A stretch of DNA of 47,366 nucleotides from a virus, in the IMG/VR virus record IMGVR_UViG_3300032285_002345, positions 1 to 47,366 of that record. One strand, written 5' to 3'. The translations under genes and the position numbers were made by a program. Every line of letters begins with the position of its first letter. Positions within the stretch are counted from its first letter, which is position 1. The notes beneath the pieces were generated by a model. It ran no database searches, was not told where the DNA came from, and was given only the letters and a program-made list of their open reading frames with translations. This document shows, piece by piece, positions 1 through 47,366 of the stretch.

Positions 1-327
1 AATATTGAAAAGTTACTCACTGCTAGGATGCAACTACAACTTCCAGTTATGACTGATAAATCGTTTGGTTTACCTCACGTTGATGGTGTACGACCATTTC
101 CATATAAGGTTGCTGTTTATTATGTAAACGACTCTGATGGTGGAACAGTAATATTTAAAGAAACTACTGATGATATCCCAGCAGATAAAATGGATTCTGA
201 GTTTACCATTGAAAAAACTATTGAACCAAAGAAAGGTAGACTTATTGTGTTTGATGGTAATGTTTATCATTCCGCTGGCAAACCTAAGAATGATGTTAGA
301 TGTATAATCAACTATAATTTCGTATGA
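1..327 (+). CDS. 2OG-Fe(II) oxygenase-like protein, C-terminal part (5' end outside window)
   Basis: The frame is open from the first base, so the gene most likely begins upstream; the ATG at 28 is internal to the fold. The visible part carries the end of a double-stranded beta-helix of the prolyl-4-hydroxylase type: an iron-binding H-x-D (PHVDG), a strand ending in GGTVIF, then a distal His (VYHSAG) followed by an Arg (VRCIINY) in the position that usually binds 2-oxoglutarate. The family hydroxylates proteins or small molecules in the cytoplasm; the substrate here is unknown. Its stop overlaps the next start (ATGA), so it is the first visible member of an operon of similar oxygenases. Confidence 0.75.
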   Translation, partial: NIEKLLTARMQLQLPVMTDKSFGLPHVDGVRPFPYKVAVYYVNDSDGGTVIFKETTDDIPADKMDSEFTIEKTIEPKKGRLIVFDGNVYHSAGKPKNDVRCIINYNFV

Positions 328-986
328 TAACTGATTTAAAAGTTTTAGATAATTTCTATAATGACCCACAAGCCATCACGGAACTATTGAATGGTGAGTT
401 TCCAATTTTCGGTTGCGGGACTGGTAATCGTAGCATAGGTTTGCAGGAAATTGCTCCACATATCTATGATGGTTTCTGTGATGCTATCTATCAGATACAT
501 GGAATTAATCCAGATGATGTTTGGATGACTACGTTCTTCATGGAACATACATATAATCCAATTGAGGTATTCAACCATGGCTGGATGCATATTGATGGTA
601 AAAATCCAGACGCATGTAGGATGCTGGTTGAAGAGTATAAATTACTAGTATGTGGACAGATTTTTATGACACCAAATCCTGATCCAGAAACTGGAGTTAA
701 AATTGGTACACTAAAGAAAGATAGAAATTGGACAAGACAAGAGTTGATTGATAAAACAATCAATGATTATACTTTACCAAGAGAACAATATGAAGCAGGG
801 AAGATAACCCTACAAGAATATGAAATCCTACATAAAGAGTATCATTACAATTTTGATGTAACGTGTGAGGTTAAGAACGTATACAATAGAATGGTTTCAT
901 GGCGTGGTGGCTCTTTACATGGAGCAAAGATAACAGAGAAAATGCAAAAAAGATTAAATCAATACTTTTTTGTTTCATTGAAGTAA
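324..986 (+). CDS. 2OG-Fe(II) oxygenase-like protein
   Basis: A 220-residue protein translationally coupled to the gene before it. A possible iron site is visible: HGWMHIDG gives H-x-D, and about 110 residues later GSLHGAK supplies a second His, with Arg in the following KRLNQYFFV strand. The middle, roughly residues 105-180, is a charged helical insertion not typical of a minimal oxygenase, possibly a substrate or partner module. It resembles the cupin-fold proteins that T4-like environmental phages carry in several copies. Function is inferred from the motif arrangement only; substrate unknown. Confidence 0.6.
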   Translation: MITDLKVLDNFYNDPQAITELLNGEFPIFGCGTGNRSIGLQEIAPHIYDGFCDAIYQIHGINPDDVWMTTFFMEHTYNPIEVFNHGWMHIDGKNPDACRMLVEEYKLLVCGQIFMTPNPDPETGVKIGTLKKDRNWTRQELIDKTINDYTLPREQYEAGKITLQEYEILHKEYHYNFDVTCEVKNVYNRMVSWRGGSLHGAKITEKMQKRLNQYFFVSLK

Positions 987-995
987 GGAATGGAT

Positions 996-1736
996 ATGCA
1001 AATAGAAGATAGAGACGGCACTGATATCCAAGATATGAAGATGTCAGCTGATGGAAGCATTACAGTTCTAAAGAAACCAGAACAAGGTGGAGAAATTTGT
1101 GAGATGTTATGGCCAACACCAGTCATAATGGCAAAACCATTCAGTGAAGAATTTATTAATAAACTAAGAGAGGATGTTCAATATCTTTTGAAACCTGGAG
1201 CAGCAGGAACAAAAAATCAAACTGACTTGTGGAGTCTGCCTGATCTTCCAGAAACAATGATTAAAGTCAAAGAGAAGAAACTTGAGTTGATGGAAAAGTA
1301 TTATCGTCCATTGGTCGAAATGCCACTCCCTGTTTTCTCTGCTTCAAAAGGATACTTCAGATATAATGTAAGAGATGGAGTTTATCGAATCACGCCACAT
1401 AAACACGGCAATACAATTGGCGTCGGAATGATTTACATTACTTGTGATGACCGCAATCCAGGTAATCTAGTGATGATGGACCCACGTGGTGGTGTTAATT
1501 GGACAAACCAATTTACTGCATTTAAAAAAGTTCGTGTTGAGGAAGGCTTGATGTTAATTCATCCAGGATACCTTGTCCATTTCGTTGAACCAAGCGATCC
1601 AGATATGGGGATGCACTATGGTAATAGACTAGCCATTGTTACCAGCCTACATAGAACTCAAGAAGGTTTCTTAGAAGTGCTAAAACAACACGATGAATAC
1701 CTTGGAAGAATCGGTTCTGGAGATGGTGAGGCGTAA
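996..1736 (+). CDS. 2OG-Fe(II) oxygenase-like protein (Oxy_5 type)
   Basis: About 246 residues. An ATG at 990 lies directly against the AAGGA at 985-989, while the in-frame ATG at 996 is spaced 6 bases from it and is preferred. The C-terminal half has the Oxy_5 pattern: PHKHGN with an H-x-H in place of H-x-D, a GNLVMMDPRG strand, then HPGYLVHFVEPS with the distal His and an Arg in GNRLAIV. The N-terminal 60 residues are acidic and probably disordered. It overlaps the next gene by one base (TAATG). Substrate unknown. Confidence 0.65.
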   Translation: MQIEDRDGTDIQDMKMSADGSITVLKKPEQGGEICEMLWPTPVIMAKPFSEEFINKLREDVQYLLKPGAAGTKNQTDLWSLPDLPETMIKVKEKKLELMEKYYRPLVEMPLPVFSASKGYFRYNVRDGVYRITPHKHGNTIGVGMIYITCDDRNPGNLVMMDPRGGVNWTNQFTAFKKVRVEEGLMLIHPGYLVHFVEPSDPDMGMHYGNRLAIVTSLHRTQEGFLEVLKQHDEYLGRIGSGDGEA

Positions 1737-2311
1737 TGCAAATTATTGATAACTTCTTACCTGAAGAAGATTTTAATATATTAAGTGAAAAAATTATGGG
1801 GAAATATTTCCCATGGTTCTATGTTGAGGAAATATCAGGAAAACCACCAGAAGCTGAAGGTATACATTGTAAAGATGTTGATGGATTTTACCATAATGTA
1901 TATAACAAATATAATGATTTTATTTCACCATCAATTGAGATCTTTGATGCTTTGTTTGTTGCTCTAGAGAAATTAGGGTACACCAGCGAATCTCTTTGCA
2001 TGCTTAGGTTAGGTATGCTTATACCAACTGAAGGTATTTGTGAAGATGATTATATGATACCTCATATTGATATTGAAGATCGAAACCATGACACTGCTCT
2101 GTTTTATATTAATGATGCTGATGGTGATACTGTGTTTTTTAATAAAATGCGTGGTGATAACTTAGAAACAGATTTGAGAATCACTGATCGAGTAAAGCCA
2201 GTAAGAAACAGATTAGTAATTTTTGATGGGTTTAAATATCATGCAGCTTCCTGTCCAATAGAAACGAAACGAAGAGTTGTTTTAAATTTGAATTTACTAC
2301 CAAGGAAATAA
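1736..2311 (+). CDS. 2OG-Fe(II) oxygenase (prolyl-4-hydroxylase type)
   Basis: A 191-residue protein with a clear facial triad: H-x-D in PHIDIED, a GDTVFFN strand, distal His in FKYHAAS and Arg in TKRRVVLN. The spacing and the RLVIFDG strand match the partial gene at the window start, so these two are likely paralogues. Coupled to the upstream gene by TAATG and followed 1 base later by a small basic protein gene. Expected to use Fe(II), 2-oxoglutarate and oxygen in the cytoplasm; target unknown. Confidence 0.75.
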   Translation: MQIIDNFLPEEDFNILSEKIMGKYFPWFYVEEISGKPPEAEGIHCKDVDGFYHNVYNKYNDFISPSIEIFDALFVALEKLGYTSESLCMLRLGMLIPTEGICEDDYMIPHIDIEDRNHDTALFYINDADGDTVFFNKMRGDNLETDLRITDRVKPVRNRLVIFDGFKYHAASCPIETKRRVVLNLNLLPRK

Positions 2312-2312
2312 T

Positions 2313-2510
2313 ATGACTGAAGAAATTAAACCGATGACATTCGCTGATAAATGGCACGCTGAGAAACTTCTCAAACGAGCAAAGAAAAAAGCAAAGAAAT
2401 CTTTGCAAGCGAAAGGTATGAGCAAAAGAGAAGCAACCAAATTAGTAAAGGGTGCTGTTAATAATATTGCTAACAAACCAATGAAGCGTGCTGCAGGTAG
2501 AGGTGGTTAA
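2313..2510 (+). CDS. Small basic protein
   Basis: A 65-residue protein rich in Lys, Arg and Ala, mostly predicted helix (a KRAKKKAKK run near residues 20-30 and a Gly-rich tail). AAGGAA lies 6 bases upstream of the ATG. The charge suggests nucleic-acid binding or a scaffold role, but no family is recognised. Its stop overlaps the next start (TAATG), so it is part of the oxygenase operon. Confidence 0.7.
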   Translation: MTEEIKPMTFADKWHAEKLLKRAKKKAKKSLQAKGMSKREATKLVKGAVNNIANKPMKRAAGRGG

Positions 2511-3217
2511 TGCTAAAATTAGCATCTTTTAAAAGTTTCTCTCGAATGGTTCCACCATTCGATCTACCATTAGAGATAGACTCTATTGGAGAATTATTAA
2601 GACAAAAATTAGAATCTATAATAGATTCTGAAGAAGAGAAAATAAAAGAAACTTATGCACCATTCAAAAATAAGTACGATGATAATCGAAACCCTGATGA
2701 AGTTAATGGTTTAGAAGATTGGGTTACTAATAGAGCATTTGAGTATAATCTTCTAAAATTTGGCGACAAGTATCCTGAAGTGACTGAATTAAAAACAAAG
2801 ATTTATCAACAATACATAAACTATATTGATGCATTAGGTATACCAAATGATACAATTCCTTATGTTCAAGTTTGGTTTAATGTTCTTAGAAAAGATTCGC
2901 GATTCTTTAGTAGACACCATCACGCACATCCAGCAAGGATTGGTGATACTGTTGATGCTTATATCTCAGGTAATATTTCTATAAGAGCAGAAAACACAAA
3001 AACTTACTACTACAGCCCATACATTGATAACCAATCAGTTGGTATAACTAACATTCCTGGAGAATCAGTTTTGTTTCCTTCATGGGCATATCATTCCACT
3101 GATCAAAATAAAGCCGAGTTACCACGTTTATCAATTGCGTTTGACATTATTACTGAAGAGATGTATAATAAAGGTAAAATGGACAACAAACAAAACTATA
3201 TTAGATTAGATACATGA
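2510..3217 (+). CDS. 2OG-Fe(II) oxygenase-like protein (Oxy_5 type)
   Basis: A 235-residue protein with a helical N-terminal half and an Oxy_5-like C-terminal half: RHHHAHP, then SGNISIRAENT, IPGESVLFPSWAYHST with the distal His, and Arg in PRLSIAFDII. The C-terminal block closely parallels the gene at 6067 (SGNLCITAENT, VPGECFLFPSFINHYT, IAFDIITEE), showing that the two are paralogues in one genome. Product unknown. The stop overlaps the next ATG (ATGA). Confidence 0.65.
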   Translation: MLKLASFKSFSRMVPPFDLPLEIDSIGELLRQKLESIIDSEEEKIKETYAPFKNKYDDNRNPDEVNGLEDWVTNRAFEYNLLKFGDKYPEVTELKTKIYQQYINYIDALGIPNDTIPYVQVWFNVLRKDSRFFSRHHHAHPARIGDTVDAYISGNISIRAENTKTYYYSPYIDNQSVGITNIPGESVLFPSWAYHSTDQNKAELPRLSIAFDIITEEMYNKGKMDNKQNYIRLDT

Positions 3218-3843
3218 AAATCCTTGACCCATGGGCTCCAATTATCCTTCAGGATAACTTTACTGACATTGATTTTAATGCCATCATTAATAGATTCAAA
3301 TCAATAAAAAAAGATATACCAATAAATGCTCCAGTTGAAAAAGAAGGTGGTTTGAGTTCAGTTGTTTATAATAGAATAACAAAAGACTATCCACATACCT
3401 GGAAAGAACTGAGTGTATTTGGAGAATGGCTTGATAGTGGCATTTTAGATTCAGCTCTAGAGAAATGGTTAATTTCTGGAATACCGTATGCACCAACTGA
3501 TAGTTGGATAAATGAACACCCCAAAGGAGCATGGACTTCCGAGCATAATCATAGAGGAGCAAGTTTCTCTCTTGCTTATTATTTACATGTTCCAGAAAAC
3601 AGTGGAACAATTATGTTTAGAGATCCAATGGAATATCACTGGGGAAGTTCCCATGGTGCTCAAAGCAGAGGTATAGATGAAATGTGGTATCCTGTTGGTC
3701 CAGTTAAAACAGGTGATCTTGTTTTATTTCCTGGATGGCTATATCATAAGACTGAAGAAAATAAAAGTGATGAATCAAGATTTGTTTTAAGTATGAATTT
3801 TGCAAGTATAAGGAGTTTGCCAAATGAAACTAATCAAGTATAG
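3214..3843 (+). CDS. 2OG-Fe(II) oxygenase-like protein (Oxy_5 type)
   Basis: A 209-residue protein. SEHNHRGASFSLAYYL holds the H-x-H pair, followed by a GTIMFRDP strand, GDLVLFPGWLYHKT with the distal His, and Arg in SRFVLSMNF. This is the pattern of the Oxy_5 proteins common in T4-like cyanophages and related viruses. Sixth oxygenase-like gene in the first 3.9 kb; substrate unknown. Confidence 0.7.
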   Translation: MKILDPWAPIILQDNFTDIDFNAIINRFKSIKKDIPINAPVEKEGGLSSVVYNRITKDYPHTWKELSVFGEWLDSGILDSALEKWLISGIPYAPTDSWINEHPKGAWTSEHNHRGASFSLAYYLHVPENSGTIMFRDPMEYHWGSSHGAQSRGIDEMWYPVGPVKTGDLVLFPGWLYHKTEENKSDESRFVLSMNFASIRSLPNETNQV

Positions 3844-4024
3844 AGACATAGGTATGCAAACCTACACATATTTTTGGAAGAACGAAAACGACCAAATTGC
3901 AAGTCCTTTTTTTGATAGTGAGAGTGCGGCACTAGATTGGACAAACGAGAAACCCGATCCAAAAGAACGAGACGATGCCCGAGCCGAGGATGAGGAATTC
4001 GAGAGAATTGGTAAACTAAAGTAA
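3824..4024 (+). CDS. Small acidic phage protein
   Basis: Up to 66 residues. The ATG at 3824 overlaps the previous gene by 20 bases; an in-frame ATG at 3854 lies just after that gene's stop and is an alternative (56 residues). The C-terminal half is very acidic and helical (RDDARAEDEEFERI). No family recognised. It is the last gene of the oxygenase operon, followed by a terminator 30 bases later. Confidence 0.6.
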   Translation: MKLIKYRDIGMQTYTYFWKNENDQIASPFFDSESAALDWTNEKPDPKERDDARAEDEEFERIGKLK

Positions 4025-4053
4025 ACAACAGCCTATCCCCTGTTAACACATTG

Positions 4054-4075
4054 CCCTACTGATTGTAGGGTTTTT
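4054..4075 (+). terminator. Rho-independent terminator of the oxygenase operon
   Basis: A perfect 6-bp stem CCCTAC/GTAGGG with a TGATT loop is followed directly by TTTTT. It lies 30 bases after the last stop codon and before a new promoter. Confidence 0.8.
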
Positions 4076-4126
4076 CACACTCGTAAGTCATTGATTTAGA
4101 AGGCTTTTTTCACAGTCAAATTTCGC

Positions 4127-4155
4127 TTTACTTTAACCTACACCTGATGTATAAT
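4127..4155 (+). promoter_or_regulatory. Sigma-70-type promoter P1 upstream of the AAA+ gene
   Basis: TTTACT at 4127-4132 and a consensus TATAAT at 4150-4155, separated by 17 bp. The expected start (+1 near 4162) falls exactly on an ATG. A second promoter follows 73 bp further on. Confidence 0.7.
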
Positions 4156-4161
4156 TACTGC

Positions 4162-4266
4162 ATGAAAGTTGAAAAGGATCTGAACTCGGTAAAGCCCTCA
4201 AAAGTTGAGGGGAATGCAAAAAATGCCTTTACTTTAATTCAGATTTGCAGTAAACTATATGTATAA
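4162..4266 (+). CDS. Possible leaderless 34-residue peptide
   Basis: An ATG sits at the predicted +1 of promoter P1 and opens a 34-codon frame ending at TAA 4264-4266 (begins MKVEKDLNSVK, ends CSKLYV). The frame runs through the stem-loop and the second promoter. No Shine-Dalgarno is possible if +1 is 4162. It could be a leader peptide or chance; no homologue recognised. Confidence 0.25.
   Translation: MKVEKDLNSVKPSKVEGNAKNAFTLIQICSKLYV
4195..4235 (+). repeat. Stem-loop/promoter cassette, copy A
   Basis: A perfect 7-bp hairpin, CCCTCAA (4195-4201), AAG loop, TTGAGGG (4205-4211), then an A-rich 13-base spacer and CCTTTACTTT, which contains the -35 of promoter P2. Similar arrays occur at 8584-8625 and 26046-26086. 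With no T-run after the stem, it is more likely a regulatory or recombination element than a classic terminator. Confidence 0.6.
4228..4256 (+). promoter_or_regulatory. Promoter P2 of the AAA+ ATPase gene
   Basis: TTTACT at 4228-4233, 17-bp spacer, TAAACT at 4251-4256 (one mismatch to TATAAT). The expected start near 4263 lies 23 bases before the ATG at 4286, the same leader length as promoter 8618-8646 gives for the gene at 8676. Confidence 0.6.
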
Positions 4267-4285
4267 ATTGATTGAAAGTGAAACT

Positions 4286-5182
4286 ATGAAAACTCTTATC
4301 TCCTTTGACTCTGCTTCTGGTAAATTCGTCGGTACTGTTGATGGTAAAGTCGTGGTTAAATCTAAGTACGAATCTGCTGTTAAATCTCGCCTTGCTGAAA
4401 TGTCTGGTACTATCGTTGAAGCGCAAAAAGCATTCGAAGAAAAGTCTGAGAAGTTCGATATCAACACTCGTTTCGGTTTCGTTGAGAAATTGGTTAACAT
4501 GGTTGCCTCTGGTGTTCAACCCTCTGCTGTGATCACTGGTGAAGGTGGTCTAGGTAAGACTTATACCGTTACTAAGACTTTGGAAGCCAATGGCTACAAA
4601 GATATTTCTGACCTCGCTGACTTCCAAGTCGGTGCTGTTATCAATACTCGCAAATGTTTTACTTTCGTCAAAGGTTACTCTACTGCCAAAGGTTTGTATC
4701 GTACCCTGTTCGAAAACAATAAGTCAATTATCGTGTTCGATGACTGCGACGCAGTGTTGAAAGATCCAGTTGCTTTGAACATCCTCAAAGGTGCTCTTGA
4801 TTCATACGGTAAGCGTATCATCTCTTGGAATGCCGATATGCGCGACGACGACTTGCCAAAATCTTTCAACTTCGAAGGTCGTGTTATCTTTATTTCTAAC
4901 ATGAACCAAGACAAAATCGACCAAGCGATCCGCTCACGCTCGATGATGATCGACTTGTCTATGACTACCAACCAAAAGATTGACCGCATGGAACACATCT
5001 CCAAGTTGGATGAGTTCTTGCCTGAGTATGATGCTTCTGTGAAAGCCGATGCGCTTGCTCTGATTCGTGCTATCAAAGACGACGTGAAAGAAATTTCTCT
5101 GCGTACTTTGATCGCTGTTGCCAAGGTTCGTGCTTCCAACAAAGATTGGAAAGACCTCGCTACTTACATGTTGACTGCTTAA
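4286..5182 (+). CDS. AAA+ ATPase (MoxR/DnaC-like), phage
   Basis: A 298-residue cytoplasmic ATPase. Walker A GEGGLGKT is at residues 85-92, Walker B is SIIVFDDCD, a sensor-type strand is VIFISNMN, and Arg residues in IRSRSMM could be the Arg finger. The N-terminal 60 residues are helical and precede the ATPase core. An ATG at 4259 would add 9 residues but lies upstream of the predicted transcript start; the ATG at 4286 has GAAAG at good spacing. Such ATPases occur in T4-like cyanophages, where the role is unproven; remodelling of a host or phage complex is likely. It heads an operon of small genes behind its own tandem promoters. Confidence 0.85.
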   Translation: MKTLISFDSASGKFVGTVDGKVVVKSKYESAVKSRLAEMSGTIVEAQKAFEEKSEKFDINTRFGFVEKLVNMVASGVQPSAVITGEGGLGKTYTVTKTLEANGYKDISDLADFQVGAVINTRKCFTFVKGYSTAKGLYRTLFENNKSIIVFDDCDAVLKDPVALNILKGALDSYGKRIISWNADMRDDDLPKSFNFEGRVIFISNMNQDKIDQAIRSRSMMIDLSMTTNQKIDRMEHISKLDEFLPEYDASVKADALALIRAIKDDVKEISLRTLIAVAKVRASNKDWKDLATYMLTA

Positions 5183-5199
5183 TCTTGAAAGGATATATT

Positions 5200-5451
5200 A
5201 TGAATGCAATTATTACAGACGGGAAAACAATAGAGTACAAAGGCGAAATCTTTGATCGCTCACATGGCTCTCCTTTTGATCGTGGTTCAGCCGACTCTTA
5301 CTATGGTCGTCCGCAAGATCCACATTGGTATCCTGAGGGTACATATGAATGCGATCGTGTGGAAGCCAGCGATATGCATGGGATTCAACTGCGTGCGTAT
5401 TTCATGGGTTATGAGTTCAATGAACGATTTGGTGATAAGAAGGAATATTGA
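5200..5451 (+). CDS. Conserved small phage protein
   Basis: An 83-residue protein. The ATG at 5200 has AAAGGA 7 bases upstream; the frame extends further upstream only into the AAA+ gene. The C-terminal part is rich in aromatic and acidic residues (DPHWYPEGTYECDR, GYEFNERFG). The sequence type looks familiar from T4-like phages, with no known function. Next gene begins 1 base after the stop. Confidence 0.7.
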   Translation: MNAIITDGKTIEYKGEIFDRSHGSPFDRGSADSYYGRPQDPHWYPEGTYECDRVEASDMHGIQLRAYFMGYEFNERFGDKKEY

Positions 5452-5452
5452 T

Positions 5453-5653
5453 ATGAAGAAAACATTGAAACGAGACTTTTGGGAAATCCGTGAGATACTG
5501 CGTAAAGCAACTGAGAAAAGCAAAAACGAATACAAGAGTTACGCTTACATTGCTGGTTACTATGAAGTGCTGTTGGCTGAACTAATCGATGAACAAACAT
5601 ATGGTCACCAACGATCCACTCTTGAAGACATTCAACGAAATTTCGGAATATAA
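5453..5653 (+). CDS. Small helical phage protein
   Basis: A 66-residue protein beginning MKKTLKRDFWEIREIL, with AAGGAA upstream of the ATG at 5453. Basic N-terminal half and mostly helix; no motif. The longer frame upstream overlaps the previous gene and is not used. Function unknown. Confidence 0.65.
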   Translation: MKKTLKRDFWEIREILRKATEKSKNEYKSYAYIAGYYEVLLAELIDEQTYGHQRSTLEDIQRNFGI

Positions 5654-5654
5654 A

Positions 5655-5873
5655 ATGACAGTAGAATTTGTTTATGTATTGGTCGGCACAAACGACGATG
5701 GCACTGAGGTGCTGGGAGTTTATACTACGTATGAAGCAGCCGAGAAAGAAAAGTTTGCCATCATACGTGACTACTACGATATCCCTGAGGATGAAGTAGA
5801 TGACTGCGACCTTGATGAAGAGATTGAATCAATGGGTCATGAGATGAATATTTACACAAGGAAATTGCTATGA
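5655..5873 (+). CDS. Small acidic phage protein
   Basis: A 72-residue protein from the ATG at 5655, directly after the previous stop. It begins with a beta segment (VEFVYVLVGTNDDG) followed by TTYEAAEKEKF and an acidic patch near DDCDLDEE. This resembles small early proteins widespread in myoviruses. Stop overlaps the next start. Confidence 0.65.
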   Translation: MTVEFVYVLVGTNDDGTEVLGVYTTYEAAEKEKFAIIRDYYDIPEDEVDDCDLDEEIESMGHEMNIYTRKLL

Positions 5874-6067
5874 ATTTAGAACAGTATCAATCCGCAGGTT
5901 TACCCCTATACAAAGGTATCCCGATCGACAGACTGAAAGAAGTTCAGGCGCATTTCCGTAAGAACATTACAGGGATTCGATATATATTTCGTGGTCCTCG
6001 TTTTGATAGCATGCGTTGCTCCACTCGTAAGCGTGACGCTCATTCGTTTGACATTTATAGGAAATAA
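5870..6067 (+). CDS. Conserved small basic phage protein
   Basis: A 65-residue protein coupled by ATGA to the gene before. Basic, with IRYIFRGPRFD and CSTRKRDAHSFDIY at the end; the C-terminal half looks conserved in phages. Possibly nucleic-acid binding; function unknown. Overlaps the next gene by one base. Confidence 0.65.
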   Translation: MNLEQYQSAGLPLYKGIPIDRLKEVQAHFRKNITGIRYIFRGPRFDSMRCSTRKRDAHSFDIYRK

Positions 6068-6711
6068 TGATACATAATCTGCGATTTGATACCGCATCGG
6101 ATCTTCTCCCTCCCTTTGAGTTGCCGATCTATCAATGCCATCTCAATCCAATAACCACCATCATGATGGAGAAAGTTATTCGTGACCTTGAGCCAGTGAT
6201 TCTTGCAATTGATGCTCCCGATAATCTCAGAGCAAACAATTGGATGACTGCTCGCCTTGGTTACTATAACCTATTGGATTATGACTTTGATCAGATCCGT
6301 AGACTTGAGACGTTCATTCTCGAGTCATACAAAGGATTCGTGAAAGAACTACAAATTCCTGAGCGCAAGATCTATGCCCATGCGTGGGTTAATATTGTTC
6401 GAAGGGGAGAAAAGATCACAATGCATAATCATGCTGATGCGCATGCCAAGGTTCCAGATATCCACTCGTATATGTCTGGTAACCTATGCATTACTGCGGA
6501 GAATACAGGCACTGGGTTTAAGTCTCCGTACAATAGCCAATCGCATATCATTCGCAATGTTCCTGGAGAATGCTTTCTATTCCCCTCGTTCATTAATCAC
6601 TATACCACTGAGAACCAGTCGGACAACCCAAGGTATACCATTGCCTTTGATATCATCACCGAAGAAGTCTATAATCAATCCACCAATCAACAACTATTCA
6701 AATCATTATGA
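6067..6711 (+). CDS. 2OG-Fe(II) oxygenase-like protein (Oxy_5 type)
   Basis: A 214-residue paralogue of the gene at 2510: the same LLPPFELP opening (there VPPFDLP), then MHNHADAHAK with candidate metal His residues, SGNLCITAENT, VPGECFLFPSFINHYT with the distal His, and RYTIAFDIITEEVYN. The duplicate sits in a cluster of small early-type genes rather than in the oxygenase operon. Catalytic activity is likely but the substrate is unknown. Confidence 0.65.
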   Translation: MIHNLRFDTASDLLPPFELPIYQCHLNPITTIMMEKVIRDLEPVILAIDAPDNLRANNWMTARLGYYNLLDYDFDQIRRLETFILESYKGFVKELQIPERKIYAHAWVNIVRRGEKITMHNHADAHAKVPDIHSYMSGNLCITAENTGTGFKSPYNSQSHIIRNVPGECFLFPSFINHYTTENQSDNPRYTIAFDIITEEVYNQSTNQQLFKSL

Positions 6712-6869
6712 AAACACTCCAAGAACAACAAACTGAAGCGATCCTGCATATGGCAGAAGCAATGAAGGAATTGGATATCCAACTCAATCTAGCCAATCAT
6801 CAGCTGGCAATGGCTCAACAACGAATCGCTGATCTTGAAGCCCAACTCTACGGAGGTAGCACCAAATGA
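6708..6869 (+). CDS. Small coiled-coil protein
   Basis: A 53-residue frame coupled by ATGA to the oxygenase gene. It begins MKTLQEQQTEAIL; residues 5-48 are one continuous heptad-like helix (MAQQRIADLEAQLYGG at the end). Such short coiled coils often oligomerise or bind a partner. Its stop overlaps the next start, supporting real translation. Confidence 0.55.
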   Translation: MKTLQEQQTEAILHMAEAMKELDIQLNLANHQLAMAQQRIADLEAQLYGGSTK

Positions 6870-6997
6870 AGGTAAAGAAACTAATCCGCAAGATGTATAA
6901 GGCGATTATCCGATCTGAGAAGAAAACCGAAAAGAAACTATACCTCAAGATCTTAAAGAAATCCCTCAAGCATAAACATACGGAAGCAGTACAATGA
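6866..6997 (+). CDS. Very small, highly basic protein
   Basis: A 43-residue frame between two ATGA overlaps (start 6866, stop 6995-6997). About 40 percent Lys or Arg (MKVKKLIRKMYKAIIRSEKK). It could bind nucleic acid; no family recognised. The coupling on both sides is the main support. Confidence 0.5.
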   Translation: MKVKKLIRKMYKAIIRSEKKTEKKLYLKILKKSLKHKHTEAVQ

Positions 6998-7218
6998 AGC
7001 AACAAATCACTATCCATCGCGATGATCTAGAAGCCATCATACGATTAATTGATGAACTAAACGCACCTGATGATATGAAAATCGGTTCAGGTTATGCTAC
7101 GATCTATTGTGATACCTCCTCGGGAATTGGTTCACTAATCGATGCTGAGGTAGTTACCGAAGTCAATGGTATCTACGGTATGTTTAAACAACGCATCGTG
7201 GACGAAAGTTCATGGTAA
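6994..7218 (+). CDS. Small phage protein
   Basis: A 74-residue protein coupled by ATGA. It begins MKQQITIHRDDLEAIIRLID and has alternating beta and turn segments afterwards (GSGYATIYCDTSSG). No motif recognised. It overlaps the next gene by 7 bases. Confidence 0.6.
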   Translation: MKQQITIHRDDLEAIIRLIDELNAPDDMKIGSGYATIYCDTSSGIGSLIDAEVVTEVNGIYGMFKQRIVDESSW

Positions 7219-7499
7219 GAAAACCCTATCGCGATCCATATATCAGTAATCTACTTGCTGGGGATGAGATCATCGCTGACGACAAAGATTATAAGATAGC
7301 ATCGCTGGAAGAAGCTGAAGAATTCGCCAAGAAACGATGCTGGTGTCATAACTGCAGACCAATAGATTATACCGATCCTGGATCCGTGTATATGCGACTA
7401 TGTCCTACCTGCGGAAACAAGCGATGTCCAAAAGCCACTAATCATCTAAACGAATGCACCAATAGTAATGAACCAAACCAAGTAGGAAGTATCTACTAA
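7212..7499 (+). CDS. Cys-rich putative zinc-binding phage protein
   Basis: A 95-residue protein. The C-terminal half carries CWCHNCRP, CPTCGNKRCPKA and a last Cys in NECTNS, a layout expected for one or two zinc sites. The MRLCPTCGNKRCPKA segment is a pattern I recognise from conserved hypothetical proteins of many tailed phages. Possible nucleic-acid or protein binding. Stop and next start overlap. Confidence 0.75.
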   Translation: MVRKPYRDPYISNLLAGDEIIADDKDYKIASLEEAEEFAKKRCWCHNCRPIDYTDPGSVYMRLCPTCGNKRCPKATNHLNECTNSNEPNQVGSIY

Positions 7500-7672
7500 T
7501 GAGTGAATGTTATTATTCAGTGGGTAAAACCGAAGACAACCAAATCGTACTAAGGATTGGTACGGATATGGTATCAACTCTAACAATGACCGAATACGCT
7601 ACAGTACAGTTAATCCGTTTACTGGGAGCAACGCTGGAAGAATATGAGGTAAAAGTAACAACAAATGAGTAA
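7499..7672 (+). CDS. Small acidic phage protein
   Basis: A 57-residue frame whose ATG overlaps the previous stop (TAATG) and whose end overlaps the next start by 8 bases. Begins MSECYYSVGKTEDNQIVL; two beta strands then a helix (MTEYATVQLIRLL). No family recognised. Confidence 0.55.
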   Translation: MSECYYSVGKTEDNQIVLRIGTDMVSTLTMTEYATVQLIRLLGATLEEYEVKVTTNE

Positions 7673-7955
7673 AACCTACGTAGTGGCAGGAACATATCAT
7701 GAAGCGCAAACGTGGATCGCTAAGAACTATCAAGAAAGAGTGGCAATCGGTGATAAACAAGCATCAACTAGAGATTATTTCTACGTATCCAAAGCCGAAG
7801 ATCTAAAAGGTATACAAGATCCTCATGGTGTATTCGTAGGTAATTGGCGAGGTCGTCCTGATATACTAGAAATCGTGCTAGAGATAATGCTGAGATCAAC
7901 CCATGCTAATGCTGCTCTAAGTAAGATATATGAAGATCTAAGAACAAATATATGA
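7665..7955 (+). CDS. Conserved phage protein
   Basis: A 96-residue alpha/beta protein (MSKTYVVAGTYHEAQTW, later VFVGNWRGRPDI). The TYVVAGTY opening and the GNWRGRPDI segment resemble a hypothetical protein shared by many T4-like and other large phages, perhaps a small Rossmann-like fold. No catalytic motif visible. ATGA coupling to the next gene. Confidence 0.65.
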   Translation: MSKTYVVAGTYHEAQTWIAKNYQERVAIGDKQASTRDYFYVSKAEDLKGIQDPHGVFVGNWRGRPDILEIVLEIMLRSTHANAALSKIYEDLRTNI

Positions 7956-8143
7956 TATTAGAACATAGCAAGGATCCCGTATCAGCCAAGTGGAATGGTA
8001 CAGCATGGGACATAGGAGAAAGAATCAAGTATCGCTGGGTTGATAAAGATAGAACTGCTCGTAGCGAATGGTTCTATGATATAGATGAAGCATTAAACTG
8101 GATAAAAGAATATGATATATCGGTATCATCGCGGACTGACTAA
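7952..8143 (+). CDS. Small phage protein
   Basis: A 63-residue protein with W-rich beta segments (KWNGTAWDIGERIKYRW, EWFYDIDEALNW). No function recognised. It is the last gene of the block before a late-promoter-like octamer that overlaps its stop codon. Confidence 0.6.
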   Translation: MILEHSKDPVSAKWNGTAWDIGERIKYRWVDKDRTARSEWFYDIDEALNWIKEYDISVSSRTD

Positions 8144-8146
8144 ATA
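8139..8146 (+). promoter_or_regulatory. Putative T4-type late promoter octamer (ACTAAATA)
   Basis: ACTAAATA overlaps the stop of the previous gene and precedes the zinc-ribbon gene at 8184. Expected +1 is near 8152, giving a leader of about 32 bases. Same core as the octamers at 16864, 19201, 24170 and 40748. Confidence 0.45.
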
Positions 8147-8183
8147 ATCGTTGGTCTTGATACCCTCATCTTTCCACAATCGC

Positions 8184-8477
8184 ATGCCAACTAAACGAGT
8201 TAGAAAATATCCCACCAAGATATGCCCCACGTGTACTAAGCCATTTGCCAAGCAGGGAAAGTATTGCTGTCGTGCCTGTGGTAATGTGCGCCAGTTCACA
8301 CCCACATATAAAGCCAAGATATCTCGTGGTGTGCGAAAAAAGATGACCGATGATCCTGAGTTTAAACAAGCAGCAGTTGCTCGTATTCTTCCTGATATCC
8401 CCATCCCGCCACAAGTAGAATCACCACTAGGTTTAGATCAGTTCTTGGCCGATGGCGACCTTTGGACCGAAGCGTAA
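8184..8477 (+). CDS. Small zinc-ribbon protein
   Basis: A 97-residue protein. A TTG at 8151 is in frame, but the ATG at 8184 is preferred. Residues 13-35 hold CPTC and CCRACG, a C-x2-C/C-x2-C zinc knuckle, followed by a basic stretch (TYKAKISRGVRKKM) and an acidic tail. This suggests DNA or RNA binding, like the short zinc fingers near phage endonucleases, but no HNH catalytic residues follow. Function unknown. Confidence 0.65.
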   Translation: MPTKRVRKYPTKICPTCTKPFAKQGKYCCRACGNVRQFTPTYKAKISRGVRKKMTDDPEFKQAAVARILPDIPIPPQVESPLGLDQFLADGDLWTEA

Positions 8478-8501
8478 CTGCAAGAACTCACTCAAATATA
8501 T

Positions 8502-8530
8502 TTGCCTTGTAACAGGAACATCAGTATAAT
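8502..8530 (+). promoter_or_regulatory. Sigma-70-type promoter, first of a tandem pair
   Basis: TTGCCT at 8502-8507, 17 bp, TATAAT at 8525-8530. An ATG at 8536 sits at the expected +1, but its frame closes after 6 codons. A small AACCC/GGGTT stem-loop follows at 8531-8546. The layout copies that at 4127. Confidence 0.55.
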
Positions 8531-8583
8531 AACCCATGAGAGGGTTGATTAAGTGATGTAGTCTTTGGTTTACGAAATGTATT

Positions 8584-8625
8584 CCCCTACGGATTTGAGG
8601 GTTATTCAAGAAATCCCTTTACTTT
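8584..8625 (+). repeat. Stem-loop/promoter cassette, copy B
   Basis: CCCCTACGGATTTGAGGG at 8584-8601, 13 bases, then CCCTTTACTTTT. It aligns with copies at 4195 and 26046, with the same distance from TTGAGGG to the -35 region. The hairpin here is weaker (CCCT/AGGG only). Confidence 0.5.
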
Positions 8626-8646
8626 TACCCCATTCGCCTGTATAAT
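8618..8646 (+). promoter_or_regulatory. Sigma-70-type promoter of the 8676 operon
   Basis: TTTACT at 8618-8623, 17 bp, consensus TATAAT at 8641-8646. Predicted +1 near 8653 leaves a 23-base leader with AAAAGGA before the ATG at 8676. Confidence 0.75.
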
Positions 8647-8675
8647 TAACTCTGTTAATTAGAAAAGGATACGAA

Positions 8676-8915
8676 ATGACTGAATTTGAAAAGAAGTGCT
8701 ACGGTATGACTACTGATGCGATCCGTAAGGAATATATGGGGTCAATCACTGCAGAGCTGTCTGGCTTGGAAATGGTTGCTATGGGGGTGTTGTCTGATGC
8801 CCAGGAATTGATGTCATTTGGTAACGATCAAGCAACTGATCAGGCTCGCAAAAACATCAACATTGCTAAGTTCATCCTCTCTGAGATGATGGAACAACGC
8901 ATGGCTACTGTATAA
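8676..8915 (+). CDS. Small helical phage protein
   Basis: A 79-residue helical acidic protein (MTEFEKKCYGMTTDAIRKEY), with AAAAGGA 6 bases before the ATG and a strong promoter directly upstream. Similar short proteins occur in myovirus early regions. First gene of the operon; function unknown. Confidence 0.7.
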   Translation: MTEFEKKCYGMTTDAIRKEYMGSITAELSGLEMVAMGVLSDAQELMSFGNDQATDQARKNINIAKFILSEMMEQRMATV

Positions 8916-8927
8916 GGGGTCACTACT

Positions 8928-9092
8928 ATGAAGGGTTCTATACGTGCTATCACTGGTCTTCTCATTACTCTTGGTGCTGCTGGCGGTCTGGATAATGCTA
9001 GCGATAATCAACTTCTCTTGGTCACATCCGTGGCTGTTCTTGGTTTGTTGCTTATGCTTAGTGGCGTATCTGCTATGAAAGGTCAACAGTAA
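8928..9092 (+). CDS. Small two-helix membrane protein
   Basis: A 54-residue frame from the ATG at 8928. Two hydrophobic segments (AITGLLITLGAAGG and LLLVTSVAVLGLLLMLSGV) are split by a short polar loop, so an inner-membrane hairpin is expected. Stop overlaps the next start (TAATG). Function unknown; could modify the host membrane early in infection. Confidence 0.55.
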   Translation: MKGSIRAITGLLITLGAAGGLDNASDNQLLLVTSVAVLGLLLMLSGVSAMKGQQ

Positions 9093-9307
9093 TGGCTAAG
9101 ATCCGTGCTATTATTAATGGTGTTTCTTTCTATACCAACACCACTGCCATTAATAAGCAATCAGTAGGAGATAATTCCCTACAGAATGTGGCATTAAAAT
9201 TTGCTCTAGATTGTATGGGCAAGAACTGCGGCATCGGTCGTGATGTGCATTTATACGACCATAAGATGACGAAGCATACGTTCCAGATTCAGCTGAGTGT
9301 GGTATAG
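9092..9307 (+). CDS. Small phage protein
   Basis: A 71-residue alpha/beta protein starting MAKIRAIINGVSFYTNT. Conserved-looking features are the FALDCMGKNCG segment and the C-terminal strand FQIQLSVV. No known function. Confidence 0.65.
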   Translation: MAKIRAIINGVSFYTNTTAINKQSVGDNSLQNVALKFALDCMGKNCGIGRDVHLYDHKMTKHTFQIQLSVV

Positions 9308-9321
9308 GGGGTAGGGGTAAA

Positions 9322-9522
9322 ATGAAATCTATATTGAGTTGGACGGGAGTCTCTCCCAGAGGACGCTATGTACGACCGACCGATTTTATCTCTCGCTACC
9401 CTACACACAACGATATTCACACGCAGAAAAAAAATTCCCGTGGAAAATTTTCTGTTAAAACCTTTGTAGAAAGAACTGTATTATGTCTGACATCGTTGAA
9501 CTTAAATTTCGCTCTAATATAA
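9322..9522 (+). CDS. Doubtful ORF between small gene and HNH gene
   Basis: A 66-codon frame with GGGG 8 bases upstream. Its last 40 bases overlap the start of the HNH gene in another frame, and the protein (MKSILSWTGVSPRGRY) is recognised by nothing. If it is not translated, 9308-9482 holds no gene, only a short GGGAG/CTCCC inverted repeat near 9340. Confidence 0.25.
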   Translation: MKSILSWTGVSPRGRYVRPTDFISRYPTHNDIHTQKKNSRGKFSVKTFVERTVLCLTSLNLNFALI

Positions 9523-9905
9523 TTCCTGACTATTATGTGGATCCAGAGACTGGTGACATTTATAGTGGTAAACGACGCAATCTTTCTTATTATAAGAGAT
9601 TATCGCCAACTGTTTGTAGTTCTACAGGATATATGAAGGTTACTATCACTTCTCCTGGTATTCCGCCATCCCAGCATTTACATCGTTTAGTTGCTGAGAC
9701 TTTAGTTCCATTCCCTTGCCCAGAAGGTATAACTAAAGCAGATTGGAAAGCTACTCCAGAATCGGTTAAGAATCTTTTATGTTCTCAATTTCGAGTTAAC
9801 CACATAGATCACGATAGAACTAACTATCATCCAAGTAATTTAGAGTGGGTTACAGCCAAAGGAAATACTGTGGCTTCTGTTACACATAGGATGAGTTTAC
9901 AATGA
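9483..9905 (+). CDS. HNH homing-type endonuclease
   Basis: A 140-residue protein with a C-terminal HNH_3-type module: VNHIDHDRTNYHPSNLEWVT (H and D of the beta hairpin, then the N and the second His). The N-terminal region (DPETGDIYSGKRR, then STGYMKVTI and LHRLVAETLV) matches the NUMOD-like part of phage HNH enzymes. It probably cuts DNA as a free-standing homing endonuclease, since no split gene is visible nearby. ATGA overlap with the next peptide gene. Confidence 0.85.
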   Translation: MSDIVELKFRSNIIPDYYVDPETGDIYSGKRRNLSYYKRLSPTVCSSTGYMKVTITSPGIPPSQHLHRLVAETLVPFPCPEGITKADWKATPESVKNLLCSQFRVNHIDHDRTNYHPSNLEWVTAKGNTVASVTHRMSLQ

Positions 9906-10003
9906 TTGCGTTATGGGTGATTCTTGGTCTATTTACGGTAGAACTTACCGTAGGGTTGATTATCACTCTTTGTCTTAGGAAATGGGGTGTATATGGCGGA
10001 TGA
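9902..10003 (+). CDS. Tiny membrane peptide
   Basis: A 33-residue frame coupled by ATGA to the HNH gene. One hydrophobic helix (MIALWVILGLFTVELTVGLI) followed by a short basic end (LRKWGVYGG). It overlaps a second such peptide at 9993. Function unknown; support is the coupling and the clean transmembrane pattern. Confidence 0.45.
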   Translation: MIALWVILGLFTVELTVGLIITLCLRKWGVYGG

Positions 10004-10097
10004 TCGGTTTTTCTATGGTTGTATATTAGCCATGATGTTGGTGTTCTTTGGACATCCCTTCATTGCTTTGTTTTTGTTTATATGGGTATGTGCATGA
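9993..10097 (+). CDS. Tiny membrane peptide
   Basis: A 34-residue frame overlapping both neighbours. After MADDRFFYG nearly the whole sequence is hydrophobic (ILAMMLVFFGHPFIALFLF). Its stop overlaps the ATG at 10094. Probably an inner-membrane peptide; function unknown. Confidence 0.45.
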   Translation: MADDRFFYGCILAMMLVFFGHPFIALFLFIWVCA

Positions 10098-10408
10098 ACG
10101 ATCCAGTTAAAGGTTGTGATGTATATAAAAATATTGGATGTGCCCATGTTGATGGATTCCTTTGTGATTACCCAAACTGCTCTATATTGAAAGATTATAA
10201 AATGAACGAACGACTTGCTAAACTTACTGAACAATGCTATGAGTATAATGAAACAATGCAAAGCACTTGGTTTAATAAAACAAAGTTCGCCGAGTTAGTT
10301 GTACGAGAATGTGCTAAAGTATGTCGAGAACAAAGTAACGAGTATGCGTTAGAGTTTGATCGCGAGAACTGCGCCAGCGCAATCGAAGAATATTTTGGAG
10401 TTGAGTAA
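10094..10408 (+). CDS. Two-part phage protein: Cys-rich N-terminus and helical domain
   Basis: A 104-residue protein from the ATG at 10094 (the frame extends upstream only through the previous peptide gene). Residues 1-36 contain four Cys and a CAHVDGFLCDYPNC motif, seen as a separate short protein in other phages. From the internal Met at 10202, MNERLAKLTEQ leads a helical domain (KFAELVVRECAKVC) that elsewhere starts its own gene. This may be a fusion, or 10202 may be a second start. Confidence 0.6.
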   Translation: MNDPVKGCDVYKNIGCAHVDGFLCDYPNCSILKDYKMNERLAKLTEQCYEYNETMQSTWFNKTKFAELVVRECAKVCREQSNEYALEFDRENCASAIEEYFGVE

Positions 10409-10656
10409 TGGCTTCAGTTAAAGATTATTTTGAAAAGCGAGATGCGGATAAGCCAAAACCTAAATGGGTATATGGCGATCGAATATCTGGTAAGGTAGGC
10501 GGTATCCCAGTAGTAGGACAAGTAATTAGAGAGGATTATATTGAGACCGATCTAGTGTTGGTTCATCTTGACTTGCCTATTAATGTTGGTGGTGAACTGA
10601 AGAATATTGTCCACGTTCCCAGTAAAGGTATGAAGCGGAGGTATGATTATGATTGA
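10408..10656 (+). CDS. Small phage protein
   Basis: An 82-residue mostly beta protein (MASVKDYFEKRDADKPKP, then GGIPVVGQVIRED and HLDLPINVGG). Conserved-looking in T4-like phages, no motif. TAATG coupling to the gene before it, and GGAGG near its end serves the next gene. Confidence 0.6.
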   Translation: MASVKDYFEKRDADKPKPKWVYGDRISGKVGGIPVVGQVIREDYIETDLVLVHLDLPINVGGELKNIVHVPSKGMKRRYDYD

Positions 10657-10849
10657 GATTGGTTCTATTGTGCAGGTCGATCCCAGTAAGGAAGTATTTG
10701 GTGGATGTATGGTTGTAGTCACCGAAGTTAAGTCTTGGGGTATTCAGGGATATGTGCAGTCCGCAGGAGTTGAAGGACAACAGTATATTCGTTTGCCCTT
10801 TGAGGAAATTTATGTAACTGGCGGTAGAGCCGTATGGAGCGTAGCATGA
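10649..10849 (+). CDS. Small beta-rich phage protein
   Basis: A 66-residue protein (MIEIGSIVQVDPSKEVFGG). The ATG at 10643 is too close to GGAGG at 10637-10641; the ATG at 10649 is 7 bases from it and is preferred. FGGCMVVVTEVKSWGIQGY and RLPFEEIYVTGGRAVW are typical of a short, widespread phage protein of SH3-like character. Function unknown. Confidence 0.65.
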   Translation: MIEIGSIVQVDPSKEVFGGCMVVVTEVKSWGIQGYVQSAGVEGQQYIRLPFEEIYVTGGRAVWSVA

Positions 10850-10923
10850 ATGGTCGTACTTGGTCTGATGTGATAGTAATCTTGCTAATGTTTGTGTTTT
10901 TGTTTATACATTTGAGGTATTGA
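10846..10923 (+). CDS. 25-residue membrane peptide
   Basis: MNGRTWSDVIVILLMF and further hydrophobic residues form one transmembrane helix ending HLRY. Coupled by ATGA to the previous gene, and the next start is 1 base after its stop. Low certainty because of size. Confidence 0.35.
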   Translation: MNGRTWSDVIVILLMFVFLFIHLRY

Positions 10924-10924
10924 T

Positions 10925-11260
10925 ATGAGTTATTATAGACCAGATAAATGGGTCATGGTTAAGATTGATGGTAATAATCTACCAACGATCTATAAAATTT
11001 TTGCCTGTTGGTATGGAGGATACGCAGGCTCGGATTCTTGGAAACTTAACAGTGGCGTAACCCAAGTAAGTAAAATAGAATCTGTATATTCGTTTGAAGG
11101 ATCCTCTGGTTCATTATATCAATGCCATGAGGATACCTACGGAACGAATATGTATGGTGGTGGTGTTCTTGATGGTATGATTAAGAGGGCTGCAGATAAT
11201 GGTATTACAATTGAAATTCTTGATGAAAAAACTAACTTTATGGAGTTGAACTATGAATAA
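10925..11260 (+). CDS. Conserved phage protein
   Basis: A 111-residue beta-rich protein (MSYYRPDKWVMVKIDG). CWYGGYAGSDSWKLNSG is a segment I recognise from hypothetical proteins of many T4-like phages. No catalytic motif seen. Overlaps the next gene by 8 bases. Confidence 0.7.
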   Translation: MSYYRPDKWVMVKIDGNNLPTIYKIFACWYGGYAGSDSWKLNSGVTQVSKIESVYSFEGSSGSLYQCHEDTYGTNMYGGGVLDGMIKRAADNGITIEILDEKTNFMELNYE

Positions 11261-11582
11261 TATAACACTTGATTTTGAAACAGCAGATCGTATTACGCGA
11301 TTGACACTAACCGAACAACGAGACTATCTTGCCAGTGAGTTAGATAAACTTTATGTAACTATGGACTCGGAGAATCCTTATTGGATGCACCCTGATGACA
11401 TAGATATTAATCACCAGATGATTAAACGTATCAACTCTATTTTAGAATATTTTGGTGGAGAATTATATGGCGAACGTAAAGCAGGGGAACTTAAAACCAG
11501 CCCCTCAATGGTGGAAGCACTTAAAGGATTGGAAGCGTACTTTTTGGAAATCCGAAAGGAAAGCGCAGAACAAGAGGATTAA
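11253..11582 (+). CDS. Acidic helical phage protein
   Basis: A 109-residue protein, helical and acidic (LTEQRDYLASELDKLYV, KGLEAYFLEIRKES). No known motif. Followed by the next ATG 2 bases after the stop. Confidence 0.6.
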   Translation: MNNITLDFETADRITRLTLTEQRDYLASELDKLYVTMDSENPYWMHPDDIDINHQMIKRINSILEYFGGELYGERKAGELKTSPSMVEALKGLEAYFLEIRKESAEQED

Positions 11583-11584
11583 AG

Positions 11585-11866
11585 ATGAGTTACAGTAGGT
11601 GGAGCAATGGTAATTGGTATGTCTTTTGGGATTCTGCATTGTCAGGAGAAACCAAAGAAGATCAGTACCTTGCTTGCTGGTATTCAATGGAAGATGCAGA
11701 TCAGCAATCTTGGAAATATGAAAGAGTAAATGAACTCTTAAAGAAAGACTTTGATTATATTAATCACATGATTCGACTACGATATGATTGTTCTCAAGAT
11801 GAAGCAGGTGAGTTGCAAGAATATATGCAGGAATGGCGCACAGATGTCAATCGTAAATTCGCTTGA
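11585..11866 (+). CDS. Conserved phage protein
   Basis: A 93-residue protein opening MSYSRWSNGNWYVFWDS, an aromatic pattern shared by small phage proteins, then a helical acidic half (LLKKDFDYINHMIRLRY). Last gene before promoter 11863-11891. Function unknown. Confidence 0.65.
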   Translation: MSYSRWSNGNWYVFWDSALSGETKEDQYLACWYSMEDADQQSWKYERVNELLKKDFDYINHMIRLRYDCSQDEAGELQEYMQEWRTDVNRKFA

Positions 11867-11891
11867 CTTTAATTAAGATCTAAGGTATAAT
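11863..11891 (+). promoter_or_regulatory. Sigma-70-type promoter
   Basis: TTGACT at 11863-11868, 17 bp, TATAAT at 11886-11891, overlapping the stop codon of the gene before. Predicted +1 near 11898, five bases after the nearest ATG, so the downstream 50-codon frame may start later or be read from an upstream transcript. Confidence 0.75.
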
Positions 11892-11892
11892 A

Positions 11893-12045
11893 ATGAGTGA
11901 TGAAGAAGCGTTGAATCTGTATAACGAAATGCTAGAACATTTTGGTGAACTACCTAACTTTGAACATCATCCTCTTCAATTTGCAAACTGTGTAAGAATG
12001 TACAGATATTGGAAAGAACAAAATGAACGAACTCAACCTGAATAA
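11893..12045 (+). CDS. Small acidic protein
   Basis: A 50-residue frame starting MSDEEALNLYNEMLEHFGEL. The ATG at 11893 overlaps the promoter edge; the in-frame ATG at 11929 is the alternative if transcription starts at 11898. The protein overlaps the next gene by 23 bases. No family recognised. Confidence 0.45.
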   Translation: MSDEEALNLYNEMLEHFGELPNFEHHPLQFANCVRMYRYWKEQNERTQPE

Positions 12046-12241
12046 ACTTGTATTAGAAATAGATGATATCTTAAGTAAATTGATAGTGGAATATGAATTC
12101 GATCCACTACATCTATCATCTGTTATCCTTGCTCGCTTAGTAAGAATGAATCAAGATTTTGAGAGTCATGATGATTTTAATAAGATTATGAATGCTGCAA
12201 TTTTGAAAAGACCCACTGATTCTGAAAGAACCCTACAATGA
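12023..12241 (+). CDS. Small helical phage protein
   Basis: A 72-residue acidic helical protein (MNELNLNKLVLEIDDILSKL) resembling small myovirus proteins placed near metallophosphoesterases. AAAGAAC upstream is a weak ribosome site. Coupled by ATGA to the next gene. Confidence 0.6.
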   Translation: MNELNLNKLVLEIDDILSKLIVEYEFDPLHLSSVILARLVRMNQDFESHDDFNKIMNAAILKRPTDSERTLQ

Positions 12242-13149
12242 AAATCGCAATTTGCTCTGATGTCCATCTTGAATTTGGTCAACTTGAATTAGAAAATACA
12301 CAGAATGCTGAAGTCCTTGTTTTATCTGGCGATATTTGTACTGCTGTTGATCTTCGTGTCACCGATAGTATTTTATCTTCTGCTAAAACTGATCGCTATC
12401 TTGATTTTTTTACTGCTTGCAGTAGGAACTTCCCTCATGTGGTTTATATTATGGGTAATCACGAGCATTACCATGGTGACTTTGCTACTTCTGCAGGCTA
12501 TCTAAGAGATGCCATGAAACAGTGTGGTGATAATATTCACTTTCTCGACAAAGAAGTCTGGGAACATAATGACCACGTGTTTATTGGTGGCACTCTTTGG
12601 ACTGATATGAATGGTGAAAATGAGATGACCATGAATCATGTTTCTCGTCGCATGAATGATTTTCAGATCTGTAAGAATAGTTTACGAGAAGTTAATTTCA
12701 GAACTCAGGAACCAACTCTTGACGAGAATGGTGATCACAAGAAAGATGCTGAAGGTAAGCCAATGTATCATGCAGTCTTTAAGACTCGTGAAGCATACTT
12801 ATCTCCACAAGATGCAGTAGTTGATCATAAAGCCATGCTAAAGTTTATTGAAAATACATATAATGATATTCCTCCATGGAAGACTGTTGTTGTTTGTACT
12901 CATCATGCTCCAAGCAAAGGTTCTGAGCATCCTCGCTACAAACACGATCAACTGATGAATGGTGCGTATAATTCTCAGTTGGATAACTTTATCATGGATC
13001 GTCCAGGAATTAAACTCTGGACTCATGGTCATACTCATGAAGACTTTGATTATATGATTAAACAATGTCGTGTTGTTTGTAATCCTCGTGGTTACATTAA
13101 CTATGAAGATCGTGCAGATCGTTTTGAATTAAAATATGTGGAGGTCTAA
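12238..13149 (+). CDS. Calcineurin-like metallophosphoesterase
   Basis: A 303-residue two-metal phosphoesterase. The motif series is complete: SDVH (D8, H10), SGDIC, GNHEHYHG, CTHHAPS and THGHTHE. This fold hydrolyses phosphodiesters or phosphomonoesters, and phage versions may act on nucleotides, cyclic nucleotides or RNA ends; the substrate cannot be read from sequence. A longer internal segment, about residues 120-200, separates the N- and C-terminal metal motifs. One-base overlap with the next gene. Confidence 0.9.
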   Translation: MKIAICSDVHLEFGQLELENTQNAEVLVLSGDICTAVDLRVTDSILSSAKTDRYLDFFTACSRNFPHVVYIMGNHEHYHGDFATSAGYLRDAMKQCGDNIHFLDKEVWEHNDHVFIGGTLWTDMNGENEMTMNHVSRRMNDFQICKNSLREVNFRTQEPTLDENGDHKKDAEGKPMYHAVFKTREAYLSPQDAVVDHKAMLKFIENTYNDIPPWKTVVVCTHHAPSKGSEHPRYKHDQLMNGAYNSQLDNFIMDRPGIKLWTHGHTHEDFDYMIKQCRVVCNPRGYINYEDRADRFELKYVEV

Positions 13150-13340
13150 TGAGAGATCGATATATACTAACTGTTGAGGAAGATCCAGAAACGGGAGATT
13201 TAGTTCTTCCGTTTACTGACGAAATCCTTGCTAAATGTGGTTGGCAAATTGGCGATACATTAACATGGACTGTAAAAACAAATGGTTCGATTATCATATC
13301 TAAAAAAGGAGATGAAGATGAAATACACTCTAATAGCTGA
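13149..13340 (+). CDS. AbrB-like small protein
   Basis: A 63-residue protein: EDPETGDLVLPFTDEILAKC followed by GWQIGDTLTW and IIISKKGDE. The strand order and the IPxEIL/GWxxGDxL pattern match swapped-hairpin AbrB or MazE-like DNA-binding domains, common as stand-alone phage proteins. Role may be regulatory, but no operator is identified. Stop overlaps the next gene. Confidence 0.65.
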   Translation: MRDRYILTVEEDPETGDLVLPFTDEILAKCGWQIGDTLTWTVKTNGSIIISKKGDEDEIHSNS

Positions 13341-13575
13341 AGATGAGTTTGGTGGTTCAAAAACCACTCGTGAGTTTACTGCAGATTATTTACCAGATGT
13401 TTTATCTGAATTAGAATTGTTCTTAAAAGGAGCAGGTTTTGTATTTGATGGTAATTTGGATTTTGTTAATGACTTTGAAACTGAACCAGAATGGAATACT
13501 GACGAATGGGATACACCGCAGGATGACATTACTGAGCACTCAGACTTTTATTTCGACACGCAAAGGAACAAATAA
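13318..13575 (+). CDS. Acidic phage protein
   Basis: An 85-residue protein. AGGAG at 13307-13311 is 6 bases from the ATG at 13318 and touches the ATG at 13312, so 13318 is chosen. It opens MKYTLIAEDEFGGSK, then DVLSELELFLKGAGFVFDG, then a very acidic tail. I know similar small proteins in T4-like phages; function unknown. Confidence 0.65.
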   Translation: MKYTLIAEDEFGGSKTTREFTADYLPDVLSELELFLKGAGFVFDGNLDFVNDFETEPEWNTDEWDTPQDDITEHSDFYFDTQRNK

Positions 13576-13925
13576 TGAGTATGTACTTAGACGTTAAAGT
13601 TTTTCAGAACGCATGCGACCAAAAAGCATCACCACAAAATGCTGCATTGTATAAATCTTTGATGGAAGAAGAATTCAAAGAGTTTATTGATGCTCATTGG
13701 GCTAAAGATGAAGTTGAAATGCTCGATGCTTGCATGGATTTGATCTGGGTAACACTTGGATTTTGTGCCATGAAGGGGTATGACGCTGATGGAGCATGGA
13801 ATGAGGTGCTTAGATCGAATATGCGCAAACTTGACCCTAAAACTCAGAAAGCAATTCGTCGTGAAGATGGAAAAATCTTGAAACCAGAGGGTTGGACACC
13901 ACCTGATTTGACTAAATTTGTATAA
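13575..13925 (+). CDS. MazG-like / all-alpha NTP pyrophosphohydrolase
   Basis: A 116-residue helical protein. EEEFKEFIDAHWAKDEVEML followed by DACMDLIWVTLGF supplies the E-x2-E and E-x2-D metal ligands of the all-alpha NTP pyrophosphatase superfamily. Members clean up non-canonical dNTPs, and related phage MazG proteins have been linked to host (p)ppGpp or nucleotide pools. Located next to an HAD phosphatase and a metallophosphoesterase, which suggests a nucleotide-handling cluster (inference). Confidence 0.8.
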   Translation: MSMYLDVKVFQNACDQKASPQNAALYKSLMEEEFKEFIDAHWAKDEVEMLDACMDLIWVTLGFCAMKGYDADGAWNEVLRSNMRKLDPKTQKAIRREDGKILKPEGWTPPDLTKFV

Positions 13926-13939
13926 AAATCAAAAAACAC

Positions 13940-13968
13940 TTGACTTTAATGTGAATTTGAGGTATAAT
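13940..13968 (+). promoter_or_regulatory. Sigma-70-type promoter of the HAD gene
   Basis: TTGACT at 13940-13945, 17 bp, TATAAT at 13963-13968. Predicted +1 is 13975, the A of the ATG, so the transcript should be leaderless. Confidence 0.8.
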
Positions 13969-13974
13969 TATACT

Positions 13975-14481
13975 ATGATTACACTATACTTAGACATGGA
14001 TGGCGTGCTTTGCAACTTTGACAAAGCATATCGAGCAATTGACCCTGAAAAAGTTGATCGAAAGAAGTTTCGTGACGCTGTTTTCATTCATAAAATCTTT
14101 GAAGACCTTGAATTCATGCCCGATGCGCAAGAATTGCTGAATTATGTCAGCACACTTGAAAATATCAACATTGAAATTCTTACCTCAATGGGTACTTATG
14201 ATGAACGACAAGGTCATGAAGCAAAAATGCAAAAAATCTATTGGCTAAACAAGAACAACATCCCTTACAAACCAAATTTTGTGCGAGCCAAACAAGAAAA
14301 AGCCAATTTTGCTCATGATCGAGCAATTTTAGTTGATGATTCTATTGGTTGTATCACACCATTTGCTGCTAAAGATGGACATGCCATCCATCACAGTAAA
14401 TCTTCTGATACAATTCAGCAAATTCATGGTGCGATTTGTGGTATTCGTGGATTATACGCATTAAAGGCAGATTATGCTTGA
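13975..14481 (+). CDS. HAD-family phosphatase (5'(3')-deoxyribonucleotidase-like)
   Basis: A 168-residue protein with the HAD nucleophile motif DMDGVL (D7, D9), motif II ILTSMG, and motif IV ILVDDSIG preceded by a Lys (EKANFAHDR). Similar small phage HAD proteins resemble deoxyribonucleotidases that dephosphorylate dNMPs. The ATG at 13975 is chosen because the frame upstream lies inside the promoter, and it coincides with the expected +1. Overlaps the next gene by 8 bases. Confidence 0.85.
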   Translation: MITLYLDMDGVLCNFDKAYRAIDPEKVDRKKFRDAVFIHKIFEDLEFMPDAQELLNYVSTLENINIEILTSMGTYDERQGHEAKMQKIYWLNKNNIPYKPNFVRAKQEKANFAHDRAILVDDSIGCITPFAAKDGHAIHHSKSSDTIQQIHGAICGIRGLYALKADYA

Positions 14482-14764
14482 TATTTTCGCACCAACTTTA
14501 CAATGGATTAAAGATGACTGGAATTCAAATCGTTCTCGTTTCATTCTCGAGTTGCTTGCTTGGGCTATTAGCATTTTCTGCTCTCTTACGATGGCAGTCA
14601 CAGTACCCAATCCTCCGTTACTTGCTCTTTATCCTGTCTGGATTACTGGTTGTGCAATCTATGCTTGGTGCGCTTATACTCGGAAATCTTTTGGGATGCT
14701 GGCTAACTATCTCTTGCTAACAACAATTGATATGGTTGGATTAATTAGGATGCTTACACAATGA
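14474..14764 (+). CDS. Three-helix membrane protein
   Basis: A 96-residue protein with hydrophobic stretches at about 25-47, 50-68 and 74-94 (LAWAISIFCSLTMAVTV; LYPVWITGCAIYAWC; ANYLLLTTIDMVGLI). Expected in the inner membrane. A second open frame on the same strand, 14436-14720, is a shadow. Seen in other T4-like phages as a hypothetical membrane protein. Confidence 0.65.
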   Translation: MLDIFAPTLQWIKDDWNSNRSRFILELLAWAISIFCSLTMAVTVPNPPLLALYPVWITGCAIYAWCAYTRKSFGMLANYLLLTTIDMVGLIRMLTQ

Positions 14765-15009
14765 TTACATTATCTTGTAAACAAGTTTACTTACCAGTGC
14801 AAACCCATGCAGCGCAATCCATATCTTTTCCAAAACCACTGTCATATGATTTTAGAGTTGCTGAACATACGAACGCTGATGGCACTATTGCAAAAGTTGG
14901 ATTACAAATACAAATTTGGGAGCATGATGAATTTGGTGTTGGTATTGTAAAACAATATTGGACAGATGTAGAACGAGTGAAGATTCCTTATGTGGCGACT
15001 GTGGTGTAA
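14761..15009 (+). CDS. Small beta-rich phage protein
   Basis: An 82-residue protein (MITLSCKQVYLPVQTHAAQS), mostly beta strands, ATGA-coupled to the membrane protein gene. No motif recognised. The next gene starts inside its last 20 bases. Confidence 0.6.
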   Translation: MITLSCKQVYLPVQTHAAQSISFPKPLSYDFRVAEHTNADGTIAKVGLQIQIWEHDEFGVGIVKQYWTDVERVKIPYVATVV

Positions 15010-15139
15010 GGCACTAGGTGAAAAGCATGGTAAAACAAATAGTGAAGCAGATAAGATCGCTCTCATCCGAACAGGCATCGTTATATCTTATTTTATTACT
15101 AATTGTTTTATTATTGCTGGGGTTTTAAGGCACTGGTAA
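14990..15139 (+). CDS. Small conserved membrane protein
   Basis: A 49-residue frame (MWRLWCKALGEKHG). A polar N-terminal half with EADKIALIRTG leads into one transmembrane helix (IVISYFITNCFIIAGVL) ending RHW. This pattern recurs in T4-like phages infecting diverse aquatic hosts, in the same kind of small-gene context. Function unknown. Confidence 0.65.
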   Translation: MWRLWCKALGEKHGKTNSEADKIALIRTGIVISYFITNCFIIAGVLRHW

Positions 15140-15147
15140 AGGAAAAC

Positions 15148-15729
15148 ATGTTAAAAGATTTAATTGTAGTTCCAAATTTTTTTGATAATCCAAAAGAAAT
15201 TATTGAACTTGCAAAACAACAAAAATATTATACTTTAAATGAACACCCACAAGACAAAAATACTATTGTCAGATGGAATGGCTATCGAACAGAAAATTTA
15301 GAAGATATTATAGATGAAAAATATAATATTTTAATTAGAGAAACTATTACTAATAAAATCTTCAAAGAAGGTCTGCCAGATAAAACTGCTTCTTCTGTAA
15401 AATATTGGGGCAGTGAATTCTTCCATTTCTTTACAGAAGATTGCCCAGCAGATAATGTAAATGTGCATCAAGATTCTGGTTTATATGCAGGAGTAGTTTA
15501 TTTAAACGATAAAGTGTTAGAAAATAAAAGTGAACATGGAACAATTATTTTTAATAAAGAAAAGGAAAGTTTCATAATGCCCTATGAGTATAACACTGCG
15601 ATATTTTACAGATCTGATTTCTTCCATGCGCCATTAAATGGGTATGGGTCAACAGTAAATGATGCTAGGCTTTCTCTTTGTTTTTTTATTGAAAAACTTA
15701 AATACGATATACATAGAAATACATTATGA
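15148..15729 (+). CDS. 2OG-Fe(II) oxygenase-like protein (DUF6445-like)
   Basis: A 193-residue protein from the ATG at 15148, with AAAGGA 5 bases upstream; an earlier start at 15103 would lie inside the previous gene. VHQDSGLYAGVVYLND holds the H-x-D, GTIIFN the next strand, DFFHAPLNG the distal His and ARLSLCFF the Arg. AT-rich codons resemble those of the oxygenase operon at 1-3843. Substrate unknown. Confidence 0.65.
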   Translation: MLKDLIVVPNFFDNPKEIIELAKQQKYYTLNEHPQDKNTIVRWNGYRTENLEDIIDEKYNILIRETITNKIFKEGLPDKTASSVKYWGSEFFHFFTEDCPADNVNVHQDSGLYAGVVYLNDKVLENKSEHGTIIFNKEKESFIMPYEYNTAIFYRSDFFHAPLNGYGSTVNDARLSLCFFIEKLKYDIHRNTL

Positions 15730-16265
15730 ATATATTCTATCTTGACAATAACCCACGCACTTGTGCAGAAATGCACGTTGATAAACATTGCGTAAAGATG
15801 ATCCTCGAATATGCACAATTACTTTCTACTGCTCATCGTGTTCTCGATGGTAATGTTGTTATTGGTTTATCTAATAGTGGACGCAAACAAACTAGATACA
15901 TTCTTTCTGATTCCCGCGATAGCATTCTTTATACTGCTACTCATATCAATCACCCTTCAGCTATTTGGGCAAGACAGTCTGAACAAAATTATCGATGGTT
16001 GTTTACTTTATTTTGTGAACTGCTAGATGAATACACTCATCGTTATGGTAAATTGCATGCCTGCGAAAAATTGGTAACAACTCTTGGTCGTCCTCCAAAA
16101 AATATCGATATGGATAAACCATTTACTGAACCAACTCCTGCTATGCCAGATCATTATAAAGTAGCTGGTGACTCAATTAAATCATATCATAATTATTATC
16201 TTGGCGATAAAACAAGAATGTTCTTTTGGAAAAATCGCCAGCAGCCATCTTGGACTATACCTTAA
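15726..16265 (+). CDS. Conserved phage protein
   Basis: A 179-residue protein widespread in T4-like phages and some bacteria. Invariant-looking residues include DKHCVKMILEYAQLLSTAHR, HPSAIWAR, NYRWLFTLF, a glutamate-tyrosine pair in DEYTHRYGK, and the end motif SYHNYYLGDK. A pyrimidine-dimer-glycosylase-like fold has been suggested to me only by the opening of the sequence; I do not claim it. Function unknown. Stop and next start are adjacent. Confidence 0.75.
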   Translation: MNIFYLDNNPRTCAEMHVDKHCVKMILEYAQLLSTAHRVLDGNVVIGLSNSGRKQTRYILSDSRDSILYTATHINHPSAIWARQSEQNYRWLFTLFCELLDEYTHRYGKLHACEKLVTTLGRPPKNIDMDKPFTEPTPAMPDHYKVAGDSIKSYHNYYLGDKTRMFFWKNRQQPSWTIP

Positions 16266-16868
16266 ATGCAGTATATTAATTTATTTCCAACACCCTTATA
16301 TGTTGATGATCAGATAGAATTAGCCAAAGAGATTTTACCAGTCGCAGAAGATTATATAAACCTATACAGCGAAAAGTATCTTGGTCAAGAAAAATATAGT
16401 TCAACATACAATGTTAATTCTGCTAGTTTAAAACAACAGAACGATCCAAGACTAAGAAACCTCAATACTTACATTAGGACTGCTTCAAGAAAATATTTTG
16501 ATGATAATTGTATAGATTCTACAGGTTGGAGTCTTAAACCATACTATTTGTTTAATAAAATAACATCTGGTGGTGCTCATCCAGTACATCCTCATCCTGG
16601 ATGTGTATTATCTGGATGTTTTTATTTAAAAGTTCCAAAAGATACTACACCAATAATTTTTAATGATCCAAGAGATTACTGGAAATTTATTCAATATCCA
16701 ATTAAATTTGGTGAAACCCGAGAAAAATATAACTTTCTTCCAGAGTATGTTATAAAACCACTGGAAGGAACATTTTTAATGTGGCCAAGTTGGTTAGAAC
16801 ACCAAGTTCCAACTAGTATTAGTGCGGAAGAAAGAATTTGTGTTGCGTTTAATCTTCAACCGAACTAA
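16266..16868 (+). CDS. 2OG-Fe(II) oxygenase-like protein (Oxy_5 type)
   Basis: A 200-residue protein. HPVHPHPGCVLSGCFYLKVP is the family signature (H-x-H-P), then IIFNDPRDYW, LEGTFLMWPSWLEHQVPT with the distal His, and ERICVAFNL with Arg. Ninth oxygenase-like gene in the window. A late octamer overlaps its stop codon. Confidence 0.7.
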   Translation: MQYINLFPTPLYVDDQIELAKEILPVAEDYINLYSEKYLGQEKYSSTYNVNSASLKQQNDPRLRNLNTYIRTASRKYFDDNCIDSTGWSLKPYYLFNKITSGGAHPVHPHPGCVLSGCFYLKVPKDTTPIIFNDPRDYWKFIQYPIKFGETREKYNFLPEYVIKPLEGTFLMWPSWLEHQVPTSISAEERICVAFNLQPN

Positions 16869-16871
16869 ATA
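16864..16871 (+). promoter_or_regulatory. Putative late promoter octamer (ACTAAATA)
   Basis: ACTAAATA lies 19 bases before the ATG of the gene at 16890; predicted +1 near 16877 leaves a 13-base leader that contains AAGGAG. Confidence 0.6.
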
Positions 16872-16889
16872 GATTCGTAAGGAGATATT

Positions 16890-17141
16890 ATGCCAACCTA
16901 TGTATTTCGTAATAAAGAGACTGGTGAACAGTTTGAAAAGATTTTGAAGATGTCAGAACTCGACTCATTCAGAGCCGAGAACCCCCAATTAGAAACAGTA
17001 ATTCAAGCAGTGGCGTTTGGAGACCCCACTAAGTTGACATCAACACGTAAATTTGATTCAGGATTTAAGGAGGTATTACAAAAGATACATGAGCGTGCTC
17101 CAGGTAGCGAATTAAATAAAACAGCATCACAATTACAATAA
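16890..17141 (+). CDS. Conserved T4-like phage protein, FmdB-like N-terminus
   Basis: An 83-residue protein. MPTYVFRNKETGEQFEK resembles the first strands of FmdB-type zinc-ribbon proteins but lacks the Cys pairs. The C-terminal KFDSGFKEVLQKIHERAPG is a helix seen in related cyanophage proteins. AAGGAG upstream; probably late. Sits just before PhoH. Function unknown. Confidence 0.7.
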   Translation: MPTYVFRNKETGEQFEKILKMSELDSFRAENPQLETVIQAVAFGDPTKLTSTRKFDSGFKEVLQKIHERAPGSELNKTASQLQ

Positions 17142-17150
17142 GGAAGACTA

Positions 17151-17921
17151 ATGGCTCGTACGTCCGCAGCAAAAAAAGTAATAGAAATTAATAATGAAGA
17201 ACGTGAGTCAAAGCCAGTTGCTAATAATCAGTTAAAATTAAGATTAGATAATTTAAAAACTTTTCAACCACTAACTGATAATCAAAAATTATTTTATGAT
17301 GCCTATAAACAGGGTGATTATTTTATAGCACTCCATGGTGTAGCAGGAACAGGTAAAACCTTTATTGCTTTATACAAAGCAATTGAAGAAGTGCTTGATA
17401 AATCAAATCCATTCAATAAAATTATTGTAGTTCGTTCTGCAGTACAATCTCGTGAAATTGGTCATCTTCCAGGAGATGTTGGTGAAAAGATGGATATCTA
17501 TGAACAACCATATCGTCAGATCTGCCATCAGTTATTTGACCGTAAAGATGCGTGGGATCGCTTAGAAGAACAAGGATACGTAAGTTTTATTTCTACCTCA
17601 TTTATCCGTGGTATGTCTTTTGACAATGCTATTATTATCGTAGATGAAATGCAGAATTTGACATATGAAGAGATTGACACAGTTATGACTCGTGTTGGTC
17701 ATATGTCTAAAATTATTTGGTGTGGGGATTATCGACAGACCGACCTAAATAAAAGGAAGAACGATGTCACTGGTATCTTGAAGTTTTTTGATATTGCCCA
17801 ACATATGAAGGCATTTACTCGTATTGAATTTACCGTAGACGATATTGTTCGCTCATCGTTGGTCAAAGATTATATCTTGGCTAAACTTAAATACGAAGAT
17901 TACGAGGATAAACGCAAATGA
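17151..17921 (+). CDS. phoH: PhoH-like ATPase
   Basis: A 256-residue cytoplasmic P-loop protein. Walker A is GVAGTGKT (residues 63-70), Walker B IIIVDEMQN, and the family motifs VVRSAV, GHLPGDVGEKMDIY and WCGDYRQTDL are all present. The first 40 residues are variable and basic. PhoH is very common in marine and freshwater phages; bacterial relatives are RNA-dependent ATPases, and the phage role is not settled. ATGA overlap with the endolysin gene. Confidence 0.92.
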   Translation: MARTSAAKKVIEINNEERESKPVANNQLKLRLDNLKTFQPLTDNQKLFYDAYKQGDYFIALHGVAGTGKTFIALYKAIEEVLDKSNPFNKIIVVRSAVQSREIGHLPGDVGEKMDIYEQPYRQICHQLFDRKDAWDRLEEQGYVSFISTSFIRGMSFDNAIIIVDEMQNLTYEEIDTVMTRVGHMSKIIWCGDYRQTDLNKRKNDVTGILKFFDIAQHMKAFTRIEFTVDDIVRSSLVKDYILAKLKYEDYEDKRK

Positions 17922-18538
17922 TTACAGGCGACCAATTTAAACATTTATTCCCACGTGCACAAGACCCAGATGGATGGGCTGACGCAATGAACGAAGTGTT
18001 TCCAACTTACGATATTAATACTCCACAGCGTGTAGCTGCATTCTTGGCTCAATGCGGTCATGAGTCTGGTGGCTGGACAGTTTTTGAAGAAAATCTAAAT
18101 TATTCTGCTCAGGGTCTTAATGGTATTTTTAAAAAATACTTCCCTACTATTGAAGCAGCAACTCCATATGCACGTCATCCAGAAATGATTGCGAACAAGA
18201 TCTATGCCAACCGCATGGGTAATGGTGGTCCAGAAACTGGTGATGGATATAAGTATCGTGGACGTGGTCCAATTCAATTGACTGGTAAAGCAAACTATAC
18301 TGCTTTTGCTAAGGCAATGTTTGAGGACTGGGAAAACGTAGTAGAAAACCCTGACTGGGTTACATCAGATCGCGACTTTGCTTTAATGTCTGCTATCTGG
18401 TTTTGGAATTCACATAATCTAAACCATTATGCGGATATCGCTGACATCAAACAAATGACCAAAATCATCAATGGTGGTTACATTGGCCTTGATGATCGTA
18501 TTAAACATTATAATGAATGTATTAGTTTACTTGCCTAA
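17918..18538 (+). CDS. GH19 chitinase-like endolysin
   Basis: A 206-residue single-domain lysozyme. CGHESGGWTVFEENLNYSA carries the catalytic Glu (E49), and YRGRGPIQLTGKANY the substrate-binding segment typical of GH19 proteins used by phages to cut peptidoglycan. No signal peptide, so it needs a holin; a candidate lies at 31919-32368. The GH19 domain of gp5 in this window is a distant paralogue. One-base overlap with the next gene. Confidence 0.9.
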   Translation: MITGDQFKHLFPRAQDPDGWADAMNEVFPTYDINTPQRVAAFLAQCGHESGGWTVFEENLNYSAQGLNGIFKKYFPTIEAATPYARHPEMIANKIYANRMGNGGPETGDGYKYRGRGPIQLTGKANYTAFAKAMFEDWENVVENPDWVTSDRDFALMSAIWFWNSHNLNHYADIADIKQMTKIINGGYIGLDDRIKHYNECISLLA

Positions 18539-19191
18539 TGAAAAATTTTATATATCATGATTTCCCAAAACTGGAACGTAAGACAAGTGCAGATGGTACA
18601 AGGGTATACGAAACACCTTCGGGTAGAGCCTATCCCTCCGTTACAACAGTTACAGGATTGCACTCAAAACAGAGCATCCTTGCATGGCGAAAAAGAGTCG
18701 GAGAAGAAGAAGCCAATCGAATCTCTGGAAGAGCCAGCGCCAGAGGCACTAGAATTCACACCCTCTGTGAATCTTATTTACGTGGAGAACCTACTAACCC
18801 AGATATATTTGATGCAGAGATGTTTGGGTCGATTACCGACTGGCTAGGTGATATAAATAATATTCATGCTCTAGAAGATCCTTTGTATTCTGATTTTCTA
18901 CAAGTCGCTGGAACTGTTGATTGTATCGCTGATTTTCAGGGAAAACTTTCTGTAATAGACTTTAAGACTTCTAGCAAACCTAAAGATAGAGAAGATATAC
19001 ATAACTACTTTATGCAAACTGCAGCATATGCTGTAGCATTTGAGGAAAGAACAGGAATCCCAGTTGGGAGACTAGTAATTATTATGGCTGTAGATAACGA
19101 TGATCCAAGGTTGTTTATTGAAAAGAGGGATAACTGGATCGGCGGATTTAGAAAGTTACGATTAGACTATAAAAACTTGAAAAATCTGTAA
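18538..19191 (+). CDS. PD-(D/E)XK exonuclease (MGME1-like)
   Basis: A 217-residue nuclease. VAGTVDCIADFQGK gives the conserved Asp, LSVIDFKTSSK the D-x-K pair, and FMQTAAYAVAFEE the Q-x3-Y motif of the RecB-like superfamily. SGRASARGTRIHTLCE in the N-terminal half matches the ARGTxxH motif of MGME1-type ssDNA exonucleases in T4-like phages. Likely role: DNA end processing during replication or recombination. Confidence 0.85.
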   Translation: MKNFIYHDFPKLERKTSADGTRVYETPSGRAYPSVTTVTGLHSKQSILAWRKRVGEEEANRISGRASARGTRIHTLCESYLRGEPTNPDIFDAEMFGSITDWLGDINNIHALEDPLYSDFLQVAGTVDCIADFQGKLSVIDFKTSSKPKDREDIHNYFMQTAAYAVAFEERTGIPVGRLVIIMAVDNDDPRLFIEKRDNWIGGFRKLRLDYKNLKNL

Positions 19192-19200
19192 TTTTAAATT

Positions 19201-19208
19201 ACTAAATA
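19201..19208 (+). promoter_or_regulatory. Putative late promoter octamer (ACTAAATA)
   Basis: ACTAAATA after the exonuclease gene; expected +1 near 19214, then GAGGA before the ATG at 19241. It would drive the two diiron protein genes late. Confidence 0.6.
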
Positions 19209-19240
19209 TAGAGTAAATTAACCCCTGAGGACTAAAACAA

Positions 19241-19939
19241 ATGCAAGCTGCTCAATTCGTTGAACAACTAGAGTTTCAAAATGAAGCGTTATTTCGTGCT
19301 TCTGAACTCCAAGTAAAATCATACTTTGACTCTAAGCCATCTAAGGCTGAATTAATCGACCATTTTAAAGGTCGCATGGTTAATGAGCGTATGAATATGG
19401 TAGAGATCTCTGCCCAAATCGCTGCTGCCCCAGCTGATGCTGACACTAGCGAACTTAATCTTTTGGCTAAACAAGCCCAAGATGAAGCCAAACACTTCCG
19501 TATGGTTAAGAATGTTATTGAACACCTTTCTGGTGAGCCATGTGATGTTGGTGCTGCTGTTGAAGAACACGCTGATCAACTAAGCACTAAAGGTGCTGCT
19601 CTTATCAAGAAATATGGTGGAGACAAAAATCCAGTAATGTTAGCATTGTATCAGTTGGTTGCTGAAGGTCGTGCTGCTCGTAACTGGAAAATGATGTCAG
19701 AGTGTATCGATGATCAATTCATTGCTAGCACTTATGCTAAGATTGCTAAAGATGAAAAATTCCATGCTTCTATTGGTCGTCATCAATTAGTTAAACTTTG
19801 CGAAGATCCAGTTGCTCAACAACAAATCGTTGAAGTTGCCAATGCTATGCGTAAAGACTTGTTCCTAATCACTTGTGCTAAATCAGGTATGAATGCCGAA
19901 AGCAAAGCGATTATGGAAGATGCTTACGGTCCACTATAA
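19241..19939 (+). CDS. Ferritin-like diiron protein, copy 1
   Basis: A 232-residue helical protein with a complete diiron ligand set: Glu in VNERMNMVE (E49 or E55), E82-x2-H85 in DEAKHFRM, E142 in VAEGRA, and E172-x2-H175 in DEKFHASIG. This is the four-helix-bundle pattern of ferritin-like oxidases and oxygenases such as PaaA/PaaC, MiaE or rubrerythrin relatives. No ferroxidase storage features are seen, so an oxidative enzyme is likelier. A paralogue follows 13 bases downstream, and the two may form a heterodimer. Substrate unknown; this pair is rare in phage context. Confidence 0.75.
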   Translation: MQAAQFVEQLEFQNEALFRASELQVKSYFDSKPSKAELIDHFKGRMVNERMNMVEISAQIAAAPADADTSELNLLAKQAQDEAKHFRMVKNVIEHLSGEPCDVGAAVEEHADQLSTKGAALIKKYGGDKNPVMLALYQLVAEGRAARNWKMMSECIDDQFIASTYAKIAKDEKFHASIGRHQLVKLCEDPVAQQQIVEVANAMRKDLFLITCAKSGMNAESKAIMEDAYGPL

Positions 19940-19952
19940 TCAAGGAACAATA

Positions 19953-20681
19953 ATGAAAAACTCTGTAGAATTCGTTAAAGAATTACGCAATACTTTTGAC
20001 ACTCTATATACAGTAGCTGACAAAACTACTCGTCAGTACTTTGCAACTAAGCCAAGCAATGATGAGTTGCTAGGTTATTTCAAAATCCGTTTGTTCAATG
20101 AACGCTGGAACATGGTTGAATTGGCTCAAGCCGTTGCTAACCAACCAATCGATACTCCAATCGAAGAAACTCAATTGCTTGCTAAACAAGCATATGACGA
20201 AGCAAACCATTTCCGTATGGTTAAAGAAGTTATTGAGCACATCTCTGGTGTTGAAGCAAATCTAGCAGAAATTGGTGCTACTCATGGCAAGAAAATGCCA
20301 AGTCAAGGTGTTTTCATTCTTGACAAGTATAATGCTCAAGGTGATGAATTAGTATTGGCTCTTTATCAATATTTGGCTGAAGGACGTGCTTCTGTAGTTT
20401 GGCAAGCAATGGCTGAGTCTATCGAAGACGAATATGTTTCTTCACGTTATGCAAAGATTGCTCGTGATGAAAGATTCCATAGCGAAATCGGTCGTTTGAA
20501 ATTAGAAAAACTTTGTACTACTCCAGAAGCCCAACAAAAGGCATTGGATATGGCTCAGAATTTCGTTTGGGATCTTTATGAAAATACTTGCTTGTCTATC
20601 GCTCAAGTTTCTGAAGAAGGGCAAGTTGCTATGAAACAAGCATATGGTCAACCTACTCGCGAGTTGTCTGTAGCAATCTAA
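19953..20681 (+). CDS. Ferritin-like diiron protein, copy 2
   Basis: A 242-residue paralogue of the gene before it, from the ATG at 19953 with AAGGAAC upstream. The same ligands are kept: Glu in FNERWNMVE (E50, E56), E83-x2-H86 in DEANHFRM, E143 in LAEGRA, and E173-x2-H176 in DERFHSEIG. The two copies share the KQA-DEA-HFRMVK and YAKIA-DE-FH blocks but differ elsewhere, so this is an old duplication rather than a recent repeat. Both keep every ligand, so neither looks like a dead subunit. Confidence 0.75.
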   Translation: MKNSVEFVKELRNTFDTLYTVADKTTRQYFATKPSNDELLGYFKIRLFNERWNMVELAQAVANQPIDTPIEETQLLAKQAYDEANHFRMVKEVIEHISGVEANLAEIGATHGKKMPSQGVFILDKYNAQGDELVLALYQYLAEGRASVVWQAMAESIEDEYVSSRYAKIARDERFHSEIGRLKLEKLCTTPEAQQKALDMAQNFVWDLYENTCLSIAQVSEEGQVAMKQAYGQPTRELSVAI

Positions 20682-20696
20682 TCTTTACAATTCGTT

Positions 20697-21245
20697 ATGA
20701 ATATATTGATTTCACAGAGGGATGTTCGCATCCCTCCATCACATTTCACTTTCGATGCTTTAGAGCGTAGTTGGTATCAACTATTTAAAAAACATAATTT
20801 GATTCCAGTACCAAACTTAGGTATAATAGATGAATCAATTGAGTTTGATTATTTGGTGTTGACTGGTGGTCCAGATAGTATTGAACGCCATACTACTGAA
20901 GATTTATTGTTTTACCATGCATATAAATTGAATAAACCCATATTTGGTTTTTGTCATGGAGCATTTGCTGTAAATGATTTAACTGGTGGTACAAATGGCT
21001 ATATAGAAGGTCATATTCAAGTTGATCATGAGATTATTATGGAAGGTAATATACATACCGTAAATAGTTATCATGGTCAGTCTATAGATAAACTTGGTCC
21101 AGAAATGGAAAAGGTTGCTATGGATCTAGATGGATATACAGAAGCATTTAAACATAAAACTCGAGAGATATATGGTATAGTCTGGCATCCCGAAAGGATG
21201 AAAAACCCAGTCTTACCAGCAAAGGTTTTCGAATTTTTGTTATAA
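20697..21245 (+). CDS. Class I glutamine amidotransferase / gamma-glutamyl hydrolase-like protein
   Basis: A 182-residue protein with the GATase triad: Cys86 in GFCHGAF, His164 and Glu166 in IVWHPER. VLTGGPDSI is the usual loop before the nucleophile elbow. A stand-alone domain without a synthetase partner suggests either a PuuD-like gamma-glutamyl hydrolase or an amidotransferase feeding an unknown acceptor. It directly follows the diiron pair, 15 bases apart, so a joint biosynthetic or modification route is possible but unproven. Confidence 0.8.
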   Translation: MNILISQRDVRIPPSHFTFDALERSWYQLFKKHNLIPVPNLGIIDESIEFDYLVLTGGPDSIERHTTEDLLFYHAYKLNKPIFGFCHGAFAVNDLTGGTNGYIEGHIQVDHEIIMEGNIHTVNSYHGQSIDKLGPEMEKVAMDLDGYTEAFKHKTREIYGIVWHPERMKNPVLPAKVFEFLL

Positions 21246-21248
21246 ATA
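21241..21248 (+). promoter_or_regulatory. Late promoter octamer TATAAATA
   Basis: Exact T4 late consensus TATAAATA overlapping the stop of the amidotransferase gene; expected +1 near 21254, 64 bases before the ATG at 21318. Confidence 0.65.
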
Positions 21249-21317
21249 AAACACACAGTATTGACGGACAATTAGTGCCAATATACTTTTTAATCACAAA
21301 TTAAAAGGTAATTTAAA

Positions 21318-22280
21318 ATGAAAAAAATCCTAGTAGCGATGCTACTCATCCCAGCCCTTGCGTTCGCATGGGAACCCACAAAACCTATTACTGCTATCGT
21401 TGGATATGGTGTAGGATCAGGAAACGAAATTTCATTCAGAGGTGTTGCAGCCGAGATTGAAAAGACTCACCCAAAAGTAAATTTCTTAATTAAAAATGTT
21501 CCTGGAGCAGATGGTGTTCTTGGCGCAAATGAATTGGTAAAATCTGTTCCTGATGGACATACAATTCATATTAGTGGCAACCTTAGCACATACGTAACTA
21601 ATGAAGCGTTTGATACTCAAGCAATTCGTTACAAGTATGAAGATCTATATCCAATTCTGAGTATTGCTACATCTCCACAGGTTATTGTTGCTAGACCAAG
21701 TAGCAAAGTAAACACTGCCAAAGAATTTATTAAGTACATTCAGAAACCTGATCAACCAGTAAATATCGCTTATGGTAGTAATGTTCAGTTACTAATCTAC
21801 AATCTTGTTATGAATAAAGCAGGTGGTGATAGAGATATGGTTAAGCAAATTGGATACAAAGGTCCAATGCAAGCGTTAATGGATGTTGTTGGTGGTCACA
21901 CTGAATTTGGTATGATGCCACTCGCAGTTGCTGCACCGCAGATTAATGCAGGTAAGGTTAAACTTATTGCTGTTACTGGAGATAAACGACACCCAGCATA
22001 TCCAAATGTTCCAAAGATCGCTGAATACATTCCAGGTGTTGAGGTTATGGCTATGTGGAATGTGACTGTTCCAAAGGACACACCGAAAGAAGTTGTTGAT
22101 TGGTATGTTTCTATATTCTCCACTGCAATGAAAAGTGAAAATGTAAAGAAGTATTTTGCTGATAATTATATGACAGCAGCACCAGATTTAAATCCAGTAG
22201 ATGCAAAGAAAGTTATTGACAATCTTAGAGAAAGATATCTCCCAACTGCATTAGTGGTTAAGAAACAATTAGACAAGTAA
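21318..22280 (+). CDS. Bug/TctC-family periplasmic solute-binding protein
   Basis: A 320-residue protein. The first 17 residues (MKKILVAMLLIPALAFA) form a signal peptide, so the protein is exported to the host periplasm. The rest has Bug-family marks: PITAIVGYGVGSG, an NVPGADGVLGANELVKSVPD block, and GHTEFGMMPLAVAAPQINAGKVKLIAVTG split by the usual linkers, then YPNVPKIAEYIPG. The family binds carboxylates for tripartite tricarboxylate transporters and is expanded in Burkholderiales. No TctA or TctB genes are in the window, so it would act with host permeases or as a scavenging or decoy protein. Strong ribosome site AAAAGG. Confidence 0.88.
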   Translation: MKKILVAMLLIPALAFAWEPTKPITAIVGYGVGSGNEISFRGVAAEIEKTHPKVNFLIKNVPGADGVLGANELVKSVPDGHTIHISGNLSTYVTNEAFDTQAIRYKYEDLYPILSIATSPQVIVARPSSKVNTAKEFIKYIQKPDQPVNIAYGSNVQLLIYNLVMNKAGGDRDMVKQIGYKGPMQALMDVVGGHTEFGMMPLAVAAPQINAGKVKLIAVTGDKRHPAYPNVPKIAEYIPGVEVMAMWNVTVPKDTPKEVVDWYVSIFSTAMKSENVKKYFADNYMTAAPDLNPVDAKKVIDNLRERYLPTALVVKKQLDK

Positions 22281-22282
22281 AT

Positions 22283-22311
22283 TTGTCTTGTAAGAATAAA
22301 TAATGTATAAT
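22283..22311 (+). promoter_or_regulatory. Sigma-70-type promoter of the tmRNA gene
   Basis: TTGTCT at 22283-22288, 17 bp, TATAAT at 22306-22311; +1 near 22318 fits the start of the acceptor piece. AATAAATA at 22295-22302 inside the spacer could add late expression. Confidence 0.65.
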
Positions 22312-22317
22312 AGTGAT

Positions 22318-22612
22318 ACGGTTGTATGAAGCAACTAGAAAAGTGTTCTGGACGGGAGTTCGATTCTCCCCACCTCCACCAAAAGCATAATCGATATGCC
22401 CATAGCATATAGAGACATAAGAAACGTGATTATGCTTTTGATGGGGGTGACTAGGTTTCGACAGGGCAACAAGTACAGAAGTGGACAACTCATCAGAGAA
22501 GATGTAAAAACTAAAACAACGTAAACGCAAACGACGCACAGTTCGCATTAGCAGCCTAAACACTGCTTAGGGTTTCGGTAGGTTTCCTCGTAACAGAATA
22601 ACCTACCATTTA
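22318..22612 (+). ncRNA. ssrA: Circularly permuted (two-piece) tmRNA
   Basis: The gene holds both halves of tmRNA in swapped order. Acceptor piece first: T-arm GGGAG-TTCGATT-CTCCC (22354-22370), then CACCTCC and ACCA ending at 22381. A spacer with 11-12 bp arms (AAAGCATAATC/GATTATGCTTT) and an inner ATATGC/GCATAT hairpin follows, then the coding piece from 22443: GGGGGTG pairs with CACCTCC, leaving a G-U at the third pair, the alanine identity element. The tag is GCA at 22527 to TAA at 22559, encoding ANDAQFALAA, followed by a P5-like GCAG/CTGC stem and an 8-bp hairpin at 22577-22607. Function: rescue of stalled ribosomes and tagging for ClpXP. Exact 5' and 3' ends are estimates. Confidence 0.9.
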
Positions 22613-22631
22613 ACTTAAAAGGGTATTATAA

Positions 22632-23195
22632 ATGAAAATTAAAATTGTTCTTCTAGCAACTTTGCTTGCTTTCGCAGGTGTTGCTTCTGCTCAGTCTTCA
22701 GTAACGACAACTTGGGGTGTTCAACCTTTGGTTCCAAATACAGCACAAAATCATATCGTTAATTTTGCAGCAAAAACTGCTATCAATGATACATTCGCAG
22801 TAGACGCTGGTATTTATACCACAGTTGGTGATACAACAAATGCTGTTACAAATCGTTATGAAGCTGGTTTAACTGGCAAGTATGAATTAACTTCTGTTGT
22901 TGCTGCTGACCTACGTGTTGCTACTGGTATTAAACAAAAGTCTGGTGTAAATGATTTTACATACTATTCTTTGGAGCCAGGGGTTAATGCTAAGTTTGGT
23001 GATATTACTGCTCGTGTAGCATTGCGTTATCGTGATGCATACCAAGGTGATGCCAACGCTGACCAATCACGCACAATGCGTTATGCATTAGGTTACAATG
23101 TAACTGCAAAAGATAAAGTTACTGTTGGTTATGATCGCCTACGTGGTGATGGTGCTAATAATACTACTTACGTTGCTTACACTCGTTCGTTCTAA
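22632..23195 (+). CDS. Secreted outer-membrane beta-barrel protein
   Basis: A 187-residue protein: signal peptide MKIKIVLLATLLAFAGVASA, then alternating short amphipathic strands (DLRVATGIKQ, ITARVALRYRD, MRYALGYNVT, DKVTVGYDRL) and the C-terminal TYVAYTRSF ending in Phe, the signal for Bam-dependent insertion. About 8-10 strands would form a small barrel. AAAAGGG upstream. A phage-encoded outer-membrane protein may block receptor use or alter permeability (inference). It follows the tmRNA by about 20 bases and may share its transcript. Confidence 0.75.
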   Translation: MKIKIVLLATLLAFAGVASAQSSVTTTWGVQPLVPNTAQNHIVNFAAKTAINDTFAVDAGIYTTVGDTTNAVTNRYEAGLTGKYELTSVVAADLRVATGIKQKSGVNDFTYYSLEPGVNAKFGDITARVALRYRDAYQGDANADQSRTMRYALGYNVTAKDKVTVGYDRLRGDGANNTTYVAYTRSF

Positions 23196-23197
23196 TT

Positions 23198-23461
23198 ATG
23201 GAAATTAAGCCACTGAGAAAAATGGTTTTGGTCGCTGAAAATGCAGTTGACCAAACCACTGAGTCTGGAATTATTTTAGAAGGAACTACTTCTAATCGCG
23301 ATTCTAAAACAGGCACAGTATTAGCAATAGGTTCTGAAGTTACCGCAGTTAATGTTGGTGATAAAATTTATTTGGAATGGAATAAGGGTCAAGTCGTTAA
23401 GATTGGTGATGCTCAACGTGTGATGATCAAAGAAGAATTTATTGTTGCAGTGGTTGATTGA
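23198..23461 (+). CDS. groES: GroES-like co-chaperonin
   Basis: An 87-residue protein: IKPLRKMVLVAENAVDQTTE with a mobile-loop region ESGIILEGTTS, then TGTVLAIGSEV and VGDKIYLEW, the Cpn10 fold order. It would cap host GroEL and help capsid protein folding, as T4 gp31 does by a different sequence. One-base overlap with the next gene. Confidence 0.85.
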   Translation: MEIKPLRKMVLVAENAVDQTTESGIILEGTTSNRDSKTGTVLAIGSEVTAVNVGDKIYLEWNKGQVVKIGDAQRVMIKEEFIVAVVD

Positions 23462-23979
23462 TGAAGGCTGCAGTAGTTTGCAATGGTCCAAGTAGATTTG
23501 CTTTTAATGGAAATTTAAAGTATAATTATACTATTGGTTGTAATATACCTTGGACCAAAGTTGATTCTACAGTTATACTTGATGGTAATGTAATACATCG
23601 CTGGGCAGGAGATCCTAAACTGATTTCTTGTCCAGCCTTTTTTACAACTAGAGCATGGCGTACTACTGATGAGATTCGGTTTAGAAACTATATAATCGAC
23701 AATAATCTTTTTATTGATTTGATGCCAGATTATCCTGAGTTTTATTCTGCTGGTCATGTTGCTGCATTAGTTATGTGCGAAAATGATTACACAGAACTTG
23801 ATATATTTGGGGTTGACTCAATGTTCGAGGATACTGTTGAGAGTTTTACTAATACGTTGGTGTATGATTTTAATCCAGATTCTGAACAACAACGAATAGT
23901 AAATTGGAGGTTGAACTGGGATAAACTCCAAAATGATTATCCTGAAGTAACTTTTAATTTCATAAGGGACAAAAAATGA
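23461..23979 (+). CDS. Conserved phage protein, possible glycosyltransferase-like fold
   Basis: A 172-residue protein. A TTG 3 bases earlier is in frame, but the ATG at 23461 is taken. Opening MKAAVVCNGPSRFAFNG, then IGCNIPW and ELDIFGVDSMFEDT resemble DUF115 or sialyltransferase-like phage proteins that begin with a VxxNGPS loop, which would bind a nucleotide sugar. I am not sure of this. Gene is overlapped by the next at ATGA. Confidence 0.6.
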   Translation: MKAAVVCNGPSRFAFNGNLKYNYTIGCNIPWTKVDSTVILDGNVIHRWAGDPKLISCPAFFTTRAWRTTDEIRFRNYIIDNNLFIDLMPDYPEFYSAGHVAALVMCENDYTELDIFGVDSMFEDTVESFTNTLVYDFNPDSEQQRIVNWRLNWDKLQNDYPEVTFNFIRDKK

Positions 23980-24164
23980 AAAAATTTTTAATTGCATTTA
24001 ATATTTTAATTTGGTCAGTAGTTTGTTTTGAGACTGCTACATATGCAGCTGAACCAGCAAAAGATCAACCAAATTGTGTAACTAAGGATAAGAAAGGTAA
24101 TTGCCCACCTGCTCCAAAGTCACCAAAGCCAACTCCAAAGAAAAAAGCTGAAGAGAAGAAATAA
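23976..24164 (+). CDS. Small exported Lys/Pro-rich protein
   Basis: A 62-residue protein with a signal peptide (about 24 residues, ending TYAA) and a short mature part with two Cys and a PKSPKPTPKKK tail. Expected in the periplasm. Third exported protein in this 3 kb; function unknown. Confidence 0.6.
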   Translation: MKKFLIAFNILIWSVVCFETATYAAEPAKDQPNCVTKDKKGNCPPAPKSPKPTPKKKAEEKK

Positions 24165-24169
24165 TTCTT

Positions 24170-24177
24170 CCTAAATA
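24170..24177 (+). promoter_or_regulatory. Putative late promoter octamer (CCTAAATA)
   Basis: CCTAAATA six bases after the previous stop; expected +1 near 24183, 63 bases before the gene at 24246. Confidence 0.55.
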
Positions 24178-24245
24178 ATAGATACAGTGGGTTGTAGGTT
24201 CCCAATAAAACCTTCATTTTACACACAACACAGAAAGGGACATTT

Positions 24246-24530
24246 ATGTCTAACATGACTCCGTTCGAGATTCGCCTTGAACTACTAAAAATGGCGAAAG
24301 ACATGCTTAACGATGAATACTACGGTAAGCGTGAAGTAATTAGCAATAGTTGGCATGCAAAACTTGAAGTTGCTAAAATCAATGGTGGCGAGTTACCTGA
24401 ACATCCAGGATTTCCAGCCTACCCATCCGAAACAGAAATAATTGCCAAGGCTCAAACCCTTAATGGTTTTGTTTCAAATGTTTCAAACATCCCACTAGAT
24501 ACAAAGACTACTAGCAAAAAGTCCACCTGA
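24246..24530 (+). CDS. Conserved T4-like phage protein
   Basis: A 94-residue protein opening MSNMTPFEIRLELLKMAKDM, a helix followed by acidic and Pro-rich segments (GELPEHPGFPAYPSE). A protein of this type is found in T4-like cyanophages. GAAAGGG upstream. A strong terminator 11 bases after its stop isolates it as a single-gene late unit. Confidence 0.7.
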   Translation: MSNMTPFEIRLELLKMAKDMLNDEYYGKREVISNSWHAKLEVAKINGGELPEHPGFPAYPSETEIIAKAQTLNGFVSNVSNIPLDTKTTSKKST

Positions 24531-24540
24531 TAGGGAATTG

Positions 24541-24569
24541 GGCAGGTGTTCGCGCACCTGCCTTCTTTT
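24541..24569 (+). terminator. Strong Rho-independent terminator
   Basis: 8-bp perfect stem GGCAGGTG/CACCTGCC with TTCGCG loop, followed by TTCTTTT. It ends the 24246 unit just before the hydrolase gene. Confidence 0.88.
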
Positions 24570-24581
24570 AAAGGAGAACAT

Positions 24582-25184
24582 ATGCGTACATATCGTATAT
24601 ACATACCAATATTATTGTTGTTATTCAGTATTATATTATTAACAAAGAATGCGTTTTCAGATTCCGTTCTACTCGATGTAAGTTACAATCAACTAACCAA
24701 AGAAACTCAAAAACAAATCGACTGCCTTGCTCAAAATATTTACCATGAGGCTGGTTATGAAGCCAGAGAAGGTAAAGAAGCAGTTGCTCTTGTTACAATC
24801 AATAGGACTCAGGATCCTAGATTCCCAAAAGATATATGCGGAGTTGTTAAACAAAAGACAACTTCAGTTTGTCAGTTTTCATGGTTCTGCCAAAATGTTT
24901 CTATAAAGAATAGAGATGTTTATGAAGATGCTAGGAATGTAGCAGTTTATGTTTATGCTAACTATGAAAATCTAAAAGACATAACAAAAGGTGCGTTATA
25001 CTATCACGCAGATTATGTAAATCCAAGATGGAAACTCGAAAAGACTACTGTAATAGGTAGACATATTTTTTATAAAGAAAGTGGTAAATACTATGATGTC
25101 CAAAATGAACCTGCAATTGAAGGAAGAACAGTCAAAACATTCTTTTATGCTTCTGATGGAAGAGATAACTCTACCAAGCGTTAA
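24582..25184 (+). CDS. SleB-type cell-wall hydrolase
   Basis: A 200-residue protein. AAAGGAG lies 5 bases before the ATG at 24582. Residues 5-25 are a signal-anchor helix (YIPILLLLFSIILL), so the enzyme is exported. CLAQNIYHEAGYEAREGKEA is the Hydrolase_2 active-site motif (catalytic Glu), and CQFSWFCQN and GALYYHAD follow. It cuts peptidoglycan from the periplasm. Together with the GH19 endolysin this gives two dedicated wall enzymes. It overlaps the ClpP-like gene by about 90 bases. Confidence 0.85.
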   Translation: MRTYRIYIPILLLLFSIILLTKNAFSDSVLLDVSYNQLTKETQKQIDCLAQNIYHEAGYEAREGKEAVALVTINRTQDPRFPKDICGVVKQKTTSVCQFSWFCQNVSIKNRDVYEDARNVAVYVYANYENLKDITKGALYYHADYVNPRWKLEKTTVIGRHIFYKESGKYYDVQNEPAIEGRTVKTFFYASDGRDNSTKR

Positions 25185-25650
25185 GACTGCAGTTGAATGG
25201 ATTTTTGAAGCAAACTTTTCTGAAGAACCACCTGAACTACTTAATCTAATTATTACAAGTCCAGGTGGTGATTTGAATGCAGCATTTTCATTAATAGATA
25301 CAATGAAGGGATCTGCAATCCCAGTTAGAACTATTGGTCTTGGCCAAGTTGCTTCTGCTGGACTTATGATTTTTATTGCTGGCGCAAAAGGACATCGTCT
25401 TCTTACCCCAAACACTTCTATTCTGAGTCATCAATACTCATGGGGTGCGTTTGGTAAGGAGCATGAATTATTTGCTCAAGTTAAAGAATTTGATTTAACT
25501 ACAAAAAAAATGATTGCTCACTATAAAAAGTGCACTGGCTTATCTGAAGCAAAGATTCGCGAAGTATTATTGCCACCCCAAGATATTTGGTTGAGTGCAA
25601 CAGAAGCAAAAAAATTAGGATTATGCGATGACATTAAAGACCTTTCTTGA
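25093..25650 (+). CDS. ClpP-like protease
   Basis: About 185 residues from the ATG at 25093 (GTG 25081 and ATG 25096 are alternatives). Catalytic triad visible: Ser in GQVASAGL, His in ILSHQYSWG, Asp in PPQDIWLS; NLIITSPGGDLNAA is the oxyanion loop. T4-like cyanophages carry a very similar protein. It may act as a peptidase with or without host ClpX, or in capsid maturation; proof is lacking. The N-terminus overlaps the SleB gene in another frame. Confidence 0.85.
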   Translation: MMSKMNLQLKEEQSKHSFMLLMEEITLPSVKTAVEWIFEANFSEEPPELLNLIITSPGGDLNAAFSLIDTMKGSAIPVRTIGLGQVASAGLMIFIAGAKGHRLLTPNTSILSHQYSWGAFGKEHELFAQVKEFDLTTKKMIAHYKKCTGLSEAKIREVLLPPQDIWLSATEAKKLGLCDDIKDLS

Positions 25651-25819
25651 TTATTGTAAGTATTCTGGTTTATGGATTACATTTGCAATTAATCCATATC
25701 ACTGGACAATTAGTGGATCTTTTCAAACACCAACTGATATGGATCCAGCATATTATGGATTCTATTTTACTTTCGGACCAATCGCTGTCCGTGGAGTATT
25801 AGATGATGGTTCATGGTAA
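25628..25819 (+). CDS. Small conserved phage protein
   Basis: A 63-residue protein with aromatic strands (WITFAINPYHWTISG, YYGFYFTFGPIAVRG) ending DDGSW. This pattern is found next to ClpP in other T4-like phages. Function unknown. Confidence 0.65.
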   Translation: MTLKTFLDYCKYSGLWITFAINPYHWTISGSFQTPTDMDPAYYGFYFTFGPIAVRGVLDDGSW

Positions 25820-25835
25820 ACTTTAAGGAGATTAT

Positions 25836-26045
25836 ATGACTACTGAAAAAACATTTATTATCGCAGTAACTATTGGTATTATTGCATTAATTGGTGCGAT
25901 GTCCCATAACCAATATGCAGAGTTAAAATCTATGGAGCGTAATATTGAATCTGCAATTGTAAAGGGTATTGACCCTGTTGCGGTAAAATGTGCATATTCC
26001 CCTCAATCTACTATGTGTACCGTATACGCTGCAAAGGCGAAATAA
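25836..26045 (+). CDS. Small membrane-anchored protein
   Basis: A 69-residue protein: one N-terminal transmembrane helix (FIIAVTIGIIALIGAMS), then a helix and a short segment with two Cys (KCAYSPQSTMCTVY). AAGGAGA upstream. Resembles small anchored proteins of other myoviruses; function unknown. Confidence 0.6.
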   Translation: MTTEKTFIIAVTIGIIALIGAMSHNQYAELKSMERNIESAIVKGIDPVAVKCAYSPQSTMCTVYAAKAK

Positions 26046-26086
26046 CCCTATAAAGTTGAGGGGATTACAAAATATCCCTTTACTTT
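26046..26086 (+). repeat. Stem-loop/promoter cassette, copy C
   Basis: CCCTATAAAGTTGAGGGG (26046-26063), 12 bases, then CCCTTTACTTT. Shares TTGAGGGG and the -35 block with copies at 4195 and 8584. GGGAT/ATCCC in this copy can pair (5 bp), overlapping the promoter -35 edge. Confidence 0.5.
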
Positions 26087-26107
26087 TATTTTAAATTAGG
26101 GTATAAT
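26079..26107 (+). promoter_or_regulatory. Sigma-70-type promoter of the 26115 gene
   Basis: TTTACT at 26079-26084, 17 bp, TATAAT at 26102-26107. Predicted +1 near 26114, next to the GTG at 26115. Confidence 0.75.
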
Positions 26108-26114
26108 ATATACT

Positions 26115-26489
26115 GTGTTAACTACTTTTGATGACTATATTATGCAAATGATTTTTACATCGCCAGGAAAATCAAAGAAACGTAAACCCAACGCAAAACA
26201 ACGCGAGTTAGATGCAAGTTGGGAAGCGTTAAAAAAGAAGTATCCAGCAAAGACGATTGTTTCAAAACCACAATCACTCAGCGAGGTATACTCACTTGGG
26301 AAACCTGCTTGTCGTGAGACACCTAAGATTCCAAGTCTTCCATTCACTGGTGGACCTTGCGCCTTAAAACCAAATCCAGTTTATACAGGTGATAAGATCA
26401 AAGGTATTGGTACTATGCATAAGTCTAATGCAGTTCCAGTTTTTAGTGATGAACAAGCAATTGAAATTGCAACAATGCGTAGAAATTGA
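26115..26489 (+). CDS. Conserved basic phage protein
   Basis: Up to 124 residues from GTG 26115, which sits at the predicted +1 (leaderless); the ATG at 26142 is an alternative, without a clear ribosome site. A basic start (KSKKRKPNAKQRELDASWEAL) is followed by PSLPFTGGPCALKPNPVYTG, with Pro and Gly-rich loops. I recognise the type from phages of varied hosts, but not its function. Confidence 0.6.
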   Translation: MLTTFDDYIMQMIFTSPGKSKKRKPNAKQRELDASWEALKKKYPAKTIVSKPQSLSEVYSLGKPACRETPKIPSLPFTGGPCALKPNPVYTGDKIKGIGTMHKSNAVPVFSDEQAIEIATMRRN

Positions 26490-26490
26490 T

Positions 26491-26519
26491 TTGACTTTTA
26501 ACTTAAGATAAAGTATAAT
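26491..26519 (+). promoter_or_regulatory. Sigma-70-type promoter of the gp33-gp59-gp32 block
   Basis: TTGACT at 26491-26496, 17 bp, TATAAT at 26514-26519. Expected +1 is 26526, the A of the next gene's ATG. Confidence 0.8.
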
Positions 26520-26525
26520 AATATT

Positions 26526-26738
26526 ATGGATTACAAAACACGACGCCAAGAACTCTTAATTGAAAAAATGAAACTAGATAAATTCTTTACGATGTATCTA
26601 GATAAATTTGATAAGCAAATGGACCCCGAGAAACCAAACACTCCTATTTGGAAACTCTATAAACAAAAGTCAGGCGACTATAATAAATTGTGTCAAGAGA
26701 TTCGCAATACTGAATATTGGATTAAAAAGAATGTTTAA
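26526..26738 (+). CDS. Small helical protein (leaderless)
   Basis: A 70-residue basic helical protein (MDYKTRRQELLIEKMKLDKF) starting at the predicted transcript start. The C-terminal half is KQKSGDYNKLCQEIRN. No recognised family. It overlaps gp33 by 8 bases and opens the replication/late-transcription operon. Confidence 0.6.
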   Translation: MDYKTRRQELLIEKMKLDKFFTMYLDKFDKQMDPEKPNTPIWKLYKQKSGDYNKLCQEIRNTEYWIKKNV

Positions 26739-26946
26739 ATCTTCTAATGATTTTTCCATGCATATTGAGCAAATTGTTCGTGATAACAATATCTCTTATA
26801 TGGATGCTGTTCTTCAGTATTGTAAAGAAAATTTTATTGAACCACAGGATATTGCTAAACTTGTAAATAAATCGCTCAAGGATAAACTTGAGGTAAATTT
26901 TCAAGATGAAAATTATCTGCCTAAAAGAGCAAAACTAGATGTCTAG
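26731..26946 (+). CDS. 33: gp33-like late transcription coactivator
   Basis: A 71-residue protein from the ATG at 26731. SYMDAVLQYCKENFIEP, IAKLVNKSLKDKLE and DENYLPKRAKLDV match the T4 gp33 helical core and C-terminal clamp-binding tail. gp33 binds the RNA polymerase beta flap and, with gp55 and the gp45 sliding clamp, activates late promoters. gp33, gp59 and gp32 lie together here as in T4, which supports the call. gp55 and gp45 are outside the window. Confidence 0.8.
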   Translation: MFKSSNDFSMHIEQIVRDNNISYMDAVLQYCKENFIEPQDIAKLVNKSLKDKLEVNFQDENYLPKRAKLDV

Positions 26947-27133
26947 AATTGTTTATTTGATACCACCAGTAGTATCAATTTTATTTCTTGTTGTAATAAT
27001 TTCATTTGCTAGAATGGCAGATAAAAGAGAAGATAGGTATATTCGTTATGATTGTTCTATTGCTGAGATTTCACCAGACTTTCCTGTTGAAGTTAAAAAC
27101 GCATGTAGGAAGAAATTAAGTGGACGGATTTAA
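26939..27133 (+). CDS. Small membrane protein
   Basis: A 64-residue protein with an N-terminal transmembrane helix (VYLIPPVVSILFLVVIISF) and a charged C-terminal part with two Cys. Placed between gp33 and gp59 and overlapping both. Function unknown. Confidence 0.6.
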   Translation: MSRIVYLIPPVVSILFLVVIISFARMADKREDRYIRYDCSIAEISPDFPVEVKNACRKKLSGRI

Positions 27134-27728
27134 AGCATATCGTTATTATCTCGCATTGAAGTTGCACTTTACCTCTGAAAAATTTAACGTCTTTGAAAAC
27201 AGAGGAAATGTTAAAGGATCTCGTGAAGCATTTGAGGCAAGAAATGATAGATATATATTTGAGAAGTTGGCAAGAAAGATTGGTAACGATCGTGATATCA
27301 TCCAGTTCTTTGTTGCAAATTTTGCTTATGGTAATGAGTCTGCAATTTATGCAGGACAAGAAGCCGATGATAATTTAGCAGAGTGGAATAGGCGTAAACA
27401 AAGTATCACTAAAATCTTTATTGATGATCTAGCGTCTTTATTGACTTATGTTGAGATAAATAAGTTACCAACTTCTAGTATCTTTGATTTTAATTTTAAT
27501 GAATACCCAGCTGCATTAAAACTGTTTCTTGGTGGTAAAATTTCAATCGAAACTTTAGTAATTGTAAATGAACTTGATCATATCGTTGAACACTGGCTTG
27601 ATAATCCAACTGTGCAACATATATGGAGTAATGAATTATTACGAATCAAGAAGTTGATTGGTTTCGTTAAATACGATAAAGAAAAACTACGTAAGATATT
27701 TACACATTTTGTTGAAGAGTTAGATTAA
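27120..27728 (+). CDS. 59: gp59-like helicase loader
   Basis: A 202-residue protein starting GTG at 27120 (MDGFKAYRYYLALKLHFTSE). The YLALKLHFTSEKFNVFENRG opening, RNDRYIFEKLARK and KLFLGGKISIETLVIVNE match the T4-type gp59 loader, which places the gp41 helicase on forked DNA covered by gp32. Position between gp33 and gp32 is as in T4. GTG start overlaps the previous gene by 14 bases. Confidence 0.82.
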   Translation: MDGFKAYRYYLALKLHFTSEKFNVFENRGNVKGSREAFEARNDRYIFEKLARKIGNDRDIIQFFVANFAYGNESAIYAGQEADDNLAEWNRRKQSITKIFIDDLASLLTYVEINKLPTSSIFDFNFNEYPAALKLFLGGKISIETLVIVNELDHIVEHWLDNPTVQHIWSNELLRIKKLIGFVKYDKEKLRKIFTHFVEELD

Positions 27729-27729
27729 A

Positions 27730-27951
27730 ATGGGTCGCACTTATTATAAATCATCAAAGAACTATGATGATTCTGATTTTGGTAATCGTTCAGGGAAACC
27801 TGCCAAACATTCTAGTGGTAAAAAAACTGGTGGAATGAGAACGATAAATAACTATGTTGAAGATGATTATGATTTGAATGACGAAGACTTTAATGATGAG
27901 GTTGAGTTAGATGATAATATTTCAATACAACATAATACTAATACAAAGTAA
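27730..27951 (+). CDS. Small acidic protein upstream of gp32
   Basis: A 73-residue protein with a basic Gly/Ser/Lys first half (NRSGKPAKHSSGKKTGG) and a very acidic second half (YDLNDEDFNDEVELDD). Probably disordered. The charge split resembles adaptor proteins that meet gp32's own acidic tail; function unknown. Confidence 0.55.
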   Translation: MGRTYYKSSKNYDDSDFGNRSGKPAKHSSGKKTGGMRTINNYVEDDYDLNDEDFNDEVELDDNISIQHNTNTK

Positions 27952-27977
27952 TATTTTTAATACAAAGGAAACATACG

Positions 27978-28889
27978 ATGGATATTCAAACACTCCGTAA
28001 AATGCGCAATCAAGACTTCAGCAAAATCGCTGGAGAATTTGATAAAATCTCTAACCCACAAAGTGGCGAAAAAAAGTCTTATGACGATAATCGCTTCTGG
28101 CGTCTAGAAGGCGATAAGGCTGGTAACGGAACAGCTACTCTACGATTTCTACCACGTGTCGAAGGCGATGAACTCCCATGGGTTCGTATCTTCAGCCATG
28201 GCTTCCAAGGTCCAACTGGAAAGTGGTATATCGAAAACTCCCTAACAACTCTTGGTGAAAATGATCCAGTCGGTGAATTGAACACTATGCTTTGGAACTC
28301 AGGTTCTGATGCTAATAAAGAGATCGCTCGTAAACAAAAGCGTAAGTTATCTTTCACTGCCAACGTACTCATTGTGTCTGATCCAAAGCACCCTGAGAAT
28401 GAAGGTAAGGTATTCTTGTTTAAATTCGGCAAGAAAATCTTTGATAAGATTATGGATAAAGCACGTCCAACCTTCGAAGACGAAAAGCCAGTAAACGTGT
28501 TTGATTTGTGGGAAGGAGCCAACTTTAAATTGCGTATGCGCAAGAAAGATGGTTATGCTAACTACGATGAGTCCGTGTTTTCTGACCCATGTCCAGTTGC
28601 TGAAAGTGATGAAGAAATTGTTCGTATCGTTAATGCTCAACATAAGTTGTCTGAGTTTACCGATCGCAGCAACTTCAAATCTTATGACGAATTGAAGAAG
28701 AAACTTGATGCAGTTCTTTCTGGTGATACTTTTGCTGGTAAGTCTGCTGCTCAAATGACTGAAGAAGATCGTCCAGTTGCTGCCGCACCTACCTTTGCTT
28801 CTAAGCCAGCACCATCTTTAAAGTCTGTTGATAATGACGACGATGAAGATGTTATGTCTTACTTTAAGAAAATTGCTGCTGAAGAATAA
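27978..28889 (+). CDS. 32: gp32 single-stranded DNA-binding protein
   Basis: A 303-residue protein with the T4 gp32 plan: an N-terminal basic B-like segment (LRKMRNQDFSKI), a core OB fold (ATLRFLPRVEGDELPWVRIF, YIENSLTTLGENDPV, VLIVSDPKHPENEGKVFLFK) and an acidic tail (VDNDDDEDVMSYFKKI). The T4 zinc ligands (His-Cys3) are not obvious, as in cyanophage versions. It coats ssDNA in replication, recombination and repair. Ends at a strong bidirectional terminator. Confidence 0.92.
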   Translation: MDIQTLRKMRNQDFSKIAGEFDKISNPQSGEKKSYDDNRFWRLEGDKAGNGTATLRFLPRVEGDELPWVRIFSHGFQGPTGKWYIENSLTTLGENDPVGELNTMLWNSGSDANKEIARKQKRKLSFTANVLIVSDPKHPENEGKVFLFKFGKKIFDKIMDKARPTFEDEKPVNVFDLWEGANFKLRMRKKDGYANYDESVFSDPCPVAESDEEIVRIVNAQHKLSEFTDRSNFKSYDELKKKLDAVLSGDTFAGKSAAQMTEEDRPVAAAPTFASKPAPSLKSVDNDDDEDVMSYFKKIAAEE

Positions 28890-28902
28890 TTCAGTGGTTG
28901 TT

Positions 28903-28930
28903 AAAAAGGGCACTTCGGTGCCCTTTTTTT
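28903..28930. terminator. Bidirectional Rho-independent terminator
   Basis: An 11-bp perfect stem (AAAAAGGGCAC/GTGCCCTTTTT) with a TTCG tetraloop. A-run and T-run on the two sides serve both the gp32 transcript and the minus-strand tail gene ending at 28929. Confidence 0.92.
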
Positions 28931-30587
28931 ATGCGTATTTGCTTTGCATATACCTACTCTGAGATGACTCTTGGTTTCTAATTGGTGGACGAATTTCTAC
29001 TTTAGTTGTATTATTATTCGTAGTAACAGGAGCATTGACCATATTAGTTTTATTACCACCTGCAGGTGTTATTGCTGCGCCAGCATTTTCAGCTGATTTT
29101 TGTTCAACTTGATTAGCAGTTGTAGGTGTAGCTGCTTCTGGTGCTGTTTTTGTTTTAGCATCAGACTTAAATGGGTAGAATGGACCGATTGAAACTTCTT
29201 TACCTACAATTGGAATCTTGAATTTAATCTCAGGTAAACCAATATTTTCAATTAGTGACATGAAAGAATCTTTCATACTTCCAATAAAATCTGTAAATGG
29301 TTTAATTAAATGATCACCAATCCATTTACTAAAGTCGCCGATAACTTCTTTAATTTTTTCTTTATCAAATAATCCGAATGTTAAGAAATCTATAATACCA
29401 GCAAGACCAGCGATAAGTGCTTTACCAATATCACCTGTTTTCATAAATTCATCAAAACCATCCATAACACCTTCAAACAAAGCACCAACAATCATACTAA
29501 TAGCGAAAACTCTACCTAATGCTTTAAGAAGATTCTTTGGATTGAATAGTGCTTTAAATGCTTGCATTAAACCATCGCCTAAGAAACTCATAATAGTATC
29601 TAATAAACCACCACCTTCTTTTGCGCCTTCTGGTTTCTTTCCCTCATCTTTTTTCTTAGTGCCACCAGTATTATCAGCAATAATTTTTAGATATTTTAAT
29701 TGATCGTCTTCTGTGCGCTTTCCTTCTTCTGCAACTTCAGCACCCTGTACTGCTTCAGCAGCAGTAGCTGTTGGTGTTTTACCAAGTTCAGGAACAGAAG
29801 GCATTGGAACCAGTCCAGCAAGTTTTGCATTCTTTCTATCTGGATCAAACTTTCTTGCGCCACGATCGAACTTACTTAATTGTTCAGTTTGTTTTTGACG
29901 TTCATCAAAGAGATGTGGGTGGTGAACCTTCAATGTTTCTTCATCAGCCCCAGTTAAATCTTTGAGAGCTTGTATTTTACTTTCATTCTTCTGGATAGCA
30001 CCAGTGGCTTTTTGAGCACCAGCAAAATCAGCTTTTAGTTCCTTAACAGATGATTTGCTACCAAGTGCTTGTTGTTTCTTAACAAATTCATCTCTTGCTA
30101 ATGTTTTATCAAAAATACCACCAACATTCATAGAACCAAGAACTGTTTTTTTCAAACCACCATTAGCAAAACCAAATTTTTCTTTAAATGCTTCTTTTCT
30201 ATCTTGATTCTTTTCACCAAGAGTTTTGAATACTCGCATACCTTTGGCCATCTCAGCAATATTCTTTGCCTCAGCATCCCATTCTTTTTGGAAGTCTTCT
30301 TGAGTCTTTAAAGTTCTTCTGCTAATTTTTAAATGTTCTTTGGCAATCTCAAACATTTTCATTTGAATTCTGCCCTCATCAGGAGCAGCTGCGGCAGAAG
30401 TTTCAGTCTTTACTTGCTTAGACAGCTCTAGTAAAGTTCTGACAGAAGTAAGTTCACCAACAGCAGCAGCTTGTAGATCAAGTAGTTGTTTAAACTCAGA
30501 TGATGAAATTCCCCCATTCACTTCTACTGTTGTAGAACTGGTTACATTAACTACTGGTGGACGTGATCTATTATTTCTTTTTGCCAT
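28929..30587 (-). CDS. Large tail/hub structural protein (possible gp29-like tape measure)
   Basis: A 552-residue protein. Residues 1-330 are helical and charged with long coiled coils; about 340-430 is a hydrophobic Gly/Ala/Phe region (LDTIMSFLGDGLMQAFK, FAISMIVGALFEGVMDG, ALIAGLAGIIDFLTFG), then a beta-rich end and a Pro/Asn-rich tail. This composition fits a tape measure or a baseplate hub component, as does the place next to gp26. T4 gp29 is of similar length (about 590). Identity is not certain. Confidence 0.6.
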   Translation of the reverse strand: MAKRNNRSRPPVVNVTSSTTVEVNGGISSSEFKQLLDLQAAAVGELTSVRTLLELSKQVKTETSAAAAPDEGRIQMKMFEIAKEHLKISRRTLKTQEDFQKEWDAEAKNIAEMAKGMRVFKTLGEKNQDRKEAFKEKFGFANGGLKKTVLGSMNVGGIFDKTLARDEFVKKQQALGSKSSVKELKADFAGAQKATGAIQKNESKIQALKDLTGADEETLKVHHPHLFDERQKQTEQLSKFDRGARKFDPDRKNAKLAGLVPMPSVPELGKTPTATAAEAVQGAEVAEEGKRTEDDQLKYLKIIADNTGGTKKKDEGKKPEGAKEGGGLLDTIMSFLGDGLMQAFKALFNPKNLLKALGRVFAISMIVGALFEGVMDGFDEFMKTGDIGKALIAGLAGIIDFLTFGLFDKEKIKEVIGDFSKWIGDHLIKPFTDFIGSMKDSFMSLIENIGLPEIKFKIPIVGKEVSIGPFYPFKSDAKTKTAPEAATPTTANQVEQKSAENAGAAITPAGGNKTNMVNAPVTTNNNTTKVEIRPPIRNQESSQSRYMQSKYA

Positions 30588-30591
30588 TTGG

Positions 30592-30774
30592 TTATCTCTT
30601 GTTTGCTTCTATTCGTTGTTTTTCTTCTTCTAAATACTGAATTAACATAGCAACGTACACTTCTCGCTCAAACGGAATCATATCTTCAATCTCTGCCAGA
30701 GAGTATTTGTGGTACTGCATCAAAGCGAAATTCAACTTATAATAGTTCGCCAAGTTTTCATGACAGAGATTCAT
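30592..30774 (-). CDS. gp51/gp28-like small hub assembly protein
   Basis: A 60-residue protein (MNLCHENLANYYKLNFALMQ). SLAEIEDMIPFEREVYVAML is a pattern seen in the small protein that lies after gp26 in T4-like cyanophages, where it is commonly listed as a hub assembly factor. The overlap with gp26 by one base supports coupled expression. Confidence 0.55.
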   Translation of the reverse strand: MNLCHENLANYYKLNFALMQYHKYSLAEIEDMIPFEREVYVAMLIQYLEEEKQRIEANKR

Positions 30775-31496
30775 TAAAAAAAACTTTGCATTCCCTCCAA
30801 AACTTTCTTATGATGTAAACCACAGACTGGGCAGTTATATTCAACTTCCTTCTTAATCCTTGGTAACGTCGCAAAGAAATTTTGTACTTTAATAAACTGT
30901 TCAGAATTAAGGTTATATAAAAATTCTAACAATTCTTCTTTTTTTGTTTCCTTAGCATAATAAATCTTATCGCCTTCATAAATTAAATCAATGCAGCTGG
31001 CGACAATATCAAATATGTTATCTAAGTCGTCCTGATCAGTTTTCTCTAACTGAGTCATTAATTCAATAGTTGGATATTTCATCATAATACCAACTTCACC
31101 AAATAAATCAATCTTATTAGTATGATCCTCTGGAAACTCTACTTCAATTTTAGTAAGATCAATAGAGATCTTTACTTTTGCTTTCTCATTATCATCTCCA
31201 TGATCAACATCACATGGAAAGAATAATTCGATAATCTCTCCGACAGATTTTGCTCGAATTTGAGTAAAAATATACTCAAGATCAAAAGTAGAAAGACTAT
31301 CAGGATCTATGTTATCTAAGATACACGATTTGATAACATCTTTAAGTGTATCAACCATAACAACGATATCTTCACTCTGTTGCGCAATCAATATCGATTT
31401 TTCTTCTTTCACTAAAAATGGGCGATACTTAACACTCTTTTTAGTAGAAGGTATCACCAAGTTATAGGTTGGTGTACTCATCATTGGCAAAGCCAT
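30774..31496 (-). CDS. 26: gp26-like baseplate hub subunit
   Basis: A 240-residue protein. KKSVKYRPFLVKEEKSILIA opens it, and the C-terminus CPVCGLHHKKVLEGMQSFF is a zinc-ribbon-like tail typical of T4-type gp26. The central segment (STFDLEYIFTQIRAKSVGEI) also fits. gp26 belongs to the baseplate hub. It follows gp16 by 3 bases. Confidence 0.8.
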   Translation of the reverse strand: MALPMMSTPTYNLVIPSTKKSVKYRPFLVKEEKSILIAQQSEDIVVMVDTLKDVIKSCILDNIDPDSLSTFDLEYIFTQIRAKSVGEIIELFFPCDVDHGDDNEKAKVKISIDLTKIEVEFPEDHTNKIDLFGEVGIMMKYPTIELMTQLEKTDQDDLDNIFDIVASCIDLIYEGDKIYYAKETKKEELLEFLYNLNSEQFIKVQNFFATLPRIKKEVEYNCPVCGLHHKKVLEGMQSFF

Positions 31497-31499
31497 AAT

Positions 31500-31913
31500 T
31501 TATTCTCCTTGCATTTTCTTAATCATTTTACTCAATTCAGCAGTGCTACCTACAAAGATAGCATTGTTGGTCACCTTATCAGCAGCACCTTTTTTCGGAG
31601 CGTCTAATTTTTGTTTCTGTTGATGTATATCCAATAGTTGTTGGTTTACATCAGCAAGTTGCTTCATAAGATTACCCACAACTTCAAAGGCACGTGGGTG
31701 TTCAGATTGTTTAGCAACTTCTAACGCATGATATAAAGCATTCTGCCCTGTTATTAATAGTTCACGCAGATTTGCTCTAGTTGTCTCATAGTCAGTTTCA
31801 ATTTTACCATCAGTTGTTTTCACAACTTCACCAGTAGTATTGTCAATCACTTCAAGTTCTTTTTGTTGAGGTATTGTATTAAATACCTCAGATAATGTAT
31901 CATCGATTTTCAT
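31500..31913 (-). CDS. 16: gp16-like terminase small subunit
   Basis: A 137-residue protein. TDYETTRANLRELLITGQ, AKQSEHPRAFEVVGNLMKQL and the C-terminal NAIFVGSTAELSKMIKKM parallel T4 gp16 (helical oligomerisation core and the FxGS-xEL end). gp16 recognises or promotes packaging with the large subunit gp17, which is not in the window. Position in a tail operon is unusual relative to T4 but seen in related phages. Confidence 0.78.
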   Translation of the reverse strand: MKIDDTLSEVFNTIPQQKELEVIDNTTGEVVKTTDGKIETDYETTRANLRELLITGQNALYHALEVAKQSEHPRAFEVVGNLMKQLADVNQQLLDIHQQKQKLDAPKKGAADKVTNNAIFVGSTAELSKMIKKMQGE

Positions 31914-31918
31914 ATTTA

Positions 31919-32368
31919 TCAGTCGTTACGAGTGTTCCTTGTTGGAGGATCGCCTGGGAATCCTGCACCGAAACCTGCTGGAGATGGGCTTCCAAAGCCA
32001 CTTGTGCTAGCCATGGGTTGTGCTGCTGGCGTAGGTACGCTAGGTGCTGCTGGCATAGCAGGTGGGAAGGATGTTGCTGCTGGTGGGGTAGTAGCTGGTG
32101 CATTTGTTGCGCTCCCTGCGATTTTCTCTTGTGTACGACCAAAGGCAGCGATACCTAAAACAGCACCCATGGCAACGTGGAATAAACCAGCACCTTGAAG
32201 TGTTAAAGGATTCCACTGAACTAACTGTTGATGTTGGATTGTTTGTACGAGTGCCCACAGAATTGGAAATATAACCATATCAAAGAAACACACAACCATA
32301 TACATCCACCCCATGGCTGGACGCCATTTCTTTTGCATCCAATCTTCATCTTTTTTTACCTCTGCCAT
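31919..32368 (-). CDS. Putative holin
   Basis: A 149-residue protein with two transmembrane helices (GWMYMVVCFFDMVIFPILW and GAGLFHVAMGAVLGIAAFG) and a long Pro/Ala/Ser tail (PAAQPMASTSGFGSPSPAGF). The start KKWRPAMGWMYMVVCF is like the three-helix holin family of gene-transfer agents and T4-like cyanophages. It would let the GH19 endolysin through the inner membrane. Other membrane roles are possible. Confidence 0.6.
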   Translation of the reverse strand: MAEVKKDEDWMQKKWRPAMGWMYMVVCFFDMVIFPILWALVQTIQHQQLVQWNPLTLQGAGLFHVAMGAVLGIAAFGRTQEKIAGSATNAPATTPPAATSFPPAMPAAPSVPTPAAQPMASTSGFGSPSPAGFGAGFPGDPPTRNTRND

Positions 32369-32372
32369 ATTG

Positions 32373-33047
32373 TTACCTCTTTAAAATTTGTGGGAGTTTA
32401 GAAACTACTTTGGAACCAATCGCACCAACTGCGAAATTCTTTAATCTGTTCACAAAACTATTTAATGGATCTCTGGCAGTTTGAACAGCTGGATATTCAT
32501 AAACTGGAGCCACATCTGGTGGTTCTAAAACTTCTTTAGATCCAATATGATAATATTTGTAAGCAAAATTAACAGAAATTTTCATAACATCTTTACCTGC
32601 ATAATCCAATTGAATTGCTCCCATACTTTTTGGATATGCTTCGAATAATTTTATTCCATAACGAGACTGATCCTTTAAATCTTGTACTTCAATGACAATA
32701 TCTGTTTTGTAAGTATCATAGTAGTTAAAGTTTCTTGTCCAAGGATTTTGAATTTGATTAAACCAATAATCAAACATTAATTTATTTTTCATTTCTTTAT
32801 CAACATAAAATGACATGTTGATATCTTCATATAGACGTTCATATGGTGCTTTTCTAGTTTCACCAAAAGTTCTCATATCAGAAGTGTTAAAATTTGTTCC
32901 AGGTATCTGTACTTGATCGCAAAATAACAGGGTATCTCTTAATGCAGAATCTGGTTCCCATGGTAAACTAAAATATACAACATATCTGTTGGTTCTCGCC
33001 ATCCCATTATGTTTTACTTGCGATATAAAATCGTTTAATTTTGCCAT
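32373..33047 (-). CDS. gp54/gp19-like tail tube or tube-initiator protein
   Basis: A 224-residue protein. RTNRYVVYFSLPW, FCDQVQIPGTNFNT, YERLYEDINMSFYVDKEM and MKISVNFAYKYYHIG follow the T4 gp19 family (tail tube fold). The C-terminal 50 residues are an extension not needed for the tube, and its place next to the hub genes favours gp54 (baseplate-tail tube initiator) over gp19. Not resolved. Confidence 0.7.
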   Translation of the reverse strand: MAKLNDFISQVKHNGMARTNRYVVYFSLPWEPDSALRDTLLFCDQVQIPGTNFNTSDMRTFGETRKAPYERLYEDINMSFYVDKEMKNKLMFDYWFNQIQNPWTRNFNYYDTYKTDIVIEVQDLKDQSRYGIKLFEAYPKSMGAIQLDYAGKDVMKISVNFAYKYYHIGSKEVLEPPDVAPVYEYPAVQTARDPLNSFVNRLKNFAVGAIGSKVVSKLPQILKR

Positions 33048-33649
33048 TACGCTCTTCTTATAATTTTTCTGGATTCTGCCCAGACTTGTTGTTTAGATGC
33101 GCCAACGAATCTTTCAACAGGCAATAGCATAGCAGTTGCCCAATCCTCTGAGTAAATTTGTCTAAATTGGCTTCTTACATGGCCAGATAAATATTGTTTT
33201 ACGCAAGGTCTAGCAGCCTTGTAGCGAGAAACGCCATCAATTAATGCCCAGCTGTATTTAAGTTTAGTAGTTTCGTCCATACGAGAATTATTCTTAAAAA
33301 CTAATAACTGATCTAATAAATTGATTCGCAGATCATATGGCAGATAATGCATATTTAAACCAATAAAACCATCCTGTGTTTTCCTAAAAGGAAATACTAG
33401 TGGAAATCTATCATAATAAGGTAACTCATCTTTTAACTTTGGATCATACGCATACATATATAAATTTCCAGGCATAATTGCGGAACGCATATGACTTGGT
33501 TCACCCTTCAACACTTTATTTGGGGTGATGTTTTGCTGTGCCATAGCAGACACTTGTTTTTCAAACCAGCTTCTAGATCTCTTTACCGCAGTTAAAAGAT
33601 CGTATTTATTCTGGTCGAAAACGTCTTGGATAGGTTTCTTGATTGCCAT
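33047..33649 (-). CDS. T4-like virion protein adjacent to gp4 (possible gp2)
   Basis: A 200-residue protein (MAIKKPIQDVFDQNKYDLLT). Recognisable blocks are KGEPSHMRSAIMPGNLYMY, YDRFPLVFPF and LIDGVSRYKAARPCVKQYL, which recur in T4-like cyanophages. In T4 gp2 (DNA end protector) lies next to gp4, which is the only reason to suggest it. A late octamer ends 6 bases upstream of the start codon. Confidence 0.6.
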   Translation of the reverse strand: MAIKKPIQDVFDQNKYDLLTAVKRSRSWFEKQVSAMAQQNITPNKVLKGEPSHMRSAIMPGNLYMYAYDPKLKDELPYYDRFPLVFPFRKTQDGFIGLNMHYLPYDLRINLLDQLLVFKNNSRMDETTKLKYSWALIDGVSRYKAARPCVKQYLSGHVRSQFRQIYSEDWATAMLLPVERFVGASKQQVWAESRKIIRRA

Positions 33650-33655
33650 ATTGTT

Positions 33656-33663
33656 TATTTAGG
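33656..33663 (-). promoter_or_regulatory. Putative late promoter octamer (CCTAAATA, minus strand)
   Basis: On the minus strand CCTAAATA ends 6 bases before the ATG of the 33649 gene; predicted +1 (33650) is one base from the start codon, so the transcript would be nearly leaderless. Confidence 0.5.
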
Positions 33664-34101
33664 TCAAACCAATCCAAGTTCTTTCTCTGTTATGATTTTG
33701 AATTCCCAGCCACGATCTTTAGCATATTCAGTAGCTGCTTTCCATTTGGCTTGATTTTTAATATACGTCATAGATTCTGTAATATATTTCTTAGTTTGAC
33801 GTCCAGGATACTCTGGCGGAACACATTGTTTAGATGGTTTTACCTCAACCAGATATCGTTTTAATGTACCATCTCTTTGTTGAACTTGAATCTGAAAATC
33901 AACAAAATAACGATGAATTTTATTATCAGTTGGGCAACGATATGGAACGATAGTTTCTTCTGATTGCCATTTTATAATACTAGGATTCTTATCACACCAA
34001 GAGGCAAACCTTGTCTCCCAACTAGAACGCATGATAATGTTGGTAGGATCCCCAGTGTATTTTTCTGGATACAAAGGTTTAAACAATCTTTTATGGAACA
34101 T
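33664..34101 (-). CDS. 4: gp4-like head completion protein
   Basis: A 145-residue protein. MRSSWETRFASWCDKN, KIHRYFVDFQIQ, LVEVKPSKQ and AKWKAATEYAKDRGWEFKII closely follow T4 gp4. The fold resembles PD-(D/E)XK nucleases: Asp in YFVDF and the E-x-K in VEVKP sit in the expected active-site positions. In T4 it finishes heads before tail joining. First gene of the minus-strand operon; its start codon overlaps a plus-strand late octamer. Confidence 0.85.
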   Translation of the reverse strand: MFHKRLFKPLYPEKYTGDPTNIIMRSSWETRFASWCDKNPSIIKWQSEETIVPYRCPTDNKIHRYFVDFQIQVQQRDGTLKRYLVEVKPSKQCVPPEYPGRQTKKYITESMTYIKNQAKWKAATEYAKDRGWEFKIITEKELGLV

Positions 34102-34106
34102 AAATA
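34099..34106 (+). promoter_or_regulatory. Putative late promoter octamer for the gp48 operon (CATAAATA)
   Basis: CATAAATA on the plus strand, overlapping the gp4 start codon. Expected +1 near 34112, 37 bases before the gp48 ATG. Confidence 0.55.
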
Positions 34107-34132
34107 AGTAATTAGAATAGCGAATAACCCAC

Positions 34133-34140
34133 TATTTAGA
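34133..34140 (-). promoter_or_regulatory. Putative late promoter octamer for the gp4 operon (TCTAAATA)
   Basis: TCTAAATA on the minus strand; expected +1 near 34127, 26 bases before gp4. It faces the plus-strand octamer at 34099, so the two transcripts overlap by about 15 bases. Confidence 0.55.
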
Positions 34141-34148
34141 GAAAATAA

Positions 34149-35312
34149 ATGGCAACCACACCAGCAACCCAAGCACCTCCTGCATCCCCAACACCGAAAG
34201 CAAACCTCTATACTCCTAGAGGTGCACCAAATACATTTGGTGGCGAAAAGAATGAAAAATATGATATTGCTCAATATGCATATCCAGAGGATCTATATTC
34301 CAATCGTGGAGAGTATGGTGGTAACTATGCTATCTTTTATATAAATGTATCATCAGAATCAAAATTAACTCCTCCTGGTGGGAGCGCAACAGTCAATGAT
34401 ATGACCCCAAGAGACAGGGGTGATATGGTAGCGATGGGTTTAACTGCTACTCAATTAGCAGCTGCAGGTGGTATCGTTGGAGCAGTAGAAGGTGGAATCG
34501 CTGGTGGTTTATTTACATCTAATGGTACTAAGTCTGGAACAAATGCTCAAGGCAAAAAAACTATGAGCCCAGCTGGTAAGGGTGCGCTTATTGGTGGTGG
34601 CGTTGGGGCAGCTGTTGGTGCATTAGTTGGATCGCAAGGATCTCGCGCACAGAAAAGATTAAAGACAGCAATTGCTTTACATATTCCAAACAATCTTTCA
34701 ATTAACTATGGTGTTGTTTGGAATGAAGAAGATACTCAAAATTTAGCAATGGCTGCTTCAATTGTTAGTGGATGGGAAGTTTCTAAGGGAGTCGAAAGTA
34801 ATAGCAAAAATAGTAACGTCGCTGGTGTTGCTGGAGATAAACTGTTAGGAATAGCGACAGGAAAGGCATTATCCTCTGGTCCAAATGCTGCAGGTAATTC
34901 TGTTGCTACTGGACTAGCAGCAAACCCAAAGAAAGAACAAGTATTCAAAGGTGTGAATTTTAGAACATTTAGTTTTGAATATAAATTTTTTCCAAGAAAC
35001 TCTGATGAATCTAAAAATATTTTTAGAATTATTCAACAATTTAAATATCACATGCATCCAGAGTATAAAGATAATAACAACTTCGTTTATATCTATCCAT
35101 CTGAGTTCGATATTTTCTACTATAACAATGGTCAAGAAAATATGAATTTGCATCGTCATACTTCTTGCGTTTTAACAGACTTGTCAGTTAATTATACTCC
35201 AAATGGTATGTTCAACACTTTTTCAGATGGCATGCCAACTCAAATTGATATTACATTAAGTTTCCGTGAATTGGCTCTATTGACCAAAGAAAAAATTAAG
35301 GATGGTCTATAA
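34149..35312 (+). CDS. 48: gp48-like baseplate tail tube cap
   Basis: A 387-residue protein. The C-terminal half (FRTFSFEYKFFPRNSDESKN, IIQQFKYHMHPEYKD, YIYPSEFDIFYY, MPTQIDITLSFRELALLTKE) is the T4-type gp48 tube-like fold. About residues 95-165 are a Gly/Ala-rich segment (AAAGGIVGAVEGGIAGGLF, GALIGGGVGAAVGALVG) that looks like a glycine-zipper membrane motif, unusual for this protein. TAATG overlap with gp53. Confidence 0.85.
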   Translation: MATTPATQAPPASPTPKANLYTPRGAPNTFGGEKNEKYDIAQYAYPEDLYSNRGEYGGNYAIFYINVSSESKLTPPGGSATVNDMTPRDRGDMVAMGLTATQLAAAGGIVGAVEGGIAGGLFTSNGTKSGTNAQGKKTMSPAGKGALIGGGVGAAVGALVGSQGSRAQKRLKTAIALHIPNNLSINYGVVWNEEDTQNLAMAASIVSGWEVSKGVESNSKNSNVAGVAGDKLLGIATGKALSSGPNAAGNSVATGLAANPKKEQVFKGVNFRTFSFEYKFFPRNSDESKNIFRIIQQFKYHMHPEYKDNNNFVYIYPSEFDIFYYNNGQENMNLHRHTSCVLTDLSVNYTPNGMFNTFSDGMPTQIDITLSFRELALLTKEKIKDGL

Positions 35313-36067
35313 TGTATTTTAAAAACTTCCCTAAATTTCTTTATGATTTTGATGTTACAAAAACTGTAGGAACTGGAACACAAGCAAAGGCGACTGCTTT
35401 TATTAGTGGTGGTGCAGTTACTGGTATTGAAATCACAGATCCAGGTTCTGGATATATTAGTGCTCAAGTAACTTTTTCTGCACCAGAAGAAGCCGATGTC
35501 GCTGCCCAAGCATTCGCTACAGTTCAAAATGGACAAATAACAGATATTACTATTACCCAAGGTGGATATGGTTATGCTACTACACCAACTATTACTATAT
35601 CAACGCCATATACTTCATTAAATACTGAAACTAAAGCAGTTATCCTTACTGATATAACAAGAAATATTCGTTTCCGTAGGGATGTTCTTGCCAATATAAC
35701 TGTTTACGATTACTATGATATTGTTGAGGGTGAAACTCCAGAGATTGTAGCTGAAAAAGTTTATGGTAATCCAATGTATCATTGGATTATTATGTTAGTA
35801 AATGAACGCTATGATTACCTCAGCGACTGGCCACTAACCCAAGCAAATCTAGATCAATATGTAATAGATAAGTATGGTGTTAATGCAACAGCAATTCATC
35901 ACTATGAAAATGCTAATGGTATTACAGTTTCTTCTGACTATCCTTCTGCAGTTCCATTTACTAATGCAGATTATGAAGCAGAAGTCAATGAATCTAAGAG
36001 AAGAATTAAAATTATCTCTGCAGATTTAATATCAACAATTCTGAAAAACTATAAAGACGAAATCTAA
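35312..36067 (+). CDS. 53: gp53-like baseplate wedge with inserted GSGY repeats
   Basis: A 251-residue protein. The gp53 core is at 105-251: ILTDITRNIRFRRDVL, YDIVEGETPEIVAEKVYGNP, HWIIMLVNERYDYLSDW, and a RRIKIIS end. Inserted after residue 17 are two beta-rich repeats (VTGIEITDPGSGYISAQV and ITDITITQGGYGYATTPT). T4 gp53 (196 residues) lacks them. They are the same type seen in the gp8 gene below. One-base overlap with the next gene. Confidence 0.85.
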   Translation: MYFKNFPKFLYDFDVTKTVGTGTQAKATAFISGGAVTGIEITDPGSGYISAQVTFSAPEEADVAAQAFATVQNGQITDITITQGGYGYATTPTITISTPYTSLNTETKAVILTDITRNIRFRRDVLANITVYDYYDIVEGETPEIVAEKVYGNPMYHWIIMLVNERYDYLSDWPLTQANLDQYVIDKYGVNATAIHHYENANGITVSSDYPSAVPFTNADYEAEVNESKRRIKIISADLISTILKNYKDEI

Positions 36068-37356
36068 TGCAAGCAGCAGATAAAGAATTGCGATTTGCTG
36101 GTGATGTCAGTATTGAAAAATGTGACATATTTACTAGCGGAGGCTTAAGAAAAGATATTGCTGCTCAAGTTCTCGCAGTTACTCTTTATGAAGATATTTT
36201 TTCACCATTTATGACTGGTTCTTTAACATTAAGAGAATCATATGATTTAGTTAATTTGTTTCCATTCGTTGGTGAGGAAATGATTGAGATCGAGATTATA
36301 ACACCAACCCTTGATGAAACTAAAAATATTAGAGGTGTTTTTTATATTTACAAAATGACCGATCGAGTGCTATTAGGTGATAGACAGGTTGGATATGTTT
36401 TACATTTTATATCAAATGAAGCTGTTATTGATTTAAATAAAAAGATCAGTAAAGTATATTCAGGGAAACCAGAAGACATTGTTAAGTCTTTAGTTACAGA
36501 TAATTATAATGGTCTACAAAGCGCAAAGGATGTTTTTGTTGAGAAAACAAATAAAGACATAAAATTTATTTCAAATTTTTGGTCGCCTGTTAAATGCATT
36601 AATCATGCTACGAGTTATGCTGTTAATTCAAATGATGCTGCAAACTATGTATTCTTTGAAAATCGATATGGATTTTATTTCATATCATTAGATTCATTAT
36701 ATACAAATGGATTATATCAATCGTTTACTAAAGATGGATACATACGCGATTCTACCCCAAATGGAGGTGATGCTAAAAATCCAACTGAAGACTATAGAAG
36801 AATTGAAACTCTAGTTATACCTACTGGATTTGATTATATGGATAAAGTAAGAAGTGGATTGTATTCTTCTAAATTAGTTTCATATGATCTTAATAAGAAA
36901 AAATATAATGTTAAGAATTATAATATTAAAGAAAAATATGATAAATTGAATCATCTAAATCCAAATCCAGTATTAGGTAATAATGTAATTTTTAGATCAA
37001 ATTCTTTACTACTAAATTATCCAAGAGATAATTCTAATTTTAGTGGCTATGGTGATGCTACTAATTTTAAGCATGTTCAAGAGAGAATCTCTTTAATGAA
37101 ACTAGCAGAATCTAGTAAAATTGAAATTACAGTTGCAGGAAGAGCTGATTATACTGCTGGCCAGAAAGTAGCAGTAACATTGAACAAGATTGAACCTGTT
37201 AATGAAAATGATGATGACCAAGATTTAGTTGATAAAATGTTTTCAGGTTATTATATAATCTCAGCAATTAACCATTATGTTACAAGAGATCGCCATGAGT
37301 GTCATATGGAATTAATTAAAGATAGTTTACAAATGAAAATTGATAGGAATACTTAA
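36067..37356 (+). CDS. 27: gp27-like baseplate hub
   Basis: A 429-residue protein preceding gp5 directly. EKCDIFTSGGLRKDI, QVLAVTLYEDIFSPFMTGSL, RGVFYIYKMTDRVLLGDRQV and KIEITVAGRADYTAGQKVAV follow the VgrG/gp27 hub plan of two tube-like domains. In T4 gp27 and gp5 form the cell-puncturing complex, which fits the order here. Start is TAATG with gp53. Confidence 0.75.
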   Translation: MQAADKELRFAGDVSIEKCDIFTSGGLRKDIAAQVLAVTLYEDIFSPFMTGSLTLRESYDLVNLFPFVGEEMIEIEIITPTLDETKNIRGVFYIYKMTDRVLLGDRQVGYVLHFISNEAVIDLNKKISKVYSGKPEDIVKSLVTDNYNGLQSAKDVFVEKTNKDIKFISNFWSPVKCINHATSYAVNSNDAANYVFFENRYGFYFISLDSLYTNGLYQSFTKDGYIRDSTPNGGDAKNPTEDYRRIETLVIPTGFDYMDKVRSGLYSSKLVSYDLNKKKYNVKNYNIKEKYDKLNHLNPNPVLGNNVIFRSNSLLLNYPRDNSNFSGYGDATNFKHVQERISLMKLAESSKIEITVAGRADYTAGQKVAVTLNKIEPVNENDDDQDLVDKMFSGYYIISAINHYVTRDRHECHMELIKDSLQMKIDRNT

Positions 37357-40300
37357 TGTTTTATACAGGCGTAGTTGAAAGTCGTTCAGACCCATTAGAA
37401 CTTGGTCGTTGTCAGGTTCGTATTGTTGGTTTGCATACGCACGATAAAACACAACTTCCAACTCAGCAATTACCATGGGCAACCCCAGTTCAGCCAATAG
37501 GTTCAGCTGCGATGAATGGTATTGGTTATACTCCAGTTGGACCAGTTGAGGGTACTACTGTTATTATTATGTTTGCTGATGATGCTATGCAGCAACCAAT
37601 TATGCTTGGTACTGTTGGTGGTATACCATCAGCTCCACAATCAGTTTTAGATGATGATAGTGCAAATCCAGTTCAATCTTATGTAATTAAGGATTTGATA
37701 CTAAGAACTATTGATGGTCCAGTAACTGGTAAACAATTAACATTTATTGATAAAGAAACAGGTAGGACTAATCTTACTGCTGGTTTAACAGCAAATATGA
37801 AAGTTCTTGGCTTTGGTTTATCTAACGACTGCTATATTGTTTCAGTTGACTCACCAACACAAATAACAATCAGTGAACAGGTTACTGGTTATGGTGAGAA
37901 TATTATTACATTTAAACCAGCCCCAACAAATTTAGATGCAGTAAATCAAAGTAAAGCATCTACAGTACTAACTACTTCTAGTGGTGCTCCAGTTACTGAT
38001 GGTTCAGGAAACCCAGTTCAAGTTGGAACTCCAACACCATCCCCAACAACCCCTGCTACTCCTGTTTCTACTGCAACAAATACTTCTATACCAACTGTTC
38101 CGCCACCAAAATCTTCTTCTAATGCAGGTAAAGCGTCTGATGGTATTAAGGCACTTATTGCTGCTTGTGATAAAGTTGGTTTGACCACTAAAGAACAGAA
38201 ATGTGCTTTACTTGGAATTGCTGGTGGTGAGTCTGGTTGGATACCTCAACTAGAAGGTTACAATTATAGTGCTTCTCGTTTAAAACAAATATACTCGTTT
38301 ACAACTGAAGAAACCGCAGCCAAATTTTCTGATGCTTCTAAGAAAGGTGTTACCAGAGAAGAATTCTTTAGTTGGGTATATGGACCAAGTACTCGTGGTA
38401 AAAATTTCTTAGGCAATCAAACAGATGCTGATGGTGGCAAGTATTATGGTCGTGGATTTATTCAGCTGACTGGTAAGGGCAATTATGCTCGTTATCAGAA
38501 ACTTGCTAACGCAGCTGGATTGAATATTGATATTGTTAATAATCCTGATTCTCTTGATGCTGATATTAATGTTTCTGCATTAGTTGCTGCATTGTATATT
38601 AAAGATAGAGTACCAGCTGGGGTTAAACCAAATGCACATCCTGATTACTTCTATGCTGCCAAGAAAGCAGTTGGTGTTAATTCTCCAGATATTGCAGCAA
38701 GAAAATTAAAATTTTATGAATATTTTTATGGAACAGATGCTGGTGGTGCAGTAGAGAAAGATGCCAATCCTGCAGCAGTTGAACCACCAAAAGATGGCGC
38801 AAGCCCAACACCTGGACCATCAGAAGCAGCAGTTGCTTCAGGAACAGATAATACTGGATTCAGAGATCCAAACAACAAATATCCATTGAAAGATTATATC
38901 GGTGAGCCAGATACAAATCGTTTGGCACGTGGTTTAGTTGAAGGAACTATTGTTCAGAAAAAAGATTCTTCTATTCGCAAAGGTGTTCCTAAAGCAAACG
39001 GACAGGGTAACTGGGATCAAAACCTACCTTCATATGGCGCACAATACCCATATAATAAGGTTTATGAATCAGAGGCTGGTCATATCCAAGAGTTTGATGA
39101 TACTCCTGGATATGAGCGTATTCATACTTACCATAGAGCAGGAACATATCATGAAGTAGACCCAATGGGCACTCAAACGAATTATATTGTTGGCGATAAC
39201 TTTATGATTACTGAACGTAATGGATTTATTTGGATTGGTGGTGAATATAATTTAACAGTTGATGGTAATGCTAATATATTTTGTCGCACTGATGCTAATA
39301 TTGAAGTTGCCCAGAATGCTACTGTAAAGGTTGGTAACAATTTAGATATTGGTGTTGCAAATGATATTACGCTTGCTGTTGGTGGTAATATGCAATTAAA
39401 GGCTGTTGGTAAGTTAGATATTGCTGCAGATAATATAACAATGAAGTCTGCAAATAATATGTTTTTCCAGGCAGGACAAGGAACAAGTATTAAATCTAAT
39501 GCTATTGAGATTGAATCTTCAGCTGATATGAATATCCTTGCTGGTGGAACATTACATGCTGATTATGCTCAAGGTCAATTTGGAAATGGTGCTTCTGGTG
39601 GCCAAGATGTTGCTGATTTTACTTTAACACCACCACCTGCAGGAGATCCATTAAATCCAACAGTACCTCAATTGATCCCACCTGATCGTAGAGTTTCTGA
39701 AGCAGCTACTGCTGAAACTCCTGAAGATTATACAACACCTGAGGGTAGAGCAGAATCAGGTAAACAATCAAGAGAAAGTGGTGTGGCAAATCCTCCAGCA
39801 CCAGTAAATGCTGAAGAACCAGCAACAGCATCTGGTGGATCAAATACTGATATCCTAGTTGATTGTAAAGTTATTTACAATACTAATAATTTTACTGATG
39901 ATTATCGTATGTCCAAAAACTTTACACTAGGTATGTTAATGGATGGTGGTTTAAATGGTAAACATAAACTAGTAGATCAACAGTTACAGGGCGCAGATGG
40001 TCAACTAAGAATATTCACTGTCCAAGAAATTGTTTGTAACCTTGCGCAAACTTGTCAAAATTTATTGGAACCTGCTCTGGATATTCTTCCAGGTGGTATT
40101 GGTGGAAGAAATAAACTTTGGAAAATAAGTTCAGGGTATCGTTTAAAAGGTGTTGTTAAAACTGAATCACCAAACTCTGGTCATTGTAAAGGATTATGTT
40201 TGGATATTGCATTAATGGTTCCAGATAGAATGCGTAAAACTTACGAACTTGCTGTGGCTCTTGAAAAAATTCTACCATATGATCAATTAATTCTTGAATA

Positions 40301-40454
40301 TCGTTATCAGGATCAGGTTTGGGTTCATATGGCTTATGGTGGTGTTGGAGCAAGAAGAAAAATGGCATTTACTATGGTTAATGATAAAACATATACACGT
40401 GGTAGTTTTACTTTACTTGACTCTATACCACCTCCTGGAGCAGTTGTTAAATGA
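37356..40454 (+). CDS. 5: gp5-like cell-puncturing tail lysozyme with GH19 and M15-like domains
   Basis: A 1032-residue protein. Residues 1-100 form the OB fold (LELGRCQVRIVGLHTHD, GTTVIIMFADDAMQQPIMLG). About 258-460 is a GH19 lysozyme (GGESGW near 292, YGRGFIQLTGKGNY near 365) replacing the T4 GH24 domain. About 575-750 is the gp5C beta-helix (GHIQEFDDTPGYERIHTYH, then GD/GN-rich strands). About 885-1010 is an M15-like peptidase (SGYRLKG, SGHCKGLCLDIAL, WVHMAYGG: zinc His and Asp residues), absent from T4 gp5. Linkers are Pro/Thr-rich. Confidence 0.85.
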   Translation: MFYTGVVESRSDPLELGRCQVRIVGLHTHDKTQLPTQQLPWATPVQPIGSAAMNGIGYTPVGPVEGTTVIIMFADDAMQQPIMLGTVGGIPSAPQSVLDDDSANPVQSYVIKDLILRTIDGPVTGKQLTFIDKETGRTNLTAGLTANMKVLGFGLSNDCYIVSVDSPTQITISEQVTGYGENIITFKPAPTNLDAVNQSKASTVLTTSSGAPVTDGSGNPVQVGTPTPSPTTPATPVSTATNTSIPTVPPPKSSSNAGKASDGIKALIAACDKVGLTTKEQKCALLGIAGGESGWIPQLEGYNYSASRLKQIYSFTTEETAAKFSDASKKGVTREEFFSWVYGPSTRGKNFLGNQTDADGGKYYGRGFIQLTGKGNYARYQKLANAAGLNIDIVNNPDSLDADINVSALVAALYIKDRVPAGVKPNAHPDYFYAAKKAVGVNSPDIAARKLKFYEYFYGTDAGGAVEKDANPAAVEPPKDGASPTPGPSEAAVASGTDNTGFRDPNNKYPLKDYIGEPDTNRLARGLVEGTIVQKKDSSIRKGVPKANGQGNWDQNLPSYGAQYPYNKVYESEAGHIQEFDDTPGYERIHTYHRAGTYHEVDPMGTQTNYIVGDNFMITERNGFIWIGGEYNLTVDGNANIFCRTDANIEVAQNATVKVGNNLDIGVANDITLAVGGNMQLKAVGKLDIAADNITMKSANNMFFQAGQGTSIKSNAIEIESSADMNILAGGTLHADYAQGQFGNGASGGQDVADFTLTPPPAGDPLNPTVPQLIPPDRRVSEAATAETPEDYTTPEGRAESGKQSRESGVANPPAPVNAEEPATASGGSNTDILVDCKVIYNTNNFTDDYRMSKNFTLGMLMDGGLNGKHKLVDQQLQGADGQLRIFTVQEIVCNLAQTCQNLLEPALDILPGGIGGRNKLWKISSGYRLKGVVKTESPNSGHCKGLCLDIALMVPDRMRKTYELAVALEKILPYDQLILEYRYQDQVWVHMAYGGVGARRKMAFTMVNDKTYTRGSFTLLDSIPPPGAVVK

Positions 40455-40747
40455 GTGGATTTGCAAAAGAAGGAGATTTATCTCAAGGTATTGATGGACC
40501 AGCAACCCCACTAACCTATAAAAATCAAGCAGTAAAGACTTTTGTACAAGGAAAGAAAATAGCATTGGTCGGCGATCAATACCAACCCCATCAAGTCGGT
40601 TTAGCGACACATACTGGAACACAACGGGAAATTATAGGTGGTTCTTCTAAAACTTTCTTTGAGGGTAAAAAGGTAGCAAGATATGGAGATCTAATCGCCG
40701 ATGGGGACAAAGTTGGTGGAACTGGTTTCAACACATTCATAGAATAA
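40451..40747 (+). CDS. PAAR spike-tip protein (gp5.4-like)
   Basis: A 98-residue protein with PAAR-type spacing: IALVGDQYQPHQVG, HTGTQREIIGGSSKTFFEGKKVARYGD, then IADGDKVGGTGFNTFIE. PAAR proteins cap the spike tip, and in T4 this is gp5.4. It overlaps gp5 by 4 bases and is followed by a late octamer. Confidence 0.85.
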   Translation: MSGFAKEGDLSQGIDGPATPLTYKNQAVKTFVQGKKIALVGDQYQPHQVGLATHTGTQREIIGGSSKTFFEGKKVARYGDLIADGDKVGGTGFNTFIE

Positions 40748-40755
40748 CCTAAATA
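40748..40755 (+). promoter_or_regulatory. Putative late promoter octamer (CCTAAATA)
   Basis: CCTAAATA directly after the PAAR stop. By T4 spacing +1 is 40761, the A of the gp25 ATG; no Shine-Dalgarno precedes that ATG. Confidence 0.55.
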
Positions 40756-40760
40756 AGTAT

Positions 40761-41153
40761 ATGGCAAATAATACAAGAACATTCTCCGATTTAGACTTCA
40801 ATTTCACGAAAAATCCTGTGACAATGGATGTTACTCGTCGTTATGATGAGGATGCTGTAAAGAATGCTTTAAAGAATTTAATTTTAACTGGGAATTATGA
40901 GCGTCCATTTCATAGCGAAATCGGCAGCCCAATTAGAAAACTTCTATTTGAACCAGCAACCCCAATGCTTGGTGCTATGTTAAAACGAACTATCCAAGAT
41001 GTTATCAACACATTTGAACCAAGAGTCAATATTGTTGATATTATTTGCGTCGTAAATCCAGATGAAGAATCTATTGATGTATCTATTGAATTTACAATAT
41101 TAAATACGACTGCCCCAATAACACTAGATTTAACGCTACAGAGAACACGATAA
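40761..41153 (+). CDS. 25: gp25-like baseplate wedge
   Basis: A 130-residue protein of the GPW/gp25 family: FSDLDFNFTKNPVTMDVTRR, VKNALKNLILTGNYERPFH with the conserved Tyr-Glu-Arg, and GSPIRKLLFEP. gp25 connects the wedge to the sheath, where its fold mimics sheath domains. Continues directly into gp6. Confidence 0.92.
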   Translation: MANNTRTFSDLDFNFTKNPVTMDVTRRYDEDAVKNALKNLILTGNYERPFHSEIGSPIRKLLFEPATPMLGAMLKRTIQDVINTFEPRVNIVDIICVVNPDEESIDVSIEFTILNTTAPITLDLTLQRTR

Positions 41154-42989
41154 ATGGCAACCTCAAATAAAAAGATTAATGTCACAACATTAGATTTTGA
41201 TGACATTAAAACAAACTTAAAAACATTCTTAAGTGGACAGACGGAATTTCAAGATTATGATTTTGAAGGTTCTGCTATGTCAGTTCTATTAGATGTTTTG
41301 GCTTATAATACTCACTACAATGCTCTTTATAATAACCTTGCTATCAATGAGATGTTCCTTGATTCTGCAAGAAAACGTAATAGTGTAGTTTCTCTTTCAA
41401 AGATGCTTGGATATTCACCAAGATCTGCTACTTGTGCTCAAGCTACTATAACTTTGACAGTTTCTGCGCCATCTTCTGGCGCAACAATTTTAACATTACC
41501 AGCATATACTCCATTCAATACTACTATCGATGGGGCAAATTATACCTTCTATACTACTGGTTCGGTTACTGTTACAAGCACTACTGGTGTTTTTGTGTTT
41601 CAAAATCTAGTTATTACTGAAGGAACACCATTAACATTTAACACTACTGTTGGAACTAATACACGTTATATTATTCCAAATTCAGATATTGATTTAAATA
41701 CATTAACAATTCGTGTACAAGACTCTGCGACTTCTTCTGTGTATACTACTTTTGCAAAAGCAGATAGTCTAGTCAATGTTAATTCAACTAGCAAGTCTTA
41801 TTGGGTAAAAGAAATAGATGATGCATTATATGAAATAACATTTGGTGATGGTAATCTTGGTATGCAGTTAGATGTTGGTAATATAGTTCACATGAATTAT
41901 TTTGTTTCTAGTTTAGACGCACCAAATAAAGCAAGACAGTTTACTTATGGTGGTCCAACTTTAATTCCAAGCGCACAGATTAGTATTACTACAATTGGTG
42001 CCGCAGCAAATGGCGCATCTTCTGAAGACATTGATAGCATTCGTTTTAATGCACCAAGAATGTACGCTTCTCAAAATCGTTGCGTAACCCCAGACGATTA
42101 TAAATCAATTGTGTATTCTTTGTTTTCCGATGCTGCTTCTGTTACTTGTTGGGGTGGTGAGGATAATAATCCTCCTGTGTATGGTAAAGTTTATATTTGT
42201 ATTAAACCAAAGGATGCAGACAAACTAACAACAACGCAGAAATCTGGATTAATATCATCTATTCTTCAATCAAGAAATGTAGTTTCTGTTGTTCCAGTTA
42301 TTGTTGATCCAGAATATATTAATATTGCTGTGACAACTACAGTATACTATAATGAACAAGCAACTGCTAAAACTGCTTCTGAGATTGCTGGTATTGTAAC
42401 AAATACTATTAATGCATATAATGTTAACGAGTTAGATAGATTTGATGGAGTATTTAGATTCTCTAAACTTAGTAAGTTAATTGATAACTCTGATACATCA
42501 ATTACAAATAATATTACTACTATTTTATTACGTAGAGCATTGGCTGTTAGATATAATACTTCTGCACAATATTTACTCAACTTAATTAACCCTATTTGGA
42601 GTGCTGGACAACCAGAAGAATCATTCAAGAGCACTGGCTTCTATATTGCAGGAAGTGATGAGATTCATTACCTTGATGATGATGGTGTTCAGTATGTTCG
42701 TTTATTTCGCTATGGAACTAATGGTATTAAAATTATTGTAAACCCAACAATTGGTAATATTGATTATACAAATGGTGTTGTTGATATTAAAAATTTAAAT
42801 ATTACTGCTTTGGCTAATTTGGATTTAGAACTTTCAATTCGCCCACTATCAAACGACGTAGTTTCAGCACTTACTCAAATTGCACATATTCCTCCAGAAC
42901 ACTTAAAAGTAACAGCAATTCCTGACCCAACTGCTTCTGGCGACCTTCGTGGCGGATATAACTATACATTTACTTCTAGTCGCTCATAA
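41154..42989 (+). CDS. 6: gp6-like baseplate wedge
   Basis: A 611-residue protein. VLLDVLAYNTHYNALYNNLA near residue 50 is the family signature; LDSARKRNSVVSLSKMLGY and a C-terminal KVTAIPDPT segment follow. gp6 is the main wedge protein that clamps gp7. The region 100-240 is a Thr/Ser-rich beta portion. ATG lies immediately after the gp25 stop. Confidence 0.88.
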   Translation: MATSNKKINVTTLDFDDIKTNLKTFLSGQTEFQDYDFEGSAMSVLLDVLAYNTHYNALYNNLAINEMFLDSARKRNSVVSLSKMLGYSPRSATCAQATITLTVSAPSSGATILTLPAYTPFNTTIDGANYTFYTTGSVTVTSTTGVFVFQNLVITEGTPLTFNTTVGTNTRYIIPNSDIDLNTLTIRVQDSATSSVYTTFAKADSLVNVNSTSKSYWVKEIDDALYEITFGDGNLGMQLDVGNIVHMNYFVSSLDAPNKARQFTYGGPTLIPSAQISITTIGAAANGASSEDIDSIRFNAPRMYASQNRCVTPDDYKSIVYSLFSDAASVTCWGGEDNNPPVYGKVYICIKPKDADKLTTTQKSGLISSILQSRNVVSVVPVIVDPEYINIAVTTTVYYNEQATAKTASEIAGIVTNTINAYNVNELDRFDGVFRFSKLSKLIDNSDTSITNNITTILLRRALAVRYNTSAQYLLNLINPIWSAGQPEESFKSTGFYIAGSDEIHYLDDDGVQYVRLFRYGTNGIKIIVNPTIGNIDYTNGVVDIKNLNITALANLDLELSIRPLSNDVVSALTQIAHIPPEHLKVTAIPDPTASGDLRGGYNYTFTSSRS

Positions 42990-44923
42990 TGATTACAAGA
43001 CCTAAAGTTTCATCGATAGTAGCATCGCAGCTACCTGAATTTGTCAGGGACGAATATCAAACATTCGTTGATTTTTTAAAAGCGTATTATGAATTTTTAG
43101 AAACCACGCAAAAAGATCCAATAACACTACGCGATATTGACACAACCCTAGATGCGTTTATTACTTACTTTAAGTCTGAACTCGCTCAGAAATTGCCGTA
43201 TTCAACTGTTGATGAAAGATTTTTAATCACGAGAATTAAAGATCTTTATCTTGCAAAAGGTAGTGAATCAAGTTTTAGACTTCTATTTAGAATTTTATTC
43301 AATAAAGATATTACACTCCAATATCCATCAACTCAAATGCTACGTGCATCTGATGGTAAATGGAATCAAGACGTTTCAGTTTTTGTAAAAATATTAATTG
43401 GTAGCCCACAAACTATTGTTGGGAAAATGGTTGATGTTGTTACGCAAACTAAGATCGTTAGAGTTCTTGTTGATCGTCGTCAATATGTTGAAGTTGAAGT
43501 TGACAGAGCAATTCGTATTTCTGATGATGTATATGAATTTATTTTAGATCGTCGTTTCTTTGGTACAATCTCAGTTGGCGATACTTTAAGATATCTTGAT
43601 AGCAATAATAATATACTGTTTAATGGATTAATTTTACCAACCACGTCAACCTTAACAGTTGAACAGGCAGGTACTGGTTTCAAAGTTGGTGATCTCTACA
43701 ATATTAATAACTTCCAAGGATATGGAAGTATTATGAAAGTTTCTGCTGTTGATTCTGCTGGTGGTATTTCTCAGGCGCAGTTTATTAAATTTGGTACTGG
43801 TTATACTACTGACTTTACTTCCTCAATAACTTCTCAAAAGGGGCAAGATACAGCCTCAACTGAAGGTGTTATTATTTCTCGTGTTGATAGTTTTCTAGCA
43901 CCAGCAAATAAATCAGTAGCGTTGGGTATTACTGAGAAGACTTCTGGGTTTGCAGAGACTGGTTCCATTAATACTGCAGACTATAACTTAGCATTAAACT
44001 TTACTGTAACAGGAACCCTTACTGCCACTAATGGTAGTACAACTGTTACAGGTTCTGGATCATCATTTGCATCTCAATTAACATTTGGTGATTATATAAC
44101 GCTAAGTGGTATTTCATATCAAGTTCAATCTGTAGAGTCAAATACAAGTTTAACTTTATCGTCAAATTATACAGGAACTACATCAAGTTCGTTGACTTCT
44201 ATTGCTGGGTATAGACCAGCTGCTATGGATGGAACTTATGCTGGTTTAACTATTCGTGAATTTGGTATTAGTTCTGCAAACTCTGTAACTACAACAACTA
44301 CACCTGCTATTATTAAAGTATCTCTTGGACCGCTTGCTAAATATCCAGGATACTATGTTAATAATGATGGATTCTTGGATGATGCTATTTACATCCAAGA
44401 TAGTAAATTTTACCAATCACATTCTTACGTAATTAAAATTGATCAATCTTTAAATACGTATAAAACCATTGTTAAGAATCTGATTCACCCTGCTGGTATG
44501 GCAATCTTTGGTGAATATGACCTCCGTAATGAATTTACAATTAGTACTGCAATTGAATCGTTGATTAAGATTCTTTCAATTACAGTTGCAGATTCAGCAG
44601 TTTCAGGAACTAATACAGAGATCAAAGATATCTCTAAAATTATTAATTCCATTGCGTACGATCATACTTTAAATGATGGGTATACTTTAGATGATGATAC
44701 AGTAGGTACAGTTGACTATACTGGAACATTACTAAATAGAACATTACCGTATTTTAATATAACAAAACCTCTTGGAACACATGCTACTTTAGCTGGTCCA
44801 ACTGAAAATTCTACAGTTTCATCAACAGACTCTGGTGGATTAATATTAATTAATCCATATGTTGAAGCTGGATATTTTTTAAATGATGGCGGATCCTATG
44901 TTGGAACCCCAACAACTTTCTAA
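42989..44923 (+). CDS. gp7-like baseplate wedge protein
   Basis: A 644-residue protein. The N-terminal block (VASQLPEFVRDEYQTFVDFL, FLITRIKDLYLAKGSESSFR, ASDGKWNQDVSVFVK) is a signature I know from T4-like cyanophage baseplate proteins located after gp6. Residues 195-430 are beta-rich with repeat-like GTGFKVGDLY and GTGYTTDF motifs and a GSSFASQL insert. It is shorter than T4 gp7 (1032). TAATG overlap with gp6. Confidence 0.7.
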   Translation: MITRPKVSSIVASQLPEFVRDEYQTFVDFLKAYYEFLETTQKDPITLRDIDTTLDAFITYFKSELAQKLPYSTVDERFLITRIKDLYLAKGSESSFRLLFRILFNKDITLQYPSTQMLRASDGKWNQDVSVFVKILIGSPQTIVGKMVDVVTQTKIVRVLVDRRQYVEVEVDRAIRISDDVYEFILDRRFFGTISVGDTLRYLDSNNNILFNGLILPTTSTLTVEQAGTGFKVGDLYNINNFQGYGSIMKVSAVDSAGGISQAQFIKFGTGYTTDFTSSITSQKGQDTASTEGVIISRVDSFLAPANKSVALGITEKTSGFAETGSINTADYNLALNFTVTGTLTATNGSTTVTGSGSSFASQLTFGDYITLSGISYQVQSVESNTSLTLSSNYTGTTSSSLTSIAGYRPAAMDGTYAGLTIREFGISSANSVTTTTTPAIIKVSLGPLAKYPGYYVNNDGFLDDAIYIQDSKFYQSHSYVIKIDQSLNTYKTIVKNLIHPAGMAIFGEYDLRNEFTISTAIESLIKILSITVADSAVSGTNTEIKDISKIINSIAYDHTLNDGYTLDDDTVGTVDYTGTLLNRTLPYFNITKPLGTHATLAGPTENSTVSSTDSGGLILINPYVEAGYFLNDGGSYVGTPTTF

Positions 44924-44936
44924 TTAAGGAGATATA

Positions 44937-45383
44937 ATGATAAACCTAAACGATACATTTACCCCTACTGGCGAACTTGAAATTGTTCTCCGTGATATTC
45001 AAGGCAATATTAAAGAAATCCGCAAAGCAAAAAATTTAGTAGTTTCTGCTGGTAAAACTTACTTGGCATCCCGTGCTGTTGGTACTTCTTCTTCGATTAT
45101 GTCGCACATGGCTATTGGAACTGCAACATCAACTCCACAAGCAGCTGATACTCAATTAGGTACTGAAGCAGGTCGTGTTACTTTGGCATCTTCTTCTAAT
45201 AGCGCAAATGCAATTACTTATACTGCAACTTTTCCAGCTGGTACTGGTACTGGTGCCATCACTGAGGCAGCTGTTCTAAATGCTTCTTCAGCTGGAACTA
45301 TGCTTTGTCGCACAACATTCCCAGTAGTTAATAAAGCAGCTGGTGATTCCATCGCTGTTACATGGGTTGTTACAATCAGTTAA
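44937..45383 (+). CDS. Tail/baseplate structural protein
   Basis: A 148-residue Thr/Ala/Ser-rich protein (MINLNDTFTPTGELEIVLRD). KAKNLVVSAGKTYLASRAVG, MSHMAIGTATSTPQAADTQL and ITEAAVLNASSAGTMLC resemble small virion proteins found in many tailed phages. AAGGAGA upstream. Its exact place in the baseplate is unknown. Confidence 0.7.
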   Translation: MINLNDTFTPTGELEIVLRDIQGNIKEIRKAKNLVVSAGKTYLASRAVGTSSSIMSHMAIGTATSTPQAADTQLGTEAGRVTLASSSNSANAITYTATFPAGTGTGAITEAAVLNASSAGTMLCRTTFPVVNKAAGDSIAVTWVVTIS

Positions 45384-45395
45384 TTGGAAATTTAA

Positions 45396-47366
45396 ATGTC
45401 ATCATTACTAAAATCTCCGTTAGACAATTCTATTGCTGACGCAGTATATAATGAAATCCAAAATCGTAGCGCAAGGTATTACTACTTTTTAGGTAAAACT
45501 ATTCGTTGGACGGATGAAACAAATCCACCATATCCAATTGATAGTTTTGATTATGAACTCAAAACAAGAGATGAAATCATAACCTTAAAAGAAGTTAACT
45601 CTACAGATGTGGCTTTCGTTATTCCAAGAAAAGACTGGGTCACTGGTCAGGTTTGGGATATGTATGATGATCAATATTCTACTGAAGTTCAGGGTATTAA
45701 TTTAATTGCTGGTGGTTATGGATTTTCTGGAACTCCAACAGTATCAATAACAGGTGGTGGTGGTTCTGGTGCTGCTGCAGTAGCAGTTGTTAATAATGGT
45801 GTTATTACTAATATAAATTTAACATCTCGTGGTTATGGATATACTTCTATTCCTACTGTTACTATTTCTGGTGGTGGTGGAACTGCTGCAACCGCAACTG
45901 CAGTTGTAAGTATTGCCCCATCAGGTGCCCAACGTCTAGAAGATACTAATTGTTATGCGCTTACTGATGATTATAATGTATATAAAGTTTTAGATAACAA
46001 TAACAATGCAATTTCTACGTATAAACCAGTTGGTACTGTTGTAGATCCCGTCATTATGCCAGACGGATATATGTGGAAATACTTGTACAGTATTCCAATT
46101 GCTCTGCGTAATAAGTTCTTAACTGATGTTTATATGCCAGTTGTTAACTCAATTCGTTCACAGTTTTATTCTGGTGGTGAATTATTAAATGTTAAAATTG
46201 ATAATGCAGGTCAGAATTATACTTTTGCAAATATTACTGTTGCAGGTGATGGTTATCGTTCATCAGATCCATTATTATTAAAATCATTAACACTATCTTC
46301 TGGTGGTTCAGGTTATACTTCTGGAGCAACATTAAGTATTGCTCCTCCATTTAATGGAGCAAATACTTGGACTGCTGGTGTTGGTATTCTTCTTGGACAA
46401 AAAGTAGAATACAATAATAATTTATATGAATGCACAGTATCAGGGACTACTGCTAGTCCTGGACCAAATCATAAAACTGGTGTAGTTGCTAATGGTACTG
46501 CAGCACTTAAATATATTGGAACTCGAGCGACTGGAACATTAACTATTACTAGTGGTGTTGTTACTGGTTATACTTTAAATGGACAAGTGTATGAAATTAA
46601 TATGACCAGTGGTGGTCTTGGATATACTTCTGCTCCATCTTTAACACTTTCTGGTAGTGGTGGTTTTGTTGGTCAGGCAGTTATGAATGGCACTTCAGTA
46701 TCAAGAGTTTATATTTCTAACTCTGGTGATGGATACACTTCAGTTCCAACATTACAGTTTGGAACTCAATGGACTTCTTCTACTGCTGTTACTGTTGGCC
46801 AACAAATTTATTATTCAAACAGACTTTACACGGTAACTGTTGCAGGAACCACTTCTACAACTGCCCCAACAATTAATGGATCTATTGCAACTGTACCAGT
46901 TACCAATGGTGGATCAGGGTATACAAGTTCACCAACCTTCACTGTAAGTGCGCCCGATGTTCCAGGTGGCAGTACTGCTGTTGTAACTGCTGTTGTTTCT
47001 GCAGGTGTTATTACTTCAATTACAATTTCAGGTGCTGGTACTGGTTATATCAATCCTCCATTAATTACTTTTACAGGTGGTGGTGGAACTGGTTTACTTC
47101 TCGGCACTGCAACAATGCAGACTGCTGCTAATGGTACTGCAACTATTAAATATGCTGGTGTTACTGCAACAGGAACTGTTGTCTTAAAATATGGTTCTGG
47201 ATATTCTTCTTTACCAACAGCAACAATTACTCCAGTTTCTGCAGGTAGTGGTGCTGCTGGTTATTTTGTTGGTGTTCAATCATCAGCTAAATTAATTCCT
47301 TTGATTACTAACGGACAGATAAAATCAGTTCAGATTGATGATGGTGGTATTGGTTACACTTATGCT
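45396..47366 (+). CDS. 8: gp8-like baseplate wedge with many GSGY repeats (3' end outside window)
   Basis: The frame is open for 657 codons and has no stop before the window end. The N-terminal region (DAVYNEIQNRSARYYYFLGK, YELKTRDEIITLKEVNS, FVIPRKDWVTGQVWDMYDD) is the T4-like cyanophage gp8 signature. After residue 105 about ten copies of a beta motif of the form GGxGYTSxPTxTIxGGGG appear, interspersed with domains having a WTAGVGILLGQKVEYNNNLYE pattern. They probably decorate the baseplate. T4 gp8 is 334 residues, so this one is much larger. Confidence 0.85.
   Translation, partial: MSSLLKSPLDNSIADAVYNEIQNRSARYYYFLGKTIRWTDETNPPYPIDSFDYELKTRDEIITLKEVNSTDVAFVIPRKDWVTGQVWDMYDDQYSTEVQGINLIAGGYGFSGTPTVSITGGGGSGAAAVAVVNNGVITNINLTSRGYGYTSIPTVTISGGGGTAATATAVVSIAPSGAQRLEDTNCYALTDDYNVYKVLDNNNNAISTYKPVGTVVDPVIMPDGYMWKYLYSIPIALRNKFLTDVYMPVVNSIRSQFYSGGELLNVKIDNAGQNYTFANITVAGDGYRSSDPLLLKSLTLSSGGSGYTSGATLSIAPPFNGANTWTAGVGILLGQKVEYNNNLYECTVSGTTASPGPNHKTGVVANGTAALKYIGTRATGTLTITSGVVTGYTLNGQVYEINMTSGGLGYTSAPSLTLSGSGGFVGQAVMNGTSVSRVYISNSGDGYTSVPTLQFGTQWTSSTAVTVGQQIYYSNRLYTVTVAGTTSTTAPTINGSIATVPVTNGGSGYTSSPTFTVSAPDVPGGSTAVVTAVVSAGVITSITISGAGTGYINPPLITFTGGGGTGLLLGTATMQTAANGTATIKYAGVTATGTVVLKYGSGYSSLPTATITPVSAGSGAAGYFVGVQSSAKLIPLITNGQIKSVQIDDGGIGYTYA

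Follow-up and report, generated by a model that had tools for sequence, protein, structure and literature searches.

What might a phage gain from two ferritin-like diiron proteins encoded in tandem beside a stand-alone amidotransferase? The question is raised by the window—the whole stretch of 47,366 nucleotides analyzed here—which is a fragment of a T4-like phage carrying baseplate and tail genes. An earlier note, made from the sequence alone, had read two divergent paralogues and an amidotransferase at this locus. The three plus-strand genes were confirmed at the coordinates given there, with a spacing of 15 bp between the second paralogue and the amidotransferase, and the paralogues, 41–42% identical, are indeed divergent. 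They are referred to below as F1 and F2 (members of family F) and the amidotransferase as GAT; a gene for a solute receptor, TctC, lies downstream.

19241..19939, plus strand: F1, predicted ferritin-like diiron protein, 232 aa; ligands E49, E82xxH85, E142, E172xxH175
19953..20681, plus strand: F2, paralogue of F1, 242 aa; the same six ligands; from an ancient separate clade, in which it is the copy adjoining GAT
20697..21245, plus strand: GAT, class I amidotransferase/Peptidase_C26-like hydrolase, 182 aa; triad C86, H164, E166
21318..22280, plus strand: TctC-type periplasmic solute receptor; probably accessory; a frequent neighbor of F-GAT, present at 63 of the 120 F loci

The mechanical open reading frame of F2 runs from 19893; the start at 19953, preceded by AAGGAACAA, is preferred. 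A late octamer had also been proposed to precede the genes, and this did not hold. The octamer TATAAATA is not enriched: the window has three exact copies where chance would give 6.1. One falls within the gene upstream (18852), one sits at the stop codon of GAT (21241), and the third is on the opposite strand. No exact TATAAATA stands directly upstream of F1, the nearest sequence being the weak match TACTAAATATA at 19200. A late promoter for F1-F2-GAT was rejected for want of enrichment of the octamer.

A tmRNA on the plus strand (22269–22650) overlaps the end of the TctC gene. The Rfam beta_tmRNA model matches 22269–22613 with 136 bits, a permuted tmRNA model matches 22320–22559, and ARAGORN places the gene at 22289–22650 with the tag ANDAQFALAA; this betaproteobacterial tmRNA suggests a betaproteobacterial host. 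The same phage encodes a GroES-type co-chaperonin (23198–23461) and a 2OG-Fe(II) oxygenase (16266–16868).

Family F: ligands, fold and relationships

F carries the E, ExxH, E, ExxH set of the ferritin-like diiron-carboxylate superfamily. Both F1 and F2 keep all the ligands, as had been read from the letters, and so do 32 of 32 rows of alignment A1; across about 130 distinct members, each ligand (E49, E82-x2-H85, E142 and E172-x2-H175 in F1 numbering) is 99–100% conserved. Because hundreds of homologues retain it, the pattern lies far beyond chance. AlphaFold2, run on a 32-row alignment, predicts an all-helical protein (pLDDT 95.9, pTM 0.91) whose four long core helices are consistent with a four-helix bundle. 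The best Foldseek matches of this model are diiron enzymes with ferritin-like or haem-oxygenase-like folds, namely cyanobacterial aldehyde-deformylating oxygenase, CADD, UndA and PaaA/PaaC, at probability 1.00 but with E-values no better than 0.005; since these E-values are weak, the fold assigns a superfamily and not a reaction. The aldehyde-deformylating oxygenase has a ligand set with two ExxH motifs, comparable to that of F; the CADD-type arrangement differs from it.

No Pfam family scores above its cut-off for F1 or F2. Their weak matches are nearly all to ferritin-like families (DUF455, PaaA_PaaC, AurF and Ferritin_2), and the same ferritin-like families lead across 32 F members, always at weak E-values. 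Membership was rejected for PaaA/PaaC (15.5 bits against a cut-off of 28.5 for PF05138, and 21.9 against 280 for TIGR02156), for AurF (PF11583; F2 14.0 against 29.6) and for DUF455 (PF04305; F1 21.3 and F2 16.5 against 34.3). The rubrerythrin and MiaE models match neither F1 nor F2; among the 32 members, Rubrerythrin matches one (E 0.011) and MiaE none.

The likeness to PaaA/PaaC, subunits of phenylacetyl-CoA epoxidase, extends to organization, as these too are a paralogous pair of ferritin-like diiron subunits, and there is a weak, sub-threshold profile match as well as a weak fold match. However, F1 and F2 both retain all ligands, and PaaB/D/E partners were not noticed among the neighbors. 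By sequence, the nearest cellular relatives of F are DUF455-like ferritin-like proteins, in which the six ligands line up. The remote bacterial homologues recovered (L127–L132) are DUF455-like, the two that were scanned exceeding the DUF455 cut-off, and five of them, aligned as a group against F with hhalign, match at a probability of 94% (E 1e-7) with the ligands in register. In contrast to F, the DUF455-like relatives recovered have no such GAT as a neighbor. Because F falls below the Pfam cut-offs, shares the fold matches and aligns in register with the remote DUF455-like profile, we place it, on profiles and predicted structure, as a distinct family within the ferritin-like superfamily. 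The ferritin-like diiron reading of the earlier note is supported; F would contain iron and would most likely act as an oxygenase.

In the tree of the family, the F2-type sequences group together in a separate clade (support 100/99), comprising the F2 of the window and copies from L007, L009, L011, L119, L144, L147 and L154; single copies and first copies fall outside it. A second, independent tandem pair occurs in L035, L036 and L042, and most phages carry a single F. Recurrence of the tandem pair among mostly single-copy phages implies that two copies are repeatedly useful and not required. An F1-F2 heterodimer is possible but not required, as most phages have a single F. In six loci (L149, L153, L154, L155, L161 and L165) the order TctC-F-TctC-F-GAT gives each F its own TctC ahead of it, an arrangement that hints at a receptor suited to each enzyme.

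The amidotransferase and its linkage to F

The window GAT scores above the cut-off for both Peptidase_C26 (62.8 bits) and GATase (43.6 bits) and has the Cys-His-Glu triad of this class. The triad had been described as intact, and it proved invariant in 100 distinct sequences. The best NCBIfam match is to gamma-glutamyl-CDP-amidate hydrolase (NF045546), which has the best E-value in 23 of the 23 GATs scanned; the window GAT scores 73.4 bits against a cut-off of 250 for that equivalog. A match to GMP-synthase subunit A was found as well. The R-x3-E and VNSxH motifs, however, are common to GAT and the C26-type structure 3fij and are not shared by that subunit. By these motifs GAT resembles gamma-glutamyl hydrolases (Peptidase_C26) more closely than ammonia-feeding subunits, which favors hydrolysis of a gamma-glutamyl amide over the feeding of ammonia to a synthetase. 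PuuD-type Peptidase_C26 hydrolases and gamma-glutamyl-CDP-amidate hydrolase share the triad, the R/E pair and VNSxH with GAT. GAT differs from them in its low NF045546 score, in having C-x-G followed by a residue other than Gln (CHGAF) in most members, and in the linked gene, here a diiron protein.

Of the 120 loci seeded with F, 110 also carry GAT. Conversely, 79 of the 80 loci seeded with GAT carry F, the sole exception (L145) having just 1.7 kb available upstream; these loci are the best 80 matches to the window GAT, so that the count holds for that GAT clade and not for all phage C26 proteins. Among the ten F loci without GAT, contig ends cut L046 and L071, and the contig of L018 holds another F with GAT. 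GAT is missing from L012, L015, L053, L115–L117 and both bacterial chromosomal copies, and F can therefore work without GAT. F-seeded and GAT-seeded loci overlap, and removal of duplicates left 99 distinct F-GAT pairs, with a median F-GAT gap of 4 bp: 61 are directly adjacent, 18 divergent, 11 separated by a DUF6552-type small gene, and the remaining 9 have other genes between, giving eight gene orders in all. A pair that has survived repeated rearrangement is unlike independent cargo. Co-occurrence, which might have shown the genes to be independent, instead supports F and GAT as a functional set.

Distribution and neighboring genes

The F1 query matched 328 IMG/VR stretches, of which 80 were kept, and the F2 query matched 45. 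A tblastn search of F2 against 50,697 annotated phage records returned no matches, in keeping with the earlier note, which knew of no described phage with this combination; a GAT search of annotated phage records found only five relatives, all distant (28–32% identity). Close relatives of F number four among 84,980 cellular species genomes. One (L125) comes from a 24-kb contig that carries several phage-like genes. Another (L123) is on a Nitrosopumilaceae MAG contig that matches phage locus L086 at about 90% identity over its left part but has no phage matches over its right part, and this contig is probably chimeric. The remaining two (L124 and L126) come from long contigs belonging to Massilia atriviolacea and Janthinobacterium sp. 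UMAB-56, in clusters that hold F, a cupin, the sulfotransferase-like genes ST2 and ST1 and a methyltransferase, with no GAT nearby. These two clusters also include a sulfatase-superfamily protein, a 2'-5' RNA ligase-like protein and an NMT1-type ABC transporter. The carriers of F are hundreds of uncultured aquatic T4-like viruses, and its distribution is phage-restricted.

Neighbors were counted over the 120 F loci by de novo clustering and profile searches:

Class I methyltransferase: 94 of 120
Sulfotransferase-like ST1: 84 of 120
TctC receptor: 63 of 120
2OG-oxygenase-like protein: 55 of 120
Sulfotransferase-like ST2: 50 of 120
DUF6552: 42 of 120
TctA permease: 35 of 120
APS-kinase-like, cupin and DUF2061-like genes: fewer loci

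ST1 and the methyltransferase are absent from G001 and G002, near-complete relatives of the window of about 164 kb, and the minimal set in the window's clade is therefore F1-F2-GAT-TctC. The sulfotransferase-like families match no solved structure by sequence, and a fold search with one of them gave weak matches only, including sulfotransferases and P-loop kinases; the basis for the designation "sulfotransferase-like" is consequently its motifs plus a single weak Pfam match.

Possible functions of the cassette

F1/F2 and GAT may form the conserved core of a metabolic cassette carried by the virus. What the data show directly is the six ligands, the confidently predicted all-helical fold, the intact triad, the near-obligate linkage and the phage-restricted distribution. 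F would then represent a new diiron-carboxylate enzyme family, its members most likely being oxygenases that act on a small molecule in the host cytoplasm; in many phages, this substrate would probably be captured by the phage TctC receptor (and TctA permease). GAT would be a C26-type amidohydrolase dedicated to this pathway, where it would most likely cleave a gamma-glutamyl amide, either of the substrate or of the product. What we say of reactions, here and below, we infer. In the Puu putrescine route, a gamma-glutamylated amine is oxidized and the glutamyl group is then removed; the proposed order of F and then GAT can be likened to it. The gamma-glutamyl ligase would have to be supplied by the host, and none of the glutamine-synthetase type was found in 30 phage records. 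TctC, through which import may proceed, is missing from about half of the F loci, which counts against the proposal. We tentatively propose that F oxidizes a small molecule, possibly imported via TctC, and that within this route GAT takes off a gamma-glutamyl group; the account is plausible but falls somewhat short of probable.

The main rival to a gamma-glutamyl amidase is a GAT that acts as an ammonia-producing glutaminase for an ATP-dependent synthetase, the substrate or product of F being amidated; we consider this a possible but unlikely reading. It adds a partner to the suggestion of the earlier note that the set could oxidize a metabolite, base or amino acid and transfer ammonia. The partner would be an AsnB-like PP-loop ATPase in some phages, and elsewhere a host enzyme or F itself. 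Such an ATPase, with WSGGIDST and a later G-DQLF motif, appears as 40 frames in F-GAT loci (for example, L005:6751-7752 and L010:11065-12108). In three of the closest relatives (L003, L005 and L010) its gene separates F2 from GAT, and many other loci have it upstream of TctC-F-GAT, a placement that argues for ammonia supply, as does the match of GAT to GMP-synthase subunit A. The arrangement recalls the two-subunit GMP synthetase (GuaAa and the PP-loop GuaAb), in that a stand-alone class I GATase has a PP-loop ATPase nearby in some phages. But in the F-GAT cluster the PP-loop gene is optional, being present in just 9 of 45 records searched whole (one a marginal match) and absent from the window and near-complete G001; Pfam does not recognize the family of the PP-loop protein; and the motifs of GAT differ from those of the synthetase subunit, standing closer to C26 hydrolases. 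OM43 phages carry GATase-amidoligase gene sets whose GATase is of PF13522, with no mention of a ferritin (PMC10580990). These sets resemble F-GAT as a phage-borne amidotransferase with a partner enzyme, but their GATase, partnered with an amidoligase, is of a different family from GAT.

The NF045546 match raises the thought of phosphoramidate decoration, like the O-methyl phosphoramidate route of Campylobacter, a pathway described in a review (PMC6429109). GAT would be the gamma-glutamyl-CDP-amidate hydrolase and the APS-kinase-like gene a CDP-amidate kinase, while the methyltransferase and sulfotransferase-like genes, all present in clusters, would finish and transfer the group. We regard this as very improbable because the upstream enzymes are missing: the glutamine-kinase-type domain PF01326 occurs in 0 of 35 records, and no nucleotidyltransferase (PF12804) scores over its cut-off in 30 records. 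A full phosphoramidate pathway was rejected on these two absences. Further, the window GAT falls far below the NF045546 cut-off, and the near-complete relatives of the window lack both the sulfotransferase-like gene and the methyltransferase. The established O-methyl phosphoramidate pathway is not known to include a diiron protein.

Two further explanations would dissolve the link between oxidation and amide chemistry. F could be an iron or oxidative-stress protein of the ferritin, rubrerythrin or Mn-catalase type, with GAT adjacent for some other reason; its ligand set is common to ferritin-like proteins in general, and the closest structural match among viral proteins, with a weak E-value, is a rubrerythrin-like protein from Acidovorax phage ACP17. 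Yet the linkage to GAT is maintained through eight gene orders, F is often linked to biosynthetic genes and importers, and Ferritin_2 and rubrerythrin match few F members, with weak E-values; a stress protein is accordingly quite improbable. F1, F2 and GAT might instead be unrelated cargo sharing an insertion site, and the region is indeed one of variable cargo, with phoH-like and lysozyme-like genes close by. The reciprocal linkage counts and the short gap, maintained while other cargo comes and goes, leave this explanation strongly disfavored and scarcely credible.

A stronger version of the coupling would make F and GAT a two-component enzyme, a diiron oxygenase with a class I amidotransferase, in which oxidation is coupled to amide or ammonia chemistry. 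Such a pairing has no known cellular counterpart; aquatic T4-like phages would employ it during infection to build or degrade a small molecule. In this full form we think the idea rather unlikely.

Significance

The enzyme superfamilies involved are known. A search of papers, family libraries and phage records turned up no description of family F, of its pairing with GAT or of the phage cassette, and the papers covered contained nothing relevant on phage diiron proteins with amidotransferases or on DUF455. There is a real chance that the F-GAT pairing is a new two-component enzyme. F itself is a probable metal-enzyme family, common in uncultured aquatic phages and almost absent from sequenced bacteria, that has apparently been overlooked. 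Its near-obligate partner provides a concrete handle on its function, and the two Oxalobacteraceae carriers make work in culturable bacteria possible. The near-obligate pairing points to a shared chemical step that these phages bring into their hosts; if F modifies a metabolite, this would be a new kind of chemistry imposed by viruses on freshwater and marine bacteria.
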